64,000 nt of DNA from Nocardia asteroides. Lineage in GTDB: Bacteria; Actinomycetota; Actinomycetes; Mycobacteriales; Mycobacteriaceae. The notes beneath the pieces were generated by a model. The model worked only from the letters and a program-made list of their open reading frames with translations. It had not been told where the DNA came from and did no database searches. Positions 1-64,000 of this stretch are shown in pieces. The position numbers and the translations under genes were made by a program. The DNA is taken from positions 2,842,001-2,906,000 of the forward strand of contig NZ_LR134352.1 of assembly GCF_900637185.1 (NCBI RefSeq). Reading direction: 5' to 3'. Position 1 is the stretch's first letter. Each line of letters begins with the position of its first letter.

Positions 1-11
1 TGTCGCTGAGG

Positions 12-335
12 GTGGATCCCGGTTCGATACGGGTGGGGGAGCGGCATCGAGCGGGGCACGATGCAGTTCGGCGATCGGTAGCGGAACTGGCGCTGGCTCA
101 TCTCGATGACGCCGTCGGAACGTGGTGCGACGAAATGCCGTTCGCGTGGTGGCGCCGAGTTCGCATCTTGCTTGACGCGGTTTATCGCGTAGATCGGGCT
201 TGGGCGGTGATTCGTCGCGGTGTAGCGGATGGTCAGTTCCGTGGGGGTCGAATCGAAGTCGACGGTGAGGCCGAGACGTTCATCCCATTGGGCTTCCGCG
301 GGCTCGCACCACTGCTCGCGGTTGTCGGTCGGTGA
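12..335 (+). CDS. Hypothetical protein, possibly 5'-truncated by the window edge
   Basis: I do not recognise this protein. The frame has a GTG at position 12 but is open to the left edge, so the real start may lie outside the window. It is 107 residues long from the GTG and ends at a TGA. It is rich in Arg, Ala and Trp (a Phe-Ala-Trp-Trp-Arg-Arg stretch near residue 45) and has no signal peptide or membrane segment. Codon choice is fairly GC3-rich, which favours coding, but less strongly than in the neighbouring genes. It could be the C-terminal end of a longer hypothetical protein. Confidence 0.4.
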   Translation: MDPGSIRVGERHRAGHDAVRRSVAELALAHLDDAVGTWCDEMPFAWWRRVRILLDAVYRVDRAWAVIRRGVADGQFRGGRIEVDGEAETFIPLGFRGLAPLLAVVGR

Positions 336-538
336 GGTGGTGTGAGGAGGGGGTGATGTGCTGGGCGCCGCCGTGAACCGGACGAGCGATTCGTCGGGGT
401 ATCGGCCCACGCCGTGAGAGTGATGATCGCGGTCTCCGGCACGGCGGCAATGGTGCCACAGCGTGGAGCTGGTCTCGTTGGAAGTCGGTCAGGTGTCGGG
501 CCCGGTGGTGATGGGTTGCGTGTACCTACGATGGACCG

Positions 539-1033
539 ATGGAACATCTCGTCGATGTCGCGGACCGGTTCGCTGTGGGTGAGCTCGGCTCCGAGGAATT
601 GACGATGGTGGCGGCGGATGCGTTGGCGCGAGGACTGGACTGTGCTGCACTGGTCGAGCTCGCGTGCCTTCATCGGGCGGACAGTGGAGGGGCGCCTGAT
701 CTGTTTCGGATCGCGCTCGCGCAGCTGGGGCTCGATGACCGTGCGGATGTCAGCTGGGAGCAGCGCCGAGTCGAAGTGATCGTGCGCCGAACCGAGGCAT
801 CTGCGAGAAGGGTACTGGTCGGCGACGGGGACCCGTACGAACACTGCGCGGTGATTGGAGAGTATCTGCACCAGTTGGCTCACATCGCAGATGCTCCGAT
901 GCCTGAGCTTTCCGCGTTGGCAACTGATTTCGAGGTGCTTCGAGTCGACTGGGAGGATGGCTACGGTGACCCGGCTGAACACGGGTTGGCCCTGAAACAG
1001 TCGTGTGAGAGATTGCTGGGACGCCGTGCCTGA
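539..1033 (+). CDS. Hypothetical soluble protein, 164 aa
   Basis: The function is unknown. The protein is acidic, soluble and probably all-helical, with no signal peptide or membrane segment. A TACGAT -10-like box at 527-532 lies six bases before the ATG and there is no Shine-Dalgarno sequence, so the message is probably leaderless. This spacing recurs at other genes in the window and supports the start. The gene ends about 40 bases before the convergent helical-repeat gene. Because it is small and of unknown family, I assign no role. Confidence 0.7.
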   Translation: MEHLVDVADRFAVGELGSEELTMVAADALARGLDCAALVELACLHRADSGGAPDLFRIALAQLGLDDRADVSWEQRRVEVIVRRTEASARRVLVGDGDPYEHCAVIGEYLHQLAHIADAPMPELSALATDFEVLRVDWEDGYGDPAEHGLALKQSCERLLGRRA

Positions 1034-1072
1034 GTTGACACCGACCATTTCGGCCGGCGTCAACCTTCAGCG

Positions 1073-2323
1073 CTAGGCCTCCTTGGACAACGTTGACGCG
1101 GTGTCGTCCAAGCCGCAGGTGTGGGCCCTGGCCGTGAGGAGTTTGCGGGCTCGGGTGGGGAGTTCTTCGGTGATCGAGGTGATGGTTTGCCAGGCGGTGT
1201 GGTGGGTGGGGTCCAGGAGGTCGACGAGGGTGTCGAGTTCGGGCATGTCGTCGAGGAGGGTGAGGACCCGGGTTCGGGGGGCGCCTTCGACGAGGAGGGC
1301 CAGGGGGAGCATGGTGGGGGCTTCGGGGCTGGCCAGGATGATGAGGGCGCGGAGGGAGTCGTCGGGTTCGGCTAGGACTCGTTCGGCGATGCAGCGTTGC
1401 TGGGTGGGGTCGAGGTGGGGGACCAGGGGGAGGAGGTCGAGCCAGAGGTTCTGGGTGAGGGAGATGTCGGAGACTCGGGTGAGGGTGGCCGGGTCGTGCA
1501 TGACGGGGCGTTGGGCCAGGCGTTGGAGGCCGGTGATGGCCATGCCCGCGGCGACGGGGAGGAGAGCGTCCCAGGCGTCGAGTTGGTTGACGGCGGTGAG
1601 GAGGCCGTCGAGGATCTCGTCATCTTGTTCGGCGACGATGTCGGCCATGCGGGCGCGTTCCTCGGGGCCGATGAGGTCGAGGAGGGAGATGGCGTCGGCC
1701 CATTTCTCCTCGGCGTACATGGCGGTGACCATGCCGGGGACGCGGTCGGTGACCATGTTGAGCAGGCGTTCGGCCTGGGAGCTGTCCTCGAGGTGGAGGC
1801 CGACCTGGAGGATGTCGCTGTCGGCGGCCTGGGGGAGGGCGGCGAAGAGGATGGAGTCGGGCATGGCGCCGGCGAGGCGGCCCATGGTCAGGTAGTCGCC
1901 GCGGTCGATCAGTTCCTTGGCGACCTCGGCGGCCATGGTGTCGGGGACGCGGGCGATGACCTCGGCGGCGCGTTTGGGGTCGAGGAGAACCGTCGCGTCG
2001 GCGAGGAACTTGGGGGACAGGTTCTCGGCGATGCCGACGGCGCGGGCGGGCTCGACGGCGCCGGCGACCGCGGCGGCCAGGGCGGGGCCGAGGGCTTTCT
2101 CGGCGACCAGGGCGGCGATGGGCTTGGGGACCAGTTTCACGGCGGCGGCGACGCGTTGCATGCGCAGGACGTCGCGGCCGGACATCTCGTCGCTGACCTG
2201 GTCGCGGAAAGCCTTGATGGCAGTGGGGGTCTGGGTCTTCAGGAAGTCCAGCTCGGTGGGCTCTATGTCGAGGACCCTGGCCAGTTTCGCGATTTCTGCG
2301 ATGGTGTGGCGGACACTGGTCAT
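1073..2323 (-). CDS. Uncharacterised helical-repeat protein, 416 aa
   Basis: This is the second gene of a two-gene operon; its ATG overlaps the TGA of the upstream 71-aa gene by four bases. The protein is Leu/Ala/Asp-rich and predicted all-alpha. It contains repeated units resembling those of MgtE-N or HEAT-like scaffolds, for example stretches centred on Leu-Leu-Asp-Pro, Ala-Ala-Glu-Val and Leu-Leu-Asp-Leu-Ile. There is no signal peptide and no membrane segment, so it is probably cytoplasmic. It could be a protein-interaction scaffold working with the small upstream protein. The family is not known to me and no enzymatic motif is visible. Confidence 0.8.
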   Translation of the reverse strand: MTSVRHTIAEIAKLARVLDIEPTELDFLKTQTPTAIKAFRDQVSDEMSGRDVLRMQRVAAAVKLVPKPIAALVAEKALGPALAAAVAGAVEPARAVGIAENLSPKFLADATVLLDPKRAAEVIARVPDTMAAEVAKELIDRGDYLTMGRLAGAMPDSILFAALPQAADSDILQVGLHLEDSSQAERLLNMVTDRVPGMVTAMYAEEKWADAISLLDLIGPEERARMADIVAEQDDEILDGLLTAVNQLDAWDALLPVAAGMAITGLQRLAQRPVMHDPATLTRVSDISLTQNLWLDLLPLVPHLDPTQQRCIAERVLAEPDDSLRALIILASPEAPTMLPLALLVEGAPRTRVLTLLDDMPELDTLVDLLDPTHHTAWQTITSITEELPTRARKLLTARAHTCGLDDTASTLSKEA

Positions 2324-2535
2324 AGTCCCAGAACCTTTCGGACGGCCGGGCGCGCCATGCGCGGGATGAGGTGCATGCCCTCGCCGAGGGCGTCGTCCAT
2401 CGCGGCCTTGCGGGCGGCCAGGGCTGATTCCACGAAGGTGTTCAGGCGGGTGAGGTCGGTGGGGTCGAGGGTCGCGAACTCCGCCGGCGGAGGGGCTCCG
2501 AGGGTCGCGGTCAGCTGGTCGAGGCGGTCCGGCAC
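2320..2535 (-). CDS. Small conserved hypothetical protein, 71 aa
   Basis: This is the first gene of the operon with the 416-aa helical-repeat protein, overlapping it by four bases (ATGA), which implies translational coupling. The product is a 71-residue, predicted mostly helical, soluble protein with an Ala-Pro-Pro-Pro turn near residue 15 and a basic C-terminal helix (Arg-Pro-Ala-Val-Arg-Lys-Val). No domain is recognised. The conserved coupling suggests the two products act together. Its reality rests on the tight overlap and GC3-rich codon use. Confidence 0.75.
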   Translation of the reverse strand: MPDRLDQLTATLGAPPPAEFATLDPTDLTRLNTFVESALAARKAAMDDALGEGMHLIPRMARPAVRKVLGL

Positions 2536-2668
2536 CGAAAGAGCTCCTTCGATAGTGTTGTGGCAGTGGCGATTACACGATAGCGGTGGGGGAGCGCCGG
2601 CGCTTCTTCGGTTGGGTGCGCGGTGGACGATTTACGGCTCGTCGCCGACCGGTGGTGCGGCTGGGCCG

Positions 2669-4486
2669 CTAGCGGAAGCCGATGATGTCGAGGGTGGCGT
2701 CGCCGATCGCCTCGTTGTTCTGGCAGACCATCAGTACCGCGGAGGAGATCGGGAGCAGTCGCGGGACAGTCTGTTTGGGGCGGCACGAGCTGGCGAAAGA
2801 AGTTGTGCTGGGGCTGCTCAGGTTTCGGCGGTCCCAGAGCGACAGACCCGGGGATTCGTCGAAGTTCAGGTTGATGATCTGATCGGTGAGGAAGAGCAGG
2901 GAGTCGCGGCTCCACGCGGTCAGTTCTGGAACCGGTGTGCTCGCGGTGTCGTGGATGCTCGTCAGGGCAGCGGTGTGTTCGCCGGCGGGCGCCGAGTTCG
3001 GTTGTCTGACCAGGACCGCCGGGCCGTCGGGATCCGCGGCAGAGGGCCGGGTGCCGGATCGGATAGGAGCGCTGGCGAGCTGGTCCGGTGCGTTCGCGAG
3101 GAGGTACGCCGCACCTGGATCGCCCCAACTCGCCATGAGGGTGTTCGACAGCAGGTCGAGGTCGGGTTGGCTGTCGGCGGGGAGGTCGCGGCTGCCGACA
3201 ACGTCGCCGGTGCGGGCGCTCAATGCGGTGATGCGCCAGGTCGAGCCGCATTTCAGCAGGTGGTAAATCGCAGCTGCGGTGACCTGGATGGGTGTGTCCG
3301 TGGATTTGCAGCCGGAATCCGAACGGGATGTCGACCATCGACGGACGGCGGTTCGAGCGTCGTATGCCTCGATGCGCCTGGTGGTTTCGACGATCAGATC
3401 GTCGGCCGCGGGGGTGTCGAAGAGCCGGCCGGGCCGATCCTTTTCGTCGACGGTGAAGTCGTTGTCGTCGTCGGATGTCCACAAAATGTGGCCGGTGACG
3501 GCGTCGAAGGTGATGCGGTGTGACTGGTCGCCGGGACCCTCCCAGCGAGTCGTCACCACGGAGCGGTCGGACGTGACGATGGTCGTTCCGCGTTCGAGAG
3601 CGAACACGCGCTTTCCCGATTGCGGGCGGCGTAGGTAGTGCCAGCGTGGTTCGCCGGTCGCGCCGTCGTAGGCGCGCAGGCCGTCGACGCCCGCGACGAT
3701 GAAGCCGGTGCCCGCCGGGAGGACTTGGCGGCCGGTCGCTTCGGGTCTGTTGTTGAGCGGTGGGAGTTCGAGTCGGTAGGCCTCGGCGGTCACGCGGGCG
3801 GGGAGGGCGGGCGGTGTGGTCGAATCGGCTGTGCGGTGGTCGATATTGGCGTTGTCGTCGCCGGCGTGGATCGCGAGGGCGCCGACGGTGGCGGCGATGA
3901 CCAGGCCGGCGGTGGTCGCCACCGCGACCGCACCTCGGCCGATCGTGCGGGACACGCCCATGTGAATCGTGAGGGGCAGGACGAGGATCGCGCCGATGCC
4001 GACCAGGATCGTCGCGGCGGCCGCGGTGGGCAGTTGGGTGAAGTAGGGCAGGGTGGCGCGGAGGGTGTCGTAGCTGCTCGGCAGGTGTTCGCGCCAAGTC
4101 ATTCCGGCCAGGATCACGATCATGAGCACGATGGCCGCGGTGGCGAACTGTTCCCAGTCGTGCTGGCGGGTCCACAGGTCGACGGTGCGGCGGCGGCCGG
4201 CGAGCCAGGCGGCGAGGGTGATGAGCAGGGTCAGGCCGCCGAGAACCGCCGCGACCATCGCGAACTGGGTCGGCTGGGCCAAGGATTCGCGGACCGAGAC
4301 CGCGGTGGTGCCGAAACGGCTGACGAGCGCCAGGATCACGCCGCCCGCCAGCAGGCCCGTGCCGACGGCGGCGGCGACTGCGCGAAGGCGGGAGAGCTGG
4401 CCGAGGGGGCGTTCCAGTGTCGGTAGGGAGGTGGGCGGATCGTCGAGTGTGGTGCGTGTTCGGTCGGCCGACGTGCTGTCCCCCAC
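2669..4486 (-). CDS. Membrane protein with extracytoplasmic PQQ-like beta-propeller, 605 aa
   Basis: The N-terminal third has about five hydrophobic membrane segments (roughly residues 34-58, 74-96, 112-130, 155-178 and 184-208). An odd number of segments with a basic cytoplasmic N-terminus places the remaining ~390 residues outside. That part has repeated PQQ/WD-like units (Gly-Leu-Arg-Ala-Tyr-Asp-Gly-Ala-Thr-Gly-Glu, Ile-Glu-Ala-Tyr-Asp-Ala-Arg-Thr), as in BamB or quinoprotein propellers. No quinone-dehydrogenase catalytic residues are apparent, so a binding or sensing role is more likely than catalysis. The start is a GTG preceded by a GAGGGG Shine-Dalgarno sequence. It is transcribed divergently from the 53-aa gene. 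Confidence 0.8.
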   Translation of the reverse strand: MGDSTSADRTRTTLDDPPTSLPTLERPLGQLSRLRAVAAAVGTGLLAGGVILALVSRFGTTAVSVRESLAQPTQFAMVAAVLGGLTLLITLAAWLAGRRRTVDLWTRQHDWEQFATAAIVLMIVILAGMTWREHLPSSYDTLRATLPYFTQLPTAAAATILVGIGAILVLPLTIHMGVSRTIGRGAVAVATTAGLVIAATVGALAIHAGDDNANIDHRTADSTTPPALPARVTAEAYRLELPPLNNRPEATGRQVLPAGTGFIVAGVDGLRAYDGATGEPRWHYLRRPQSGKRVFALERGTTIVTSDRSVVTTRWEGPGDQSHRITFDAVTGHILWTSDDDNDFTVDEKDRPGRLFDTPAADDLIVETTRRIEAYDARTAVRRWSTSRSDSGCKSTDTPIQVTAAAIYHLLKCGSTWRITALSARTGDVVGSRDLPADSQPDLDLLSNTLMASWGDPGAAYLLANAPDQLASAPIRSGTRPSAADPDGPAVLVRQPNSAPAGEHTAALTSIHDTASTPVPELTAWSRDSLLFLTDQIINLNFDESPGLSLWDRRNLSSPSTTSFASSCRPKQTVPRLLPISSAVLMVCQNNEAIGDATLDIIGFR

Positions 4487-4620
4487 GAAACTGTCCCCCT
4501 CGTCTGTTCGTTCGGCCGCGGGTGGTGCGGCCCGGAACAGCGTATTCGGTCTGTGGTTTCGGCGCTGATCGCCGGATGGTCGCTTGCCGGATACTCTGGA
4601 AGTGAACGAGGGGAGCGGCG

Positions 4621-4782
4621 ATGTCCGAGCAGTATGACGGTGATCCGCGGGCGAAGTGGCGGGAGCTTCCGCCGGAACCCGAGGCGTTCATCGAAGAGAC
4701 GACGGTCGAGACCAGGGCGGCGGATCTGGGGGTTCCCGCGGTCGATCTCACCGAGGAGTTCGTGCGCAAGTACGGGCTGTGA
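4621..4782 (+). CDS. Small conserved hypothetical protein, 53 aa
   Basis: This short frame encodes a 53-residue acidic protein that begins Met-Ser-Glu-Gln-Tyr-Asp and ends Val-Arg-Lys-Tyr-Gly-Leu. A GAGGGGAGCG ribosome binding site precedes the ATG with good spacing. Codon use is typical of the genome. It has no membrane segment and is dominated by Glu, Arg and Pro, so it may be partly disordered. It is divergent from the propeller membrane gene and convergent with the MoaD-like gene. Its function is unknown. Confidence 0.65.
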   Translation: MSEQYDGDPRAKWRELPPEPEAFIEETTVETRAADLGVPAVDLTEEFVRKYGL

Positions 4783-4830
4783 CGACGAGACCGGGACGAT
4801 GCCCGTCGGGCACGTCACGGACTGGTCGGT

Positions 4831-5103
4831 TCATCCGCCGGCGACGGCGGGGATGATCATCAGCTCGGTGGTCGCGGACAGTGGCGTGTCGACGCCGTCC
4901 AAAGTGCGGCATTCGTCGCCGTCTATGTAGAAATTGACGTAGCGGCGGAGGGTGCCGCGTTCGTCGCGGAGGCGGCGTTCGAGGGCGGGGGATCGGGTGC
5001 GGAGGGTGTCGAGGACGTCGCGCAGGGTCGGGCCCTCGATGTCGAGTTCGTGGGCGCCGTCGGCGTAGGGGCGCAGGGCGGAGGGGAGCAGGACGCGGGC
5101 CAT
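4831..5103 (-). CDS. MoaD/ThiS-family ubiquitin-like protein
   Basis: This 90-residue protein has the beta-grasp pattern of the MoaD/ThiS sulphur carriers and ends in a Gly-Gly pair. In family members the terminal Gly is adenylated and then thiocarboxylated or conjugated. A long insertion-free core with Leu-Arg-Pro-Tyr-Ala-Asp-Gly near the N-terminus is typical. It lies three bases downstream of the BNR-repeat protein and is therefore in the same operon. No molybdopterin or thiamine gene is nearby, so neither pathway is implied. It may be a dedicated sulphur carrier or ubiquitin-like modifier for its partner. Confidence 0.8.
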   Translation of the reverse strand: MARVLLPSALRPYADGAHELDIEGPTLRDVLDTLRTRSPALERRLRDERGTLRRYVNFYIDGDECRTLDGVDTPLSATTELMIIPAVAGG

Positions 5104-5106
5104 GGG

Positions 5107-6204
5107 TCAGCCGACGACGGCGGCGCGGACGCACAGGACGTCGGGGAGTTTGTCGGCGACGAGGTGCCAGTGGTCGCCCTCGTCGGGGCTGCAGTAGACC
5201 TCGCCGTTGCGGGTGCCGAAGTAGATGCCGGTGGGGTCGGCGTCGTCGGCGCACATCGCGTCGCGCATGACGGCGGCCCAGAACGGCACCCGCGGAAGAC
5301 CTTCCGTGCTCGCCGACCAGGTCTGACCTGCGTCTTCGCTGCGGTAGACGGCGCAGGTGGCGTCGGGTGGGAAGCGGAAACGGTCCATGTCGGCGACCAG
5401 CGGGAAGGTGTAGACGACGCCGGAGCGCCGCGGGTGGGCGACGATCGGGAAGCCGAAATTCGACGGCGGCAGGGCCGCGTCGATGGACTGCCAGGTCGTG
5501 CCGTCGTCGGTGCTGCGGAAGACGCCGCCGTGATTCTGCAGGTAGAGGGTGCTCGGGGTGTCGGCGTCGCGGGCGACCTTGTGCACGCACTGGCCCCATT
5601 CGGGCAGTTCGCCTGGTAGGAAATCGGCGGTCACGCCCTTGTTGGTCGGCTGCCAGGACGCGCCGCCGTCGGCGGTCTGATAGACGCCGCCGGTCGACAT
5701 GGCGACCGCGAGTCGCTGGTTGTCGGTGGGGTGCGGCAGGACGGTGTGCAGCGCCAGGCCACCGCCGCCCGGCTCCCACTGCGGGCGGTGCGGATGCTCC
5801 CACAGCCCTCTGACCAGCGTGAAAGATCTACCGCCGTCGGTGGAACGGAACAGCGCCGACGGTTCGACGCCCGCGTAGACGACATCGGGTTCGGCCGCGG
5901 TCGCCGGGGCGATCTGCCAGACACCCTGGAGCGCGGCGTCGGTGTCGTCGGGGAAGGACAGCGGGGCGTCGTCGGGTTCGGTCCAGGTCTGCCCCAGATC
6001 GTCGCTGGCCACCATGGTCGGGCCGAAGTGGCTGTTCAGGACGCCGGCGAGCAGGCGCGGGGTGGCCCGGCGAGTGTCGATGGCCAGGGCTTTCACGTCG
6101 GCCACCGGGAACTGGGGTGGGCTGACGGTCCAGCTCGCGCGGCCGTCCGAGCTCCGGGCCAGGAACAACCCTTTGCGAGTTCCGATTCCGAGCAGCACGT
6201 CCAT
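5107..6204 (-). CDS. BNR-repeat (sialidase/WD40-like) beta-propeller protein
   Basis: The 365-residue product carries several Asp-box (BNR) motifs of the Ser-x-Asp-x-Gly-x-x-Trp type: Ser-Asp-Asp-Leu-Gly-Gln-Thr-Trp, Ser-Thr-Asp-Asp-Gly-Thr-Thr-Trp and Ser-Glu-Asp-Ala-Gly-Gln-Thr-Trp. These are typical of exo-alpha-sialidase-like and photosystem assembly-like propellers. The start is the ATG at 6204: a GGAGG Shine-Dalgarno sequence lies seven bases upstream, while the frame also stays open further upstream. There is no signal peptide, so true sialidase activity is doubtful. It is co-transcribed with the MoaD/ThiS-like gene, a pairing that suggests joint function of unknown nature. Confidence 0.85.
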   Translation of the reverse strand: MDVLLGIGTRKGLFLARSSDGRASWTVSPPQFPVADVKALAIDTRRATPRLLAGVLNSHFGPTMVASDDLGQTWTEPDDAPLSFPDDTDAALQGVWQIAPATAAEPDVVYAGVEPSALFRSTDGGRSFTLVRGLWEHPHRPQWEPGGGGLALHTVLPHPTDNQRLAVAMSTGGVYQTADGGASWQPTNKGVTADFLPGELPEWGQCVHKVARDADTPSTLYLQNHGGVFRSTDDGTTWQSIDAALPPSNFGFPIVAHPRRSGVVYTFPLVADMDRFRFPPDATCAVYRSEDAGQTWSASTEGLPRVPFWAAVMRDAMCADDADPTGIYFGTRNGEVYCSPDEGDHWHLVADKLPDVLCVRAAVVG

Positions 6205-6387
6205 TGCCGACCTCCAGGTCGTCGCACCGGCGCGAACGAAAATGAGCCTACTCCGCGGCAACGTAAGGGCCGCGAGATCTCGGTCGGTAAGGGATACTGG
6301 TCCGATCGTGTCGCGACCCGCCGCACGAGCGTGACATTTTCGCGACCATTTCGTAATGTGTCAGAGACTTGTTCTCGACAGTAGCTG

Positions 6388-7029
6388 GTGATTGATATCG
6401 TGCCTGGTCAACATCGCACTCCCGCGCCCCCTTCGGGGCGCATGTCGCTGACTGTCTGCAGCCTCGCGGCGACTGTTCCCGGAATGCTGTGGATGGCCTT
6501 GCGGCCCGGCGCGACCGAGGTGCAGCAGGTCGCGTCCGTGCAGCCGGTCACGCCCGCGGCCATCGAGATCGACCCGCTGCCCGCGTTGACCCACGACGAG
6601 CCGACCATCGCGCCCGCGCCCGTGGCGGCCGACGACGAGATGGCGTCGCTGTCGGCGGAGAAGCTGAAGTACCTGTGCTCGACCGAGTGGAAGGGCACGC
6701 AGCCGCACGTCGCGCAGGTCAGTCACATGATCCAGAAGATGTTCGGGCTCTCCGACATCGGCGGCGCGCACGGGCGCTACGACGGCGACCACGGCGCGGG
6801 CCTCGCGCTCGACCTCATGACGCAGAACCCCGCGCAGGGTGACGCGATGGCCGCGTTCATCCTGGCCAACAAGGCGCGGTTCGGTGTCACCTATGTGATC
6901 TGGCAGCAGCGCTACAACGACGGCAGCGGCTGGTCGTACATGGAGGACCGGGGCAGCCCGACCCAGAACCACTACGACCACGTGCACGTGTCGTTCTCGT
7001 CCTACGGTGCCGCGAACCTTACCTGCTGA
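6388..7029 (+). CDS. Secreted or membrane-anchored protein with peptidase-like (ARB_07466-type) C-terminal domain
   Basis: The 213-residue product has a hydrophobic N-terminal segment (roughly residues 19-37) followed by an Ala/Pro-rich linker. A C-terminal globular domain of about 125 residues begins at Leu-Lys-Tyr-Leu-Cys. That domain has conserved His and Asp residues in His-Gly-Arg-Tyr-Asp-Gly-Asp-His and in Tyr-Asp-His-Val-His-Val at the end, a pattern seen in secreted actinobacterial metallopeptidase-like domains. A cell-wall role is inferred only. The start is uncertain: GTG 6388, GTG 6400 and ATG 6442 are possible and none has a clear ribosome binding site. A perfect hairpin follows the gene. 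Confidence 0.75.
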   Translation: MIDIVPGQHRTPAPPSGRMSLTVCSLAATVPGMLWMALRPGATEVQQVASVQPVTPAAIEIDPLPALTHDEPTIAPAPVAADDEMASLSAEKLKYLCSTEWKGTQPHVAQVSHMIQKMFGLSDIGGAHGRYDGDHGAGLALDLMTQNPAQGDAMAAFILANKARFGVTYVIWQQRYNDGSGWSYMEDRGSPTQNHYDHVHVSFSSYGAANLTC

Positions 7030-7073
7030 CACCGCCCGGCGGTGTTTCATCTAGGCATATCCCCACGCGAATC

Positions 7074-7102
7074 GAGCCACCCTCCTACGGTGAGGGTGGC
7101 TC
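7074..7102 (+). terminator. Rho-independent-like hairpin
   Basis: A perfect 11-bp inverted repeat (GAGCCACCCTC and its complement) encloses a 7-base loop. There is no T-run. It lies between the secreted-protein gene and the SDR gene and probably ends the upstream transcript. Confidence 0.7.
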
Positions 7103-7127
7103 AGTTCTCGCGAGGAGGTATGTGGAC

Positions 7128-7862
7128 ATGGGACGGTTGGCCGGCAAGGTCGCGGTGATCAGCGGCGGAGCGCGCGGGATGGGCGCCGCGCACGCGCGCC
7201 GGTTCGTCGCCGAAGGCGCGTCGGTGGTTCTGGGCGATGTGCTCGACGCCGAAGGCGCCGTCGTCGCCAAGGAACTCGGGGATTCCGCGATCTACCGGCA
7301 CCTCGATGTGCGCGAGCCCGAGCAGTGGGCGGCCGTGGTCGCCGCCGCGGTGGAGACCTTCGGCGGGCTGCACGTGCTGGTGAACAACGCGGGCATCGTC
7401 AACGGGAATCTGCTGGTCGACTTCGCGCTCGACGAATGGCAGCGGATCATCGACATCAATCTGACCGGGACCTTCCTCGGGATGCAGGCCGCGGTGCCGG
7501 CCATGACCGGCGGCGGGTCGATCGTGAACATCTCCTCGGTCGAGGGGATGCGCGGCAGCCCGGGGTTGCACGGTTACACCGCAACCAAATTCGCGGTGCG
7601 CGGGCTCACCAAGTCGGCCGCCTTGGAACTGGCGGCGCAGGGGATCCGGGTGAACTCGGTGCATCCCGGGCTGATCAGCACGCCGATGACCGAGGGGATT
7701 CCGCCGGACTTCCTGCAGATTCCGGTGAAGCGGGCGGCCGAGCCGGACGAGGTGTCGGCGTTGGTGGCGTATCTGGCTTCGGATGAGTCGTCGTATTCGA
7801 CGGGGGCGGAGTTCGTGGTGGATGGTGGGTTGACGGTGGGGGTGCCACACAAGAGTTTCTGA
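7128..7862 (+). CDS. Short-chain dehydrogenase/reductase (hydroxysteroid dehydrogenase-like)
   Basis: This is a classical SDR of 244 residues. It has the N-terminal nucleotide-binding motif Ser-Gly-Gly-Ala-Arg-Gly-Met-Gly, the Asn-Asn-Ala-Gly motif, an active-site Ser in Asn-Ile-Ser-Ser and the catalytic Tyr-x-x-x-Lys (Tyr-Thr-Ala-Thr-Lys). The Asp after the second strand (Gly-Asp-Val-Leu) favours NAD(H). The overall sequence resembles actinobacterial 3-alpha/20-beta-hydroxysteroid dehydrogenases, but the substrate cannot be fixed from sequence. An AGGAGG sequence at 7113-7118 sits nine bases before the ATG at 7128, which I prefer to the GTG at 7122 that lies only three bases from it. Confidence 0.9.
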   Translation: MGRLAGKVAVISGGARGMGAAHARRFVAEGASVVLGDVLDAEGAVVAKELGDSAIYRHLDVREPEQWAAVVAAAVETFGGLHVLVNNAGIVNGNLLVDFALDEWQRIIDINLTGTFLGMQAAVPAMTGGGSIVNISSVEGMRGSPGLHGYTATKFAVRGLTKSAALELAAQGIRVNSVHPGLISTPMTEGIPPDFLQIPVKRAAEPDEVSALVAYLASDESSYSTGAEFVVDGGLTVGVPHKSF

Positions 7863-7960
7863 CGGATGGTGGACCGGGGCTGTCGTCATGGTCAGCGCGT
7901 TGGCTGCGCAGGCCGAGCCGACTCCCCGGTCATGCCCACCGGCATGGCGGCCGCCCGGGA

Positions 7961-8323
7961 TCAGGCGCAGCCGGAGTTCAATCCGTAGAGGTGTACCGTT
8001 CCGGTGTAGTCGTGGACATACAGGAGCCACGGCGTCTGGTCACATCCCCGAACGGAGCGTTCGATCGCGAACGGTAGGGGCCACCGGCGGTCGGCCGGTT
8101 CCGACCCGCCATGGAGCGTCGTGAGCCGTTCGTACTCGGCGCTGCCTTCCGGCGCCGAATCGATGCGGGAATACTTCGTGTCGTCGATCCGTGGTGGGGG
8201 TGTGAACATCCACGTCCACGAACCGTAGGTCACCGAGTACCAGGCGTCGATCGCCAAGGCGGACAGGCCGATACCCAGTACGGCTGCGACGGCTGCCAGT
8301 GTGTTGCGTGTCGACAGCGTCAC
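7961..8323 (-). CDS. Membrane-anchored extracytoplasmic protein, possible immunity or accessory protein
   Basis: The 120-residue product has one N-terminal membrane segment (about residues 8-29) and then a ~90-residue soluble part predicted to be outside, with two Cys (one before Asp-Gln-Thr-Pro, one next to the C-terminus) that could form a disulphide. The GTG start overlaps the stop of the amidase-domain gene by four bases (GTGA), fixing the start. It is the last gene of the type VII cluster. Its location makes it a candidate immunity protein for a cell-wall-acting effector, which is inference; no family is recognised. Confidence 0.75.
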   Translation of the reverse strand: MTLSTRNTLAAVAAVLGIGLSALAIDAWYSVTYGSWTWMFTPPPRIDDTKYSRIDSAPEGSAEYERLTTLHGGSEPADRRWPLPFAIERSVRGCDQTPWLLYVHDYTGTVHLYGLNSGCA

Positions 8324-9483
8324 TGCTGATCTCCTGGATAGTTGACCCGGATCATGTGGTACTTCACGGGGAACGAACTCTCGCCACCCTGCTGAAGTGT
8401 CCACGGAACCTCTTTGTTGTCCTTGGAGTGGTAGTTCACCACGTCGGCCATGACGGTCTGGCCGTTCGGCAGGGTTACCGCCTTCTGACCGACGTAGATC
8501 GCGGTGTGATTGATGGTGCCGGAGTTACCGTTTCGGCCGTCGCTCAGCTCGTACTGCACGATATCGCCTGGCTTGAGGCCGGCCTTGCTGAGTGCCAGCG
8601 GATCCGCGTCCGCGGTCGTCGACGCGATCGTTCCAGTCTGGACGTCGGTGCCGCTGGGCGTCCCGTCCTTCGGGTCTTCCCTGGTCAGATAGTCATAGAG
8701 GTTCGGGGCGCCACTCCAGGTATGGGATGGGTCGGATACCAGGGTGTCGTCGTCGTAGTACCAGCGTCCGTCGTCACCGCGGTGCATACGCGGCACGCCG
8801 CCGTCGCCTTCGTCGTCGAAGCCGGCGGCTCGCAACGCCTGAGAGACGAAGTTGGTGCAATCGGCTTCACCGTAGTCGGTGTAGTCAGGGTTGCGGCCGA
8901 GCGCCCACTGGTTCGCATAGTCGACGGCAGCTTGCCGCTCCGGCGACAGCGGCTGGTTGCTGCCGCCCGCCGCGTTGGTGAGGGGAGCCACCAGCAGGAT
9001 TGCGTCGATGGCCTCCTGAATCTTCGTCTTCCACAGAGCGTCCGATTCCGCGATGGTGGTCGCGAAGCCGACGAGGCTGCTGCTGAGCTGTTCGGCTTCG
9101 TTCGCGTCGTCCATGTTGTGCACGGTCCACGCCTGGTCGTTGCCGATGACCACGGGCTCTACTTCGCGCAGCCGAACGATCTGTTTGATCTGATCGACCG
9201 AGTATTCGATCGCCTGGTGGAGCTTGGTCGAGGCATCCTCGAGGTTGTAGTAGGCGGTGGCGACCTCGCGCATGTCGCGTTGTTCACGGACGGCGCGATC
9301 CTCAGCCGAGTTCTTCGCGTCGCCGGACCATGTGAGGTCGTCGTGAATCGTCTTGAAGACGTAGTTCGATGATTGAACGATCGAGTCGCCGATCTTCCCG
9401 GCGTTTTCCGCGACGGTTTTCAACGACGCGAGGTCCCAGGACAGGACCTGATCCCGAGTGGGCAGGACAAGGTCGGGGCTCAT
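8320..9483 (-). CDS. Type VII secretion-associated protein with C-terminal amidase (Amidase_6-like) domain
   Basis: The 387-residue protein has two parts. Residues 1-165 are helical and contain a Trp-Ser-Gly (WXG-type) motif at 52-54, like ESX substrates. Residues 185-387 match the putative amidase domain family: Asn-Pro-Asp-Tyr-Thr-Asp-Tyr, Asp-Cys-Thr-Asn-Phe-Val-Ser-Gln with candidate nucleophile Cys209, Gly-Asp-Ile-Val-Gln-Tyr near 306, and Asn-His-Thr-Ala-Ile-Tyr with His326. Such Cys/His folds often cleave peptidoglycan or amide bonds. The ATG shares one base with the stop of the EspC-like gene (TGATG). The architecture suggests a secreted cell-wall hydrolase or antibacterial effector. 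Confidence 0.8.
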   Translation of the reverse strand: MSPDLVLPTRDQVLSWDLASLKTVAENAGKIGDSIVQSSNYVFKTIHDDLTWSGDAKNSAEDRAVREQRDMREVATAYYNLEDASTKLHQAIEYSVDQIKQIVRLREVEPVVIGNDQAWTVHNMDDANEAEQLSSSLVGFATTIAESDALWKTKIQEAIDAILLVAPLTNAAGGSNQPLSPERQAAVDYANQWALGRNPDYTDYGEADCTNFVSQALRAAGFDDEGDGGVPRMHRGDDGRWYYDDDTLVSDPSHTWSGAPNLYDYLTREDPKDGTPSGTDVQTGTIASTTADADPLALSKAGLKPGDIVQYELSDGRNGNSGTINHTAIYVGQKAVTLPNGQTVMADVVNYHSKDNKEVPWTLQQGGESSFPVKYHMIRVNYPGDQQ

Positions 9484-9800
9484 CAGTAGCTTCTCGCTGG
9501 GGCGTCGGCCGCGTTCATGTCGGCGAATTTCGCCAGGCGTTCGGCCGTGTCGGTGTCGGTGTCGGTGTAAGCGGCGGCAGAGATGTTCAAAAGGTTGCCC
9601 AGCTGCTTGATTCTGGACTGCAAAACCGTCTTGGCCTGGCGACTCGCCGTGTCGGCCTCGGTGAACAGGGCGGCGGCGGAAAGACCTGTCAACTGAGTCG
9701 CGACATTCGCCCCACCTAGCTTGGTCCACTCATCCACTTGATTGGATTGTTTGGTCAGCTCCACTGCCGCAGCACGCAAACTGGCTGGATCGACTTCCAC
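9483..9800 (-). CDS. EspC-like type VII secretion target protein
   Basis: The 105-residue product starts Met-Glu-Val-Asp-Pro-Ala-Ser-Leu-Arg, the typical opening of EspC-family ESX targets, and forms a helical hairpin-like small protein. The GTG at 9800 is supported by an AAAGG ribosome binding site seven bases upstream; the frame is open far upstream but those residues look non-coding. Near the C-terminus there is a Thr-Asp dipeptide run coded by a 6-base repeat. The gene leads the three-gene operon and probably provides the secretion partner of the downstream WXG/amidase protein. Confidence 0.8.
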   Translation of the reverse strand: MEVDPASLRAAAVELTKQSNQVDEWTKLGGANVATQLTGLSAAALFTEADTASRQAKTVLQSRIKQLGNLLNISAAAYTDTDTDTAERLAKFADMNAADAPARSY

Positions 9801-10004
9801 AACAACACCTTTCGACAGCGAGGCTGCCGACTTTACCAAGGCCCAACTGGACGAAATGGTGACAGCCGTGCTTTGTTCATGGCCGTGCAGTGCGCCTGAC
9901 GAGCGGGCCCCACCACTACCGGCACGCCGTTCTGCCACGTCGATCGCGGCGTGCGGACTCAGTGCTGGTGGGCGGATGTCGGACCGTGGTGGTACTGGTT
10001 TGGC

Positions 10005-10487
10005 ATGGTTGATACGGGGGTTCGGGAGGTGTGCGGCGATCTGCTTCGGGCAGAGGTCGACGCGCTGGTCAATCCGGTGAATACCGTCGGGGTGATGGGC
10101 AAAGGGCTCGCCTTGGCGTTTCGCCGTGCATATCCCGAGATGTTTCGGGAGCACGCGGCGGCGTGTCAGCGGGGCGAGGTGGTCGTCGGATCGATGTTCG
10201 TGTGGCGCGACGGTCCGCGGTTCGTGGTGAATTTTCCGACGAAGCGCCATTGGCGTTCGCGCAGCACGGTGGCCGATATCGAGGCGGGGCTGAGTGAGCT
10301 GGTGTCGACGGTTCGGGAGCTCGGCATTCGGTCGATCGCTGTGCCTGCGTTGGGATGTGGGTATGGCGGTCTCGATTGGCCCGCTGTCGAACCGCTGATC
10401 CGGTCGGCCTTCGAGCCGCTCTCGGCCACGGTCGGCGTGTATCTCTATCCGCCGACCGTGGCGCGGGGGTCAGCCGATGGGGAGTAG
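10005..10487 (+). CDS. Macrodomain protein related to DarG
   Basis: The 160-residue protein is a single macrodomain of the DarG type, with Asn-Pro-Val-Asn-Thr-Val-Gly-Val-Met-Gly-Lys-Gly (ADP-ribose binding), Phe-Pro-Thr-Lys-x-His-Trp-Arg and Pro-Ala-Leu-Gly-Cys-Gly-Tyr-Gly-Gly-Leu-Asp-Trp. DarG removes ADP-ribose that the DarT toxin attaches to thymine in DNA. Here neither a DarT gene nor the C-terminal DarT-binding domain of DarG is present, so it is a stand-alone de-ADP-ribosylase candidate. The ATG at 10005 starts the fold directly, though the frame extends upstream. The 3' end overlaps the convergent carboxypeptidase gene by 18 bases. Confidence 0.85.
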   Translation: MVDTGVREVCGDLLRAEVDALVNPVNTVGVMGKGLALAFRRAYPEMFREHAAACQRGEVVVGSMFVWRDGPRFVVNFPTKRHWRSRSTVADIEAGLSELVSTVRELGIRSIAVPALGCGYGGLDWPAVEPLIRSAFEPLSATVGVYLYPPTVARGSADGE

Positions 10488-11396
10488 GCCGAGGATGGGG
10501 TCGTAGGCCCAGTTGAGGAGGCGTTCGGCGTCTTCCTTGGCGGCGATGCTGCTGTGGGGGGAGCTGTGCAGGACCACGCCGATCAACGGGATGCCGGCTC
10601 GGACGGTGGCGAAGAGGAGGCAGTGGCCCGCGGCGTTGGTGTTGCCGGTCTTGATGCCGATGGTGCCGGGGTATTCGCGCAGCAGGCGGTTGGTGGTCTC
10701 CCAATGGTGTTCGCGGTTGGCGGGGCCCGCGGCGATGTGGTGGGAGTGGGCGGCGACGATCTCGCGGAAGGGGATGCGCCACATGGCGCGTGCGCCGAGG
10801 GTGACCAGGTCGGTGGGGGTGGCGTGGGTGGAGTCGTCGGTGGGGTTGGGCAGGCCGCTGGGGTCGGTGAACTGGGCGCCGCCCATGCCCATCGCGCGGG
10901 CGGTGTCGTTCATCCTGGCGATGAAGCCGGCCTGGCCGGGGCCGAAGGATTCGGCGAGGGCGTAGGCGGCGTCGCACCCCGAGGGCAGGAGCAGGCCGTA
11001 GAGGAGCTGGCGGGCGGTGAGGACCTCGCCGGGGACCAGGCCCGCGGTGCTGCCGTTGTGTTCGGCGCAGTAGCCCACGGCTTCGGCGGGAACGGTGACC
11101 GGGCGTTCCAGGTCGTTGCTGTCGATGACGACGACCGCGGTCATCACCTTGGTGATGCTGGCGATCGGGACCGGGGTGTGGGCCTGCTTGGACCAGACCA
11201 CCGTGCCGGTGATCCCGTCGGCCAACGCCGCGCCGACCGCTTGCAGTCCGGCGGGACCGGCAGCGGGCCAGATCCCGTCGGAACTGCCGGTCGGGCCCGC
11301 ATTCGCGACACCGTGACCGACCGCGACGACGACAGCACTCGCGACAGCCACGTGCAACACTCTGGCAAATGTGCGCATCCGCACATTCTGACCCAT
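10470..11396 (-). CDS. D-alanyl-D-alanine carboxypeptidase (S11 family)
   Basis: The 308-residue protein has a signal peptide (cleavage expected after Ala-Asn-Ala near residue 33) and the three catalytic motifs of low-molecular-weight penicillin-binding proteins. These are Ser80-Ile-Thr-Lys83 (SxxK), Ser139-Gly-Cys141 in the SxN position, a variant common in actinobacteria, and Lys249-Thr-Gly251. It trims terminal D-Ala from peptidoglycan stem peptides outside the membrane. Two starts, ATG 11396 and ATG 11378, both leave the signal peptide intact; I take the longer. It overlaps the convergent macrodomain gene by 18 bases at its 3' end. Confidence 0.9.
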   Translation of the reverse strand: MGQNVRMRTFARVLHVAVASAVVVAVGHGVANAGPTGSSDGIWPAAGPAGLQAVGAALADGITGTVVWSKQAHTPVPIASITKVMTAVVVIDSNDLERPVTVPAEAVGYCAEHNGSTAGLVPGEVLTARQLLYGLLLPSGCDAAYALAESFGPGQAGFIARMNDTARAMGMGGAQFTDPSGLPNPTDDSTHATPTDLVTLGARAMWRIPFREIVAAHSHHIAAGPANREHHWETTNRLLREYPGTIGIKTGNTNAAGHCLLFATVRAGIPLIGVVLHSSPHSSIAAKEDAERLLNWAYDPILGLLPIG

Positions 11397-11479
11397 CGAT
11401 TCACCGATCCGCGGGATTTGAAAGACGCGGATATTGGTGTTGAGTGCTGGAGCGAAACGGGTCTGAGATTGGTGACTTG

Positions 11480-11935
11480 TCACGGAGAGGGGATTACCGC
11501 CAGAGCCTGAATGCGCGACCGAGAGAAGCCGGTTCCGCAGGTGGGGCATTCGTTGATCAGGCGGTGTGCCGACAGGTTGTTGCCGAAGAAGGGGACACCC
11601 GCGTCGGGATAGACCGCGCGGAGTCGGACGCCACAGACGTGGCAGGTCAGCGTGTGGACTTCGCCGAGCACCACGCCTGTCATCTCGTCGAGGGTCAGAT
11701 CTGCCGATTCGGTGAACGCGGGCAGTGACCGGTTGGCTGGCCATACGGCGGTGACGGGTGCAGGCGGATGTTGGTGAAAGGTGAGGAGGGCCGAAAGAAA
11801 TCGTTCGTCCATAAGGCTGAGCGCGGCGGCAGTGTGTTGCAGAAGCGCTGGAACTGAGAAGCCCGGTGCGAATATTTCCAGCTCGCCCCAGGGCAGGACG
11901 ACTCGTCGGCTAGTTCGAGATTCCTGGTCCGCCAC
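11480..11935 (-). CDS. Hypothetical protein with CxxC...CxxC zinc-ribbon-like motif
   Basis: The 151-residue protein is not assigned to a family. In its C-terminal half it has Cys-His-Val-Cys-Gly and, about 30 residues later, Cys-Pro-Thr-Cys-Gly, a pattern that usually binds zinc as a ribbon. There is no membrane segment. The start is a GTG without an obvious ribosome binding site; AATAAT eight bases upstream could be a -10 element of a leaderless message. It lies between the carboxypeptidase and the WGR gene on the same strand, with gaps of 83 and 59 bases, so co-transcription is possible but not shown. Confidence 0.7.
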   Translation of the reverse strand: MADQESRTSRRVVLPWGELEIFAPGFSVPALLQHTAAALSLMDERFLSALLTFHQHPPAPVTAVWPANRSLPAFTESADLTLDEMTGVVLGEVHTLTCHVCGVRLRAVYPDAGVPFFGNNLSAHRLINECPTCGTGFSRSRIQALAVIPSP

Positions 11936-11994
11936 GGTCGATGATTATTCTCGCCGGAACCCGCGTGGGCAGGACGCGGGTTCCGGCGGCGAAG

Positions 11995-13416
11995 TCAGTT
12001 GAGGCGGCGGATGTCGCCGCGGACTCGGTAGAAGCCGCCGCGGGCGGATTCGGTGACGGCGTCGACGACGTAGCGGGTGCCCGGCTGGCGGATGTCGCGG
12101 GGGAATTGGACGTTCCAGGAGCGGTCGTAGCCGGGGGAGACGACGTGGACGCGCAGGGAGCCGCCGTGTTCGACGCATTCGACGACGATGCCGTTGCCCG
12201 CGTCGGTGGTGACCTCGACGGTGCTGGAGACGGCGACGGCGGAGATCTCGGGTGCTTTGACCGAGACGGTGCTGGGGAGCACGCCCTGGTCGGCGTCGCG
12301 GATGGCGGCTTCGCTCACGTCGAGGCAGGCCAGGGCGCCGGAGGTGGTGACGAGGTAGAGCTTCTCGTCGTGGTACTGCATGGAGTAGGCCGAGCCGCAG
12401 CCGGTGGCCAGTTTCCACAGGCGGGCGCCAGTGGCGTCGAAGCAGTAGACCGAAGAGTGCGAGTCGCCGGCGAAGACGTAGCGGCCGTCGGGGGAGGCGG
12501 CGCAGGAGAAGACGGCGGCGTCGCACTGGTAGGCGCGGGTGGTGGTGCCCTGCTTGGTGATCTCCTCGACACGGTTGGCGGCGGTGCCCGCGTAGACGTC
12601 GGAGGTTTCCTGCCAGCCGAACAGGACCGAGCCGCGAGTCGGCGAATGCCATTGGGTGGCACCGGTTTCCAGGGTGTACTTGGTGACGCCGGCGCTGTGG
12701 CCGTGGTAGACGCCGGTGGAGTCGAGGCGGACCATCCAGCCGGAGTTGCCCGTGCTGCGCGCCGACCACAGGGATTCCTCCTCGTGGTCGATGACGGTCA
12801 GGCCGCCCGCGGCGTCGGAGGCGGCGAGGATGCCGTCGTGGATGTCGAGCCAGTAGACGTCGGTGGCCGAGACGTCGTAGGCGGCGCGCGGTACCTTGCC
12901 GGACAGGTCGTAGACGCGGCCGTCGTCGCAGCCGGCGTAGATCCAGAAGTCGTCGGCCACCAGGCATTTCACGCCGTCCGGCAGCTGGTAGCGGTTGGTC
13001 ACCTCGCCGCCGGGGGTGAGGGTGTAGACCTCGCCGCTCTCGTTGCCGACCCAGCAGCGCTGGTCGTCGACGAAGATGCCGAACGCGGCGGCGCCGGAAT
13101 CGAAACGCCACAGCACCGGGGCGCTCTTGGCGGTGGAGCGCTGGCTGGTGATGACGCGGCGGGTCACCGAGCGACGCTCCCGGGCGCCCATCACCGCGGG
13201 TGCGTAGCCCTTGCGAACCTTCTCGCCGATCTTCTTCTGCGCGGCCGCCTTCGCCTTGTCGGCGGTGGCGAACGCGCTGGCCTTGGACTGGCCCTGCTCA
13301 CCGATCCGGCCGTAGCGGATGTTCACCTGGGTACCGGTGACGATCACCTCGTAGAACTTGTGCGAGGAACCGGTGTCGTCGGACAGTTCCAGGTAGGTGG
13401 TTTCGGCGGTCGTCAT
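11995..13416 (-). CDS. WGR domain fused to a beta-propeller repeat region
   Basis: The 473-residue protein starts with a WGR domain (about residues 5-80), recognisable from Lys-Phe-Tyr-Glu-Val, Ile-Arg-Tyr-Gly-Arg-Ile-Gly, Gln-Ser-Lys and a Lys-rich end with Arg-Lys-Gly-Tyr. WGR domains bind nucleic acids in PARPs and in MolR-like proteins. The rest (about 110-470) is a WD/PQQ-like propeller with recurring Gly-Glu-Val-Tyr, Gly-Arg-Val-Tyr-Asp and Ser-Ser-Val-Tyr-Cys-Phe-Asp units. The ATG at 13416 has an AGGA ribosome binding site; upstream open frame is not coding-like. The fusion suggests a nucleic-acid sensor or scaffold, but the function is unknown. Confidence 0.85.
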   Translation of the reverse strand: MTTAETTYLELSDDTGSSHKFYEVIVTGTQVNIRYGRIGEQGQSKASAFATADKAKAAAQKKIGEKVRKGYAPAVMGARERRSVTRRVITSQRSTAKSAPVLWRFDSGAAAFGIFVDDQRCWVGNESGEVYTLTPGGEVTNRYQLPDGVKCLVADDFWIYAGCDDGRVYDLSGKVPRAAYDVSATDVYWLDIHDGILAASDAAGGLTVIDHEEESLWSARSTGNSGWMVRLDSTGVYHGHSAGVTKYTLETGATQWHSPTRGSVLFGWQETSDVYAGTAANRVEEITKQGTTTRAYQCDAAVFSCAASPDGRYVFAGDSHSSVYCFDATGARLWKLATGCGSAYSMQYHDEKLYLVTTSGALACLDVSEAAIRDADQGVLPSTVSVKAPEISAVAVSSTVEVTTDAGNGIVVECVEHGGSLRVHVVSPGYDRSWNVQFPRDIRQPGTRYVVDAVTESARGGFYRVRGDIRRLN

Positions 13417-13504
13417 GGATCCTCGCTGAGCTCGTGCGTCTTTCGAACGAGCGAAAAGTAGCAAGGCACACCGACATCGGCGGCTCGTGCGACCTTGTCG
13501 CAGG

Positions 13505-13951
13505 TCAGCGTGGGCCTCGTGTCGTCGCTCCGCCGAAGCACGCGGCGAGCTTGGCGACCGAGTCGGGCGACAACGGGCGCAAACCCTTCTGGAGGTCGGT
13601 GTTCTGGATGCCGAACCGAACCCCTCGTCGATTGTCGGGGAACCGATCCGGGATGGCTTTGCGCAGTTCACGGTTCAAGGCGAACGGAACAACGTAGGTG
13701 TAGATCTCGGGGTCGGGCCACGGTGCGTTCACTGCCGGTCGAGCCCGGTCCGTCGCTGTGATCATGGCGAGCAGACCCGAACCCGGACGCTGACCACCGC
13801 CTCGCCAGACGAAGATGGTGTCGCCGTCGCGCACCTGTGCGGCGCTGCGAATGGCAGACGGGCTGGACCTGACGCCGATCAGGCCGGAGGACTTGCAGAT
13901 GGCCCAGTTGGCCGAATCTTCATAGCGCAGACTGAAAACGAACGCGGGCAT
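13505..13951 (-). CDS. EVE/PUA-like domain protein
   Basis: This 148-residue protein resembles the EVE (PUA-like) fold. It has an N-terminal strand followed by Asn-Trp-Ala-Ile-Cys-Lys, then Val-Arg-Asp-Gly-Asp-Thr-Ile-Phe-Val-Trp-Arg-Gly-Gly, and Gly-Leu-Leu-Ala-Met-Ile-Thr. EVE domains are predicted to recognise modified bases in DNA or RNA and often occur with restriction or defence genes. Here the gene stands alone 88 bases upstream of the WGR gene on the same strand. A TAGCAT box is centred eight bases upstream of the ATG. The family call is by pattern only. Confidence 0.6.
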   Translation of the reverse strand: MPAFVFSLRYEDSANWAICKSSGLIGVRSSPSAIRSAAQVRDGDTIFVWRGGGQRPGSGLLAMITATDRARPAVNAPWPDPEIYTYVVPFALNRELRKAIPDRFPDNRRGVRFGIQNTDLQKGLRPLSPDSVAKLAACFGGATTRGPR

Positions 13952-14001
13952 ATGAGCAGATGCTAGTGCCCGCGGTCACAAGTGGCGGTGGTACTTACGG
14001 G

Positions 14002-15324
14002 TCACATCCCCGGGACGTCGAGGAGGGGTGGGGGGTAGGTGGAGTGGGGGGTGTCGGTGCGCCAGGGGCGGTGGATGGTGGGGCCCTCCAGGTGGGCCAG
14101 TTCGGGGAGCCAGTGGCGGGTGTAGGTGCCGTCGGGGTCGTAGCGGTCGGCTTGGCGGAGGGGGTTGAGGGTGCGGTTGGGGCGGGTGTCGGTGCCGGTG
14201 CCCGCGGCCCATTGCCAGTTGAGCTGGTTGTTGGCGACGTCGGCGTCGACGAGCCAGTGCAGGAAGTGGGCGGCACCGATACGCCAGTCCAGGCGCAGGG
14301 ATTTGGCGAAGAAGGAGGCGGTGATCAGGCGGGCGCGGCCGGGGAGCCAGCCGTCGGTGACGAGCTGGCGCATGGCGGCGTCGATGAGGGGGTAGCCGGT
14401 GCGGCCTTCCTTCCAGGCCGCGACGGCGTCGGGGTCGTCGCGGACGGCGAAGGGGCCGGGACGGTAGCTGGTCCAGGCGGTGTCGGGGCGGGCCGACAGG
14501 AGCTGGTGATGGAAGTCGCGCCAGGCCAGCTGACGGGCGAAGGCGTGACCGCCCTCGGTGGACAGGTCGGTCCGGTGCACGATCTCGACCGGGGACAGGC
14601 AGCCGAAGTGCAGGTGGGGTGACAGGTGGGAGGTGGCGTCGGCGGCGAGGTCGTCGTTGCGGGCGGCGTACTCGTCGATCGGACCGGCCAGCCATTTGCG
14701 CAGCAGGACCCGGCCGCTGATCTCGCCGCCCCGCGGGCAGTTCGGGGACGGGTCGCCGGAGGACAGGCCGGCGGCGGTGGGCAGCGGATCGCTCGCCACG
14801 TCGGGGACCGACAGGGTGCGCGGTGAGCCGAGCGGGCGGCGCTGGTGGGCGTCGATCCAGCGGCGGAAATACGGGGTGAACACGGCGTAGTGATCGCGGC
14901 CGGTCGCCGGGGTGAGGACGGCGGGGTCGGCGGCGGTGACGACGGCGCTGTGGGTACGCACGGCGCAGCCGGTGTCGGCGAGGCGGTCGCGCAGGGCGGC
15001 TGCGCGGCGGGCGGCGAAGGCGCTGACGTCGTCGGCGAGATGCACGGCGTGGGCGCCGGTTTCGTCGACGACGCGGGCGACCTGGTCGGCCAGGTCGCCG
15101 TGGCGCACCACCAGGCGGGCGCGGATGCCGCGCAGCCGCTCGTCGAGTTCGGCCAGGGCGGCGGCGAGGAAGACCGCGCGATTGGGCGGGCAGTGGTCGG
15201 GGACGATGCGTTCGTCGACGACGAACAGCGGGACCACGGCGTCGGCGTCGTGGTGCGCGGCCGTGAGGACCGGGTTGTCGGCGATCCGCAGGTCCCGGGT
15301 GAACAGGGCGATCGCGGTGGTCAT
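14002..15324 (-). CDS. phr: Deoxyribodipyrimidine photolyase
   Basis: The 440-residue protein repairs UV-induced pyrimidine dimers using light and FAD. The N-terminal antenna domain starts Leu-Phe-Thr-Arg-Asp-Leu-Arg. The C-terminal FAD domain has Leu-Ser-Pro-His-Leu-His-Phe-Gly, Gln-Leu-Ala-Trp-Arg-Asp-Phe and Asn-Asn-x-Leu-Asn-Trp-Gln-Trp-Ala-Ala-Gly-Thr-Gly-Thr-Asp, as in class I CPD photolyases. The ATG at 15324 overlaps the lipocalin stop by four bases (ATGA), which fixes the start over the ATG nine bases upstream. It is the second gene of the lipocalin-phr operon downstream of light-response box A. Confidence 0.95.
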   Translation of the reverse strand: MTTAIALFTRDLRIADNPVLTAAHHDADAVVPLFVVDERIVPDHCPPNRAVFLAAALAELDERLRGIRARLVVRHGDLADQVARVVDETGAHAVHLADDVSAFAARRAAALRDRLADTGCAVRTHSAVVTAADPAVLTPATGRDHYAVFTPYFRRWIDAHQRRPLGSPRTLSVPDVASDPLPTAAGLSSGDPSPNCPRGGEISGRVLLRKWLAGPIDEYAARNDDLAADATSHLSPHLHFGCLSPVEIVHRTDLSTEGGHAFARQLAWRDFHHQLLSARPDTAWTSYRPGPFAVRDDPDAVAAWKEGRTGYPLIDAAMRQLVTDGWLPGRARLITASFFAKSLRLDWRIGAAHFLHWLVDADVANNQLNWQWAAGTGTDTRPNRTLNPLRQADRYDPDGTYTRHWLPELAHLEGPTIHRPWRTDTPHSTYPPPLLDVPGM

Positions 15325-15926
15325 CGGGCGCACAGCGGGATCATGTCGGAGCGCCCGCCCGCGGTGGGAGTGGTCAGGTAGACGCAGGTGTTCTGGCCGG
15401 CGGCGACGATGGCGGCGTCGATGTCGGTCCAGGTGGCGGCGTCGACGGCGGGGGTGCGGGACAGGACGAAGCCGGACAGGCGGCTGGGGTCGGTGACGAC
15501 CGCCCAGGAGTAGTCCGGGCCCAGCGCGGTGACGATGTAGTTCGGGGCGCCGGTGCGCTGATCCTGGCCGGGCACGCTCGGGAAGGAGACGTGCAGCTGC
15601 GCGTTGGTGACGGGATCGGTCACCGTGGCGGTGCCGCGGATCTCGTCGGTGCCACCGGACCAGGTGCGGCAGCGGTTGTACACGCCGACGTCGCCCGCCG
15701 GGTCGAGGGTGTAGGTGGCGGTGGTGTCACCGGCGCAGTTGAGGCTGAACGGGGCGGGGACGGCGGCGAGCTGGTGCCAGACGCCGAGATAGCGGGCGAG
15801 TTCGAGCGACGGCACCGGCGCGGGCGGCGCCGCGGAGGCGGCGGCCGGGAACAGGGCGGCGCCGGCCGCGGCCGCGCAGGCGGCCAGCGACAGACGGAGC
15901 GGAACGGAGGAACGGGCGATGCGCAC
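15321..15926 (-). CDS. Secreted lipocalin (Blc-like)
   Basis: The 201-residue protein has a signal peptide (about residues 1-33, cleaved after Ala-Ser-Ala) and the lipocalin motif Tyr-Leu-Gly-Val-Trp-His-Gln-Leu. It also carries the Blc-type strand Asn-Tyr-Ile-Val-Thr-Ala-Leu and Tyr-Ser-Trp-Ala-Val-Val, and ends in Leu-Ser-Arg-Thr-Pro. Such proteins bind lipids or oxidised fatty acids outside the membrane. The GTG start at 15926 has a GAGGAG ribosome binding site five bases away. It leads an operon with phr, and lipocalin genes recur in LitR-type light-response clusters, which fits the box at 15967. Confidence 0.85.
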   Translation of the reverse strand: MRIARSSVPLRLSLAACAAAAGAALFPAAASAAPPAPVPSLELARYLGVWHQLAAVPAPFSLNCAGDTTATYTLDPAGDVGVYNRCRTWSGGTDEIRGTATVTDPVTNAQLHVSFPSVPGQDQRTGAPNYIVTALGPDYSWAVVTDPSRLSGFVLSRTPAVDAATWTDIDAAIVAAGQNTCVYLTTPTAGGRSDMIPLCAR

Positions 15927-15966
15927 GAGAACTCCTCGGGTCGGTGATACTGACAGGCTACCACTC

Positions 15967-15986
15967 AACGATGCATAATTGATGCA
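15967..15986 (+). promoter_or_regulatory. Putative LitR-like operator, box A
   Basis: The sequence AACGATGCATAATTGATGCA contains two GATGCA hexamers exactly 11 bases apart (15970 and 15981). It lies in the divergent region between the lipocalin-phr and membrane protein-regulator operons. On the plus strand it covers a CATAAT -10 element with CTGACA 18 bases upstream, so bound regulator would block it. Near-identical boxes occur at 17285 and 21997. Confidence 0.7.
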
Positions 15987-16004
15987 CCGGACGAGAGGAT
16001 TCCC

Positions 16005-16385
16005 ATGAAGCGACAGTGGCCGTTCCGACTGCTGGGCCTGGCGACGGCCGGATACGGCGTCACCGTGGCCGCCCGGCCCGAGATCCTGCTGCGGCCGTGC
16101 GGATTCGACGGCGAACGGCCGGACGCCCGGGCGGTGGCGCGCATGGTCGGATGCCGGGACGCGATCTCCGGCGCCGCCATGCTGCTGGCGCCGGACGCCA
16201 GGACCGGCCGGGTCACGGCCGGTATCCGCCTCGCCGCCGACCTCACCGACGCGCTGGTGCTCGGCGCGGCCGTCGACCCGGCCAAACGCCGCACCGCGAT
16301 CGCGATTCCGCTGGTCTGGTCCCTGCTGGGCGCGGGAAGCACGGCCCTCGCGTGGCCGCGCCGACCCGCCGACGCACGGCCGTGA
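16005..16385 (+). CDS. Small membrane protein, first gene of the regulator operon
   Basis: The 126-residue product has about three hydrophobic segments (near residues 7-22, 52-62 and 100-117) and an Arg-Met-Val-Gly-Cys-Arg-Asp motif in the first loop, faintly similar to DUF4267-type membrane proteins. A GAGAGGA ribosome binding site precedes the ATG. It is 35 bases upstream of the MerR/B12-type regulator gene and both follow box A, so it is probably light-controlled. It has no catalytic motif. The position in LitR clusters suggests an envelope role, but nothing more specific can be said. Confidence 0.75.
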   Translation: MKRQWPFRLLGLATAGYGVTVAARPEILLRPCGFDGERPDARAVARMVGCRDAISGAAMLLAPDARTGRVTAGIRLAADLTDALVLGAAVDPAKRRTAIAIPLVWSLLGAGSTALAWPRRPADARP

Positions 16386-16420
16386 CGCGGGGGCGCGGGG
16401 GCATCGGTCAGAATGGAACG

Positions 16421-17260
16421 ATGCCCGCCGGTACCGCCCCTGTCTCCGACGCGGCCGGATACACGGTGCGCGCGGTGGCCGATCGACTCGGTATTCCGAC
16501 GGCGACCCTGCGCAGCTGGAATCGCCGCTACGCCATCGGTCCCGCGCAGGACCGTCCGGGCAGGCATCGCCTCTACACCGAAGCCGACATTTTGCTGCTG
16601 GAACGCATGGTCGCGCTGATCCGCGACGGCGCGAGCCCGGCCGGTGCGGCGGCCGCCGCGCGCGGACCCGCGGTGCGGGCCGGTGACCGCGACGACCTGC
16701 TGACCGCGGCCTTCGCGCTGGATTCGGCGACCGCGGTCGCCCTGATCGAGGCGCACGTGCACACCTATGGCGTGGTCCGCACCTGGGACGAGCTGTGCAG
16801 GCCCGCCTTCGCCGACATCGTGGCACGCCAGGGTGTCGGGGAGAACTGCATCGATGTCGAGCACCTGCTGTCGTGGTCGATCGCGGCCGTGATGCAGCGG
16901 GTGCCCGCCGCGCCCGCCGGTGACCGGACCGTCGTGCTCGCCTGTACCGGGGGTGAAACCCATTCGCTGCCGGTGGAAGTGCTGCGCGCGGCGCTCGCCG
17001 AGCAGGGGATCGGCGCCCGGATGCTGGGGGCCGATGTGCCGACCGTCGCGCTGAGCGGTGCCCTGGCCCGGTCCGCGGGGCCGACGTCGCTGCTGCTGTG
17101 GTCGCAGCGGGAGTCCACCGCGCTCACATCGGCCGTGCTGGCCGGGGTGAACGCGGGCGCACGGGTGTTCGTCGGGGGCCCGGGCTGGGACGCGGTGCTG
17201 CTGCCCGCCGGCGTCGTCCGGATCGACTCGCTCGCCGGCGCGGTCGACGCTCTGCGCTGA
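16421..17260 (+). CDS. MerR-family regulator with B12-binding domain (LitR/CarH-like)
   Basis: The 279-residue protein has an N-terminal MerR winged helix (Tyr-Thr-Val-Arg-Ala-Val-Ala-Asp-Arg-Leu-Gly-Ile, then Leu-Arg-Ser-Trp-Asn-Arg-Arg-Tyr). A four-helix cap follows, ending in Glu147-His148, and then a Rossmann-like cobalamin fold with Glu179-Thr-His181. LitR/CarH proteins bind adenosylcobalamin in the dark, repress promoters as tetramers, and release DNA in light. His181 fits the lower axial ligand. In the cap's Trp-x9-Glu-His motif, the Trp position is Gln137. The start ATG 16421 lacks a strong ribosome binding site. Its own operon carries box A, suggesting autoregulation. Confidence 0.85.
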   Translation: MPAGTAPVSDAAGYTVRAVADRLGIPTATLRSWNRRYAIGPAQDRPGRHRLYTEADILLLERMVALIRDGASPAGAAAAARGPAVRAGDRDDLLTAAFALDSATAVALIEAHVHTYGVVRTWDELCRPAFADIVARQGVGENCIDVEHLLSWSIAAVMQRVPAAPAGDRTVVLACTGGETHSLPVEVLRAALAEQGIGARMLGADVPTVALSGALARSAGPTSLLLWSQRESTALTSAVLAGVNAGARVFVGGPGWDAVLLPAGVVRIDSLAGAVDALR

Positions 17261-17284
17261 CGGTCGACTAGCCGCCGCACACCA

Positions 17285-17304
17285 AACGATGCATAATTGA
17301 TTCA
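17285..17304 (+). promoter_or_regulatory. Putative LitR-like operator, box B
   Basis: AACGATGCATAATTGATTCA differs from box A at one base. GATGCA (17288) and GATTCA (17299) are again 11 bases apart. It lies 40 bases upstream of the FAD oxidoreductase start and contains the CATAAT -10-like element, so it could control the lipid-modifying operon. Confidence 0.7.
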
Positions 17305-17343
17305 CTTCGGGTGGATCGTCCATCCGCTGGCCGGAGGAATCGC

Positions 17344-18657
17344 ATGAACGCATCGAACGGGTCCGGGCCGCGCCGGGTGGCGGTGATCGGCAGCGGGGTC
17401 GCCGGACTCACGGCCGCGTGGGTGCTCGCGCGCTCGGCCGAGGTGACGCTGTACGAGGCGCAGGGACGGCTCGGCGGACACGCCGACACCCACCGCGTCA
17501 CCGCCGGGAACGGGGACACCCTCGGGGTGGACACCGGCTTCATCGTGCACAACGACCGCACGTATCCGACCCTGCTGCGGCTGTTCGGTGAGCTCGGGAT
17601 CGCCACCGGCGAGACCGACATGAGCATGTCGGTGCGGTGCGACGGATGCGGGCTCGAATACGCCGGCGCGCGGGGCCTGCCCGGATTGTTCCCCCGGGCC
17701 GGGCACCTGACGCGCGGACGGTATCTGCGCCTGCTCGCCGAGGTGCCCCGATTCCATCGGCTGGCTCGCGCGGAACTCGCCGCGGACGCGCGGGCCGAAC
17801 GCACGGTGGCCGAATTCCTGGCCGACGCCGGATTCTCCGACTACTTCCGCACCCACTTCCTGGTGCCGCTCATCTCGGCGGTCTGGTCCTGCGATCCGGG
17901 CTCCGCGCTGCGCTACCCGGCCCGGTATCTGTTCACCTTCCTCGAACACCACGGCATGCTCACGGTGTTCGGCTCACCCACCTGGCGGACGGTCACGGGG
18001 GGATCGGCCACCTATGTCGCCGCCGTGGCGGAGCGGTTGCACCGGGTGCGGGTGGCCGCGCCGGTCCGCGCGCTGCATCGGTATCCGGATCGGGTCACCG
18101 TGCGCACCGCCGACGACGCCGTCGACGACTTCGACGCCGCCGTGATCGCCACCCACCCGAACGAGGCGCTGGCCCTGCTCGCCGACCCCACCGCCGCCGA
18201 GCGGGACATCCTGGCGGCGATGCCGTACTCGGTGAATCACACGGTGCTGCACACGGATTCGCGCATCTTGCCGCGCGCCACCGCCGCCGGGGCGTCCTGG
18301 AACTACCGGCTGCCCGCCTGCGCCGCCGAACCGGACCGGGTGCTGGTGACCTACGACCTGACCCGGCTCCAGCGCCTCGGCGGCGACCGTCGTTTCCTGG
18401 TGACCCTGGGCGACGGCGACCGCGTCGACCCCGCTGCGGTCCTGGACACGATGACCTACGAGCACCCGCTCTACACCCCGGAATCGGTGGCCGCCCGCGC
18501 CCGCACCGGTGAACTGGGCTGCCCCCGAACCGCTTTCGCGGGCGCCTACCACGGCTGGGGCTTCCACGAAGACGGCGCGCTGTCGGGCCTGCGCGCCGCC
18601 GAGCGACTGGGCGCGCGCTGGACCGGACGCGTCCCCGACCTGGACCCCGTCTCGTGA
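17344..18657 (+). CDS. FAD-dependent amine oxidase-family oxidoreductase
   Basis: The 437-residue protein has an N-terminal dinucleotide fold (Val-Ala-Val-Ile-Gly-Ser-Gly-Val-Ala-Gly-Leu), the Gly-Gly-His-Ala-Asp-Thr motif of the NAD/FAD oxidoreductases found in light-response clusters, and a long substrate domain. It is the first gene of a three-gene operon with DUF1365 and CFA-synthase-like genes, overlapping the next by four bases. The same trio order is known in M. tuberculosis (Rv0449c-Rv0448c-Rv0447c). It probably oxidises or reduces a fatty acyl or phospholipid-bound intermediate; the substrate is not known. A GGAGGAA ribosome binding site fixes the ATG at 17344. Confidence 0.85.
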   Translation: MNASNGSGPRRVAVIGSGVAGLTAAWVLARSAEVTLYEAQGRLGGHADTHRVTAGNGDTLGVDTGFIVHNDRTYPTLLRLFGELGIATGETDMSMSVRCDGCGLEYAGARGLPGLFPRAGHLTRGRYLRLLAEVPRFHRLARAELAADARAERTVAEFLADAGFSDYFRTHFLVPLISAVWSCDPGSALRYPARYLFTFLEHHGMLTVFGSPTWRTVTGGSATYVAAVAERLHRVRVAAPVRALHRYPDRVTVRTADDAVDDFDAAVIATHPNEALALLADPTAAERDILAAMPYSVNHTVLHTDSRILPRATAAGASWNYRLPACAAEPDRVLVTYDLTRLQRLGGDRRFLVTLGDGDRVDPAAVLDTMTYEHPLYTPESVAARARTGELGCPRTAFAGAYHGWGFHEDGALSGLRAAERLGARWTGRVPDLDPVS

Positions 18658-19376
18658 CCGCGCGACTGATCCGCACCGACATCCGCCACACCCGGCTGGC
18701 GCCGACGCACCACGCCTTCCGCTATCACGGGCACAGCTGGCTGGTCGACCTGGATCGGATGCCGCGCCTGCCACGGTGGTCGCGCCCGTTCGTGAGCTTC
18801 GACGCGGGCGATCATCTGGGCGAGCGCGGCGGTTCCCTGCGCGCCGCCGTCGACGCGTACCTGGCGAGCGAGGGCATCGACCTGCGCGGTGGGCGCGTGC
18901 TCATGCTGGCCGGGGCCCGGTCCTTCGGCTACGTGTTCGACCCGTTGACCCTGTACTGGTGCCGGGACCGCGACGGCGCCCCCGTGTGCGTGATCGCCGA
19001 GGTGCGCAACACCTACGGCGGCGTCCACCGGTATCTGCTGCACCCCGATGCCGACGGGTGCGCGCGGGTGGGCAAGGAGTTCTACGTCTCGCCGTTCAAC
19101 CCGGTGGCGGGCGAGTACCGGCTGCGCGTGCCGGAACCCGACGACGTGCTGCGGGTGTCGATCACCCTCGGCACCGACCGGCCGATCTTCGTCGCCACCG
19201 TCACGGGCCGCTGCGTGCCCGCCACCCCCGGCGCGGTCCTGCGCGCCGTGCTGACCGATCCGTTCCCGTCGCTGCTCGTGGCCGCGCGCATCCGGTGGCA
19301 GGGCGTGCGGCTCTGGGCCCGGGGCCTGCCCGTGGTGCCGCGCCCGGTGACCGTGCCCGAGGAGGCAATCCGATGA
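18654..19376 (+). CDS. DUF1365 protein
   Basis: The 240-residue protein shows the DUF1365 signature: Thr-Arg-Leu-Ala-Pro-Thr-His-His-Ala-Phe-Arg-Tyr near the N-terminus, Phe-Gly-Tyr-Val-Phe-Asp-Pro-Leu-Thr-Leu-Tyr-Trp-Cys, and Glu-Val-Arg-Asn-Thr-Tyr-Gly, followed by Lys-Glu-Phe-Tyr-Val-Ser-Pro-Phe-Asn. The biochemical role of the family is not established, but its genes co-occur with CFA-synthase-like methyltransferases. The GTG start overlaps the FAD gene stop (GTGA) and its stop overlaps the methyltransferase start (ATGA). This implies coupled translation of all three. Confidence 0.9.
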   Translation: MTARLIRTDIRHTRLAPTHHAFRYHGHSWLVDLDRMPRLPRWSRPFVSFDAGDHLGERGGSLRAAVDAYLASEGIDLRGGRVLMLAGARSFGYVFDPLTLYWCRDRDGAPVCVIAEVRNTYGGVHRYLLHPDADGCARVGKEFYVSPFNPVAGEYRLRVPEPDDVLRVSITLGTDRPIFVATVTGRCVPATPGAVLRAVLTDPFPSLLVAARIRWQGVRLWARGLPVVPRPVTVPEEAIR

Positions 19377-20614
19377 CCGTCGACACGACCGCGCACCCCG
19401 TCGCCCCGGCAGCGGATCGGTGGCCCGGGCTCGCGGTGCCGCGTGGCCCACGGGCGAGAGTGGCCGGAGCCGTGGTGGATTCGCTGGTACGGCGGCTGAC
19501 CCGGCGGCTGCCGCTGGCCGTGGTCTACCCCGACGGCACCGTGGTCGGCGCGTCCGACGGGGTACCCCGGTTGGTGCTGCACCGGCCCGACGATTTCGCC
19601 GCGCGGGTCGGCGTCGCCGGGCTGATCGGTTTCGGTGAGTCCTATATGGCCGGGGACTGGGACGCGCCCGATCTCGTGGCGGTGCTGACGGTGCTGGCGG
19701 CCCACGTCGACGACCTGGTGCCGCGCCCGCTGGCCCGGCTGCGCCGCCTGCACGTGGCCGGACACCCTGCCGCCGAACGCAATTCCGAGGACAACACCCG
19801 CCGCAACATCGGCAGGCACTACGACCTGTCCAACGACTTCTTCGGCCTGTTCCTCGACGAGACCATGACCTACTCGGCCGCCCTGTTCACCGGTGCCGCC
19901 GACGATCTCGCCGAGGCGCAGCGCGCGAAGATCGACCGGCTGCTCGACCGCGCGGACGTGCGCTCCGGCACCCGGCTGCTCGAAATCGGCACCGGCTGGG
20001 GCGAACTCGCGGTGCGCGCGGCCGCCAGGGGCGCCACGGTGCACACCGTGACGCTGTCCACCGAACAGCAGTCGGCGGCCCTGGCTCGGGTCGCGGCGGC
20101 GGGGCTCGCCGATCGGGTGCGGGTCGAGTTGCTCGACTACCGGCGGGTCACCGGCAGCTATGACGCGGTGGTGTCGGTGGAGATGATCGAGGCCGTCGGC
20201 TACGACTATCTCGACACCTATTTCGCGACCATCGACCGGGTGCTCGCGCCCGGCGGGCGGGCCGCGATCCAGGCCATCACCATGCCGCACGAGCGCATGC
20301 TCGCCACCCGGCACACCTACACGTGGATCCAGAAGTACATCTTCCCCGGCGGGTTCCTGCCGTCGGTGCGCGCGCTCGGGGAATCCGCCGCGCGCACGGA
20401 ACTGCGTGTCCGCGAGGAATTCTCGATGGGCCCGCAGTACGCGCGCACCCTGCGGATGTGGCGCGAGCGGTTCGAGGCCGCGCGCTTCGAGGTGGGCGCG
20501 CTCGGCTTCGACGAGACCTTCGTGCGGATGTGGCGGCTGTATCTGGCCTACTCGGAGGCGGGCTTCCGGTCGGGGTACCTCGACGTCGGGCAGTTCGTGC
20601 TCGCCCGGGACTGA
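19373..20614 (+). CDS. Cyclopropane-fatty-acid-synthase-family methyltransferase
   Basis: The 413-residue enzyme transfers a methylene or methyl from S-adenosylmethionine to a double bond of membrane-lipid acyl chains. It has Asn-Ile-Gly-Arg-His-Tyr-Asp-Leu-Ser-Asn-Asp-Phe-Phe, SAM motif Leu-Leu-Glu-Ile-Gly-Thr-Gly-Trp-Gly, Ser-Val-Glu-Met-Ile-Glu-Ala-Val-Gly and the Tyr-Ile-Phe-Pro-Gly-Gly-x-Leu-Pro-Ser motif. The usual Glu-Ile-Gly-Cys-Gly-Trp-Gly has Thr for Cys. In this gene trio the homologues are implicated in methyl-branched (tuberculostearic-type) or furan fatty acids. Which product is made here cannot be read from sequence. Confidence 0.9.
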   Translation: MTVDTTAHPVAPAADRWPGLAVPRGPRARVAGAVVDSLVRRLTRRLPLAVVYPDGTVVGASDGVPRLVLHRPDDFAARVGVAGLIGFGESYMAGDWDAPDLVAVLTVLAAHVDDLVPRPLARLRRLHVAGHPAAERNSEDNTRRNIGRHYDLSNDFFGLFLDETMTYSAALFTGAADDLAEAQRAKIDRLLDRADVRSGTRLLEIGTGWGELAVRAAARGATVHTVTLSTEQQSAALARVAAAGLADRVRVELLDYRRVTGSYDAVVSVEMIEAVGYDYLDTYFATIDRVLAPGGRAAIQAITMPHERMLATRHTYTWIQKYIFPGGFLPSVRALGESAARTELRVREEFSMGPQYARTLRMWRERFEAARFEVGALGFDETFVRMWRLYLAYSEAGFRSGYLDVGQFVLARD

Positions 20615-20621
20615 CCCGGCC

Positions 20622-21965
20622 TCAGCGGCCGAACAGGTGGCGCAGGGCGTGATCCAGCTCGGGCGCGCGGAACTGATGTCCGGCGTCGGCCAACCGCAAC
20701 GGTGACACCCGCTGGCTGGCTTCGGCCAGCTCGCGGGCGCCCTGGCGGCCCAGCAGCAGGGCCGGGCCGAACGACGGGACGGGGAGCAGGGCGGGTCGAT
20801 GCAGCACGTGCGCGAGTACCTCGGTGTAGACGCTGTTGCGGACGGGTTCCGGGGCCACCGCGTTCACCGGGCCGGCGAGCGACTCGTCCCAGAGGGCACG
20901 GTGATAGATGTCGAGCAGGTCGTCGAGGCCGATCCAGGACAGCCACTGGGTGCCGTCGCCGATGCGGCCGCCCAGCCCCGCGGCGAACAGCGGGCGAAGC
21001 ATCCGGAGGGTGCCGCCCTCCGGTGACTGGACGATGCCGGTGCGCACCCGTACCACCCGGACGCCCTCGGCCACGGCGGGCTCGCTCGCGGCTTCCCACG
21101 CGGTCACCACGTCGGCCAGGAAGCCGTCGCCGGGATCGGCGGTCTCGGTGAGGATCTCGTCGCCCCGGTCGTAGCCGTAGTAGCCGATGGCCGAGGCGCT
21201 GACGAAGGTGCCGACACCGCAGCGGGCGGCGGTCTCGGCCAGGGCCCGGGTGGGCTCGATGCGGCTGTCGGCGATCGCGCGGCGATGCTCGTCGGTGAAG
21301 CGGCCCGCGATCGACGCGCCGGCCAGATGCACCACCGCGTCGACCCCGGTCAGCAGGTCGGGCGCGGGATCGGCGGGATCCCAGCGGCGCTCGGCCGGAC
21401 CGGTCGGCGCGTGCCGCACCAGCCGGACCACCTCGTGACCGCCGGTCGACAGGAACGCGCACAGCGCCGTCCCGACCAGCCCGGACGCGCCGGTGACCGC
21501 GATGGTGCGGCCGGTGAAACCCTGGGCGGTGGCGCGGCGGTGGGCGGCCAGGTCGTCGGTGAGCTGGCGCGAGCGGTAGTCGAACATCGGGCGCAAGACG
21601 CGGGCGGGCAGCGGGGTGTCGACGCGGTCGATCACCCGGGTGTGGTCGTCGTCGACCGCCTGGAACTCGTGGGTGTGGCGCCAGGGCAGCAGCCGGCCGA
21701 CGGGAGCGGACGCGAGCCCGTCCACGGCGACGGCGTCGGCGAACCGGCGCGGTGGGTCGTAGGCGGCCGGATCGTGCCGGGCGACCCAGCGCAGGCCGCC
21801 CGGCAGGCCGAGGACGGCCGCGCCCCGGGCGAGGTCGCCGGCCTCGGCGAGGAGCCGGACGGGCTGCCACGGCGGCGCCAGCCGGGTGAACGCACCGGGC
21901 CGCGCGAACCAGGCGAAGACCTCGTCGCGCGGAGCCGGGACAACCGTCGAACAGTCGATGCCCAT
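20622..21965 (-). CDS. TIGR01777-family protein with N-terminal SRPBCC-like domain
   Basis: The 447-residue protein has an N-terminal ~140-residue SRPBCC/START-like ligand-binding domain (Pro-Ala-Pro-Arg-Asp-Glu-Val-Phe-Ala-Trp-Phe), then an epimerase-type Rossmann fold (Val-Thr-Gly-Ala-Ser-Gly-Leu-Val-Gly) with the TIGR01777 segments Ser-Ala-Ser-Ala-Ile-Gly-Tyr-Tyr-Gly and a C-terminal DUF1731-like helix pair. A TACAGT -10 at 21972-21977 lies six bases before the ATG, indicating a leaderless message, and box C is 19 bases further upstream. It is probably part of the light regulon. A paralogue without the N-terminal domain lies at 25832. Confidence 0.85.
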   Translation of the reverse strand: MGIDCSTVVPAPRDEVFAWFARPGAFTRLAPPWQPVRLLAEAGDLARGAAVLGLPGGLRWVARHDPAAYDPPRRFADAVAVDGLASAPVGRLLPWRHTHEFQAVDDDHTRVIDRVDTPLPARVLRPMFDYRSRQLTDDLAAHRRATAQGFTGRTIAVTGASGLVGTALCAFLSTGGHEVVRLVRHAPTGPAERRWDPADPAPDLLTGVDAVVHLAGASIAGRFTDEHRRAIADSRIEPTRALAETAARCGVGTFVSASAIGYYGYDRGDEILTETADPGDGFLADVVTAWEAASEPAVAEGVRVVRVRTGIVQSPEGGTLRMLRPLFAAGLGGRIGDGTQWLSWIGLDDLLDIYHRALWDESLAGPVNAVAPEPVRNSVYTEVLAHVLHRPALLPVPSFGPALLLGRQGARELAEASQRVSPLRLADAGHQFRAPELDHALRHLFGR

Positions 21966-21996
21966 ACCTCGACTGTAGCCCCCTTTCGCGCCATAT

Positions 21997-22016
21997 TGAA
22001 ACGTTTGTGCATCGTT
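21997..22016 (-). promoter_or_regulatory. Putative LitR-like operator, box C
   Basis: On the minus strand AACGATGCACAAACGTTTCA matches boxes A and B in 15 or 16 of 20 positions; GATGCA and GTTTCA are 11 bases apart. It lies between the divergent TIGR01777 and SDR genes, upstream of a TANNNT -10 on each side (21972-21977 and 22025-22030). Confidence 0.65.
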
Positions 22017-22036
22017 TCTGGCGGTACTCTGGAGAG

Positions 22037-23026
22037 GTGACCGCTTCTGACCGGAATAACGATGCGAAATTCGAGCCGTCGCTCGGCGATGCGTTCCTCG
22101 ATCGGACCGTGGTGCCGGGGTACAGCCGCCTCGGGATCGCCGTGCGTCGTCGCTCCTGGCCCGACGACGATCCGGCACCGGGGTCGATGCGCGGGCGGCG
22201 CGCCGTGATCACCGGCGCCAACAGCGGGATCGGGTTCGCCGTCGCCGACGGGCTGGCCGGGCTCGGCGCCACGGTCGTGCTCGCGGTCCGCAATGCCGGG
22301 CGCGGCGCGGACGCGGCGGACCGATTGCGTGAACGGCATCCCGACGCCCCGGTGACGGTGGTCGGATGCGATGTCGCCGAACCGGATTCGGTGCGGCGCT
22401 GTGCCGCCGAGCTCGGTGAGACGCCGATCGATGTCCTCGTGCACAACGCGGGGGTGCTGTCGCCGGAACGCCGGGAGACCGGTACCGGCCACGAACTCAC
22501 CTTCGCCACCCATGTGCTCGGTCCGCTGCTGCTGACCGAGCTGGTGCGGCCGCTGCTCGCGGCGGCGCGCGGAGCCAGGGTGGTGCTGATGTCCTCGGGC
22601 GGAATGTACGCCCAGCCGCTGGTCGTCGACGATCCCGAGTACCGGCGTGGTGAGTACCGGGGAGCGGCCGCGTACGCGCGCACGAAACGGATGCAGGTCG
22701 CGCTGACCCCCTTGCTGGCGGCGGAGCTGGGCGAGGACCACATCGGCGTGCACGCCGTGCACCCCGGCTGGGTCGACACTCCCGGCATCGCCGATGCCCT
22801 GCCCCGGTTCCGCGGGCTGACCCGGCCGTTGCTGCGCACCCCCGCCGAGGGCGCGGACACGGCGGTGTGGCTCGCCGCCACCCGGAACACGCTGCCGTCC
22901 GGCCGTTTCTGGCACGACCGCAAGATCCGTCCGGAGCACCTGCGGCCCGGCACCCGGTACACCGAGGCCGACGTCACCACTCTGTGGCGCGAATGCCGTG
23001 CCCTGATCGGCGTCCCCGACCAGTAG
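22037..23026 (+). CDS. Short-chain dehydrogenase/reductase of the light cluster
   Basis: The 329-residue SDR has Ile-Thr-Gly-Ala-Asn-Ser-Gly-Ile-Gly at the cofactor site (NADPH-type Arg after the second strand), His-Asn-Ala-Gly in place of Asn-Asn-Ala-Gly, an active-site Ser-Ser-Gly-Gly and the catalytic Tyr-Ala-Arg-Thr-Lys. A ~40-residue N-terminal extension precedes the fold. SDR genes of this size are regular members of LitR-type clusters. A TACTCT -10 (22025-22030) is six bases from the GTG start, so the message is probably leaderless. Box C lies immediately upstream. Confidence 0.85.
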   Translation: MTASDRNNDAKFEPSLGDAFLDRTVVPGYSRLGIAVRRRSWPDDDPAPGSMRGRRAVITGANSGIGFAVADGLAGLGATVVLAVRNAGRGADAADRLRERHPDAPVTVVGCDVAEPDSVRRCAAELGETPIDVLVHNAGVLSPERRETGTGHELTFATHVLGPLLLTELVRPLLAAARGARVVLMSSGGMYAQPLVVDDPEYRRGEYRGAAAYARTKRMQVALTPLLAAELGEDHIGVHAVHPGWVDTPGIADALPRFRGLTRPLLRTPAEGADTAVWLAATRNTLPSGRFWHDRKIRPEHLRPGTRYTEADVTTLWRECRALIGVPDQ

Positions 23027-23032
23027 ACGGCG

Positions 23033-23065
23033 AAGGGCGGCGGCTCCGCCGGAACCACCGCCCTT
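23033..23065 (+). terminator. Hairpin between convergent SDR and ppnP genes
   Basis: AAGGGCGG (23033-23040) pairs with CCGCCCTT (23058-23065), enclosing a smaller CGGC/GCCG hairpin. It has no T-run and could stop transcription from both sides. Confidence 0.6.
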
Positions 23066-23077
23066 GCGCGACGACGA

Positions 23078-23389
23078 TCAGCCGAAGTGGCAGACGTAGT
23101 GCAGGGTTTCGACGACCTCGATGTCGAAGGCGCTGTTGCCGGGCACCGAGAACGACTCGCCGCCACGGAAGACCGTCGGCTCGGACTCGCCGGGCAGGGT
23201 CACCTTCGCCTCGCCCTCGATGAGCTCCATGATCTCCGGCGCGCCGGTGGTGAAGGTCAGGGTGGCGGGCAGGATCACGCCGACGGACTTCGAGGTGCCG
23301 TCGGGCAGCTCGATGTTGTGGCTGACGCATTTACCGTCGAAATAGACGTTGGCCTTCTTCACGACGGAGACGTTTTCGAACTTCGACAT
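23078..23389 (-). CDS. ppnP: Pyrimidine/purine nucleoside phosphorylase
   Basis: This 103-residue cupin-fold protein matches PpnP (formerly DUF1255). It has [13 protein letters not shown] near the N-terminus, Gly-Val-Ile-Leu-Pro, and Pro-Glu-Ile-Met-Glu-Leu-Ile-Glu-Gly. Members phosphorolyse diverse nucleosides to ribose 1-phosphate and the free base. The length is that of the family. A GGAAGGA ribosome binding site precedes the ATG. It is transcribed in the same direction as lipA but separated from it by a hairpin, so it is probably an independent unit. Confidence 0.9.
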
Positions 23390-23428
23390 GGGTCCTTCCG
23401 GGGGTGAGGGGACCCTTAGTCTACTGAC

Positions 23429-23455
23429 GGGCCAGAGCTCACCGAGCCCTGGCCC
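23429..23455 (-). terminator. Hairpin downstream of lipA
   Basis: GGGCCAG (23429-23435) pairs with CTGGCCC (23449-23455), with an inner GCTC/GAGC stem. It follows the lipA stop by eight bases and probably ends the lipB-lipA transcript. Confidence 0.65.
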
Positions 23456-23462
23456 GGCCAGG

Positions 23463-24485
23463 TCAGCTGCCGTAGCGGGCCAGCACCGAGCTGGCTTCCT
23501 GGGAGGCGGTGCCCTCCTGCGCGAGATGGGCCATCGCCTCGGGAATCTCGCGGCCGTGATGGGCCATGGCCTGCGCGTAGAGGCGGCCCGCGCGGTAGGA
23601 CGAGCGGACCAGCGGGCCCGCCATCACACCGGCGAAACCGAGCTCCTCGGCCACCTTGGAGTGCTCGACGAACTCCTCCGGCTTCACCCAGCGGTCCACC
23701 GGGTGATGCCGCGGCGACGGGCGCAGGTACTGGGTGATGGTGAGGATGTCGCACCCGGCTTCGTACAGGTCACGCATCGCCTCGGTGACTTCCTCGGGGG
23801 TCTCGCCCATGCCCAGGATGAGGTTGGACTTGGTGACCAGACCGGCCTCGCGGGCCGCGGTGATCACCGCCAGCGAGCGCTCGTAGCGGAAGGCCGGGCG
23901 GATGCGCTTGAAGATGCGCGGCACCGTCTCCAGGTTGTGCGCCAGCACCTCAGGGCGGGTCGAGAAGACCTCGGCGAGCTGATCGGGGTCGGCGTTGAAG
24001 TCCGGGATGAGCAGCTCGACGCCGGTGCCGGGGTTGAGCGCCTTGATGGCGCGCACGGTCTCGGCGTAGAGCCAGGCGCCGCCGTCGTCGAGGTCGTCGC
24101 GGGCGACGCCGGTGATGGTGGAGTAGCGCAGGCCCATGGCCTGGACGCTCTCGGCGACGCGGCGGGGCTCGTCGCGGTCGAGGGCGGCGGGCTTGCCGGT
24201 ATCGATCTGGCAGAAGTCGCAGCGGCGGGTGCACTGCTCACCGCCGATGAGGAAGGTGGCCTCGCGGTCCTCCCAGCATTCGAAGATGTTGGGGCAGCCG
24301 GCTTCCTCACAGACCGTGTGCAGGCCTTCGCGTTTCACCAGGCCCTTGAGCTCGGTGTACTCCGGGCCCATGGTGGCGCGGGTGCGAATCCACTTGGGTT
24401 TGCGCTCGATCGGGGTCTCCGCGTTGCGCGCTTCGATGCGCAGCAGCTTGCGTCCGGCGGGGGCAGAGGCGTCTACGGAGGTCAC
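23463..24485 (-). CDS. lipA: Lipoyl synthase
   Basis: The 340-residue radical SAM enzyme inserts two sulphurs into protein-bound octanoate to make lipoate. The auxiliary cluster Cys are 59, 64 and 70 (Cys-x4-Cys-x5-Cys) and the radical SAM Cys are 85, 89 and 92 (Cys-x3-Cys-x2-Cys). It shows the family length and the Arg-Ser-Ser-Tyr motif near the C-terminus. The GTG start overlaps the lipB stop by four bases, so translation is coupled to LipB, which supplies its octanoyl substrate. Its main target here is SucB and the glycine cleavage H protein elsewhere. Confidence 0.97.
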
Positions 24486-25231
24486 TGGACCGACTCTACG
24501 CTCGGGGCGACGGCGGTCGCGGCGCTGGTGGTGCGATCAATGTCATGGGGCCGAACGGGAATTTCGCCGTCGAGCGCGGCAACGATCGCGGCGGCGACGA
24601 GCGGCTTGAGCTCGGCGACGGTGACCTCGCGGCCCAGTTCGCGGCTCAGCGTGGTGACACCGGCGTCCTTGATGCCGCACGGCACGATCGCCTGGAAACC
24701 GTCGAGCGCGGAGTTGCAGTTCAGCGAGATGCCGTGCAGGGCGACGCCACGCTGCACGCGCACGCCGATCGCGGCGATCTTGCGTTCGGCGAACCACTCG
24801 GTGGCGGGTAGCCACACGCCGGAGCGGCCGTCGACGCGCCCACATTCGATGCCGAGGCCGGAGACCACCTGGATCAGGGCTTCCTCCAGGCGCCGCACGT
24901 ACTGCACGACGTCGACCGGCTCGGCCAGGCGCACGATCGGGTAGCCGACCAGCTGCCCGGGACCGTGCCAGGTGATCTTGCCGCCGCGGTCGACCTGCAC
25001 CACCGGGCTGCCGTCGATCGGCAGGTCCTCGGCCTCGGTGCGGCGGCCCGCGGTGTAGACCGACGGATGCTCGAGCAGCAGCAGCCGGTCGGCGCCTTCG
25101 CCCGCGGCGCGTTCGTCGGCGATCTGCCGTTGCAGCTCCCAGGCGGCGTTGTATTCGATGAGTCCGAGATCCTCGACCACGATCGGGGTCGTATCGAATC
25201 GAGCGGACGCGGTGGGGCGCGTGTCGTTCAC
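24482..25231 (-). CDS. lipB: Octanoyl-[acyl-carrier-protein]:protein N-octanoyltransferase
   Basis: The 249-residue enzyme moves octanoate from acyl carrier protein to lipoyl-domain lysines. It has [12 protein letters not shown]151 in Arg-Lys-Ile-Ala-Ala-Ile-Gly-Val-Arg and the catalytic Cys185 in Val-Pro-Cys-Gly-Ile. The GTG at 25231 is chosen because a promoter with TTGGCG and TAACGT ends seven bases before it; the upstream TTG at 25267 is the -35 element. This gives the length and N-terminus of mycobacterial LipB. The stop overlaps the lipA start. Confidence 0.95.
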
Positions 25232-25238
25232 CCTCGTG

Positions 25239-25267
25239 ACGTTACGCCCAGCCGAAACCGCCGCCAA
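25239..25267 (-). promoter_or_regulatory. lipB-lipA promoter, leaderless
   Basis: On the minus strand TTGGCG (25267-25262), a 17-base spacer and TAACGT (25244-25239) precede the lipB GTG by seven bases. Transcription would start at or next to the GTG. Confidence 0.65.
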
Positions 25268-25328
25268 GACCGGTCGGTGCGCGCGGAGCTGGTCGGACGT
25301 ACGGTTCGCCGTGGGGTGTGCGGGACAG

Positions 25329-25832
25329 TCAGGGGGCGATGGGAAAGCTGCGCTGCATCAGCGTCAGGTCCATCCAGCGGCCGAACTTGTGGCCCACCTC
25401 GGGCAGTTCGCCGACGGTCCGGAAACCGAACCGCTCGTGCAGCGCGATGGAACCGGTGTTGCCCGATTCGATGGCCGCGATCATGGCGTGCACGCGGCCG
25501 GACTCGGTGGCGCGGGCGACGAGTTCGGTGAGCAGCGCGGTCGCCACGCCGCGGCGCTGGAAGCGGTCGTCGACATAGACGGAGTTCTCGACGGTGAAGC
25601 GGTAGCCGGTCTTGGGGCGCCACTGTCCGTAGGAGGCGTAACCGGCCACCTCGCCGTCGATCTCGGCGACCAGGATCGGCATGCCCGCGGCGGTGCGGTC
25701 GGCGAACCAGCTGAGGCGGTCGTCGAGCTCGACCTGGTCGGTGTCCCAGATCGCGGTGGACTCGGCGATATTGGTGTTGTGGATCGCCAGCACGGCGGGC
25801 AGATCGGCCTTGTCGGCGTCGCGGACGAACAT
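25329..25832 (-). CDS. GNAT-family N-acetyltransferase (phosphinothricin acetyltransferase-like)
   Basis: The 167-residue protein is a GNAT with the acetyl-CoA-binding motif Gln-Arg-Arg-Gly-Val-Ala. Its N-terminus ([14 protein letters not shown]) and the Tyr-Ala-Ser-Tyr-Gly-Gln-Trp-Arg segment are as in the Pat/Bar/MnaT subfamily, which acetylates phosphinothricin or methionine sulphoximine and sulphone. The substrate is not certain. Its ATG overlaps the stop of the upstream TIGR01777 gene by one base, so it is in that operon, downstream of sucB. Confidence 0.85.
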
Positions 25833-26737
25833 CAGTGACCTCCGAGCGGACCGACCGCCGCGGCCAGCGCGGCGCCGATCGTGGGGTGCTGGAAGGTGTA
25901 TCCGGCCTGCTCCAGCGCGGCGGGAATGGCGCGGGGGCCGTGCAGGATCGCCTCGTCGGCGAACTCGCCCACCAGCGCGCGCAGCGCGAAACCGGGGACG
26001 ACGAACGGGGTGGGGCGGTGCAGTGCCCGCCCGAGCGCGCGGTTGAACTCGGCGTAGGTCACCGGCGCGGGGCCCGCGGAGTTGATCGGGCCGGAGATCT
26101 CGGGGTGGGTCAGCGCGAAGACGATGGCGCCGATCTCGTCGTCGAGCGACACCCACGGCGTGTACTGGCGGCCGGTGCCGAGCCTGCCGCCCAGCCCGAG
26201 CCAGTACAGCGGATGCAGCATGCTCAGCATGCCGCCGTTGCGGGCCAGCACCACGGCGCTGCGCACCAGCACGGTGCGCACGCCCGCGGCGCCGGCCGGT
26301 GCGGTCGCGGCTTCCCAGTCGCGGCACAGGGTCGCGAGGAAACCGGTTCCGGCGGGGGAGGTTTCGTCGACCACGGCATTGCCGGTGTCGCCGCCGTAGT
26401 AGTGCACGCCGCTGGCGTTGACCAGCGTCGGCACGCCCGCGGCGGCGACCGCCGTGGCCAGTACGTCGGTGGGGGTGATCCGGCTGTCGCGCAGCAACTG
26501 CTTGTAGCTGCCGTTCCAGCGGCGCGCGCCGATGCTCGCGCCGCACAGGTTCACCACCGCGTCGGCCCCGCGCAGCGCCCGCTCGTCGAGCTGGGCGCGC
26601 GCGGGATCCCACGCGTATTCGTCCGGGGCCGCGGGAGCGCGGCGCACCAATCGCGACACCTCGTGCCCGTCGCGGCGCAGAGCCGCGACGAGCGCCGTCC
26701 CGATCAACCCGGACGAACCGGCGATCACCACCTTCAT
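25832..26737 (-). CDS. TIGR01777-family oxidoreductase (epimerase-like)
   Basis: The 301-residue protein has an extended-SDR Rossmann fold (Ile-Ala-Gly-Ser-Ser-Gly-Leu-Ile-Gly), [14 protein letters not shown] and a C-terminal DUF1731-type region. It corresponds by position to M. tuberculosis Rv2216, between dlaT/sucB and lipB. The substrate is unknown. It starts 17 bases after the sucB stop and shares one base with the GNAT gene, so sucB, this gene and the GNAT gene probably form one transcript. Confidence 0.9.
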
Positions 26738-26754
26738 ACGGTCGAATTCCTCGA

Positions 26755-28515
26755 CTACAGACCCAGATCCGCCTCGAACGCCGCCTCTTCCAGCCGGTGC
26801 CGGATGGTGGTGAGGAAGCGACCGGCGTCGGCGCCGTCGATGAGACGGTGATCGTAGGTCAGCGGCAGGTACACCATCGAGCGCACGCCGATGGACTCGC
26901 TACCGGCCTCGTCGGTCACCACCACCGGGCGCTTGACGATCGCGCCGGTGCCGAGCATGGCCGCCTGCGGCGGAACCAGGATCGGGGTGTCGAACAGCGC
27001 GCCCTCGGAGCCGATGTTGGTGATGGTGAAGGTGCCACCGGACAGCTCGTCCGGCTTCAGGCCGCCGGTGCGCGCGCGGTTGGCGATGTCGGCGATCGCG
27101 CGGGCCAGCCCGGCCAGCGACAGGTCGCTGGCGTTGTGGATGACCGGCGAGAGCAGACCCTGCTCGGTGTCGACCGCGATACCCAGGTGCACCGACGCGT
27201 GGTAGGTGATCTCCTTGGTGTCCTCGTTGTAGGAGGCGTTCACGTTCGGGTGCACACCGAGGGCCTCGACCACGGCCTTGGCGAAGAACGGCAGGTACGT
27301 CAGGTTGACGCCCTCACGCTCCTTGAACGAGGCCTTCGCGAGCTGACGCAGGTGCGCGATCTTGGTGACGTCGGCCTCGTGGACCTGGGTCAGCTGCGCG
27401 GTGGTCTGCAGCGATTCGCGCGTCTTGGTCGCGGTGATCTGCCGGATCCGGCTGGCCTTCTGCGTGGTGCCGACCAGACCGGCCAGCTTCGGTGCGGCGG
27501 ACTGCTTGGCCGGTGCGGCGGGCGCGGGCGCGGCGGCGGCCGGAGCCGGTGCGGCGGCGGGCGCCTTCTTGGCCTCGGCGGCGGCGAGCACGTCCTGCTT
27601 GCGGATGCGGCCGCCCACACCGGAACCGGTGAGGGTCGACAGGTCGACGTTGTTCTCGTCGGCCAGCTTGCGCACCAGCGGGGTCACGTACGGCGAGCTG
27701 CCGTTGCCCGCGGCCGCCGGAGCGGGCGCGGCCTTGGCGGGCGCAGGCGCGGGGGCCGGAGCCGGCGCGGGGGCAGGCGCGGGAGCGGCGGCGGCCGGAG
27801 CAGGGGCGGGCGCGGGTGCCGGGGCCGGAGCGGGTTCCGGAGCAGGCGCGGGAGCCGGAGCAGGGGCCGGAGCGGCCGCGGGCGCACCGCTGCCGATCAC
27901 ACCCAGCTGACCACCCACGGCGACGATGTCGTCTTCCTGCGCGGAGATCTCCAGCAGGGTGCCGGCCACGGGCGAGGGGATCTCGGTGTCGACCTTGTCG
28001 GTGGACACCTCGAGCAGCGGCTCGTCGACGGCGACGGTGTCGCCCACGGCCTTCAGCCACCGGGTCACGGTGCCTTCGGTGACCGACTCGCCCAGCTCGG
28101 GCATCTTCACCGGGGTGCCGGAGGCGGCCTCGGCGGGCGCGGCGGCGGGCTCGGGCGCGGCGGCGGGAGCCTGCGCGGCGGGAGCCGGTGCGGCGGGCGC
28201 CGGTTCGGGTTCGGGGGCCGGGGCGGGCTCGGCGGGCGCGGCGGCGGGAGCAGGTGCGGAAGCGGCGGCGGCCTCGCCGGCCTCGCTGATCACGCCGAGC
28301 TCACCGCCGACCTCGACGATGTCGTCTTCCTGGGCGACGATCTTCGACAGCACACCGGCGGTGGGCGACGGGATCTCGGTGTCGACCTTGTCGGTGGAGA
28401 CTTCGAGCAGCGGTTCGTCGACCTCGACCGTGTCTCCTTCCTGCTTCAGCCACCTGGTCACCGTTCCCTCGGTGACGCTCTCACCAAGAGCCGGCATCTG
28501 GACGGAGAAGGCCAT
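26755..28515 (-). CDS. sucB: Dihydrolipoamide acyltransferase (E2) of 2-oxo acid dehydrogenase
   Basis: The 586-residue protein has two lipoyl domains with modified lysines at 43 and 174 (both in [10 protein letters not shown]). They are joined by long Ala-Pro swinging-arm linkers, followed by an E3-binding domain (about 280-320, Val-Thr-Pro-Leu-Val-Arg-Lys-Leu-Ala). The C-terminal catalytic domain ends with Tyr-Asp-His556-Arg-Leu-Ile-Asp560-Gly. In actinobacteria this E2 (DlaT/SucB) serves the pyruvate dehydrogenase complex and peroxynitrite reductase. LipB and LipA, encoded nearby, make its lipoate. The ATG is preceded by a GAGGAGACAGAGG sequence. Confidence 0.95.
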
Positions 28516-28772
28516 GTCCTCTGTCTCCTCTGACTGTTAGACGGGTAATACAACAGTGCTTCGACCCCGGCAGACACCCGTCGCGGGTCGCGGCGCACGT
28601 CCACCCCGCCAGGCGGGCGGGGCGTCCGGGAATCGTTGGTTTCTTGTTCCGGCAACCATCCTTGCACTCGCCCGCCGACGACGTGGCGCTGGGCGGCGAT
28701 CCGGACGGAGCTGGCACCATGGAATGTACGGCGGTGAGCAGAATTCCGCCGGAGCGCAGGAGGTTGTTACCG

Positions 28773-29117
28773 GTGGGTTTGCTGGATCGTTTCCGCGGCG
28801 CGCGCGGCCGGAGCAGGAACGTCACACGTGAGCGCGGCGCGGAGATCGCCGCGCTCGCGGAGTGGGCCCGGGCGCGGCGCGGCGTCGAGGCGTTCGTCGA
28901 ACCGAAAACCACTGTGACCGATGTCACAGCGGTGCTGGTGGCGGCGGACGGCGAATGGACCCGGCGCGTCGTCGGGGAGCGCGGCGCCCGGCGGTTGGCG
29001 AGCGCGCTGCGGATTCCGGTCTACGACGTGAACCGCACCGGCTACCCGCAGCGCATGCGCGACTACGACGCCCGCCGCCGCATCGAACAGCGGCGGGCGC
29101 GCGAAGCCGAACAGTGA
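28773..29117 (+). CDS. Conserved hypothetical protein, 114 aa
   Basis: The protein is basic (many Arg) and soluble, with an N-terminal Gly-Leu-Leu-Asp-Arg-Phe-Arg-Gly and a C-terminal charged helix rich in Arg-Arg-Ile-Glu-Gln-Arg-Arg. The middle part (Val-Leu-Val-Ala-Ala-Asp-Gly-Glu-Trp-Thr-Arg) looks like a beta-strand core. AGGAGG at 28758-28763 lies nine bases before the GTG start. It sits between sucB and pepA, divergent from sucB and ending one base before the convergent pepA stop. The function is unknown. Confidence 0.75.
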   Translation: MGLLDRFRGARGRSRNVTRERGAEIAALAEWARARRGVEAFVEPKTTVTDVTAVLVAADGEWTRRVVGERGARRLASALRIPVYDVNRTGYPQRMRDYDARRRIEQRRAREAEQ

Positions 29118-30629
29118 CTACTCCGCGCCGATCTCCTCGATCACGGTGATCAGCGTGCGCACCGGGACGCCGGTGCCGCCCTTGCCGATGTAGCCGAACG
29201 GGCCGCCGGTGTTGTAGGCCGGACCGGCCACGTCCAGGTGCGCCCACTGCACGCCCTCGGGCACGAACTCCTTGAGGAACAGCGCGGCCGAGAGCATGCC
29301 GCCCCAGCGATGCGCGGCCACATTGGCCAGGTCGGCGACCTTGGAGTTGAGGTCGGCGCGCAGTTCGGCGGGCAGCGGCATGGCCCAGCCGTTCTCGCCG
29401 ACCGCGCGCGACACCGCCGCCACGCGATCGCGGAACTCCTCGGTGCCCATCACGCCCGGGGTGCGCGTGCCGAGGGCGACCATCTGGGCGCCGGTCAGGG
29501 TGGCGACGTCGATCAGGTAGTCGGGCTCGTCCTCGGCGGCGCGCACGATCGCGTCGGCCAGGATGAGCCTGCCCTCGGCGTCGGTGTTGAGCACCTCGAC
29601 GGTGGTGCCGCCGTACTGGGTGAGCACGTCGCCGGGGCGCTGCGCGGTTGCCGATGGCATGTTCTCGGCCATCGGCACCGTCGCGGTGACGGTGACCGGC
29701 AGGCCCAGGCGCGCGGCCAGGAGGGTGGTCGCGATGACCGCCGCGGCGCCCGCCATGTCGGAGGTCATGTTCTCCATGTTGGCGGCGGGCTTGATCGAGA
29801 TGCCGCCGGTGTCGAAGGTGATGCCCTTGCCGACGAGGGCGATCTTCTTCGGGCCGCCCGCGTAGGTGATGCGCACCAGCCGCGGCGGCCGGGCCGAGCC
29901 CTGGCCGACGCCGATGATGCCGCCGTAGCCGCCCGCGGCCAGCGCGTCCTCGTCGAGCACCTCGACCTCGAGGCCCGCGCCCTCGGCGAGCAGCCGGGCG
30001 CGGTCGGCGAATTCGGCCGGGTACAGCGCGCTCGGCGGGGTGTTCACGAAATCGCGTGCGGTGGCGACCGCTTCGGCGACCAGTTGCGCCCGCAGTAGCT
30101 CCAGCACCCCGAACTCGGGTTCGGGCACCAGCAGTTCCACCCGCAGCACCGGCTGCTCGTCCGGCTTCGGCGCGCTCTTGGCCGACTTGAACGTGGTGAA
30201 GGTGTAGGCGCCGAGGTAGAAGCCCTCGGCCGCGGCGGCCAGGTCGACACCGGACAGCGTGGTCGCGACGAGTTCGGTGCCGCTGAGCGCGCGCCCGGCC
30301 ACGCCCGCGCTGCGGCGGACCTGCTCGGCGTCGATCTTCTCGGCCGCGCCGAGGCCGACGGCGAGCACGCTGGTCACCTCGGCCAGCCCGGCCGGGGCGG
30401 GTACCCGGGTGAGTTCCTCGGGCTTGCCTTTCGCGCCGACCGCGCCGAGGGCATCCAGCAGTTCCGCGCGAACCTCGGCGGTGAGCACGTCGCCGAACAG
30501 GTCGGCGGGGACGATGGCCGGTCCGTTCTCCGAAGAGGTCAAGCCGATCACCAGTACATCGGTGTCCGGGCTGATGGTTTCGATGCGTGCCAGTTCCGGT
30601 CCGAGTGAACGATCTGCAACAGCTGTCAT
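29118..30629 (-). CDS. pepA: Leucyl aminopeptidase (M17)
   Basis: The 503-residue enzyme removes N-terminal residues from peptides using two metal ions. It has the M17 catalytic core [19 protein letters not shown] and the signature Asn-Thr-Asp-Ala-Glu-Gly-Arg-Leu. TAACCT (minus strand 30641-30636) is six bases upstream of the ATG at 30629, suggesting a leaderless start; a GTG two codons upstream is the alternative. The gene is at the boundary between conserved core genes and the accessory block that follows. Confidence 0.95.
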
Positions 30630-30712
30630 TGCCACAGGTTATTCGGTCGCCGTCGGGTGCCGCATCGCGACGTGGTCCAGCGGCGGCGCGCGGCGAAAAT
30701 GCTGGCAATTAC

Positions 30713-30741
30713 TGGACAATGCTGGAACCGCTGAATACGCT
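30713..30741 (+). promoter_or_regulatory. Promoter of the helicase-nuclease operon, leaderless
   Basis: TGGACA (30713-30718), a 17-base spacer and TACGCT (30736-30741) end seven bases before a GTG at 30749. The in-frame ATG at 30719 lies inside the spacer and so cannot be the start if this promoter is used. Confidence 0.7.
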
Positions 30742-30748
30742 CACGCTC

Positions 30749-31540
30749 GTGACGGACTCGGCCGAGGAGCTGGAGGCGCGCATCGCCGAGCTGCGGGCCG
30801 AGGTGCGCCGCGCCGCCGCGTCCGGTGACCGGGCCACCGCCCGGCAACTGCGGGCCGACCTGCGCAAGGCCGAGATCGCCTGGGACGCGGTGGTACTCGG
30901 CGCGATTCCGGACGAGCCCGAGCGCGTCGAGCCGCCCGCGGTGCCCGTGCGCGAACACGTGCACCGGGCGCTGACGCTGCTGTCGGTGCCGTCGTCGCCG
31001 AAGCTGGTCCTCACCGTGCACGAGGCGTTCTTCTCCGGCGAACTGGTCGCCGCCCGGCTGACCAGCCTGCGCCGCGACGAGGAACGCTCCTTCCGGTCCG
31101 CGCCCTACGCGCGTCCCTACTACCTGTGCGCCGCGCTCACCACCGACCTGCTCGCGCCGGCGCGCGGGGTGATGGCGGTGAGTTCCTGGCCGCTGCACCA
31201 GCGGATGGTCGGCCCGCTGAGCCCGCGGGTGGACCTGCTGACCTCGGCCATCCGTCTGGCCGAACATCTTTCGGCCCAGCCTGCCGCGCAACCGGCGGGC
31301 AGGCGCGTACTGTGGCGGCTCGCCGTGTCGATCCCGGGCGTGACCGGCGCGCCCGACGCGCTCGACCCGGCGGCGGTGATCGAGGCCGCCCGGCGCGAAC
31401 TGGCGGTGCACGAGGACGCGGACGCACGGCAGCGGCGCTCGGCCGCGCGCCGGGCGGCCGAGCAGCTGGCCGACCCGGCCGCGCAACTCTTCGGGGTGCG
31501 GCTCGGGGTGGCCGACCGGCGACGAATCGAGGTGAAATGA
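30749..31540 (+). CDS. Operon protein 1: coiled-coil and winged-helix-like protein, 263 aa
   Basis: The first ~50 residues form a charged coiled coil (Glu-Leu-Glu-Ala-Arg-Ile-Ala-Glu-Leu-Arg repeats). A central region (about 75-165) may be a winged helix, with Pro-Lys-Leu-Val-Leu-Thr-Val-His-Glu-Ala and Arg-Pro-Tyr-Tyr-Leu-Cys-Ala-Ala-Leu. The C-terminal part is again helical and Arg-rich. No catalytic motif is seen. The stop overlaps the start of the nuclease gene by four bases. It is the first of four overlapping genes and may act as DNA-binding or regulatory subunit. Its GTG start follows from the promoter. Confidence 0.75.
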   Translation: MTDSAEELEARIAELRAEVRRAAASGDRATARQLRADLRKAEIAWDAVVLGAIPDEPERVEPPAVPVREHVHRALTLLSVPSSPKLVLTVHEAFFSGELVAARLTSLRRDEERSFRSAPYARPYYLCAALTTDLLAPARGVMAVSSWPLHQRMVGPLSPRVDLLTSAIRLAEHLSAQPAAQPAGRRVLWRLAVSIPGVTGAPDALDPAAVIEAARRELAVHEDADARQRRSAARRAAEQLADPAAQLFGVRLGVADRRRIEVK

Positions 31541-32622
31541 GCACTCTCGCAGCACAGTTGGACCAGTTGCGCGGCGGAACGCCCGCGACCAGGCACAATG
31601 CCCGCACCATCGCCGCGCTCACAGCCAATCCCGGCTGCGCCCGGCGCGCCCTGCTCGACGCGGCCGCGGTGGACAAGACCGTGATCGCCCGATCACTGGG
31701 CTTTCCACCGCAGTTCGGTCAGTCGCAGTTCGCCATCACCCGTGGCAACGCCTTCGAATCGATGGTGAAGGCCAACGGGTGCGCCGAGCTGCTGGCCCTG
31801 CTGCGCGACACCCTCGGCCTCACCATTCCCGAAGTGGCTTATCACGACCTGAACTCGGTGGGCGAGAACACCGGCAACGCGGTGCGCTATCAGCGCACCA
31901 AGCAGCTGCTGAAGTCCACCATCGACGCCGGGGACGGCACCCTGTTCGACCATCCGATGCTGCGCCTCGACATCGCGGGCGCCACCGCCTATCTGGAACC
32001 GGACGTGGTGGCCGTACAGCTCGACGGCAAGTTCCACGTGGTGGAGATCAAGGCGTTCCCGGTGATCGACGGACAGGCCGATCCCGCGCAGGTGGCGGCC
32101 GCGGCCCGGCAGTCGGCGGTGTACGTGATCGCCCTGCGCGAGTTGATGTCCGAGATCGGGGAGTCACCGGAGCTGGTGTCGCACAACACGATCCTGGTGT
32201 GCGCCAAGGACTTCAGCAACCGGCCCACCGCCACCCTGGTGGACCTGCGCAAGCAGCTGGCCGTGGTCTCGCGGCAGCTGACCAGGCTCACCGCCGTGCC
32301 CGAGCTGCTCGAGCAGCTGCCGCCAGAGGCCACGTTCGCGCCGGGGGAGGGGCTGGAGAAGACCATCGCGGCGATCCAGGCCCGCTACGCCCCGGAGTGC
32401 ATGTCCAGCTGCGAGCTGGCCTTCGTCTGCCGGGACGAGGCCAGGACCTGCGGTTCGGTGGACGCGCTCGGCCGTGGCGTGTGCGACGAGATGGGCGGCA
32501 TCGACACCATCGACACCGTGCTCGGCCTGGCCGACGGCACCCTGGAACCCGGCCCCGAGCACGCCGACATCACCGCCCTGCTGCGCACCGCGCACCGCCT
32601 GCGGCTGGAGATCGCCGGATGA
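31537..32622 (+). CDS. Operon protein 2: RecB/Cas4-like PD-(D/E)XK nuclease with cysteine cluster
   Basis: The 361-residue protein has the nuclease signature Glu154-Pro-Asp156 followed by Glu170-Ile-Lys172, plus an upstream Gly-Asn-Ala-Phe-Glu74. Cys34 near the N-terminus and Cys288, Cys292, Cys298, Cys305 and Cys316 near the C-terminus resemble the split iron-sulphur cluster of Cas4, AddB and related nucleases. It likely cuts DNA, probably single-stranded ends. Its ATG overlaps the preceding stop, and its stop overlaps the next start, so it belongs with the helicase gene downstream. It is not adjacent to any CRISPR array. Confidence 0.8.
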   Translation: MSTLAAQLDQLRGGTPATRHNARTIAALTANPGCARRALLDAAAVDKTVIARSLGFPPQFGQSQFAITRGNAFESMVKANGCAELLALLRDTLGLTIPEVAYHDLNSVGENTGNAVRYQRTKQLLKSTIDAGDGTLFDHPMLRLDIAGATAYLEPDVVAVQLDGKFHVVEIKAFPVIDGQADPAQVAAAARQSAVYVIALRELMSEIGESPELVSHNTILVCAKDFSNRPTATLVDLRKQLAVVSRQLTRLTAVPELLEQLPPEATFAPGEGLEKTIAAIQARYAPECMSSCELAFVCRDEARTCGSVDALGRGVCDEMGGIDTIDTVLGLADGTLEPGPEHADITALLRTAHRLRLEIAG

Positions 32623-34097
32623 GCGTGCTGTCGGCGCTGGCCAAGGCCCAGGCGGTCCGGGCGGGACGCGCGCAACCCACCGCGGCGGTGCGGCACGTGC
32701 ATCTGGCCGATCGGCCGCTGGTCGCGGTGCCGTTGCGGCTGGCCGGGGAGGCGGCGGCGCCACTGGCGATCATGATCGGCACCGCGCGCGGCGACCAGAA
32801 CGTGCTGATCGTGCCGCAGCCGCGCGACCGGGTGCTGCGCCTGCGCTTCGTCGAGCAGCTGGCCGACGTGGTGCTGCCCTATCTGGCCTCGTTCCTGACC
32901 GAGAACGAGGAACTCACCAGCAAGTCCGGCGAGACCTACACCCGCTGCCTGGACGCGCCCCAGCTGTGGACGCCGAACGAGGGCGGGGTCAACTTCCTGA
33001 AACTGCTCGGCCGCTCGGTGCGGTTCCATCGCGTCGACGGCGAGAACCCCGTGCCCGCCGCCATCCCGCTGCTGGGCCGCTGGCTGACCTGGTTCGGCGA
33101 ACGCGCCGAACATCCCGGGTCGGCGGTGCTGCCCGCGATGACCTCGGTGCTGTCGGCGCACTGGGCCTCGGGTCAATCCGGGCTGGAGGACGGCAATCTC
33201 GCGGCCCTGCTCGGCTGGATCGACCCGCCCGCCGGGCTCACCGGCGCGCAGGCCGCCGCCCTCGCCGAGGACCCGCTGCTGTCCCCGCCCGCGGGCCCCA
33301 CCACCGATCCCGGTTTCGACAACGAGGAACTCGCGCCGCTGATCGCCGCCTACAACGCCGCCACCGACGACACCGGCCGCTCGGTGGCCGCCGAACGGCT
33401 GGAACGGTCGTTGCGCGCCCAGCTCGAACCCACCTGGCAGCTGATGTGGCAGGCGCTCGGGTTGCTGCGCGCGCTGCCGCCGGGCGCCAGCGTGGAGAGC
33501 CGGTGGACCGACGACCGCGGCGCGTTCTCCTACTTCGCCGAGGAGGTCGCGGAGGGGACGCCGCAGGCGCGCCGCGATCCGGCCGTGCGCGCGGTGCGCA
33601 GGCTGTTGCAGCGCGAGCGGGCGCTGGAGGCGCTGCAGGCCCAGTGCGCGTTCGACGATCCGCTGCGCATGCTCGAGCACCGGGTGGTGGGCGCGGCCTT
33701 CCGCGGCACCGTCGTGCACAGCGAACCCGATCGCGTCGACCGCTCGGGCGCGCGCCCGAAACTGCGCCCGCACATCCACATCCGCACCACCGACCCGTTC
33801 ACCGCGGTCCTCGGTGAGGAGCTGACCTGCGTCGAACGGCCCAAGCAGAGCGGGGTGGTGGTCGAGATCGAGGGCGACACGCTGGTGCTCGAACTCTCGG
33901 GCGGCATGGGCCGCAAGCTGATTCCCGAACCCGGCAGCGTCCCCGGCACCGACGACGAGCTGGGCTTCGCCCGCTTCTCGCCCACGCCGTTCAACGGGCA
34001 GCTGAATCTGCCCGCGCGCGAGGAAACGCCGTGGACCCACGGCGGCCCGCCGCCGGAATGGACGCCGGAGACCGACGAGACGGAGGACCCGCGGTGA
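32619..34097 (+). CDS. Operon protein 3: unknown 492-aa protein
   Basis: I do not recognise the family. The protein is soluble. The N-terminal ~110 residues contain a beta-rich domain (Pro-Leu-Val-Ala-Val-Pro-Leu-Arg-Leu-Ala) and a segment Glu-Leu-Thr-Ser-Lys-Ser-Gly-Glu-Thr-Tyr-Thr-Arg. The middle is helical, and the C-terminal ~110 residues have a beta-barrel-like pattern (Val-Val-Val-Glu-Ile-Glu-Gly-Asp-Thr-Leu-Val-Leu) ending in an acidic tail. Four-base overlaps at both ends (ATGA and GTGA) tie it to the nuclease and helicase genes. It could be a bridging or targeting subunit. Confidence 0.75.
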   Translation: MSVLSALAKAQAVRAGRAQPTAAVRHVHLADRPLVAVPLRLAGEAAAPLAIMIGTARGDQNVLIVPQPRDRVLRLRFVEQLADVVLPYLASFLTENEELTSKSGETYTRCLDAPQLWTPNEGGVNFLKLLGRSVRFHRVDGENPVPAAIPLLGRWLTWFGERAEHPGSAVLPAMTSVLSAHWASGQSGLEDGNLAALLGWIDPPAGLTGAQAAALAEDPLLSPPAGPTTDPGFDNEELAPLIAAYNAATDDTGRSVAAERLERSLRAQLEPTWQLMWQALGLLRALPPGASVESRWTDDRGAFSYFAEEVAEGTPQARRDPAVRAVRRLLQRERALEALQAQCAFDDPLRMLEHRVVGAAFRGTVVHSEPDRVDRSGARPKLRPHIHIRTTDPFTAVLGEELTCVERPKQSGVVVEIEGDTLVLELSGGMGRKLIPEPGSVPGTDDELGFARFSPTPFNGQLNLPAREETPWTHGGPPPEWTPETDETEDPR

Positions 34098-35398
34098 CCA
34101 CTCCGGACGAGGCTGTCGCCGGCATCCTCACCGACCTGCGCGACGCGAGCCACCGCGCCATCGTGGTCGACTCACCGCCCGGCGCGGGCAAGTCCACGCT
34201 GGTCGTGCGCGCCGCCCGTCAGCTCGCCGAGGACGACGACCAGCGGATGATCGTGGCCCAGACCAACGAGCAGGTCGACGACCTCATCGATCGGCTGGCC
34301 GGCGCCGACCCCGCGCTGCGGATCGGGCGCCTGTCCAGCGCCGCCTACGTGACCAGCGAGCGGGTCGACCAGCACGCCAACGTGCGGGTCGCGACGAAAC
34401 CCGCCGACCTGGCCGACCGCGCGATCGTCATCGGGACCGCGGCCAAATGGGCCACCGTCACCGACGGCAGCTGGTCGCACGCCATCATCGACGAGGCCTA
34501 CCAGATGCGCTCGGACATGTTGCTGCGCATCGCGAACCGGTTCGACCGTGGTCTGTTCGTGGGTGATCCCGGGCAGCTCGACCCGTTCGCCACCGTGGAG
34601 ACCGCGCGCTGGGCCGGGCTCACCTGGGACCCGACGATGAGCGCGGTGAGCGTGATGCTGGCCAACAACACCGGCATCCCGATCCACCGGCTGCCGGTGT
34701 CGTGGCGCCTGCCCGCCACCGCGGCGCCGGTCGTGTCGCGAGCTTTCTATCCCTTCACCGGATTCGAGTCCGGCACCGGATTCGGCGACCGCCGAATGGA
34801 ATTCACCACCCGGGGGCTCGGCGGCCCGATCGACGCGGTGCTCGAGGAAGCCGCGGGCACCGGCTGGGGCTGGTACGAACTGCCCGCCCGGCACACCCTG
34901 CGCACCGACCGGGAAGCCGTGCGAGCCCTGGCCGACATCGCCGCCCGGCTGATCGAACGCGGCGCCATCGCGCATTCCGAAGCGGGCAGCCGCCCGATCA
35001 CCGTCGACCGGGTCGCCGTCGGCACCGCGCACCGCGACCAGGCCGACGCCGTGCGTACCGCGCTGCGCGGCACCGCCGCCGAACCCGTCACCGTCGACAC
35101 CGCCAATCGCCTGCAGGGCCGCGAATACGACGTCACCCTCGTGCTGCATCCGCTCTCGGGCCGCCGCGACGCCAGCGCCTTCCATCTCGAGGCGGGCCGG
35201 CTGTGCGTGCTGGCCTCCCGGCACCGCCACGCCTGCATTCTCGTGGGGCGCGCCGGCATTCCGGAATTGCTCGACGCGCACCCGTCGGCCGAACCGGTCC
35301 ACCTCGGTGTGCCGGTGAAATTCCCTGACGGCTGGGAAGCCAATCAGTCGGTGCTGAGTCACCTGTCGAACCACCGCGTGCGGGCGATGGCGCACTGA
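34094..35398 (+). CDS. Operon protein 4: superfamily 1 helicase-like ATPase
   Basis: The 434-residue protein has a Walker A Pro-Pro-Gly-Ala-Gly-Lys33-Ser-Thr, Walker B Ile-Ile-Asp133-Glu134-Ala, motif III Gly157-Asp158-Pro-Gly-Gln161-Leu, a Trp-Arg-Leu-Pro segment and a motif V-like Leu-Gln341-Gly-Arg-Glu-Tyr-Asp-Val-Thr. These are typical of SF1 helicases (Upf1/RecD-like). It is short for the family, so accessory domains are few. The GTG overlaps the previous stop by four bases. Helicase plus Cas4-like nuclease in one transcript suggests DNA end processing or anti-phage action. Confidence 0.85.
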   Translation: MTTPDEAVAGILTDLRDASHRAIVVDSPPGAGKSTLVVRAARQLAEDDDQRMIVAQTNEQVDDLIDRLAGADPALRIGRLSSAAYVTSERVDQHANVRVATKPADLADRAIVIGTAAKWATVTDGSWSHAIIDEAYQMRSDMLLRIANRFDRGLFVGDPGQLDPFATVETARWAGLTWDPTMSAVSVMLANNTGIPIHRLPVSWRLPATAAPVVSRAFYPFTGFESGTGFGDRRMEFTTRGLGGPIDAVLEEAAGTGWGWYELPARHTLRTDREAVRALADIAARLIERGAIAHSEAGSRPITVDRVAVGTAHRDQADAVRTALRGTAAEPVTVDTANRLQGREYDVTLVLHPLSGRRDASAFHLEAGRLCVLASRHRHACILVGRAGIPELLDAHPSAEPVHLGVPVKFPDGWEANQSVLSHLSNHRVRAMAH

Positions 35399-35589
35399 GT
35401 TCCGGCGCACCGCCGGGACGCTGGGAGTTTGCTTGGTGGAAGCCCTTTTTCGGACCTCGTGCAAATCGCACGCGGGAACGACGGGTCGGTTAATCTCTCC
35501 GCGAACGACAAGCGTGCCGGATCGTCTGTTCTTCGGTGCCGGGCACGCAGCGAAGCGCCGGGGCGGCTTCGGGAGTGGAAAGATTCGGT

Positions 35590-37599
35590 GTGAAGATCAG
35601 GCGTAGCTCGGTGTTCGGCAGTTCGATGTCCGGGAAGCGCGGTGTTCGCGGCCGGGTCAGCGTGCGGACCCGACTATTGTCGATCGTTCTCATCTCCAGC
35701 GTCATCCTGCTCGCCGCCGGTGGCGGATCGGCGGTGTATCTGGTGGATTCGGCGCGGGAATCGACCGAATGGGCCGAATTGGCGGGCAGCACCACCGCGC
35801 CCGCGATTCTCATGGTGTCGGCCTTCCAGGAGGAACGCCGGTTGTCGCTGCTGCGGCTGGCCGGTGACCCGCCGTCGACACCTGCCCTGGTCTCCGCGCG
35901 CCAGCGCACCGACGAGGCGCTCGCGGCGGTGATGGCCAAGGGTGACGCCGCGCGCGAGCTCAATCCGGACGGCTCCGCCGAGGACATCGAGGGCTACAAC
36001 GCGCTGTTCGCGATGGTCCCGGCCGTGCGGGGCGGTGTGGACACCCTGCACATTCCGCCGGGCGAGGTGTTCACCTTCTTCTCCCAGGTGGTCGGCACCA
36101 TCGTCGCCGCGTCGCTGCTGGCGGCGCGAGTGGCCCCGAGCGCCAAGATCGGCATCGAACTGGTCTACGGCGCCGAGCAGCTGCGGGCCGCCGAAGCGCT
36201 CTCACAGGCCGACTCGCTCGGTTCGGTCGCGCTGACCACCGGCCGGATCACCGCGGCCGAGCTGCTCGACTTCGGCCGCCGGGTCGGCGAATTCCGCAGC
36301 GAGGTGGCCTATTCCGGCACGGTACTCAAAGGCGCCCGGCTCGCCCAGCTCCGCGATATCACCGCGGGTCCCGGGTGGCAGCAGGTGACCGCGATGCAGG
36401 ACGCGCTGCTCGATCGCGGGCCGGTCACCGGCGACCACGGCGACTCGCTGCCGGTGAGCCTGGCGGGCTGGCAGGACGCGAGCCGCCAGGTGAATCTCGC
36501 CCTGCAGAAGCTGTGGCACGACCAGAGCGGCGACGCCCACGCCCTCGCCCGCGCCCAGGGCGAGACCGAGACCCGCGACGCGCTCGTCGGCGGCGCGCTG
36601 GTGGCGCTCGTCGCGGTCGGCGCCTTCCTGGTGGCGCTGGTGCTGGCCAACCGGTTCATCGCCCGCATGCGGCGGCTGCGGCACGACACCCTGGAACTGG
36701 CCGACGAACGCATGCCCGACCTCATGCGCAGGCTCGCCGCCGGTGAGCAGGTCGAGGCGAGCGCCGAGACCTCCCGGCTCGACTTCGGCTCCGACGAACT
36801 CGGCCAGGTCGCGGACGCGTTCAACCGCGCGCACCTGGCCGCGGTCTCCGCGGCCGTCGCCGAGGCGCAGACGCGGGCCGGCATCAACACGGTGTTCCTC
36901 AATATCGCCCACCGCAGCCAGGTGGTGGTGCACCGGCAGCTGGCCCTGCTCGACCGCGCCGAACGCGACGAAGCCAACGCCGACCAGCTCGAACTGCTCT
37001 TCCAGCTCGACCATCTCGCCACCCGCGCCCGCCGCAACGCCGAGAACCTGATCATCCTCGGCGGCGAACAGCCGGGCCGGCGCTGGCGCAACCCGGTGGC
37101 GCTGCTGGAACTGGTCCGCGGCGCCATCGCCGAGAGCATGGACTACACCAGGATCCAGACCAAGCAGCTGCCGGAGGTGCGGATCGCGAGTCACGCGGTG
37201 GCCGACGTGATCCACCTGCTCGCCGAGCTGATGGACAACGCCACCGCGTTCTCCCCGCCGGAAGCGCAGGTCACCGTGTCCGGCGTGGTGGTCGGACGCG
37301 GGATCGCGGTGGAGATCATCGACCAGGGCCTGGGCATGCCGGAGCAGGAGATCGCCGCGCGCAACGCCCTGCTGGCCGATCCGCCCCAGTTCAGCGTGGC
37401 CACGCTGTCGGGCAGCTCCCGGCTGGGGCTGTTCGTCGTCGCGACACTGGCGGGCAGGCACGGCATCTCGGTGCGGCTGTCGGAATCGGTGTACGGCGGG
37501 GTGCGCGCGGTGGTGCTCATCCCGTCGGCGCTGGCCGAGGCCGCCGACCTGTCCTCGCCGATCTCCGGTCAGTGCCCGGCCGTCGCCCCGCGCGCATGA
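35590..37599 (+). CDS. Sensor-like histidine kinase of conservon type (nitrate/nitrite-sensor-like)
   Basis: The 669-residue protein has two membrane segments (about 30-52 and 332-357) flanking an extracytoplasmic ~270-residue helical domain of the nitrate/nitrite sensor-like type. A HAMP-like linker, a helical region without a clear H-box and a GHKL ATPase domain follow (Glu-Leu-Met-Asp-Asn-Ala-Thr-Ala-Phe-Ser-Pro-Pro, Asp-Gln-Gly-Leu-Gly-Met). Such proteins are CvnA in conservons. The GTG at 35590 is chosen; GTG 35536 and ATG 35626 are other options. Its stop overlaps the DUF742 start. Confidence 0.85.
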   Translation: MKIRRSSVFGSSMSGKRGVRGRVSVRTRLLSIVLISSVILLAAGGGSAVYLVDSARESTEWAELAGSTTAPAILMVSAFQEERRLSLLRLAGDPPSTPALVSARQRTDEALAAVMAKGDAARELNPDGSAEDIEGYNALFAMVPAVRGGVDTLHIPPGEVFTFFSQVVGTIVAASLLAARVAPSAKIGIELVYGAEQLRAAEALSQADSLGSVALTTGRITAAELLDFGRRVGEFRSEVAYSGTVLKGARLAQLRDITAGPGWQQVTAMQDALLDRGPVTGDHGDSLPVSLAGWQDASRQVNLALQKLWHDQSGDAHALARAQGETETRDALVGGALVALVAVGAFLVALVLANRFIARMRRLRHDTLELADERMPDLMRRLAAGEQVEASAETSRLDFGSDELGQVADAFNRAHLAAVSAAVAEAQTRAGINTVFLNIAHRSQVVVHRQLALLDRAERDEANADQLELLFQLDHLATRARRNAENLIILGGEQPGRRWRNPVALLELVRGAIAESMDYTRIQTKQLPEVRIASHAVADVIHLLAELMDNATAFSPPEAQVTVSGVVVGRGIAVEIIDQGLGMPEQEIAARNALLADPPQFSVATLSGSSRLGLFVVATLAGRHGISVRLSESVYGGVRAVVLIPSALAEAADLSSPISGQCPAVAPRA

Positions 37600-37976
37600 G
37601 CGACGAACGCGAGCACTGGTACGAGGAGGACGCGGGTCCGATCGTGCGGCTCTACGCGGTGACCCGCGGGCGCGGCAAGATCCAGCGCGACGAACTCGAC
37701 CTCACCACGCTGCTGGTCGACGCGGGTGCCGGCACCCGGTTGCGGCGCACCGAGCCGGAGTACGCCGCCATCGTGGAGCTGTGCCGCACGCCGATGGCGG
37801 TGGCCGAGGTCTCGGCGCACCTGCGGCTGCCGCTGAATTTGGCCAAGGTGCTGATCGCCGACCTGGTCGACGAGGGCAGGCTGGTGGCCCGGCCGCCGCG
37901 GCAGACCGCGGCGGGCCGGGCCGACGTGGACGTCCTGCGGGCCGTCCTCGCCGGCATCCGCCGCGTCGACTCCTAG
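37596..37976 (+). CDS. DUF742 protein (CvnC-like)
   Basis: The 126-residue protein matches DUF742 (Pro-Ile-Val-Arg-Leu-Tyr-Ala-Val-Thr-Arg-Gly-Arg near the N-terminus; Leu-Arg-Leu-Pro-Leu-Asn-Leu-Ala-Lys-Val-Leu; Asp-Leu-Val-Asp-Glu-Gly). In full conservons it is found between the roadblock protein CvnB and the GTPase CvnD. Neither CvnB nor CvnD is present here. The ATG overlaps the kinase stop by four bases. Its TAG stop is within a CTAG palindrome shared with the convergent GMC oxidoreductase stop. Confidence 0.9.
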   Translation: MSDEREHWYEEDAGPIVRLYAVTRGRGKIQRDELDLTTLLVDAGAGTRLRRTEPEYAAIVELCRTPMAVAEVSAHLRLPLNLAKVLIADLVDEGRLVARPPRQTAAGRADVDVLRAVLAGIRRVDS

Positions 37977-39928
37977 GTGAGCGTGGCCGCCAGGCGCTTG
38001 GCGTTCATGTAGCCGATCGCCTCGATGGTCACCATCGGGTTCACCCCGGGTGCGGTGGGGAAGCTGGAACCGTCGGCCACGACGATGTTGGCGACCTCCC
38101 AGGTGGCGCCGTCGGGGTCGGTCGCCGACAGCTCCGCCGAGCCGCCCATCCGGGCCGAGCCCATGATGTGCAGCGCGCCCATCGAGCACCGGCCCGGCGC
38201 GTATCCGGCCTTCTTGCAGGCGGCGTCGAACTCGGCGAGCGAACCGCGCACGCCCGGTTCGAACGAGATGCCCGCCTGATGACCGGAGTAGATCCGCTGC
38301 GCGCCAGCGGCTTCCAGCACCGAGGCGGCGCCGACGATGCCGGTGTGCAGATGCGCGGCGTCGTAGTCGGAGAGCCGGTAGTTCACCACGGCCTCGCCGG
38401 CGCGGTCGATCGAGACGGTGCCCGGATCACGGTCGCGGGTGATCACGCCGATGGAGTTGGTGCGCGCGAAGTCGAGCATGGTGTCGCGGTGCGCGGCCGC
38501 GCCGCGCCAGCTCATGAAGCCGGTGGCCAGGCCCGGATGGATCGGGCCGGTCTCGTAGATGACGCCGTAGCCGTTGCCGTCGAGGTCCGCGTGGTGCCTG
38601 CTGATCCGGGCCTGCAACGCGCCCTCCCACGGCCGGATCTCCTCCTCGAAGACCCCGAACACCGCCGCCGCCGGATGCAGGCGCAGGTGCTTGCCGATGT
38701 TCTTGTTGCGCAGGCCGGATCGCCGCAACAGCGCGGGCGTCTGGATGGCGCCCGCCGCCACGACCACCGCGCGCGCCCGCACGGTGATCTCCACCCCGTC
38801 GGAGGTCACCGCCGACACCGACTCGGCCCGTCCGGCCTTGACCGCGATGGTGCGGACGTCGGCGTCCACCACCAGCCGGGCGCCGTGCCCGGCGGCGTCG
38901 TGCAGCCAGGTCTTGGTCGTGGACTGCTTGGCGCCGAGGCGGCAGCCGTAGCCGCAGCGACCGCACTCGATCCCGGCGTCGCAGGCGTCGCCGACATTGC
39001 GGGGCAGGGCGTCGACCTCCCAGCCCAGCGCCTTGGCACCGCGTTCGAGCACGCCGTCGCGGGCCGAGAGCGGCGATCTGCCCGTCGTGACCCCGATGCG
39101 GCGCTGCACCACGTCGAGGGCGTCGCCGAATTCGTCGTCGGCGAACTGCGGGACACCCGATTCCGCCCATTCCTTGCGGACATTGTCCGGGGTGGGCAGC
39201 GAGGTGCTCCAGTTGACGACGGTGCCGCCGCCGAGACAGGTGCCCGCCACCAGGGTGATCTGGCCCTCCGCCGAGGCGGCGGGGCCGGGTGCGTAGAGGC
39301 TGGTCAGCGCGTCGAGCTCACCCTTGCCGAAATCCTGGTCGTCGTAATAGTTTCCGCGCTCGAGCACCACCACGTCGAGACCGGCCTCGGCCAGCACGGC
39401 CGCCGCGGCGCCACCACCGGCGCCGGAGCCGACCACCACCACATCGCAGTCGAGGGTGGTCGACGTGGTGAACCGCTGCGGGCTCAGCGCGGGCGCGGGC
39501 GCGCTCGCCACCGGGCCGGTGGGCGCCGGATAGCCGATCCGGGTCCACAGCGGATTCGTCCCGGTGGGGCTCGGCGTCACGTTGTAGGCGAGCAGCGAGG
39601 CCTGCTTGAGTGCCTGGAACACGGCCCTGGCCGGGGCGAGGCCGGAATCGGCCAGCCGCAGCAGCGCCGCCTCGCGCCGCTCCTGCGACAGCGTGGAGAA
39701 CCGGCGCGGACCGCTGCCGGTGAACAGCCCGAAGGCACGGGAATCCCACAGGCCGAGCAGGGTCGCGAGCTGTTTGGTCTCGGCCTCGCGCGGATTGCGG
39801 CCCAGAATCCGGAAGATCGTGTCGACGGCGCCCAATTCGGTGGCCGCGGGTAGTTCGTGCCCGTCACCCGGCAGGAATGTGTCGCAGATCAATCCCAGTG
39901 CTGCCCGCTGTTCGGCTGTCGGTTCCAT
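37973..39928 (-). CDS. GMC-family FAD oxidoreductase
   Basis: The 651-residue enzyme has an N-terminal ~120-residue region resembling gluconate dehydrogenase subunit 3 or long-chain alcohol oxidase. The FAD motif Val-Val-Gly-Ser-Gly-Ala-Gly-Gly-Gly follows, then Gly-Gly-Gly-Thr-Val-Val-Asn-Trp, a Cys-rich segment (Cys-Gly-Arg-Cys-Gly-Tyr-Gly-Cys) and the C-terminal His/Asn region (Gly-Val-Asn-Pro-Met-Val-Thr-Ile). Such enzymes oxidise long-chain alcohols or sterols. The start ATG 39928 is preceded by GGTGG; the frame continues upstream. It converges on the DUF742 gene with a four-base tail overlap. Confidence 0.9.
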   Translation of the reverse strand: MEPTAEQRAALGLICDTFLPGDGHELPAATELGAVDTIFRILGRNPREAETKQLATLLGLWDSRAFGLFTGSGPRRFSTLSQERREAALLRLADSGLAPARAVFQALKQASLLAYNVTPSPTGTNPLWTRIGYPAPTGPVASAPAPALSPQRFTTSTTLDCDVVVVGSGAGGGAAAAVLAEAGLDVVVLERGNYYDDQDFGKGELDALTSLYAPGPAASAEGQITLVAGTCLGGGTVVNWSTSLPTPDNVRKEWAESGVPQFADDEFGDALDVVQRRIGVTTGRSPLSARDGVLERGAKALGWEVDALPRNVGDACDAGIECGRCGYGCRLGAKQSTTKTWLHDAAGHGARLVVDADVRTIAVKAGRAESVSAVTSDGVEITVRARAVVVAAGAIQTPALLRRSGLRNKNIGKHLRLHPAAAVFGVFEEEIRPWEGALQARISRHHADLDGNGYGVIYETGPIHPGLATGFMSWRGAAAHRDTMLDFARTNSIGVITRDRDPGTVSIDRAGEAVVNYRLSDYDAAHLHTGIVGAASVLEAAGAQRIYSGHQAGISFEPGVRGSLAEFDAACKKAGYAPGRCSMGALHIMGSARMGGSAELSATDPDGATWEVANIVVADGSSFPTAPGVNPMVTIEAIGYMNAKRLAATLT

Positions 39929-40039
39929 ACGGAAACCACCCCTTCTCACTCTCGGGGTGAGTTGTATCACGGTGGCTCCGGTTGTGCTGGGTGTCACCGG
40001 GTTTCGGGCCGGGGCTGTTCGCCCCGGCCCGAACGGCCG

Positions 40040-40507
40040 CTATTCGTGATGCGTGCCGACCGTGAATTGCAGGGTTTTCCGGGAGGGTGTCGACAATTCG
40101 ACATCGGCGCTCGATATCGGCCGCGCCGTCGTCTCGGCCGGATAGGCGGTCACCTGATAGCGGCCCGGCTGCAGTCCGCGAAAGCTGACCTGGCCGTCGG
40201 CGCCGGTGGACAGGTGCCGGTGGATGGTGTCACCGCACGCGTCGACCCCGGTCAGGACGACTTTCCCGCCCGCCACCGGGCCGCGCGTGCGCGACTCGAT
40301 CAGCACCGCGTCGATCTGACCGGTGGCGGCGGCACCGGGAGCGTGTAGGAGCAGGTCGTCGCGTAGGTGCTCGGTACCGCAGGTGGTGGACTGCCCGACG
40401 GAGTCGTCGGCGCCGGGATGGGCGCTCGCGGCGCTCACCGCCCCCACCGTCAGAGCTGCTGCGGCCAATCCGATCATCGAATACCGGGCAACGACGCTAC
40501 GTGGCAT
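40040..40507 (-). CDS. Secreted protein with transthyretin/CarboxypepD-reg-like fold
   Basis: The 155-residue protein has a signal peptide (about 1-29, cleaved after Ala-Ser-Ala) and a C-terminal ~70-residue Ig-like domain with Gly-Lys-Val-Val-Leu-Thr-Gly-Val, Gly-Gln-Val-Ser-Phe-Arg-Gly-Leu and Pro-Gly-Arg-Tyr-Gln-Val-Thr. This is typical of carboxypeptidase regulatory or prealbumin-like domains. Two Cys flank the linker and may form a disulphide. AGGAGG precedes the ATG at 40507, which is preferred to the upstream in-frame ATG. It could bind ligands outside the cell; no catalytic motif is visible. Confidence 0.75.
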   Translation of the reverse strand: MPRSVVARYSMIGLAAAALTVGAVSAASAHPGADDSVGQSTTCGTEHLRDDLLLHAPGAAATGQIDAVLIESRTRGPVAGGKVVLTGVDACGDTIHRHLSTGADGQVSFRGLQPGRYQVTAYPAETTARPISSADVELSTPSRKTLQFTVGTHHE

Positions 40508-40678
40508 TTCGCCGAATTCCTCCTGTTTCCTCGGTGACGCTGGGGCACACACGGACGTTCATGAGGTATCGCTCGCGCGGGGAGCTTACTGGCGGGGAAT
40601 TCCGGGGCCCGAATCGGAGTTCCATAGAGGCGGTTGTGGCCGTTCTGTGCGACCGTGGAGCTCTACGAAGGAGGACGC

Positions 40679-41194
40679 GTGACCGAAACCCGTACGGCGA
40701 TTCTGGCCGGTGGCTGCTTCTGGGGAATGCAGGATCTGATCCGGCGCCAGCCCGGGGTGCTGGCCACCAGGGTCGGCTACACCGGCGGCAGCAACGACCA
40801 CCCCACCTATCGCAACCACCCCGGTCACGCCGAGGCCGTGGAGATCGTCTACGACCCGGCGCAGACCGACTACCGGGCGCTGCTCGAGTTCCTGTTCCAG
40901 ATCCACGACCCCACCACCAGGGACCGGCAGGGCAACGACATCGGCTCGAGCTACCGCTCGGCCATCTTCTACCTCGACGAGGACCAGCGCCGCACCGCGC
41001 TCGACACCATCGCCGACGTCGACGCGTCGGGGCTGTGGCCGGGCAAGGTCGTCACCGAGGTGACCCCGGCGAGCACGTTCTGGGACGCCGAGCCCGAACA
41101 CCAGGACTACCTGATCCGCTACCCCGACGGCTACACCTGCCATTTCCCGCGCCCCGGCTGGAAACTCCCCCGGCGCGAGAACGCCGAGAAGTAA
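40679..41194 (+). CDS. msrA: Peptide-methionine (S)-S-oxide reductase
   Basis: The 171-residue enzyme reduces methionine-S-sulphoxide in proteins. The catalytic Cys13 is in Gly-Gly-Cys-Phe-Trp-Gly, followed by Thr-Arg-Val-Gly-Tyr-Thr-Gly-Gly and Asn-His-Pro-Gly-His-Ala-Glu. The length matches the family. The GTG start at 40679 has AGGAGGA close upstream, while a longer frame exists from 40634. A perfect stem-loop follows the stop. It is probably a single-gene unit. Confidence 0.95.
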
Positions 41195-41202
41195 TTCCCC
41201 CA

Positions 41203-41227
41203 CCGCCCCGGTCCCGTACCGGGGCGG
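41203..41227 (+). terminator. Terminator of msrA
   Basis: A 10-bp perfect inverted repeat, CCGCCCCGGT and its complement, encloses a 5-base loop, followed by TTCTCGTT. Confidence 0.75.
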
Positions 41228-41411
41228 TTCTCGTTCCGCCGTCCGGCATTTCCCCGCGCGGGACGCCGATATGCCCGCTCGCGGGCGGGAAACCGCATGT
41301 CGGGGTGGTGGTGTGAAATGATCGGCGGTGTCGGCGTGACCGTGGCGCCGGATCGGAAGACTCATAATCGGCGGCCTCGGCCGCCGCACAAGGTGAGGGG
41401 ATGCGATTCGG

Positions 41412-42590
41412 ATGACGTATGGACAGCAGCAACCCGGGTATCCACCGGCGGGGCCGAAACTCGGTGTCGGCGACGCCATCGGTTACGGGTGGGACAAATT
41501 CAAGAACAACGCGGTGGTGTGGATCGCCATCGTGCTCATCGCGTTCGTGATCCAGGTGGCGATCAACTTCCTGTTCGGGCTGGGCAACGACACCGATACC
41601 GATTACGACGGCGGAATCAGTATCGGATTCGGGATCTGGCAATTCATCGGCACCGTCGTGAGCGCGGTGATCGGTTATCTGATCTCGGCCGCGTTCGTGC
41701 GTGGCGCGCTGCACGAAACCGACGGGCGCAAACCGGGATTCGGTGATTTCTTCCGGTTCACCAATGTCGGCGCGGTGATCCTGGCCGGCATTCTGGTCGG
41801 CTTGGCGACCGGTATCGGTTTCGTGCTGTGCATCCTGCCGGGTCTGGTCGTCGCGTTCTTCACCTGGTGGACGATGCAGTTCGTGATCGACCGGAACCAG
41901 GACGCGATCACCGCCATCAAATCGAGTTTCGCGGCCATCTCCGGCAATGCCGGTCCGCTGCTGCTGCTGACCCTGGCGCTGTTCGGTATCAACATCGTCG
42001 GCGCGCTGCTGTGCGGTCTGGGCCTGCTGGTCACGGTGCCGCTCACCATCATCGCCTCCACCTACGCCTACCGCGTGGTGACCGGCGGCCCGGTCGCCGG
42101 CGCGGCGCCGGTGGCCGATCCGGGATACCCGCAGCAGTACGGCGGGCCCGCGGGCGGGTACGGGCAGCCGGGGTACGGCACGCAGCCCGGATACGGTGAG
42201 CAGCCGGGGTACGGGGCTCCCGGTTACGGCGCTCCGGGTCAGGGTGGTCAGCCGGGCTATGGTGGCCCCGGTCAGGGTGGTCAGCCCGGATATGGCGGCC
42301 CGGAACAGGGTGGTCAGCCCGGTTACGGTGGCCCTGGTCAGGGTGGTCAGCCCGGTTACGGTGGCCCTGGTCAGGGTGGTCAGCCCGGTTACGGTGGCCC
42401 CGGTCAGGGTGGTCAGCCCGGTTACGGTGGCCCCGGCCAGGGCGGACAGCCCGGCTACGGCGCTCCCGGTCCCGACTACGGCACCCCGGGTACGCCCGGC
42501 TCCGGACCCGGTCACGGCACCCCCGGCGGTCCCGGATCGGGTCCCGACCTGGGCAAGCCGGGGGAGGGTCCGGACGACATCCCCCGCTGA
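41412..42590 (+). CDS. Membrane protein with Gly/Pro/Gln-rich repeat tail, 392 aa
   Basis: After a short N-terminal Gly-Gln-Gln-Gln-Pro-Gly region, residues 30-225 have four to six membrane segments of the glycerophosphodiester-like/DUF975-type integral membrane domain. The C-terminal ~165 residues are low complexity: Gly-Gln-Gly-Gly-Gln-Pro-Gly-Tyr-Gly-Gly-Pro is repeated seven times. The tail resembles those of mycobacterial Pro/Gly-rich membrane proteins and is probably cytoplasmic or surface-exposed and disordered. The function is unknown. The start lies 217 bases from msrA, and a classic terminator follows the stop. Confidence 0.8.
   Translation: MTYGQQQPGYPPAGPKLGVGDAIGYGWDKFKNNAVVWIAIVLIAFVIQVAINFLFGLGNDTDTDYDGGISIGFGIWQFIGTVVSAVIGYLISAAFVRGALHETDGRKPGFGDFFRFTNVGAVILAGILVGLATGIGFVLCILPGLVVAFFTWWTMQFVIDRNQDAITAIKSSFAAISGNAGPLLLLTLALFGINIVGALLCGLGLLVTVPLTIIASTYAYRVVTGGPVAGAAPVADPGYPQQYGGPAGGYGQPGYGTQPGYGEQPGYGAPGYGAPGQGGQPGYGGPGQGGQPGYGGPEQGGQPGYGGPGQGGQPGYGGPGQGGQPGYGGPGQGGQPGYGGPGQGGQPGYGAPGPDYGTPGTPGSGPGHGTPGGPGSGPDLGKPGEGPDDIPR
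42237..42467 (+). repeat. 33-bp in-frame tandem repeats, seven copies
   Basis: The unit starts at 42237, 42270, 42303, 42336, 42369, 42402 and 42435 and codes for the 11-residue Gly-Gln-Gly-Gly-Gln-Pro-Gly-Tyr-Gly-Gly-Pro. The third unit has Glu-Gln at its start and the last is more divergent. The array is close to identical at the base level, so copy number can change by slippage. Confidence 0.9.
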
Positions 42591-42604
42591 CCCCGGACAC
42601 ACGA

Positions 42605-42640
42605 GGGGCGTGCGATGAGAGTCATCGCACGCCCCTTTTT
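42605..42640 (+). terminator. Rho-independent terminator
   Basis: A 14-bp perfect stem (GGGGCGTGCGATGA with its complement) has a 3-base loop and is followed by TTTTT. It ends the repeat-tail gene; the opposite strand of the stem could also serve the convergent excalibur gene. Confidence 0.9.
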
Positions 42641-42645
42641 CGTGT

Positions 42646-42897
42646 CTACTCGCAGCCGATGCCGTCGCCGTCGCGATCCAGCCCGTACTCGTCCGGGCCG
42701 ATCACCTGGACGCGCCCGGTGTAGACCGGACCGTTGCCGCTGCCGCCCTCGCAGTCGACATCGCTGACGATCGGTAGGCAGGGGGAGTACGACTGGTGGC
42801 AGTTGCCGGACGGTGCGGCGGTGGCCACGGTCGGTGTCGCGATCGCGAAGCCGAGTGCCGCGATGGCGGCGGTCCCGAGGGTGACGGCGTATTTCAT
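42646..42897 (-). CDS. Secreted excalibur-domain protein, 83 aa
   Basis: The 83-residue product has a signal peptide (about 1-26) and a C-terminal excalibur calcium-binding motif ending Asp-Arg-Asp-Gly-Asp-Gly-Ile-Gly-Cys-Glu. There are four Cys in total, consistent with two disulphides. A GGAG sequence four bases upstream of the ATG supports the start at 42897. It is a small extracellular protein; partners are not evident. Confidence 0.85.
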   Translation of the reverse strand: MKYAVTLGTAAIAALGFAIATPTVATAAPSGNCHQSYSPCLPIVSDVDCEGGSGNGPVYTGRVQVIGPDEYGLDRDGDGIGCE

Positions 42898-43012
42898 GGT
42901 GCTCCGTTCAGTTGTACAGCGGCGCACAGCGTTTCACAGCTGGGCGGTTTGCCGGAAATCTGCGGGTCGGTACCTGCGGGTAATGTGGGGAGCTCGGGCG
43001 GGAGGAGCGCGC

Positions 43013-44044
43013 ATGCGGGGGAAATGGCACGGATGGTCGTGGTGGACGCGTGGCGCGGTGATCGCGCTGATGTTGCTGGTGGTCCTGGCGACGCCGGTGG
43101 TCGTCGCGGTGGCCTATCTGCTGGGCAAGAACGTCGGCGAGCAGTCGGAGCAGGCGCGGTCCAGGGGTATGGACGCGTTCTGGCTCGGCCACGCCTGGGT
43201 CGACGGCCGCAAGACCGACGCCGATGTCGACCAGCTGGCGATCCTGCTGGCGGGCACCGGAATCCGGGATCTCTACGTGCACACCGGCCCGCTCGAACAC
43301 GACGGGAGCCTGCGCGACGAGCTCGCGCCACGGGCGGCCTGGTTCGTCGGCGCGGTGCACGCGAAGCTGCCCGGCATCCGGGTGCAGTCCTGGCTCGGCG
43401 ACGTTGTGCAGCCCGAATTCGACGGCCTCGACGTGGAATCGGTGGCCTCGCGTGAACGCGTGGTCGCCTCGGCACGGCGGGTCCTGGCCTACGGCTTCGA
43501 CGGCGTGCACTACGACCTGGAACCGGTGCGCTCGGGTTCGCCCGGCTTCCTGGCCCTGCTCGACGCCACCAGGACGGTCACCGCGGCGGCCGGGGTTCGG
43601 CTGTCGGTGTCGGCGCCGGTGATCGATCCGCTGCCCGGCCTGCACTCGGTGGGCCTGGCCGTCGCCGATCACGGGAAATGGTGGAGCCAAGCGTATTTCG
43701 CCGAGGTCGCCCGCCGGGTCGACCAGGTGGCGGTGATGTCCTACGACACCGCCATGCCCACCCAGGCCCTCTACAGCGGCTACCTGGCCCAGCAGACCGA
43801 ACTGGCCATGGAGGTCACCCCGCGCGAGGTCGACCTGCTCATGGGCGCCCCGGCCTTCTGGGCCGACGACCCCGGCCACCACGGCGCGGCCGAGACGGTC
43901 GCCGCCGCCGTCCGGGGCATCCGGCTCGGCCTCACCGCCACCGACCCCACCCGCCCCACCTTCGGCATCGCGCTCTACGTCGATTTCGCCGCCAGACCCC
44001 AGGACTGGACCGACTACCGCCAGGGCTGGTGCCCACCGGAGTGA
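43013..44044 (+). CDS. Membrane-anchored GH18-like (YaaH/chitinase-fold) protein
   Basis: The 343-residue protein has one N-terminal membrane segment (about 11-36) and a TIM-barrel-like extracytoplasmic domain with Phe-Asp-Gly-Val-His-Tyr-Asp-Leu-Glu-Pro. This is the D-x-x-x-D-x-E type catalytic motif of GH18 and related folds. Later it has Val-Ala-Val-Met-Ser-Tyr-Asp-Thr. It may hydrolyse cell-wall or envelope glycans. GGAGGAG precedes the ATG at 43013, although the reading frame is open further upstream. It ends convergently next to the nucleotidyltransferase gene. Confidence 0.8.
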   Translation: MRGKWHGWSWWTRGAVIALMLLVVLATPVVVAVAYLLGKNVGEQSEQARSRGMDAFWLGHAWVDGRKTDADVDQLAILLAGTGIRDLYVHTGPLEHDGSLRDELAPRAAWFVGAVHAKLPGIRVQSWLGDVVQPEFDGLDVESVASRERVVASARRVLAYGFDGVHYDLEPVRSGSPGFLALLDATRTVTAAAGVRLSVSAPVIDPLPGLHSVGLAVADHGKWWSQAYFAEVARRVDQVAVMSYDTAMPTQALYSGYLAQQTELAMEVTPREVDLLMGAPAFWADDPGHHGAAETVAAAVRGIRLGLTATDPTRPTFGIALYVDFAARPQDWTDYRQGWCPPE

Positions 44045-44045
44045 G

Positions 44046-44675
44046 TCAGACCGAGGTGGTGCTCAGCCACGGGTGCTCGGGGTGGACGCGGGACAGCCAC
44101 TCGGACAGGCGGGTTCGCTGGGTTTCGGTCAGGAGGGGGAGGGCGCGGCGGAAGTCGGCGTCGTCCTTGGGGCGGGTGGCCTTGGCCTTGAACAGCAGCA
44201 CCACCTCCGGGACGACGTAGGGGATGCCGGTGGGGGTGGTGCGGACGAGCTCGCGGTAGGGGAGGGTGATGGTGGGGTCGCGGCGGCAGATCCAGGTGTC
44301 GCCGTCGTGCGGTTCGCGGAACACGTCGAGGTGGAAGGCGCCGGTGAACGGGTCACGCAACCAGGTCTGATGCAGCTCGGGGTCGTGCGCCGCGGTGGCG
44401 TAGGGGCGCAGGTGGCCGTCGCCGACGACATCCCATTCGTATTCGGGGAACGCCTCGGCGATCTCCGGGAAAGCCGCACGGGGGACACAGATCTCGATGT
44501 CGTCGTGGGCGCGGGAGATGCCACCGGCGAACAGATCGATCGCCCAGCCGCCCGCGACCGCCCAGGGGGCGGTGCAGGTTTCGAGGCGGGCGGCCACCAC
44601 GCTCGGGGTCCACGGATCCCAGCGGCGGTCGGCTTCGGCGGCGGTGATCGGACGGGCGGCGTCCGGCGAGCTCAT
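44046..44675 (-). CDS. Aminoglycoside adenylyltransferase-like nucleotidyltransferase
   Basis: The 209-residue protein has the nucleotidyltransferase motif Gly-Gly-Trp-Ala-Ile-Asp-Leu-Phe-Ala-Gly, then Ser-Arg-Ala-His-Asp-Asp-Ile-Glu-Ile, and Leu-Asp-Val-Phe-Arg-Glu, as in the aminoglycoside-2''-adenylyltransferase-like family. Related proteins are also found as uncharacterised enzymes in many actinomycetes, so drug modification is only a possibility. The ATG at 44675 has a GGAG two bases upstream and a GTG one codon earlier. Confidence 0.8.
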   Translation of the reverse strand: MSSPDAARPITAAEADRRWDPWTPSVVAARLETCTAPWAVAGGWAIDLFAGGISRAHDDIEICVPRAAFPEIAEAFPEYEWDVVGDGHLRPYATAAHDPELHQTWLRDPFTGAFHLDVFREPHDGDTWICRRDPTITLPYRELVRTTPTGIPYVVPEVVLLFKAKATRPKDDADFRRALPLLTETQRTRLSEWLSRVHPEHPWLSTTSV

Positions 44676-44756
44676 CACTCCATCATTCCCAGCGGCCGGG
44701 CGCGCGCAAGGCGTTGTGGCCGATGGTGATCGAGGTGAGACGGGTTCGTGAGGAAC

Positions 44757-46307
44757 TCAGCGGCGCCGGTCGGTGAGCCAGGCCAGCGGCCGCCGGTGAT
44801 GCGGGCGGGCGCGGTTCTCCCAGCGCGGGTTGTCCTCGTCGCGGCGGTAGGCCACCACCCGGCCCGCGACCTCGAAGCGCACATCCCGTGCGGTGCCGAT
44901 GACTTCACCGTCGGCGGCCACCCCGGCCGGGGTGTGCAGCGCCACCGTCAGCTCGTGGGTCTGGCGCTCGCCGTAGACGCGGCTGTGCCCGATCGCGGCC
45001 AGCATCAGCGCGATGACGGCGCGGGTGCGGGAGAACCGCACGTCGGCGCGCAGCCAGCGCACGTCGAGCAGGCCCTCGTCGAGCCGGGAGCGGAACGCGG
45101 GGACCGCGCCGTGCGGGTGGTACGGGCCGTTGCCGATGAACAGGAACCACAGGTCGTGCCAGCGGTCGTCGAGCCGGATGCGGATCGGTTCGGCCCGGCG
45201 CAGGGTGACGATCAGCGCGGCGGCGAAGGCGGGCCACTTGCCCCACCGGTCCTCCCACTGCTCACGCAGCCGGACCAGCTCGGGGTAGGCGCCGATGCTC
45301 GCGGTGTTGATCAGGTAGTGCGTGCGCGGGCTGTCGGGGTTCGCGATCTCCACCGCGGCGATGTCGACCTCGACGGCCTCGCCCGCTCCGGTCGCGTCGA
45401 CGACCTCGCGCAGGTCGTAGACGCCCAGATCGCGGGCGAAGTGGTTGAGCGTACCCGCCGGGACCACGACCAGCGGCAGGCTGTGACGCAGCGCGACGGC
45501 GGCGGCCGCGGCGATGGTGCCGTCGCCACCGGCGGCGCCCACCGCGACGATCGACGGGTCCAGCGCCGCCTCGAGCAGTTCGGCGGCGTCGCGGCCGGGC
45601 TCGGTGTGCAGCAGGGTGGCCGCGGGCAGCGCCTCGGCGATGTCGGGCGTCGGGTCGTAGGCGCTGTCGCCGGAGCGTGGATTGATCAGCAGCAGCAGGC
45701 CTTTGCCGTCGACCAGGACGGGCGCGTCCCGCACGACGTGCGCTTCGGCCTCGTCGGATTCCCGGATCGGCCACCAGCGCCGGGTGGCCAGCGCGACCCC
45801 GGTGCCGACGGCGGCGCCGACCATGACGTCGGAGGCCCAGTGCGCGCCGGTGTGGATCCGCGAATAGGCCACCGCGGCGGCCACCGGCGCGACCGCCAGC
45901 GCGGTGCGCGGGCTCTCCAGGGCGACGGCGGTGGCGAAGGCCGCGGCGTTGGCGCTGTGCCCGGACGGGAACGACGAGGACACCGGCTTGTCGACGAGCC
46001 TGCGGCCGTGCGGCATCAGCTCGGCGGGCGGACGGCGACGCGGGATGAGCGACTTGAGCACCAGGTTCACCAGGAAGCTCGACCCGCCCAGCGCGATCAC
46101 CCCGCGCAGCGCGGCCCGGCGCGGCGGACCCGGCCGCACCGCCAGCGCGGCGGCGGTGGCCAGCCACAGCCCGCCCGTATTGGCCGATTTCGTCAGTGCC
46201 AGCATGCCGCGATCGGCCGCCGACTCGGGGATCCGGGACACCGCGCGACTCAGGGCGCCGTCCACGCGGCTGACCCTGCGGAATCGACGGCCGGGCAACT
46301 CACTCAC
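44757..46307 (-). CDS. PAP2 phosphatase-diacylglycerol kinase fusion
   Basis: The 516-residue protein combines two lipid enzymes. The N-terminal half is a membrane PAP2 phosphatase, with Lys-Ser-Leu-Ile-Pro-Arg-Arg-Arg-Pro, Pro-Ser-Gly-His and Ser-Arg-Ile-His-Thr-Gly-Ala-His-Trp-Ala-Ser-Asp. The C-terminal half is a diacylglycerol kinase catalytic domain with Gly-Gly-Asp-Gly-Thr. Such fusions may recycle phosphatidate or undecaprenyl/diacylglycerol pools. The GTG at 46307 is seven bases after TAGTGT (46320-46315), suggesting a leaderless transcript. The N-terminus before the PAP2 domain is Arg-rich. Confidence 0.85.
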   Translation of the reverse strand: MSELPGRRFRRVSRVDGALSRAVSRIPESAADRGMLALTKSANTGGLWLATAAALAVRPGPPRRAALRGVIALGGSSFLVNLVLKSLIPRRRPPAELMPHGRRLVDKPVSSSFPSGHSANAAAFATAVALESPRTALAVAPVAAAVAYSRIHTGAHWASDVMVGAAVGTGVALATRRWWPIRESDEAEAHVVRDAPVLVDGKGLLLLINPRSGDSAYDPTPDIAEALPAATLLHTEPGRDAAELLEAALDPSIVAVGAAGGDGTIAAAAAVALRHSLPLVVVPAGTLNHFARDLGVYDLREVVDATGAGEAVEVDIAAVEIANPDSPRTHYLINTASIGAYPELVRLREQWEDRWGKWPAFAAALIVTLRRAEPIRIRLDDRWHDLWFLFIGNGPYHPHGAVPAFRSRLDEGLLDVRWLRADVRFSRTRAVIALMLAAIGHSRVYGERQTHELTVALHTPAGVAADGEVIGTARDVRFEVAGRVVAYRRDEDNPRWENRARPHHRRPLAWLTDRRR

Positions 46308-46416
46308 CTCACAGACACTACAGCCGTTGCCCGTCACCAGCTTTGGCCGTGGACACCGGCGCCCCGCACCCCTCGATCGCACGGGCGTCGCTGTCCACGG
46401 CCCGACGGGCCCCGGG

Positions 46417-46623
46417 TCACTGCACCGGGATGGTGGGCGGATCGCAGTCGGCGGTGGGCGGGGTGCCCGACAGGGACTGGAGCAGACAGCCGAGGTTGAT
46501 CTGGCCGCCCGAGCCGGAGGGGCCGAGGGCGTCGCTGCCGGTGTCGGCGTGCGCGGCGGGGCCGCCGACGATCATGGCCGCGGCGACGAGGAGCAGGCCG
46601 ACGGCCGGTTTACGTGTGTTCAT
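46417..46623 (-). CDS. Small secreted protein, 68 aa
   Basis: The 68-residue product has a signal peptide (about 1-26, cleaved after Ala-His-Ala) and a ~42-residue mature part rich in Gly, Ser, Pro and Asp with two Cys. No domain is recognised. It lies between the PAP2-DAGK gene (same strand, downstream) and the divergent gcvT gene. The ATG at 46623 directly starts the signal peptide; earlier in-frame codons look non-coding. Confidence 0.7.
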
Positions 46624-46733
46624 GGCCCCAGATCCTGGCACCGGCGCGGCGCGCGCGGGGGACCCCAATTCTCGGGGCCGAGACGGGATCGGAGGTTCGC
46701 GCGGCACGCGCGCGGCCCGATAAGCTCTCGCCC

Positions 46734-47834
46734 ATGACCGACAACGCGCTGCTCGAGGGCCCCATCCACGCTGTCCACGTCGAACTCGGTGCCACCTTCG
46801 CGCCGTTCGGTGGCTGGGAGATGCCCGTGCAGTACGCCGGCACCGTCGGCGAGCACACCGCGGTGCGGACCACCGTCGGGCTCTTCGACGTGAGTCATCT
46901 CGGCAAGGCGACCGTCGCCGGTCCCGGCGCGGCGGCGTTCGTGAACTCCGCGCTCACCAACGACCTGGCGCGGATCCGTCCCGGCAAGGCCCAGTACACG
47001 CTGTGCTGCGCGCCCGACGGCGGCGTCATCGACGACCTGATCGCCTACTACGTCACCGACGACGAGATCTTCCTCGTCCCCAACGCCGCCAACACCGCGG
47101 CCGTCGTGGCCGAGCTGAGCAAGGTCGCGCCCGCCGGCATCACCGTCACCGACCAGCATCGCGACTACGCGGTGTTCGCCGTGCAGGGCCCGAAGTCGAC
47201 CGAGGTGCTGTCCGCGCTCGGCCTGCCCACCGACATGGAGTACATGGCCTACGCCGACGCCGACTGGAACGGTCACCCGGTGCGGGTCTGCCGCACCGGC
47301 TACACCGGCGAGCACGGCTACGAGCTGCTGCCGCGCTGGGCCGACGCCGAACCGGTGTTCCGCGCGCTGGCCGAGCAGGTGCGCGCGCTGGGCGGCCAGC
47401 CGGCCGGCCTGGGCGCCCGCGACACCCTGCGCACCGAGATGGGCTACCCGTTGCACGGGCACGAACTGTCCCTCGACATCACCCCCAACCAGGCCCGCAC
47501 CGGCTGGGCGGTCGGCTGGAAGAAGCCCGAGTTCTGGGGCAAGGCGGCACTGGAGCAGGAGAAGGCCGACGGTCCGCGCCGCACCCTGATGGGCCTGCGG
47601 GCCCTCGATCGCGGCGTGCTGCGCCAGGGCCAGACCGTGCTGCGCGACGGCGAGCCGGTGGGCGAGACCACCTCGGGCACGTTCTCGCCCTCGCTCAAGG
47701 CCGGCATCGCGCTGGCGCTGCTCGACACCACCGCGAAGCTGGAACCCGGCGACGAGGTGGAGGTCGACGTGCGCGGGCGCAGGCTGCGCTGCGCGGTGGT
47801 CAAGCCGCCGTTCGTCGACACCAAAACGAAGTAG
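46734..47834 (+). CDS. gcvT: Aminomethyltransferase (glycine cleavage T protein)
   Basis: The 366-residue folate enzyme moves the methylene group from aminomethyl-lipoyl H protein to tetrahydrofolate, releasing ammonia. It has [15 protein letters not shown], and Gly-Leu-Gly-Ala-Arg-Asp-Thr-Leu-Arg. The family length is normal. TAAGCT at 46721-46726 lies seven bases before the ATG, so it is probably leaderless. ilvE follows 27 bases after the stop with its own leaderless box. Confidence 0.95.
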
Positions 47835-47861
47835 TCCCGCGCAAATGGATAGGATCGCATC

Positions 47862-48959
47862 ATGACAGTCGCTGCACAGTTCACTCGTATTCCGCATCCG
47901 GCGCCCCGGTCGGCGCAGCAGCGGGAAGAGGTACTGGCGGCCCCCGGTTTCGGGCGGTTCTTCACCGACCACATGGTGTCGATCGACTACGCCGACGGCG
48001 TGTGGGGCAACGCGCGCGTCGAGCCCTACGGTCCGCTCTCGATGGACCCGGCCACCATGGTGTTCCACTACGGCCAGGCGATCTTCGAGGGACTCAAGGC
48101 CTACCGGCAGCCCGACGGCAGCATCGCCACCTTCCGCATCGACGCCAACGCCGCGCGGTTCCGCCGGTCGGCGGCCCGGATGGCGATGGCCGAGCTGCCC
48201 GAGGAGCTGTTCGTCGAGTCCGTGCGTCAGCTGCTCGAGGTGGACGCCGACTGGGTGCCCGCGGCGGGCGGCGAGGAGTCGCTGTACCTGCGGCCGTTCA
48301 TGTTCTCCACCGAGGCGGGCCTGGGCGTGAAGCCCGCGGCGGCCTACAAGTACCTGCTGCTGGCCTCGCCCGCCGGCGCGTACTTCCCGCGTGGCGTGAA
48401 GCCGGTGCGGGTGTGGCTGTCCACCGAGTACGTGCGCGCCGCGCCCGGCGGCACCGGTGAGGCCAAGGTGGCGGGCAACTACGCGGCGTCGTTGCTGGCC
48501 CAGGCCCAGGCCACCGAGAAGGGCTGTGACCAGGTGGTCTGGCTCGACGCCTGCGAGCGCCGCTACGTCGAGGAGATGGGCACCAACAACCTGTTCTTCG
48601 TCTACGGCACCGGTTCCGAAGCCCGGCTGGTGACGCCGGAGCTGTCCGGTTCGCTGCTGCCCGGCATCACCCGCGACTCGCTGCTCACTCTGGCCGCCGA
48701 CTCCGGCTACCCGGTCGAGGAGCGCAAGGTTTCGGTCGAGGAGTGGCGCAAGGGCGCCGAATCCGGCGAGATCAGCGAGGTTTTCGCGTGCGGTACCGCC
48801 GCCGTGATCACCCCGGTGGGCTGGGTGCGTTCGACCGAGGGCGAGTTCAGCATCGGTGGCGGTGAGCCCGGCGAGGTCACCATGGCCCTGCGCGACACGC
48901 TCACCGGCATCCAGCGCGGCACCTTCGCCGACACCCACGGGTGGATGCGCGAGGCGTAG
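47862..48959 (+). CDS. ilvE: Branched-chain amino acid aminotransferase
   Basis: The 365-residue PLP enzyme makes valine, leucine and isoleucine from their keto acids. The PLP lysine is in [10 protein letters not shown]. It also has [12 protein letters not shown] and [11 protein letters not shown]. TAGGAT at 47850-47855 is six bases upstream of the ATG, indicating a separate leaderless transcript within the gcvT-ilvE pair. A strong hairpin follows. Confidence 0.95.
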
Positions 48960-48970
48960 CCGCCGCGAGG

Positions 48971-49016
48971 ACAGATGCGGAGCGGGTCCCGGCCGGGGCC
49001 CGCTCCGCTGGTCTGT
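48971..49016 (+). terminator. Terminator hairpin after ilvE
   Basis: GCGGAGCGGG (48977-48986) pairs with CCCGCTCCGC (48999-49008), and the outer ACAGA/TCTGT arms extend it. It lies between convergent ilvE and MBL genes and may act in both directions. Confidence 0.75.
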
Positions 49017-49729
49017 CAGCCCGGCATCAGCGCCTGCCACTGCTGCAGCGTCTGCGGGCGCAGGACGTAGTTGTTGTCGCGCACCGACGAGAGCTCGGCG
49101 CTGGGCTGTTCGGAGTACCAGTGGCCGGGGTAGACGACCGGGTTGCCGTCGAGGGCGGCCAGGTGCCGGAGGCTGCGGAACATCTCGTCGGAGTCGCCGC
49201 CGGGGAAGTCGGTGCGGCCGCAGCCGTCGACGAACAGGGTGTCGCCGGAGATGAGGCGGCCGTCGAACAGGAAGCACTGGCTGCCCGGGGTGTGACCGGG
49301 GGTGTGCAGGAGCTCGATCTCGAGCGCCCCGACCTTGACGGTGTCGCCGTTGTCGTGGCCGGTCAGCTCGCTGGGCGCGATCCCGGTGGTCTGGGCCACC
49401 CAGTCCAGTTCGTGCTTGTTCACATGCACCGCGACGCTGGTCTTCTCCAGCAGTTCGCGCACGCCGCCGAGGGTGAAGCCGAGCATGGTGCCGCCGACAT
49501 GGTCGGGATGGTGGTGGGTGGCGAGCACCCCGGTGACGGTCATCCCGTCGGCCGCGGCGACATCGACCAGGTCGGAAGCCTGGTAGGCGGGGTCGACCAC
49601 GACGGTCTCACCGGTCTCCCGGTCGCCGATCAGATACGCGAAATTGCGCATCTGCGTCGCGATCGGATCGCCGACGGCGTAATCCCGGCCGGACAGCAGC
49701 TGGCGGAAGTAGAGGCGCTCGGATGACAT
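49016..49729 (-). CDS. MBL-fold hydrolase (glyoxalase II/persulphide dioxygenase-like)
   Basis: The 237-residue protein has the metal-binding motif Thr-His-His-His-Pro-Asp-His-Val-Gly-Gly, then His-Thr-Pro-Gly-His-Thr-Pro-Gly-Ser and Ser-Gly-Asp-Thr-Leu-Phe, with a C-terminal Tyr-Pro-Gly-His. This pattern fits glyoxalase II and persulphide dioxygenase-like hydrolases. The real substrate is not evident. GGAGG three bases before the ATG at 49729 fixes the start. M. tuberculosis has no such gene at this site. Confidence 0.85.
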   Translation of the reverse strand: MSSERLYFRQLLSGRDYAVGDPIATQMRNFAYLIGDRETGETVVVDPAYQASDLVDVAAADGMTVTGVLATHHHPDHVGGTMLGFTLGGVRELLEKTSVAVHVNKHELDWVAQTTGIAPSELTGHDNGDTVKVGALEIELLHTPGHTPGSQCFLFDGRLISGDTLFVDGCGRTDFPGGDSDEMFRSLRHLAALDGNPVVYPGHWYSEQPSAELSSVRDNNYVLRPQTLQQWQALMPG

Positions 49730-49861
49730 GTCCTCCACTGTATTGCCACCGGTGTGCTGGGGAAGCACCCGAGTACCGATGAGCGGACTGTCTGTGGGAC
49801 CACACAACGGGGACGGCCGCGAGATTGTGACCAGTGCAGGTTTCACTTCCCCGGGGTGGGA

Positions 49862-50611
49862 TCAGGCGCCGAGTGAGAAGCCAACGGCCGCAAGTGAAAC
49901 CGTGATCTCCACCGCGGCGCCGAGCACATCGCCGGAGAGCCCGCCGAAGCGGCGCACGCAGTGCCGCACGATCGTCGCGGCCAGCGCGAGCACGATCAGC
50001 ACGACGAGCGGGCCCAGCCAGAGGTTGCCCGGCACCGCAAAGACCGCCGCCGTCACCGCCGCGAGCGCCCACCCCAGGATCGGCCCGACCGGCTGGGTAC
50101 CGGCCACCAGCGTGCCGAAACCCGATCCAGGCGCGGCATCGATGCCGCGACGGCAGGCGAGCACGACCGCCACCCGGCCCAGCGCGACGGCGAGCACGAT
50201 CGCGAACCATCGATCGCCCTCGGCCAGCGCCGCGAACGCGACAGCCTGCACCGCGACGGCGAAGATCAGCGCGGCCACCCCGAACGGGCCGACGTCCCCG
50301 GACTTCATGATCTCGCGCGCCCGCTCCGGCGGGCCGTAGCTGCCCAGCCCGTCGGCGGTGTCGGCGAGGCCGTCCAGGTGCATGCCGCGCGTCAGCAAGG
50401 CCAGCAGGCCGACGGCGAGCAGACCCGCCAGCAGCGCGGTGAGTCCCGCCGCGGTCGACAGCGCCATCGCGCCCGCGGCCAGACCCCCGAGCAGCAGGCC
50501 GACCGCCGGAGCCAATGCGATCGCGTACCCGGCCGCACGCCGATCGACTGTGGTCGGTCCGGCGATCGGGAGCACGGTGAGCCAGGAGACCGCCAACCGC
50601 ACGCTGTTCAC
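49862..50611 (-). CDS. cobS: Adenosylcobinamide-GDP ribazoletransferase
   Basis: The 249-residue integral membrane enzyme joins alpha-ribazole to adenosylcobinamide-GDP, the last step of cobalamin assembly. It has about six membrane segments and the motifs Met-His-Leu-Asp-Gly-Leu-Ala-Asp-Thr-Ala-Asp-Gly, Met-Lys-Ser-Gly-Asp-Val-Gly and Arg-Arg-Phe-Gly-Gly-Leu-Ser-Gly-Asp-Val-Leu-Gly. The GTG at 50611 is the start. Its first 24 codons and upstream DNA are duplicated at 50710-50792. It is downstream of cobT and cobU, which work in the same pathway. Confidence 0.95.
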   Translation of the reverse strand: MNSVRLAVSWLTVLPIAGPTTVDRRAAGYAIALAPAVGLLLGGLAAGAMALSTAAGLTALLAGLLAVGLLALLTRGMHLDGLADTADGLGSYGPPERAREIMKSGDVGPFGVAALIFAVAVQAVAFAALAEGDRWFAIVLAVALGRVAVVLACRRGIDAAPGSGFGTLVAGTQPVGPILGWALAAVTAAVFAVPGNLWLGPLVVLIVLALAATIVRHCVRRFGGLSGDVLGAAVEITVSLAAVGFSLGA

Positions 50612-50792
50612 GCCCGGCCCCGATCGGCGGCCGCGGGCATCGGACCGGTGACGCTTCGCGTACGTGCACCAGCGACCTGGTATCGCCGGGCCGGTAGTCC
50701 GGCGCGCGGCGATCGACTGTGGTCGGTCCGGCGATCGGGAGCACGGTGAGCCAGGAGACCGCCAACCGCACGCTGTTCACGCCCGGCCCCGA
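50541..50792. repeat. Direct duplication of the cobS 5' region, 83 bp identical
   Basis: Bases 50541-50623 are identical to 50710-50792, an offset of 169 bases. Similarity then decays over the following ~30 bases. The repeat covers the cobS start codon, the first 24 codons and 12 bases upstream. Confidence 0.9.
50710..50780 (-). pseudogene. Truncated cobS 5' fragment
   Basis: This is the second copy of the repeat: a GTG at 50780 begins the same 24 residues as CobS (Met-Asn-Ser-Val-Arg-Leu-Ala-Val-Ser-Trp), then the frame leaves CobS sequence. It cannot make a CobS. Because it lies just upstream of the real start, it might also affect translation or contain a promoter remnant. Confidence 0.8.
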
Positions 50793-50882
50793 ACGACGGT
50801 CGCGGGCATCGGCCCGGAGATCCGGTGCGCGGCGTCGGGTGGTCGTGGCCGGCTCGGGTCGGTGCGGCGATCGGGGAGAGTG

Positions 50883-51953
50883 TCACTTCGCCAGGTCGAC
50901 GGTGCCGGGCTCGTCGGCGGTGCTCACGCCCGCGTCGGCGAAGGTCGACATCTCCGCGAGGGCGGCGACGGCGGCGCGCAGGATGGGCAGGGCGGTGAGG
51001 GCGCCCGAGCCCTCGCCGAGGCGCATGTCCAGATCGACGAGCGGTTCCAGGCGCAGGTGCCGCAGGGCCAGGGTGTGGGCCGGTTCGGTGGAGCGGTGCC
51101 CGGGGATCCACCAGTCCTTGGCGCCCGCGGCGAGGTCCTCGGCGACCAGCGCGGCGGCGGTGACGACGACGCCGTCGAGCACCACGGGGGTGCGCCGGAT
51201 CGCGGCCTGCGCCAGGAAACCGGTCATGGCGGCGAAGTCGGCGCCCGCGGCGACCCGCAGCAGGTCGACCGGATCCGAGGCGACCGGGCGGGCGCGGCGC
51301 ATGCCGTCGCGGATGGCGGCGACCTTGCGGATCCAGCCGGCGTCGTCCACGCCGGTGCCGCGGCCGACGGCGGCGACCGGCTCGGTCCCGGTGAGGGTGG
51401 CGATCAGTACGGTCGCCGGGGTGGTGTTGCCGATGCCCATGTCACCGGCGATCAGCAGGTCAGCGCCGCCGTCGATCTCCTCGTCGGCGATGGCGCGGCC
51501 CGCGGCCAGCGCGGCGGTGACCTCGTCCGTGGTGAGGGCGTCCTCGCGGTCGATCGCGCCGCTGCCGCGGCGCACCTTGTGCCCGGCGACCGACGGATCG
51601 GTGTCGCCGGCGACGGAGATGTCGGCGACCCGCACGGTCGCGCCCGCCACCGCGGCCAGCGCGTTCACCGCCGCGCCGCCCGCCAGGAAATTGGCCACCA
51701 TCTGCCCGGTGACCTCGCTCGGATACGCCGAGACGCCGTGCGCGGCCACGCCGTGGTCACCGGCGAACACCACGACCCGGGCCCGCTCGAACTGCTTGGG
51801 CGGGCACACACCCTGGCAGGCGGCGATCCAGTTGCCGAGGAGCTCGAGCCGGCCCAGCGACCCGGCCGGCTTGGTGAGCTGCGTCTGACGCTGCTCGGCC
51901 GCCGCGCGCACCTGCGCGTCCGGGGCCGTCACCGGGGCGAATCCGTGAGTCAC
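50883..51953 (-). CDS. cobT: Nicotinate-nucleotide--dimethylbenzimidazole phosphoribosyltransferase
   Basis: The 356-residue enzyme makes alpha-ribazole 5'-phosphate for the lower loop of cobalamin. It has [10 protein letters not shown] near the N-terminus, [16 protein letters not shown] and the catalytic Glu in Arg-Leu-Gly-Glu-Gly-Ser-Gly-Ala. The GTG start at 51953 has GAAAGG seven bases upstream. It follows cobU and precedes the cobS duplication in the same direction. Confidence 0.95.
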
Positions 51954-52034
51954 TAGCAAGCCTTTCGACAGTGGTGCCGGGTGTCCGACGCTCATCTTGC
52001 CCGGATCACGGCGCCGCGCACAGACCGGCCCGGC

Positions 52035-52559
52035 TCATTTCAGCCGGACCGGCAGCCCCGCCACGATCAGGAACGCCTCGTCGCATGCCCGGGCGAGCCG
52101 CTGGTTGAGGGTGCCGATCTCGTCGCGGAACAATCTGCCCGAGCGTGTCGCTGGGATGACACCCATGCCGACCTCGGGCGAGACGATCACCAGCCGCTGC
52201 CGGTAGGCCGCGACGGCCGCGACCAGCGCGTCGCAGTCCGGGACGACCGTGCCGCGCGGCGCGTCCCAGGCGGCGCGGGCGTCCAGCCGCGCGGTCAGCC
52301 AGGTGCCGATGTCGTCGAGCAGGGTGGCGGGTGCGGGAGTGGCGAGAACGGTTGCGGGCTCGCTGTTCTCGACGGTGGACCAGTGCGCCGGGCGCCGCTC
52401 GCGGTGCAGAGCTATCCGGTCGGCGAAGTCGGAGTCGGCGGGGTCGACGAGCGCGGTCGCCAGATAGCGCACGGCGGACGCCCCGGCGAGCAGGTCCTCG
52501 GCGAAGGCGGACTTACCGGAGCGGGCGCCGCCGAGGACGAGGGTGCGGATGGCCTGCAT
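52035..52559 (-). CDS. cobU: Bifunctional adenosylcobinamide kinase/guanylyltransferase
   Basis: The 174-residue enzyme phosphorylates adenosylcobinamide and then attaches GMP, giving the substrate of CobS. The P-loop is Gly-Gly-Ala-Arg-Ser-Gly-Lys-Ser (residues 10-17), followed by Tyr-Leu-Ala-Thr-Ala, the guanylylated-His segment His-Arg-Glu-Arg-Arg and Val-Ser-Pro-Glu-Val-Gly-Met-Gly-Val. The TACCGT box (52571-52566) lies six bases before the ATG, so transcription is probably leaderless. It is the first gene of the cobU-cobT-cobS order on this strand. Confidence 0.95.
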   Translation of the reverse strand: MQAIRTLVLGGARSGKSAFAEDLLAGASAVRYLATALVDPADSDFADRIALHRERRPAHWSTVENSEPATVLATPAPATLLDDIGTWLTARLDARAAWDAPRGTVVPDCDALVAAVAAYRQRLVIVSPEVGMGVIPATRSGRLFRDEIGTLNQRLARACDEAFLIVAGLPVRLK

Positions 52560-52578
52560 CCCAGCACGGTAGCAACGC

Positions 52579-53553
52579 TCAGGCGCCCAGCGCGTCCAGG
52601 ATCATCGGCCGCGCGGTGGCCAGCGCCCGCTGCCAGTACGGCCAGGTGTGGGTGCCGGGCAGGATGTCGACGCGCGCGGAGACACCCAGCGCGGTGACCC
52701 GGTCGCGGAAACCGGTCGCCGCAACGGCGCTCAGCGCCTCGAGGCCCATGGCGTTGACGGTGTTGCCCGCGCCGTTGGGCAGGTCGAGCGGGCCGGGGAC
52801 GCCGTTGCCGGTGGTGAGGAACAGCGGCAGGCCGCGCAGCCGTTCGGCCTGGACGGTGGCGTCGTTGCGCGCCCAGGCGGGATCGCCCGCGGGGCCCCAC
52901 ATGTCGTCGACGTTGAACATGCCCTCGTCGAGCATGGCGGCGCGCATGGCCTCGCGCCACATCGGGTAGGTCGGGTTCACGAAACCGGAGAACGAGCCGG
53001 CGAAGCGGAACTGGTCGCGGTGGTGGGCGGCGAGGGTGAGCGCGGCATTGCCGCCCATGGAGGCGCCCACGATCGCGTTGTTCGTGCGCGAGACGCCGTA
53101 GCCGGCCAGGAAGTCGGGCAGCTCCCGGGTGAGGAAGGTCTCCCACTTGTACGTCGTGGCTTGCCGATTGGTGCTGCTGGGCCGGTACCAGTCGGTGTAG
53201 AAGCTGGAGTGGCCGCCCACCGGGAACACCAATGTCACGTCTTCTCCGGCGAATTGGCGCAGCGCGTCGGTGTCGGTGGTCCACTGGCTGTGGTCGGCCG
53301 GCGCCCGCAATCCGTCGAGCAGATACAGCGCCGAGCTCCCGCCGCGCGCGGCCCACTGCACCTGCACCGGGATCGGCCCCATGCTCGACGGCACGAGCAG
53401 CGTCTCGAAACCGCCTGCGGGAGTGCGTGTTACCGACGGCGCGGCCCCCGCGGTCGCGGACCACCCGGCCGTCACGGCGAGCACCGCCGCCCCCGCGACC
53501 GCGAGCACCTTCCGCAGCCGACCGACATTTCCCCGCGCGACACTCATCACCAT
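52579..53553 (-). CDS. Secreted esterase of the antigen 85/mycolyltransferase family
   Basis: The 324-residue protein has a signal peptide (cleavage after Ala-Gly-Ala-Ala, about residue 38) and an alpha/beta-hydrolase fold with nucleophile motif Gly-Ala-Ser-Met-Gly-Gly, Ser-Phe-Tyr-Thr-Asp-Trp-Tyr, and the final catalytic His in Gly-Thr-His-Thr-Trp-Pro-Tyr-Trp. This is the Ag85-like mycolyltransferase arrangement, which links mycolic acids to trehalose or arabinogalactan. The start may be ATG 53553 or ATG 53547. It lies upstream of cobU on the same strand by 20 bases. Confidence 0.9.
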   Translation of the reverse strand: MVMSVARGNVGRLRKVLAVAGAAVLAVTAGWSATAGAAPSVTRTPAGGFETLLVPSSMGPIPVQVQWAARGGSSALYLLDGLRAPADHSQWTTDTDALRQFAGEDVTLVFPVGGHSSFYTDWYRPSSTNRQATTYKWETFLTRELPDFLAGYGVSRTNNAIVGASMGGNAALTLAAHHRDQFRFAGSFSGFVNPTYPMWREAMRAAMLDEGMFNVDDMWGPAGDPAWARNDATVQAERLRGLPLFLTTGNGVPGPLDLPNGAGNTVNAMGLEALSAVAATGFRDRVTALGVSARVDILPGTHTWPYWQRALATARPMILDALGA

Positions 53554-53662
53554 GTCAGCTGACCAGCGCCCGCCGGAACGGGTCAAGAAGATTCCGACTC
53601 CCGACAGTTGAGCAGGTGGAGAACTGTGCTGTTCACCAATTGATTTCAGGCGTCGAGCCTAA

Positions 53663-53682
53663 ATAGATGGCTTGCCATGTAT
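53663..53682 (+). promoter_or_regulatory. Putative MarR operator
   Basis: ATAGATGGCTTGCCATGTAT is an almost perfect inverted repeat (ATGGC-TT-GCCAT with outer ATA/TAT). It lies 39 bases upstream of the MarR start, in a divergent region, and is likely the autoregulatory site. Confidence 0.6.
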
Positions 53683-53684
53683 TG

Positions 53685-53712
53685 TCGAAGGGGAACGGTC
53701 GAAGGGGAACGG
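53685..53712 (+). repeat. 14-bp tandem duplication upstream of the MarR gene
   Basis: TCGAAGGGGAACGG occurs twice in direct tandem (53685-53698 and 53699-53712), just before the GGAGG of the MarR gene. The second copy ends where the Shine-Dalgarno sequence begins. Confidence 0.9.
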
Positions 53713-53720
53713 AGGTGGAC

Positions 53721-54152
53721 ATGGCATCGCTGGAACGCGGTACCTCGCTCGGATACGTGGTGAATCACCTGGCGCGGCTCATGGAGCAGGCGCTACGCGA
53801 CCGCATCGCCCCGCACGGCGTGGTGCCGGGGCAGTTCGCGCAACTGCTCGCGCTCTACGAAGAGGACGGTGTCACCCAGCAGCAGCTCTGCGCGAAGGTG
53901 CGCATCGACCAGTCGACCATGGCGCACACCCTCAAGCGGATGGAGCGCGACGGGCTCGTGCGGCGCACCCCCGACCCCGCCGACGGCAGGCGCGCGCTGA
54001 TCCATCTCACCGAGCGGGCCCGGCGCCTGCGCCCGGAGCTGCACGCCGCCGCGCGCGAGGTGAACGACCTGGCCACCGCCGGTTTCCCGGCCGAGGACGG
54101 CGAGGCGTTCCTGGGCCTGCTCCGCCATGCGATCCACAATCTGGAGGGGTAG
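53721..54152 (+). CDS. MarR-family transcriptional regulator
   Basis: The 143-residue protein is a winged-helix MarR regulator with a recognition helix (Val-Arg-Ile-Asp-Gln-Ser-Thr-Met-Ala-His-Thr-Leu-Lys-Arg-Met) and the wing Arg-Arg-Thr-Pro-Asp-Pro-Ala-Asp-Gly-Arg-Arg. GGAGG lies five bases before the ATG at 53721. A downstream membrane-protein gene starts two bases after the stop, and an operator-like palindrome sits upstream. Ligand and targets are not known. Confidence 0.9.
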   Translation: MASLERGTSLGYVVNHLARLMEQALRDRIAPHGVVPGQFAQLLALYEEDGVTQQQLCAKVRIDQSTMAHTLKRMERDGLVRRTPDPADGRRALIHLTERARRLRPELHAAAREVNDLATAGFPAEDGEAFLGLLRHAIHNLEG

Positions 54153-54154
54153 TC

Positions 54155-54586
54155 GTGCTCGCTCGTGTCCACCCGGTCGCCGCGACGGTCGGCCTGCTCA
54201 CCATCCTCATCTTCTGGACCTGCACCGTGCTGGTCGAACTGTTCGGGTCCGAAGCGGCCGTGCGTGCGGTGAAACTGGCGATCCCGTGGGGGCTGCCGGT
54301 GCTGGTGCTCGCGCTCGCCGTCACCGGGGCCACCGGGTTCCGGCTGGCCGGTGGGTGGGACGACCCGGTCGTCCTCGCGAAGAAGCGGCGGATGCCGGTC
54401 ATCGCGGCCAACGGGCTGCTCGTGCTGATCCCGTCGGCGGTCACGCTCGCGGTGCTGGCCTCCGCGCACCGCTTCGGCGTCGCGTTCTACCTCGTCCAGG
54501 CGCTGGAGCTGGTCGCGGGCGCGGTCAATATCGGGCTGATGACGCTCAACGCGCGGGACGGCCGTCGGCTGCGCCGTCGCGGGTAG
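54155..54586 (+). CDS. Integral membrane protein in the MarR operon
   Basis: The 143-residue product has four membrane segments (about 8-30, 42-65, 82-104 and 110-130) and no catalytic motif. The GTG start is eight bases after GGAGG and follows the MarR stop by two bases, so both are translated from one transcript. Its 3' end overlaps the convergent GlxA-type regulator gene by 41 bases. It is probably the target controlled by the MarR protein. Confidence 0.75.
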   Translation: MLARVHPVAATVGLLTILIFWTCTVLVELFGSEAAVRAVKLAIPWGLPVLVLALAVTGATGFRLAGGWDDPVVLAKKRRMPVIAANGLLVLIPSAVTLAVLASAHRFGVAFYLVQALELVAGAVNIGLMTLNARDGRRLRRRG

Positions 54587-55541
54587 GGGCGCCGAAGCGG
54601 CGGCGGTACTCGGTGGGTGCGATGCCGACCTGGCGCTGGAAATGGTGGCGCAGCAGCGCGCCGGAGCCGAAACCGGACTGGTCGGCAATGCGTTCCAGCG
54701 GCATGTCCGTCGCCTCGAGCAGGTGCTTGGCGAACAGGACGCGCTGGGTGGTCAGCCATTTCACCGGCGTGGTCCCGGTCTCGGCGGCGAAACGGCGCGC
54801 GAAGGTGCGGGTGGACATGCTCGAGCGTGCGGCCAGCTCGTCGACGGTGTGCGGGTGGGCCAGGTTCTCGGTGAGCCAGCTCAGCGTCGTCGACAGGCCC
54901 TCGGAGCGGCATTCGGGGACCGGCTGCTCGATGAACTGCCGCTGCCCGCCGTCGCGCTGGGGTGGCACCACCATGCGCCGGGCGATGCCGTTGGCCGCCG
55001 CGCTGCCGATCTCGCGGCGCACCAGGTGCAGGCAGGCGTCGATGCCTGCCGCGGTGCCCGCGCTGGTGATCAGATCGCCCTCGTCGACGAACAGCACGTC
55101 GGGGTCGACGGTGGCGGCCGGGTACTGGGCGGCCAGGATGTCGACGTAGCGCCAGTGCGTCGTGCACTTGCGGCCGTCGAGCAGCCCCGCCTCGCCCGCC
55201 AGGAACGCGCCCGAGCAGACGGTCAGCACGATCGCGCCCGCGTCGGACGCGGCGCGCACCGCCGCCACCACCCGGTCGTCGTAGCTGTGGCCCAGGGTGA
55301 ACGGGAACGCCGGAATCGCCACGAGATCGGCGTGCACCAGCTCGTCGAGGCCGTACTCGGGGGTCACCGAGACGCCGGGCGTGGTGGAGCGCAGCGGCTT
55401 GCCCGGGGTGGCGCCGCAGACCCGGAAGTCGAAGCCCGGCAGCCCGTCCGCGGTCCGGTCGAGCCCGAAAACCTCACAGACGACGCCGAATTCGAACATG
55501 GCGAGCTTGTCGTTGAGGACGACCGCGACCTTGGACAGCAT
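54546..55541 (-). CDS. GlxA-family (DJ-1/PfpI-AraC) transcriptional regulator
   Basis: The 331-residue protein has an N-terminal DJ-1/PfpI-like domain (about 1-175; Val-Cys-Ser-Gly-Ala-Phe with the Cys of the nucleophile elbow) and a C-terminal AraC DNA-binding domain (about 215-315; two helix-turn-helix units, Met-Ser-Thr-Arg-Thr-Phe-Ala-Arg-Arg-Phe and Ser-Gly-Phe-Gly-Ser-Gly-Ala-Leu-Leu-Arg). Its ligand is unknown. The promoter at 55548-55576 places transcription start six bases from the ATG. It diverges from the 55-aa gene and its 3' end overlaps the MarR-operon membrane gene. Confidence 0.9.
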   Translation of the reverse strand: MLSKVAVVLNDKLAMFEFGVVCEVFGLDRTADGLPGFDFRVCGATPGKPLRSTTPGVSVTPEYGLDELVHADLVAIPAFPFTLGHSYDDRVVAAVRAASDAGAIVLTVCSGAFLAGEAGLLDGRKCTTHWRYVDILAAQYPAATVDPDVLFVDEGDLITSAGTAAGIDACLHLVRREIGSAAANGIARRMVVPPQRDGGQRQFIEQPVPECRSEGLSTTLSWLTENLAHPHTVDELAARSSMSTRTFARRFAAETGTTPVKWLTTQRVLFAKHLLEATDMPLERIADQSGFGSGALLRHHFQRQVGIAPTEYRRRFGAPTRDGAADGRPAR

Positions 55542-55547
55542 GCGTCC

Positions 55548-55576
55548 ATGCTATCTGGCCGAATTTTTACGCACAA
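55548..55576 (-). promoter_or_regulatory. Promoter of the GlxA-type regulator gene
   Basis: On the minus strand TTGTGC (55576-55571), a 17-base spacer and TAGCAT (55553-55548) end six bases before the ATG at 55541, giving a leaderless transcript. Confidence 0.65.
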
Positions 55577-55627
55577 TGACAGAACAGCCACTTTCGGCTG
55601 AAAACTGGCGGGCGCAAAATTTCTGCC

Positions 55628-55795
55628 ATGATTACTTTCCTGATCGTCCTCGCCGCCATCGTCGGACTCGCCGTCCTCGTCGGCCGCGGCACCGCGGGCT
55701 CCACCGGCATCGTCGACCGCGACGCCCAGCGCGTCGACGCCGAACTCGCCGCCATCGCCGGCTACGCGAACAACATCCGGCCCGGCCACCACTGA
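55628..55795 (+). CDS. Small single-pass membrane protein, 55 aa
   Basis: The 55-residue protein begins with a hydrophobic helix (Thr-Phe-Leu-Ile-Val-Leu-Ala-Ala-Ile-Val-Gly) and has a ~35-residue cytoplasmic or exposed tail rich in Asp, Arg and Ala ending Pro-Gly-His-His. The ATG is 86 bases from the divergent GlxA regulator gene. A hairpin follows. It has no recognised family but codon use fits, and it may be a regulator target. Confidence 0.6.
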   Translation: MITFLIVLAAIVGLAVLVGRGTAGSTGIVDRDAQRVDAELAAIAGYANNIRPGHH

Positions 55796-55800
55796 AACCA

Positions 55801-55837
55801 CGAATGCCGCCCCACCCGGCGGGTGGAACGGCATTCG
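55801..55837 (+). terminator. Terminator hairpin between convergent genes
   Basis: CGAATGCCG (55801-55809) pairs with CGGCATTCG (55829-55837), with an inner CCACCC/GGGTGG stem. It ends the small membrane-protein gene and perhaps the DUF3043 gene. Confidence 0.75.
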
Positions 55838-55850
55838 GGAGTGCGGAAGG

Positions 55851-56507
55851 TCAGACGGCGTCGCCGGGGCCGACCCGCGGCTTGGGGGCGCGCATCTTGC
55901 GGATCTGCGAGGCGCGCACGAAGGCGTACCAGCCCAGCTTGAAACCGGTGTCGGTGGTGTCGGGGAACCGCTCGAGCACCCGGTTGTTCACGATCCGGCC
56001 CAGCACGAAGCCCTCGATGATCATGAAGATCATCATCACCAGCATCGCCAGCGTGACGATGGTCTGCAGACCCGGCGCCACGAACATCGACATGATCAGC
56101 ACCAGTGCCATCGGCATGAACAGGCCCACCAGGTTGCGGCGGGCGTCGACCAGGTCGCGCACGTAGCCGCGGACCGGGCCCTGATCGCGGGGCAGCAGGT
56201 ACTTGTCCTCACCGGCCAGCATCCGGGCGCGGCGGTCCTGCACGGCGGCGCGACGGTCGGCCGCGGCGGCCTTGCGGTCCTCCTTGGAGCCCTTGGTGGC
56301 CTTGCGGCGGGCGCGGGCCTCCTTGGCGGTCATCGGGGCCGGGGCCACCGGGCCGCGCCGTTTGCCTTCGGCATCACGCCGTTTCGGGGTCGGGCGCCCC
56401 TTGCCGGGGGTGGTGGAGGCGGGTGCGGAGGCCTGATCGGCGTCCGGCACCGAGGGGTCGACGGACTCGTCGATGGTGCTGGACTCGTCGCGACGGAACA
56501 ATTTCAC
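55851..56507 (-). CDS. DUF3043 membrane protein
   Basis: The 218-residue protein has a long charged N-terminal region rich in Lys, Arg, Ala and Pro (about residues 1-120), then two membrane segments (about 125-165) and a C-terminal soluble part. It matches the DUF3043 family, which is conserved in actinobacteria near HesB and adoK. TAGCCT (56520-56515) lies seven bases before the GTG at 56507, which I prefer to the GTG at 56513. It is divergent from the HesB gene. The function is unknown. Confidence 0.85.
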   Translation of the reverse strand: MKLFRRDESSTIDESVDPSVPDADQASAPASTTPGKGRPTPKRRDAEGKRRGPVAPAPMTAKEARARRKATKGSKEDRKAAAADRRAAVQDRRARMLAGEDKYLLPRDQGPVRGYVRDLVDARRNLVGLFMPMALVLIMSMFVAPGLQTIVTLAMLVMMIFMIIEGFVLGRIVNNRVLERFPDTTDTGFKLGWYAFVRASQIRKMRAPKPRVGPGDAV

Positions 56508-56764
56508 GTTCACCAGGCTATTCGATGACGCCGACGAGGGTGAAATGCGGTCCGGTCAGCGGTGTGGCCGGTCTCATCGGCCCCGGTGTGCGAGCTGGAT
56601 CACGTCGTGCGCGCGCGTACTGTGGGGGGAACCACCCAGGGCGAGTCCACCTCGCGTGGCGCGGGTGGCAAAATAGGAATAGCAGCCGCCGCGATGGTGT
56701 TGAAATCAGTCGTGCGCTGTGCACCTGAGGTCCGTTCCGCGGGCCGGCCGACTTAGGAGTGTCC

Positions 56765-57121
56765 ATGACTGTGCAGAACGAGACCGCCACCGAGACCCAC
56801 GGTGCGACGCTGACCGACGCTGCCGCCGCCAAGGCGAAGGCGCTGCTCGACCAGGAAGGTCGCGACGACCTCGCCCTGCGGATCGCCGTACAGCCGGGCG
56901 GTTGTGCCGGTCTGCGCTACCAGCTGTTCTTCGACGACCGCATCCTCGACGGTGACATCGTCGTCGAGTTCTCCGGCGTGAAGCTCGCCGTCGACCGCAT
57001 GAGCGCCCCCTACATCCAGGGTGCCTCGATCGACTTCGTCGACACCATCGAGAAGCAGGGCTTCACCATCGACAACCCGAACGCCACCGGCTCCTGCGCC
57101 TGCGGCGACTCGTTCAACTGA
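56765..57121 (+). CDS. HesB/ErpA-family iron-sulphur cluster protein
   Basis: The 118-residue protein is an A-type carrier that delivers Fe-S clusters to target enzymes. Cys47 (Gly-Gly-Cys-Ala-Gly) and Cys111 and Cys113 (Ser-Cys-Ala-Cys-Gly-Asp) are the conserved ligands. The ATG is five bases after AGGAG, favouring 56765 over the GTG at 56759. A strong terminator follows. Its M. tuberculosis counterpart (Rv2204c) is also near adoK and the ctaC region. Confidence 0.9.
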   Translation: MTVQNETATETHGATLTDAAAAKAKALLDQEGRDDLALRIAVQPGGCAGLRYQLFFDDRILDGDIVVEFSGVKLAVDRMSAPYIQGASIDFVDTIEKQGFTIDNPNATGSCACGDSFN

Positions 57122-57156
57122 GGTCGAACCACGCGGGGTAGCGGCTTGCTACCGTT

Positions 57157-58192
<1,036 letters not shown>

Positions 58193-58203
58193 CCGCGAAA
58201 ACC

Positions 58204-58239
58204 GAACGCCCCCTCGATCGTTGGATCGAGGGGGCGTTC
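58204..58239 (+). terminator. Bidirectional terminator between adoK and asnB
   Basis: A 16-bp perfect stem (GAACGCCCCCTCGATC with its complement) has a 4-base loop (58220-58223). It stands between the convergent adoK and asnB genes. Confidence 0.85.
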
Positions 58240-58254
58240 GTGCGCCGTGGGGGA

Positions 58255-60198
58255 CTACAGCGAGACCGGGTAGACCGGCTCCTGGATCTCCGGCTTGATC
58301 CGGTCCTCGACGAAGATGCCGTGCCAGACCATGAAGACCAGCAGGGTCCACAGGCGGCGGCTGTGGTCGGACACGCCTGCCTTGTGGTCGCGCAGCATCT
58401 GCAGGACCGCGGCCTTGTCGATGAGGTGGTCGGTCTGCGACTCGGCGATCTGGGCCTGCGCCCAGTCGTAGAGCTCGGTGCCGCGCAGCCAGTGCCGCAG
58501 CGGGACCGGGAAGCCGAGCTTGGCGCGGTTGAGGACATGGTCGGGGACGATCCCGTCCAGGGCCTGGCGCAGCGCGTACTTCGAGGTCTCCTTGGTGATC
58601 TTCTGGTCGTAGGGCAGGCCCTGGGCGACCCGCATGACCTCGTTGTCCAGGAACGGCACGCGCAGTTCCAGCGAGTTGGCCATGGTCATCTTGTCGGCCT
58701 TGACCAGGATGTCGCCGCGCAGCCAGGTGAACAGGTCCAGGTGCTGCATGCGCGCCACCGGGTCCCAGCCCGCGGACTGGGCGTAGATCGGGGCGGTGAC
58801 GTCCTGGTGGGTCCACTCGGGCCGGAACTCGCGCAGCACCGAGCGCAGCTGCGCGTCGTTGAAGCTGCGGGCGTTGCCGTAGTAGCGGTCCTCGAGGGTG
58901 AGCGAGCCGCGCTGCAGCAGCGACTTGCCCCGCCTGCCGTCGGGGATCTTGTCGCCGAGCTTGCCGACGAGCTTGCGCAGCCCGGCGGGCAGGTACTCGA
59001 ACGGCTTGAGCGACAAGGGCTCCCGGTAGATGGTGTAGCCGCCGAACAGCTCGTCGGCGCCCTCGCCGGACAGCACCACCTTGACGTGCTTGCGGGCCTC
59101 CTTGGCCACGAAGTACAGGGGCACCAGCGCCGGGTCGGCGACCGGGTCGTCGAGGTACCAGACGATCTCCGGGATGGCGGCGGCGAACTCGGCGGGCGAG
59201 ACCACCTTCACGATGTGGCGGGCGCCGATCAGCTCGGCGCTCTCGGCGGCCACGTCGACCTCGGAGTAGCCCTCGCGCTCGAACCCGGTGGTGAAGGTGA
59301 TCAGCTTCGGGTTGTGCCGCATGGCCAGCGCCGCGATGGCGGTGGAGTCGATGCCGCCGGACAGGAACGAGCCGACGGTGACATCGGCGCGCATGTGCTT
59401 GGCGACGGAGTCCTCGAGCGCGGCCGCGATCTCGGCGTAGCGGGCCTGGGCGGCGCCCTCGGCGAACGGCCGGACCCGGAAGTCGGGACGGAAGTAGCGG
59501 GTGGCCTGCGGTGCCTGCCCGACCTTCACCGTGGCGTAGGTGCCGGATTCGAGGCGGCGGATGTTGCGGTGCAGCGACTCGGGCTCGGGCACGTACTGCA
59601 GCACGGTGTAGTGCTCGAGCGCGCGCGGGTCCAGCTCGTCGGAGACGCCGAGCGGGCTCAGCAGTTCCAGCACGCTCTTCTTCTCGCTGGCGAAAGCGGT
59701 GCCGCCGGGGCCGGTCGCGTAGAACAGCGGCTTGATGCCGAACGGGTCGCGCGCCAGGAACAGCTCCTGGGTCTCGGTGTCCCAGATCGCGAAGGCGAAC
59801 ATGCCGCGCAGCTTGCGCACGGCCTCGGGACCCCAGAAGTGGAACGCGGCCACGATGGACTCGCCGTCGCCGTCGGTGGCGAAGATCTTGCCCTCGGGGA
59901 ACTCGGCGCCGTGCTCGGCGGCCAGCTGCTCGCGCAGTTCCAGGTAGTTGTAGATCTCGCCGTTGAAGGTCATGGCGTAGCGCTGCGGGTTGTCGGCGGG
60001 GCCCCACCGCAGCGGCTGGTGCGAGTGCTCGATGTCGATGATCGACAGGCGGTTGAAGCCGAAGATCATGTGCTCGTCGTGCCAGGTGCCCTTCTCGTCG
60101 GGCCCACGGTGCCGCTGGCAGTGCAGCGCGTCGTACACCTGATCGACCACCGCGGTCGTCGCCGTATCAGCTGTCAGGAATCCGAGCAGTCCGCACAC
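58255..60198 (-). CDS. asnB: Asparagine synthase (glutamine-hydrolysing)
   Basis: The 647-residue enzyme makes asparagine or amidates a related substrate using glutamine. The N-terminal Cys2 directly after the GTG start is the amidotransferase nucleophile, followed by Arg-His-Arg-Gly-Pro-Asp and Asn-Gly-Glu-Ile-Tyr-Asn. The C-terminal synthetase domain has the pyrophosphatase loop Leu-Ser-Gly-Gly-Ile-Asp-Ser-Thr. GAGAAGG lies 11 bases upstream. In mycobacteria the homologue is tied to cell-wall meso-diaminopimelate amidation and drug resistance; this is knowledge of the family, not of this gene. Confidence 0.95.
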   Translation of the reverse strand: MCGLLGFLTADTATTAVVDQVYDALHCQRHRGPDEKGTWHDEHMIFGFNRLSIIDIEHSHQPLRWGPADNPQRYAMTFNGEIYNYLELREQLAAEHGAEFPEGKIFATDGDGESIVAAFHFWGPEAVRKLRGMFAFAIWDTETQELFLARDPFGIKPLFYATGPGGTAFASEKKSVLELLSPLGVSDELDPRALEHYTVLQYVPEPESLHRNIRRLESGTYATVKVGQAPQATRYFRPDFRVRPFAEGAAQARYAEIAAALEDSVAKHMRADVTVGSFLSGGIDSTAIAALAMRHNPKLITFTTGFEREGYSEVDVAAESAELIGARHIVKVVSPAEFAAAIPEIVWYLDDPVADPALVPLYFVAKEARKHVKVVLSGEGADELFGGYTIYREPLSLKPFEYLPAGLRKLVGKLGDKIPDGRRGKSLLQRGSLTLEDRYYGNARSFNDAQLRSVLREFRPEWTHQDVTAPIYAQSAGWDPVARMQHLDLFTWLRGDILVKADKMTMANSLELRVPFLDNEVMRVAQGLPYDQKITKETSKYALRQALDGIVPDHVLNRAKLGFPVPLRHWLRGTELYDWAQAQIAESQTDHLIDKAAVLQMLRDHKAGVSDHSRRLWTLLVFMVWHGIFVEDRIKPEIQEPVYPVSL

Positions 60199-60577
60199 GG
60201 TGTCGGCAACCTTCTCTCGTTCGATGATGGGGTGGCCACGTACGGGCCGAAACGCTGTGTCCGAGTATGCCGCACACCCGCGCGACGCGCCGCGTCCAAC
60301 CCGTCGCAGCGGCCGATGGACGGCCCGCGCACCGGCAAACCCCAGGTCGCCGCGTCCGGCACGGTCACGGCGGAGTGTCGAACACGACCCCGCGACAAGT
60401 CAGCGCCCGCTTTGGTCTACGCTGCGTAGTACTCAGGTCCTTCTCAGGTGTGCAGGCGTCACAGCGGCAATACTCGAGGGCGGCCTGAAACGTGCTTGAA
60501 AGCGGTGTCGGAACGGGCGGATCGCGGCCCGGACGACGCAATGTGTCGGAATGTGTAGCGACCAGGAAGGCGTGAGC
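60199..60577. other. Divergent intergenic region between asnB and ctaC
   Basis: These 379 bases separate asnB and ctaC. I see no convincing gene; frames here lack a start signal. There is a 13-base palindrome (CTACGC-T-GCGTAG, 60417-60429) and two CTCAGGT copies 11 bases apart (60432 and 60443), which may be regulator sites. No riboswitch is apparent. Confidence 0.5.
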
Positions 60578-61672
60578 GTGGCGCACAAGGCGAGCGAAGA
60601 GATCGGGGCACGACCCGTTCGGGGTCGGCAGGGCCGCATCCTTCGACGGGCCGGGCTGGCGGTGTCCTTGGGGATCACTGCCGTCCTCGTCTCGGGCTGC
60701 TCGATCGACAATGTTTGGCTTCGGTTCGGCTGGCCCTCGGGCATCACGCCGCAGGCCACCCGGATGCGGGAGCTGTGGACCTGGTCCGTGCTGGCCGCGC
60801 TCGCCATGGGCGTGCTGGTCTGGGGCCTGACCTTCTGGACCGTCATCATGCACCGCAAGCGCAAGGACTCCCCGGAGTTCCCGCGCCAGACGGGCTACAA
60901 CGTGTCGCTGGAGCTGACCTACACGGCGATCCCGTTCGTGATCATCGCGGTGCTGTTCTACTTCACCGTGGTCGTGCAGAACTACGTGCACGAGAAGACC
61001 GACAACCCGGATGTCACCGTCGACGTGACCGCCTTCCAGTGGAACTGGAAGTTCGGCTACCGCAACGTGAACAACGTCGGTGGGCTCACCTGGAACGGCA
61101 TCGACACCGAGCGTGAGCTGGCCAACGAGGAGCAGCTGGCCCGCTACGAGGAGCGCAAGAACGAAGAGGGTCACCCGCAGCCGGGCCCGGTGCACGGCAA
61201 GCCGGAGAACGACATCCTCTCGTACCTGCACTACGACAAGGTCGAGACCATCGGTTCCAGCACCGAGATCCCGGTCCTGGTGCTGCCGACCGGCAAGCGC
61301 ATCGAGTTCCAGCTCGCCGCCGCCGACGTGATCCACGCCTTCTGGGTGCCGGAGTTCATGTTCAAGCGCGACGTGATGCCGAACCCGAAGGAAAACCAGT
61401 CCGACAACGTCTTCCAGATCTCCGAGATCGAGAAGGAAGGCGCGTTCGTCGGCCGCTGCGCCGAGATGTGCGGCACCTACCACTCGATGATGAACTTCGA
61501 GGTCCGCGCGGTGTCGCCGGAGAAGTACGCCAAGTACATGCAGGCGCGCATCGAGGGCAAGACCAACGGTGAGGCCCTCGAGTCGATCGGTGAGTCGCCG
61601 ATCGCCACCTCCACGTATCCCTTCAACACCAAGCGTGACAGCAAGAGCGCTTCGGTGAACGAGAGCAAGTGA
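60578..61672 (+). CDS. ctaC: Cytochrome c oxidase subunit II
   Basis: The 364-residue subunit of the aa3 oxidase carries the CuA centre outside the membrane. It has a lipobox (Leu-Val-Ser-Gly-Cys, about residues 37-41), two membrane helices, and the CuA ligands His253, Cys294, Cys298, His302 and Met305 (Cys-Ala-Glu-Met-Cys-Gly-Thr-Tyr-His). AGGAAGG lies seven bases before the GTG at 60578; earlier start codons fit the Shine-Dalgarno less well. The large insert between the transmembrane part and the CuA domain is typical of actinobacteria. ctaF follows 10 bases downstream. Confidence 0.95.
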
Positions 61673-61682
61673 GGATTCTGAT

Positions 61683-62099
61683 ATGAGGATCGAAGCGCGG
61701 ATCTTCGAACTGCTCACGGCGTTCTTCATCCTGGTGGGCATCGTCTACGGCTTCTTCACCGCGCAGTCGCGCACCGGCATCGAATGGGCCGGTACCACCG
61801 CGATCGTGCTGACCGCGGGTCTGTCGCTGATCATCGGCACCTACTTCCGGTTCGTCGCGCGCCGCATCGACCTGCGGCCCGAGGACTACGAGGAGGCCGA
61901 GATCGTGGACGGCGCCGGCGACCTGGGCTTCTTCTCGCCCGGTAGCTTCTGGCCCATCCTGCTCGCGGCCGCCGGTTCGGTCACCGCGCTGGGCCTGGCG
62001 TTCTTCCAGTTCTGGCTGATCGGCCTCGGCGTGGCCCTCGTGCTCGCCGCCGCCGCGGGCCTGGTGTTCGAGTACTACCTCGGCGCCGAGAAGCACTGA
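61683..62099 (+). CDS. ctaF: Actinobacterial cytochrome c oxidase subunit IV
   Basis: The 138-residue integral membrane protein has four hydrophobic helices (about 7-27, 37-55, 88-108 and 112-132) and belongs to the subunit IV found only in actinobacterial cytochrome c oxidase. It is encoded directly downstream of ctaC, with a GAGG ribosome binding site. It presumably assembles with CtaC and the catalytic subunit encoded elsewhere. A strong terminator follows the stop. Confidence 0.95.
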
Positions 62100-62133
62100 G
62101 CGACAGCTACACACACAGCTCCACACAGACAAA

Positions 62134-62168
62134 GGAAAGGCCCCACCGGAATCCGGTGGGGCCTTTCC
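62134..62168 (+). terminator. Terminator after ctaC-ctaF
   Basis: GGAAAGGCCCCACCGG pairs perfectly with its complement (16 bp) around a 3-base loop, ending in CTTTCC. It is shared with the convergent FAD oxidoreductase gene. Confidence 0.85.
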
Positions 62169-62181
62169 TGTCGGGCCGTGG

Positions 62182-63453
62182 TCAGACGCTGTAGCGCAGC
62201 GCCTGCTCCGAGCGGCAGATGTCGTCGATGCCGGACACGATCTCGCGCAGCTGCTCGGAGGGCAGCGCGGAGGGGCGCAGGCGGCAGGTGAAGGTGATCA
62301 GGCCGTAGTCGGCGGGGGAGAGGCCACGGGCGGCGGCCTCGGCGCGCAGGTACGGCGAGCGCACACCGTAGGTCATCGCCGAGATGACGGTGAAGCAGCC
62401 GGTGCGCTCGCGATGGTCGGCGAACAGGTCGTGCAGGCCGTAGAACACCGAGCCGTAGTTGGCCAGCGGCGCGAACACGCCCACGCGGTAGGCGGGGCCA
62501 CGCTCCGACGAGCTGATCACGGTGTCGGCCAGGTACTCCGCGTCGCGCATGGTGAGCACCTTGGGCGCGAACATCAGCGCGCCCGCCGCCGCGTTGCGCA
62601 CCGGCATACCCGCGCGCCCGCCCGCGGCGGAGGCGATGGCGCCCAGCGACTTCCGGGTGCGGGTGCCGACCTCACGCCGGGCCCGCAGGCCGCGGGTGGG
62701 GGCGGTGGGGTAGAGGCTCGACCACTGGCCGAAGCGCACGGCGCCGAGGGTCACCTGGCCCGCGCCGACCGGACGCGCCACCTTCAGCGGGGCGGTGTCG
62801 ACCCAGCGGCCGACCTGCAGCGCCGCGCTGCCCGGGTTGGTGATCTCGGTGGTGGCGTGCTCGACGAAGGAGTCGAAGTCCAGGAACCGGTCGGCGTCGG
62901 TGGTGAGCCAGGTGTGGTCCTTGTCGACCTCCACGACGTCGAGGGTCAGCGCGGTGATGATGCCCGCGCGACCGCCCGCGCCCAGGATGCGATGGAAGCG
63001 CTCGGTGTGGTGCCCGCGCCCGCAGGTGCCGATCCGGCCGTCGGGGTCGACGTACTCGAGGTCGACGATCTGGTCGATGAACATGCCGTAGCGATGCGAG
63101 GCGGTGCTCACGCCGCCGACCGAGGCGAACCCGCCCGCGGTGATGTCGCGGTGGTCGCCCACCACGGGCAGGCCGAGGCCGTGCGCGCCGAGGCGGCGGT
63201 CGATCTCGGAGAGCTTGGCGCCGGCCTGCACCCGCACGGTCCGCCTGCCGAGGTTGATGTCGAGCACCGAGTTCATCTTGCGCAGCGAGAGCACCGCGCG
63301 CTGATCGGTCAGTCCATAGGACTCTTCGGTCTGCTCGCCGCCACGAACCGTCAAGCGTTCCGATCGATCGCGCGAATCACGTACAGTGCGAACGACATCC
63401 GCGGTGTCCCGGGGGAGATACTCTTCGGAGATGACGGTGTTCGGCGTGCCCAT
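62182..63453 (-). CDS. FAD-binding oxidoreductase (FAD_binding_4)
   Basis: The 423-residue protein has an N-terminal FAD_binding_4 domain (Leu-Thr-Val-Arg-Gly-Gly-Glu, Val-Val-Gly-Asp-His-Arg-Asp-Ile-Thr-Ala-Gly-Gly-Phe-Ala, His-Arg-Tyr-Gly) with a GlcD/cytokinin dehydrogenase-like arrangement. The C-terminal part is less conserved. Its substrate is unknown. The ATG at 63453 is chosen because earlier residues look non-coding. It lies 51 bases downstream of the PhoD-like gene on the same strand. Confidence 0.8.
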   Translation of the reverse strand: MGTPNTVISEEYLPRDTADVVRTVRDSRDRSERLTVRGGEQTEESYGLTDQRAVLSLRKMNSVLDINLGRRTVRVQAGAKLSEIDRRLGAHGLGLPVVGDHRDITAGGFASVGGVSTASHRYGMFIDQIVDLEYVDPDGRIGTCGRGHHTERFHRILGAGGRAGIITALTLDVVEVDKDHTWLTTDADRFLDFDSFVEHATTEITNPGSAALQVGRWVDTAPLKVARPVGAGQVTLGAVRFGQWSSLYPTAPTRGLRARREVGTRTRKSLGAIASAAGGRAGMPVRNAAAGALMFAPKVLTMRDAEYLADTVISSSERGPAYRVGVFAPLANYGSVFYGLHDLFADHRERTGCFTVISAMTYGVRSPYLRAEAAARGLSPADYGLITFTCRLRPSALPSEQLREIVSGIDDICRSEQALRYSV

Positions 63454-63504
63454 GACCGCATAGCTAACCACAGCTGGGCGATTCTTGCGCACGGTACCTG
63501 CGAC

Positions 63505-64000
63505 CTACTTCCGCGTAGCGGCGAGCTGTTTGGTGAACAGGACTTTCCCGGTGGCGTCGCACAGGTCGACGGTCAGGTCGCCGGAGCGCCCGTCGATGCG
63601 GACCTCGCCGAAATGCTGGAACTGCGGGTCCAGCGGCGAGGTGTTCGGCTCCGGCGGCGCGTGCACGAAGACGGCCTCGGGCCCGAAGGTGGGATCGAGC
63701 TGGTTGGGCCCGAACGCGCCTGCGTTGAGCGGGCCGGAGACGAACTCCCAGAACTCGTCGAACTCGGTGAAGTCCGCGCGGGCCGGCGAGTAGTGGTGCG
63801 CGGCGGTGTAGTGCACGTCGGCGGTGAGCCAGACGACGTCGCGGACCCGGTTCGACTTGATCGCCGCCAGCACGCGGGCGATCTCGGTCTCGCGGCCCGA
63901 GGGCGCCCCGGGCGCCCCGTTGGCCGGGCCCTCGAAGGCGGTCTTGCCGTCGGGGACGATCAGGCCCAGCGGCAGGTCGGCGGCGACGATCTTCCAGGTG
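63505..64000 (-). CDS. PhoD-like alkaline phosphatase, C-terminal part
   Basis: The coding frame continues past the right window edge; the visible 164 C-terminal codons contain Trp-Leu-Thr-Ala-Asp-Val-His-Tyr-Thr-Ala-Ala-His-His and Glu-Phe-Val-Ser-Gly-Pro-Leu. These match the metal-binding end of PhoD-type alkaline phosphatases (phospholipase D-like phosphoesterases). The N-terminal signal peptide and the rest of the active site are outside the window. It ends at a TAG at 63505. Confidence 0.9.
   Translation of the reverse strand, partial: TWKIVAADLPLGLIVPDGKTAFEGPANGAPGAPSGRETEIARVLAAIKSNRVRDVVWLTADVHYTAAHHYSPARADFTEFDEFWEFVSGPLNAGAFGPNQLDPTFGPEAVFVHAPPEPNTSPLDPQFQHFGEVRIDGRSGDLTVDLCDATGKVLFTKQLAATRK

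Follow-up and report, generated by a model that had tools for sequence, protein, structure and literature searches.

A window of 64,000 nucleotides, by which we mean the whole stretch of DNA analysed (C1:2842001-2906000 of a single-contig genome of 6.98 Mb whose nearest named relatives are Nocardia), carries four overlapping genes, here A to D, encoding a predicted nuclease, a helicase and two subunits whose sequences could be assigned to no family in the libraries searched, in which the unit also lacks a name. We consider it somewhat probable that B, C and D make up one DNA-end-processing enzyme of the Dna2 type spread over three proteins, with A as an accessory, that works after SbcCD. The genes are conserved together, their catalytic motifs are retained and some relatives are linked to SbcCD; on balance, the role best supported for this predicted activity is the processing of DNA ends together with SbcCD.

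Gene A, 30749 to 31540, plus strand: 263 aa; N-terminal helical hairpin and a mostly helical domain; family libraries blank
Gene B, 31537 to 32622, plus strand: 361 aa; predicted Cas4/RecB-type PD-(D/E)XK nuclease with a QxxxY motif and four conserved Cys
Gene C, 32619 to 34097, plus strand: 492 aa; predicted RNase-H-like fold (ca. 31-294), helices, barrel (ca. 350-454) and tail TPWTHGGP (470-477)
Gene D, 34094 to 35398, plus strand: 434 aa; SF1B (Upf1/IGHMBP2/Dna2-type) helicase motor
Promoter region, 30702 to 30741, plus strand: CTGG three times, at 30702, 30712 and 30722 (10 bp apart), and a -10-like TACGCT at 30736-30741

Gene order, distribution and promoter region

An earlier note on this DNA had described four genes overlapping by 4 bases at every junction, and the coordinates, the frames and the three overlaps (31537-31540, 32619-32622 and 34094-34097) are as claimed. 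As a general trait the coupling does not hold, because inferred overlaps of 4 bp occur in only some of the relatives' loci (46/114 for A-B, 76/127 for B-C and 16/120 for C-D); fusions of these genes were absent from 361 adjacent gene pairs. Divergently from A lie a leucyl aminopeptidase (M17) gene and then 2-oxoacid dehydrogenase and lipoate genes, and D is followed by genes for a nitrate-sensor-type histidine kinase and a GMC oxidoreductase. The window copy thus sits among housekeeping neighbours, with no defence or repair gene in the ten neighbouring ORFs scanned.

Scanning one genome per species with a B alignment retrieved 565 stretches encoding a relative, and the best 80 of them, mostly from Nocardia and Actinomadura, were compared. 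Genes A-B-C-D stand together and in this order in 79 of these best 80 loci, with A, C or D matched partly in a few; the sole exception is L114, where A was undetected. The flanks vary between clades: among the 81 loci formed by these best 80 of 565 and the window, the next commonest neighbour family occurs in 31 and none is constant, and the flanks of the window are common to some Nocardia (M17 gene in eight loci, histidine kinase in six).

The distribution of the operon is uneven. B was found in 141 of 150 Streptomyces genomes and, counting the window's own genome in each case, in 65 of 148 Nocardia genomes, in 70 of 394 genomes of the class (15 of 137 genera) and in ten of 198 genomes over the phylum, nine of these being strong matches within the window's class and the tenth weak and partial (E 5.9e-8). 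There are 1821 homologues of A at E ≤0.001, and of 392 Streptomyces genomes 32 encode A. It is absent from ten loci of the Streptomyces core type (L153-L158, L172, L175-L177), and the idea that A is hidden before B in these loci was discarded, as an A profile found nothing in 13 loci scanned. The gene before B in these loci is part of a family from which a single member was tested and proved to be a PAP2 protein. The complex of fixed composition suggested in the earlier note therefore holds only in part, as the number of subunits is not fixed at four: the core Streptomyces loci consist of B-C-D. Several single loci depart from the common layout. A PAP2-family gene, so assigned from one tested member, takes the position of A ahead of B, C and D in L153-L158; a RhuM-family gene (L133:12627-13676) separates C from D in a Micromonospora locus without SbcD; C is matched partly in L111, B is split in two matches in G356 and G411, and L111, L176 and L177 look decayed.

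These figures bear on an alternative to which we give appreciable credence, if short of an even chance, namely that ABCD is mainly an immune system. Its targets would be phage or plasmid DNA whose ends are free or blocked by protein, and it would degrade them either alone or once Wadjet has linearized circles and SbcCD has cleaned the ends. The patchiness of the operon in Nocardia and its presence on two Streptomyces plasmids would agree with this; in all, a plasmid collection gave three matches each for B and C, one of them an 11.85-Mb Nonomuraea record. However, near-universal B in Streptomyces is unusual for a pure defence system and fits a housekeeping role for that copy, the window copy has housekeeping neighbours, B and C had no match in 50,697 phage records, and A, B and C had none in PADLOC.

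The strong leaderless promoter proposed upstream of A was confirmed only in part. A sigma-70 scan of 30500-35700 retrieved no promoter, but inspection by eye of relatives from several genera showed a shared TAnnnT-like box, ca. 7-9 bp before the start, and, instead of a -35 box, CTGG repeated two or three times at a spacing of 10 bp. GTG 30749 is the better start, because ATG 30719 falls within the CTGG array and, by eye, is absent there in close relatives. Across the whole 6.98 Mb of the genome, the triple pattern was found a single time; at a score of at least 12/14, it was found at 67/82 stand-alone A loci, 6/26 SbcCD-linked loci and 0/13 loci without A, where it was sought before B, compared with 5/592 random stretches, some of which are possibly true sites. 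The two-fold pattern, with one further match on the minus strand of the window, gave 62/82, 10/26 and 0/13, respectively, against 8/2,300 random stretches. The array was also absent from five PAP2 gene heads checked in core Streptomyces. This co-occurrence with A suggests that A may bind the array.

The four proteins and their counterparts in known systems

Searches of Pfam and NCBIfam with A, B and C yielded nothing above cut-off, those of PADLOC gave zero matches and PHROG gave nothing convincing, in agreement with the previous claim that A and C match nothing known. A fold search with A retrieved solely helical hairpins and bundles, and A is possibly a DNA-binding or regulatory subunit. The predicted model of C suggests an RNase-H-like domain and a barrel resembling the one absent from D, and its tail (470-477) is invariant; C had no match at E ≤0.001 in a viral fold library, and sequence searches of the PDB with B and C returned nothing useful. 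A literature search covering titles and the starts of abstracts, with most subscription papers and preprints outside its scope, found no description of the A-D unit.

The residues previously assigned to the nuclease are all present. Glu154, Asp156, Glu170, Lys172 and the C-terminal Cys 288, 292 and 298 are kept in 159-162 of 162 aligned rows (the window included, and some loci fetched twice), and Cys34 in 161, the remaining row having an X. From this motif set, B is predicted to be a Cas4/RecB-type iron-sulphur nuclease, the four conserved Cys probably forming the Fe-S cluster. Its Pfam matches are weak, and the C-terminal Cys are spaced CxxxC-x5-C. For D, AAA_11, AAA_12 and AAA_30 score above the Pfam cut-off, Upf1/IGHMBP2-type models match, Walker A is intact (Lys33) and the key helicase-motif residues are kept in 70 of 70 rows; just 29 residues precede the Walker A glycine. 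A conserved unit with a Cas4-like nuclease, at the level of motifs, and an SF1 helicase was thus rightly recognized.

In PADLOC, D is matched best by MkoA (E 4.4e-12), and in NCBIfam by a model for a PLuB helicase-like protein (E 1.2e-12, well short of the cut-off of that model). Since Upf1 and IGHMBP2 act on RNA, D might unwind RNA, like Upf1 or the Mokosh helicase, and B might cut RNA or R-loops. We regard such an RNA-directed system as improbable, because B has the motif set of Cas4/RecB DNA nucleases and because SbcCD and Wadjet, to which some relatives are linked, act on DNA.

Dna2-type enzymes consist, in this order, of a nuclease, a middle part with stalk and barrel, and a motor, which the operon order B-C-D would mirror. 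Like Dna2 and the bacterial fused nuclease-helicases related to TIGR03491, the unit combines Cas4-like nuclease motifs, in B a PD-(D/E)XK Fe-S type recognized at motif level only, with an Upf1-like SF1B motor that has intact motifs and AAA_11/12/30 matches above cut-off. Unlike them, it is encoded by separate genes as three proteins, plus A, and not as a single polypeptide. A D profile matched 16 long frames of 1,113-1,285 aa in their C-terminal motor region (99.1%, E 1.1e-18), the frames being taken from the window genome and related genomes through TIGR03491 matches mostly below cut-off; B and C profiles gave nothing significant against these frames. The comparison with Dna2 therefore draws on the motifs, the missing N-terminal part of D and the model of C; B, C and D may be the three pieces of a single Dna2-like enzyme, a reading with moderate structural support only. 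The window genome also has a fused-type frame of ca. 1,285 codons, with a TIGR03491 match below cut-off. A run of near-identical TAVPGGS-type repeats lies inside a long TIGR03491-related frame of the same genome (L197:1158-5012, at ca. 6.42 Mb), whose match is below cut-off.

AddAB, AdnAB and RecBCD also join a helicase and a nuclease in a role at DNA ends, but their motors are SF1A helicases of the UvrD type that carry the nuclease on the same polypeptide; membership of AddAB/AdnAB was rejected, as D is of the Upf1/IGHMBP2 type and has no nuclease domain match (PF12705 has four matches elsewhere in the window genome). The archaeal HerA-NurA pair is likewise a helicase-nuclease linked to Mre11-Rad50, although its ATPase and nuclease families differ from those of A-D. 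Mokosh, PLuB and Gabija share an SF1 helicase and a nuclease with the unit, but the matches of D are only weak to moderate; Mokosh and PLuB were discarded because A-C have no PLD nuclease match, and Gabija (GajA) because they have no OLD/TOPRIM match. With Cas4, solo-Cas4 and UvrD-Cas4 pairs, B shares the PD-(D/E)XK nuclease with QxxxY and the four-Cys pattern, and differs in its Cys spacing and in having no Pfam Cas4 match; that lack and the absence of cas families from the ten neighbouring window ORFs led us to reject CRISPR adaptation and a CRISPR Cas4. Cas4-like genes paired with helicase genes have been described, and the helicases in the part of that source available to us are UvrD-like or YprA-like, as opposed to the Upf1-like D (PMC5704561).

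Association with SbcCD, Wadjet and replicon ends

Some relatives are consistently linked to sbcCD. Among the Nocardia B copies, eleven score 451-540 bits and the others at least 586, a cut that was set after the first sbcD linkage was seen, and sbcD adjoins all eleven divergent copies, including L159 and L160. In Streptomyces, A falls into two classes, with 17 genomes at 211 bits or above and 15 below 205. The sample of the first, accessory class comprises 22 loci (L139-L152, L214-L221) from all 17 genomes, G403 and two plasmids, with both ends included for two genomes; sbcD adjoins all 22 and SbcC is matched in 21, with sbcDC of plasmid NZ_CP027023 (L139) annotated in short pieces and apparently broken. 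SbcD was absent from the two second-class loci examined (L173, L174), from the ten core loci and, within the best 80 of 565 loci, from all 33 of the window type in Nocardia, 27 of which had at least 4 kb on both sides; one of 47 loci of other genera in this same set had it (Crossiella L132). Genomes G802, G817 and G840 carry both Nocardia types, with SbcD beside the divergent copy only. SbcD itself is encoded in 143 of 146 Nocardia genomes, the three negatives being two assemblies less than 90% complete and one of 1,340 contigs; it could therefore act in trans for the window operon, whose genome has its own at 6.58 Mb.

Genes sbcDC are either divergent and upstream of A (Streptomyces accessory loci and part of Nocardia) or follow D in the same orientation (Nocardia L159, L160, L163 and L167, and Crossiella). 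In a B+D tree of 70 rows (L054-L118 contributed 15 of their 65 loci, and rows with short B or short D were dropped), these arrangements form two clades, with two changes. Two independent origins of the linkage were considered and set aside, because a single clade was not rejected (AU p 0.101).

Wadjet genes occur downstream of D in eight of the 22 Streptomyces accessory loci (L139, L140, L142, L150, L214, L215, L217 and L219, from seven genomes or plasmids), five of which include JetA, C and D in the DNA compared, and are directly beside D except in L142, where a DEAD/HA helicase intervenes. JetD is annotated beside D in two records, and Nocardia L165 and L167 show weak JetC matches (25%). Proteins A-D had no match to the JetABCD models; Wadjet is a neighbour of some relatives. 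Other linked copies have a STAND NTPase and a Mu-type transposase (L145) or a type ISP RM protein (L159) nearby. These neighbours favour the immune reading, and a defence function is plausible for the linked cassettes. The processing or defence role put forward earlier is thus supported as to processing, by the motifs and the SbcCD linkage of relatives, and circumstantially as to defence, by the accessory copies near Wadjet, STAND NTPase and RM genes. The L145 pair, an 1,800-aa STAND/NACHT-type NTPase and an unmatched 391-aa partner (L145:628-6030), lies beside the accessory operon near the chromosome end, and neither protein had a PADLOC match.

The linked copies also tend to be terminal. In five of six Streptomyces assemblies of one or two contigs they are no more than ca. 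25 kb away from a contig end, and three of these five assemblies have a copy at either end:

G716: A 4.7 kb from the end
G1024: 6.7 kb, both ends
G403: within 20 kb of the end
G676 and G750: 23-25 kb, both ends
G731: 524 kb from the end

Linear plasmid NZ_CP108489 has a copy 10.7-15.6 kb from its end, and NZ_CP027023, a record labelled circular, has one near the record end. A function in linear-replicon biology, such as telomere processing, terminal exchange or linear plasmid transfer, would account for these positions. It would also suit the 749-aa DEAD/HA-domain helicase (by Pfam) directly 3' of D in L142 (L142:6793-9042), with relatives in L141, L146 and L151, which may be of the ttrA type of linear replicon ends, going by the part of PMC8743542 available to us. 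Nevertheless, we hold this function to be unlikely: the G731 copy is far inside, the three linked Nocardia copies seen in one- or two-contig assemblies (G854, G868, G023) are at least 300 kb from a contig end and, according to the available part of one source, Lamassu and Wadjet likewise favour Streptomyces chromosome ends, so that end position alone does not single out telomere work (PMC10482375). The two linked SbcC proteins tested match the LmuB and mad3 models, and we speculate that some terminal 'Lamassu' calls might therefore be the SbcCD-linked cassette.

Proposed mechanism and significance

Under the Dna2-type reading, SbcCD (Mre11-Rad50) would first open or trim blocked ends, being encoded next door in the linked copies and supplied in trans by the chromosome in the window Nocardia, and ABCD would then resect or degrade the DNA. 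The motor, D, would move on single-stranded DNA; the stalk and beta-barrel (domain 1B), usually found ahead of such a motor, would come in trans from C, which would dock to its partners through its invariant C-terminal tail; and B would cut the strand fed by D. A would be an accessory DNA-binding or loading subunit of the resulting complex, and may act at the CTGG-repeat promoter of its own operon. More tentatively, and with rather low confidence, we envisage an actinobacterial Mre11-Rad50 plus Dna2 resection pathway, its enzyme split three ways and joined by a fourth subunit, that is core in Streptomyces and has been combined time and again with SbcCD and Wadjet in subtelomeric cassettes for the destruction of foreign DNA, in which Wadjet would open circles, SbcCD clear the ends and ABCD degrade.

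Nearly all the Streptomyces sampled thus contain a predicted nuclease-helicase complex that is unnamed in the libraries searched and that includes two subunits outside known families. Its subtelomeric cassettes may bear on the enrichment of SMC-type defence at Streptomyces chromosome ends, as far as the available part of the source describes it (PMC10482375). The proximity of Wadjet prompts one to ask how DNA is disposed of after Wadjet has cut it, and the SbcCD linkage of relatives leads to a direct hypothesis on which activity follows Mre11-Rad50 in these bacteria to resect or degrade the DNA; together, the linkage and the nearby anti-plasmid system make a role in broken or foreign DNA testable.
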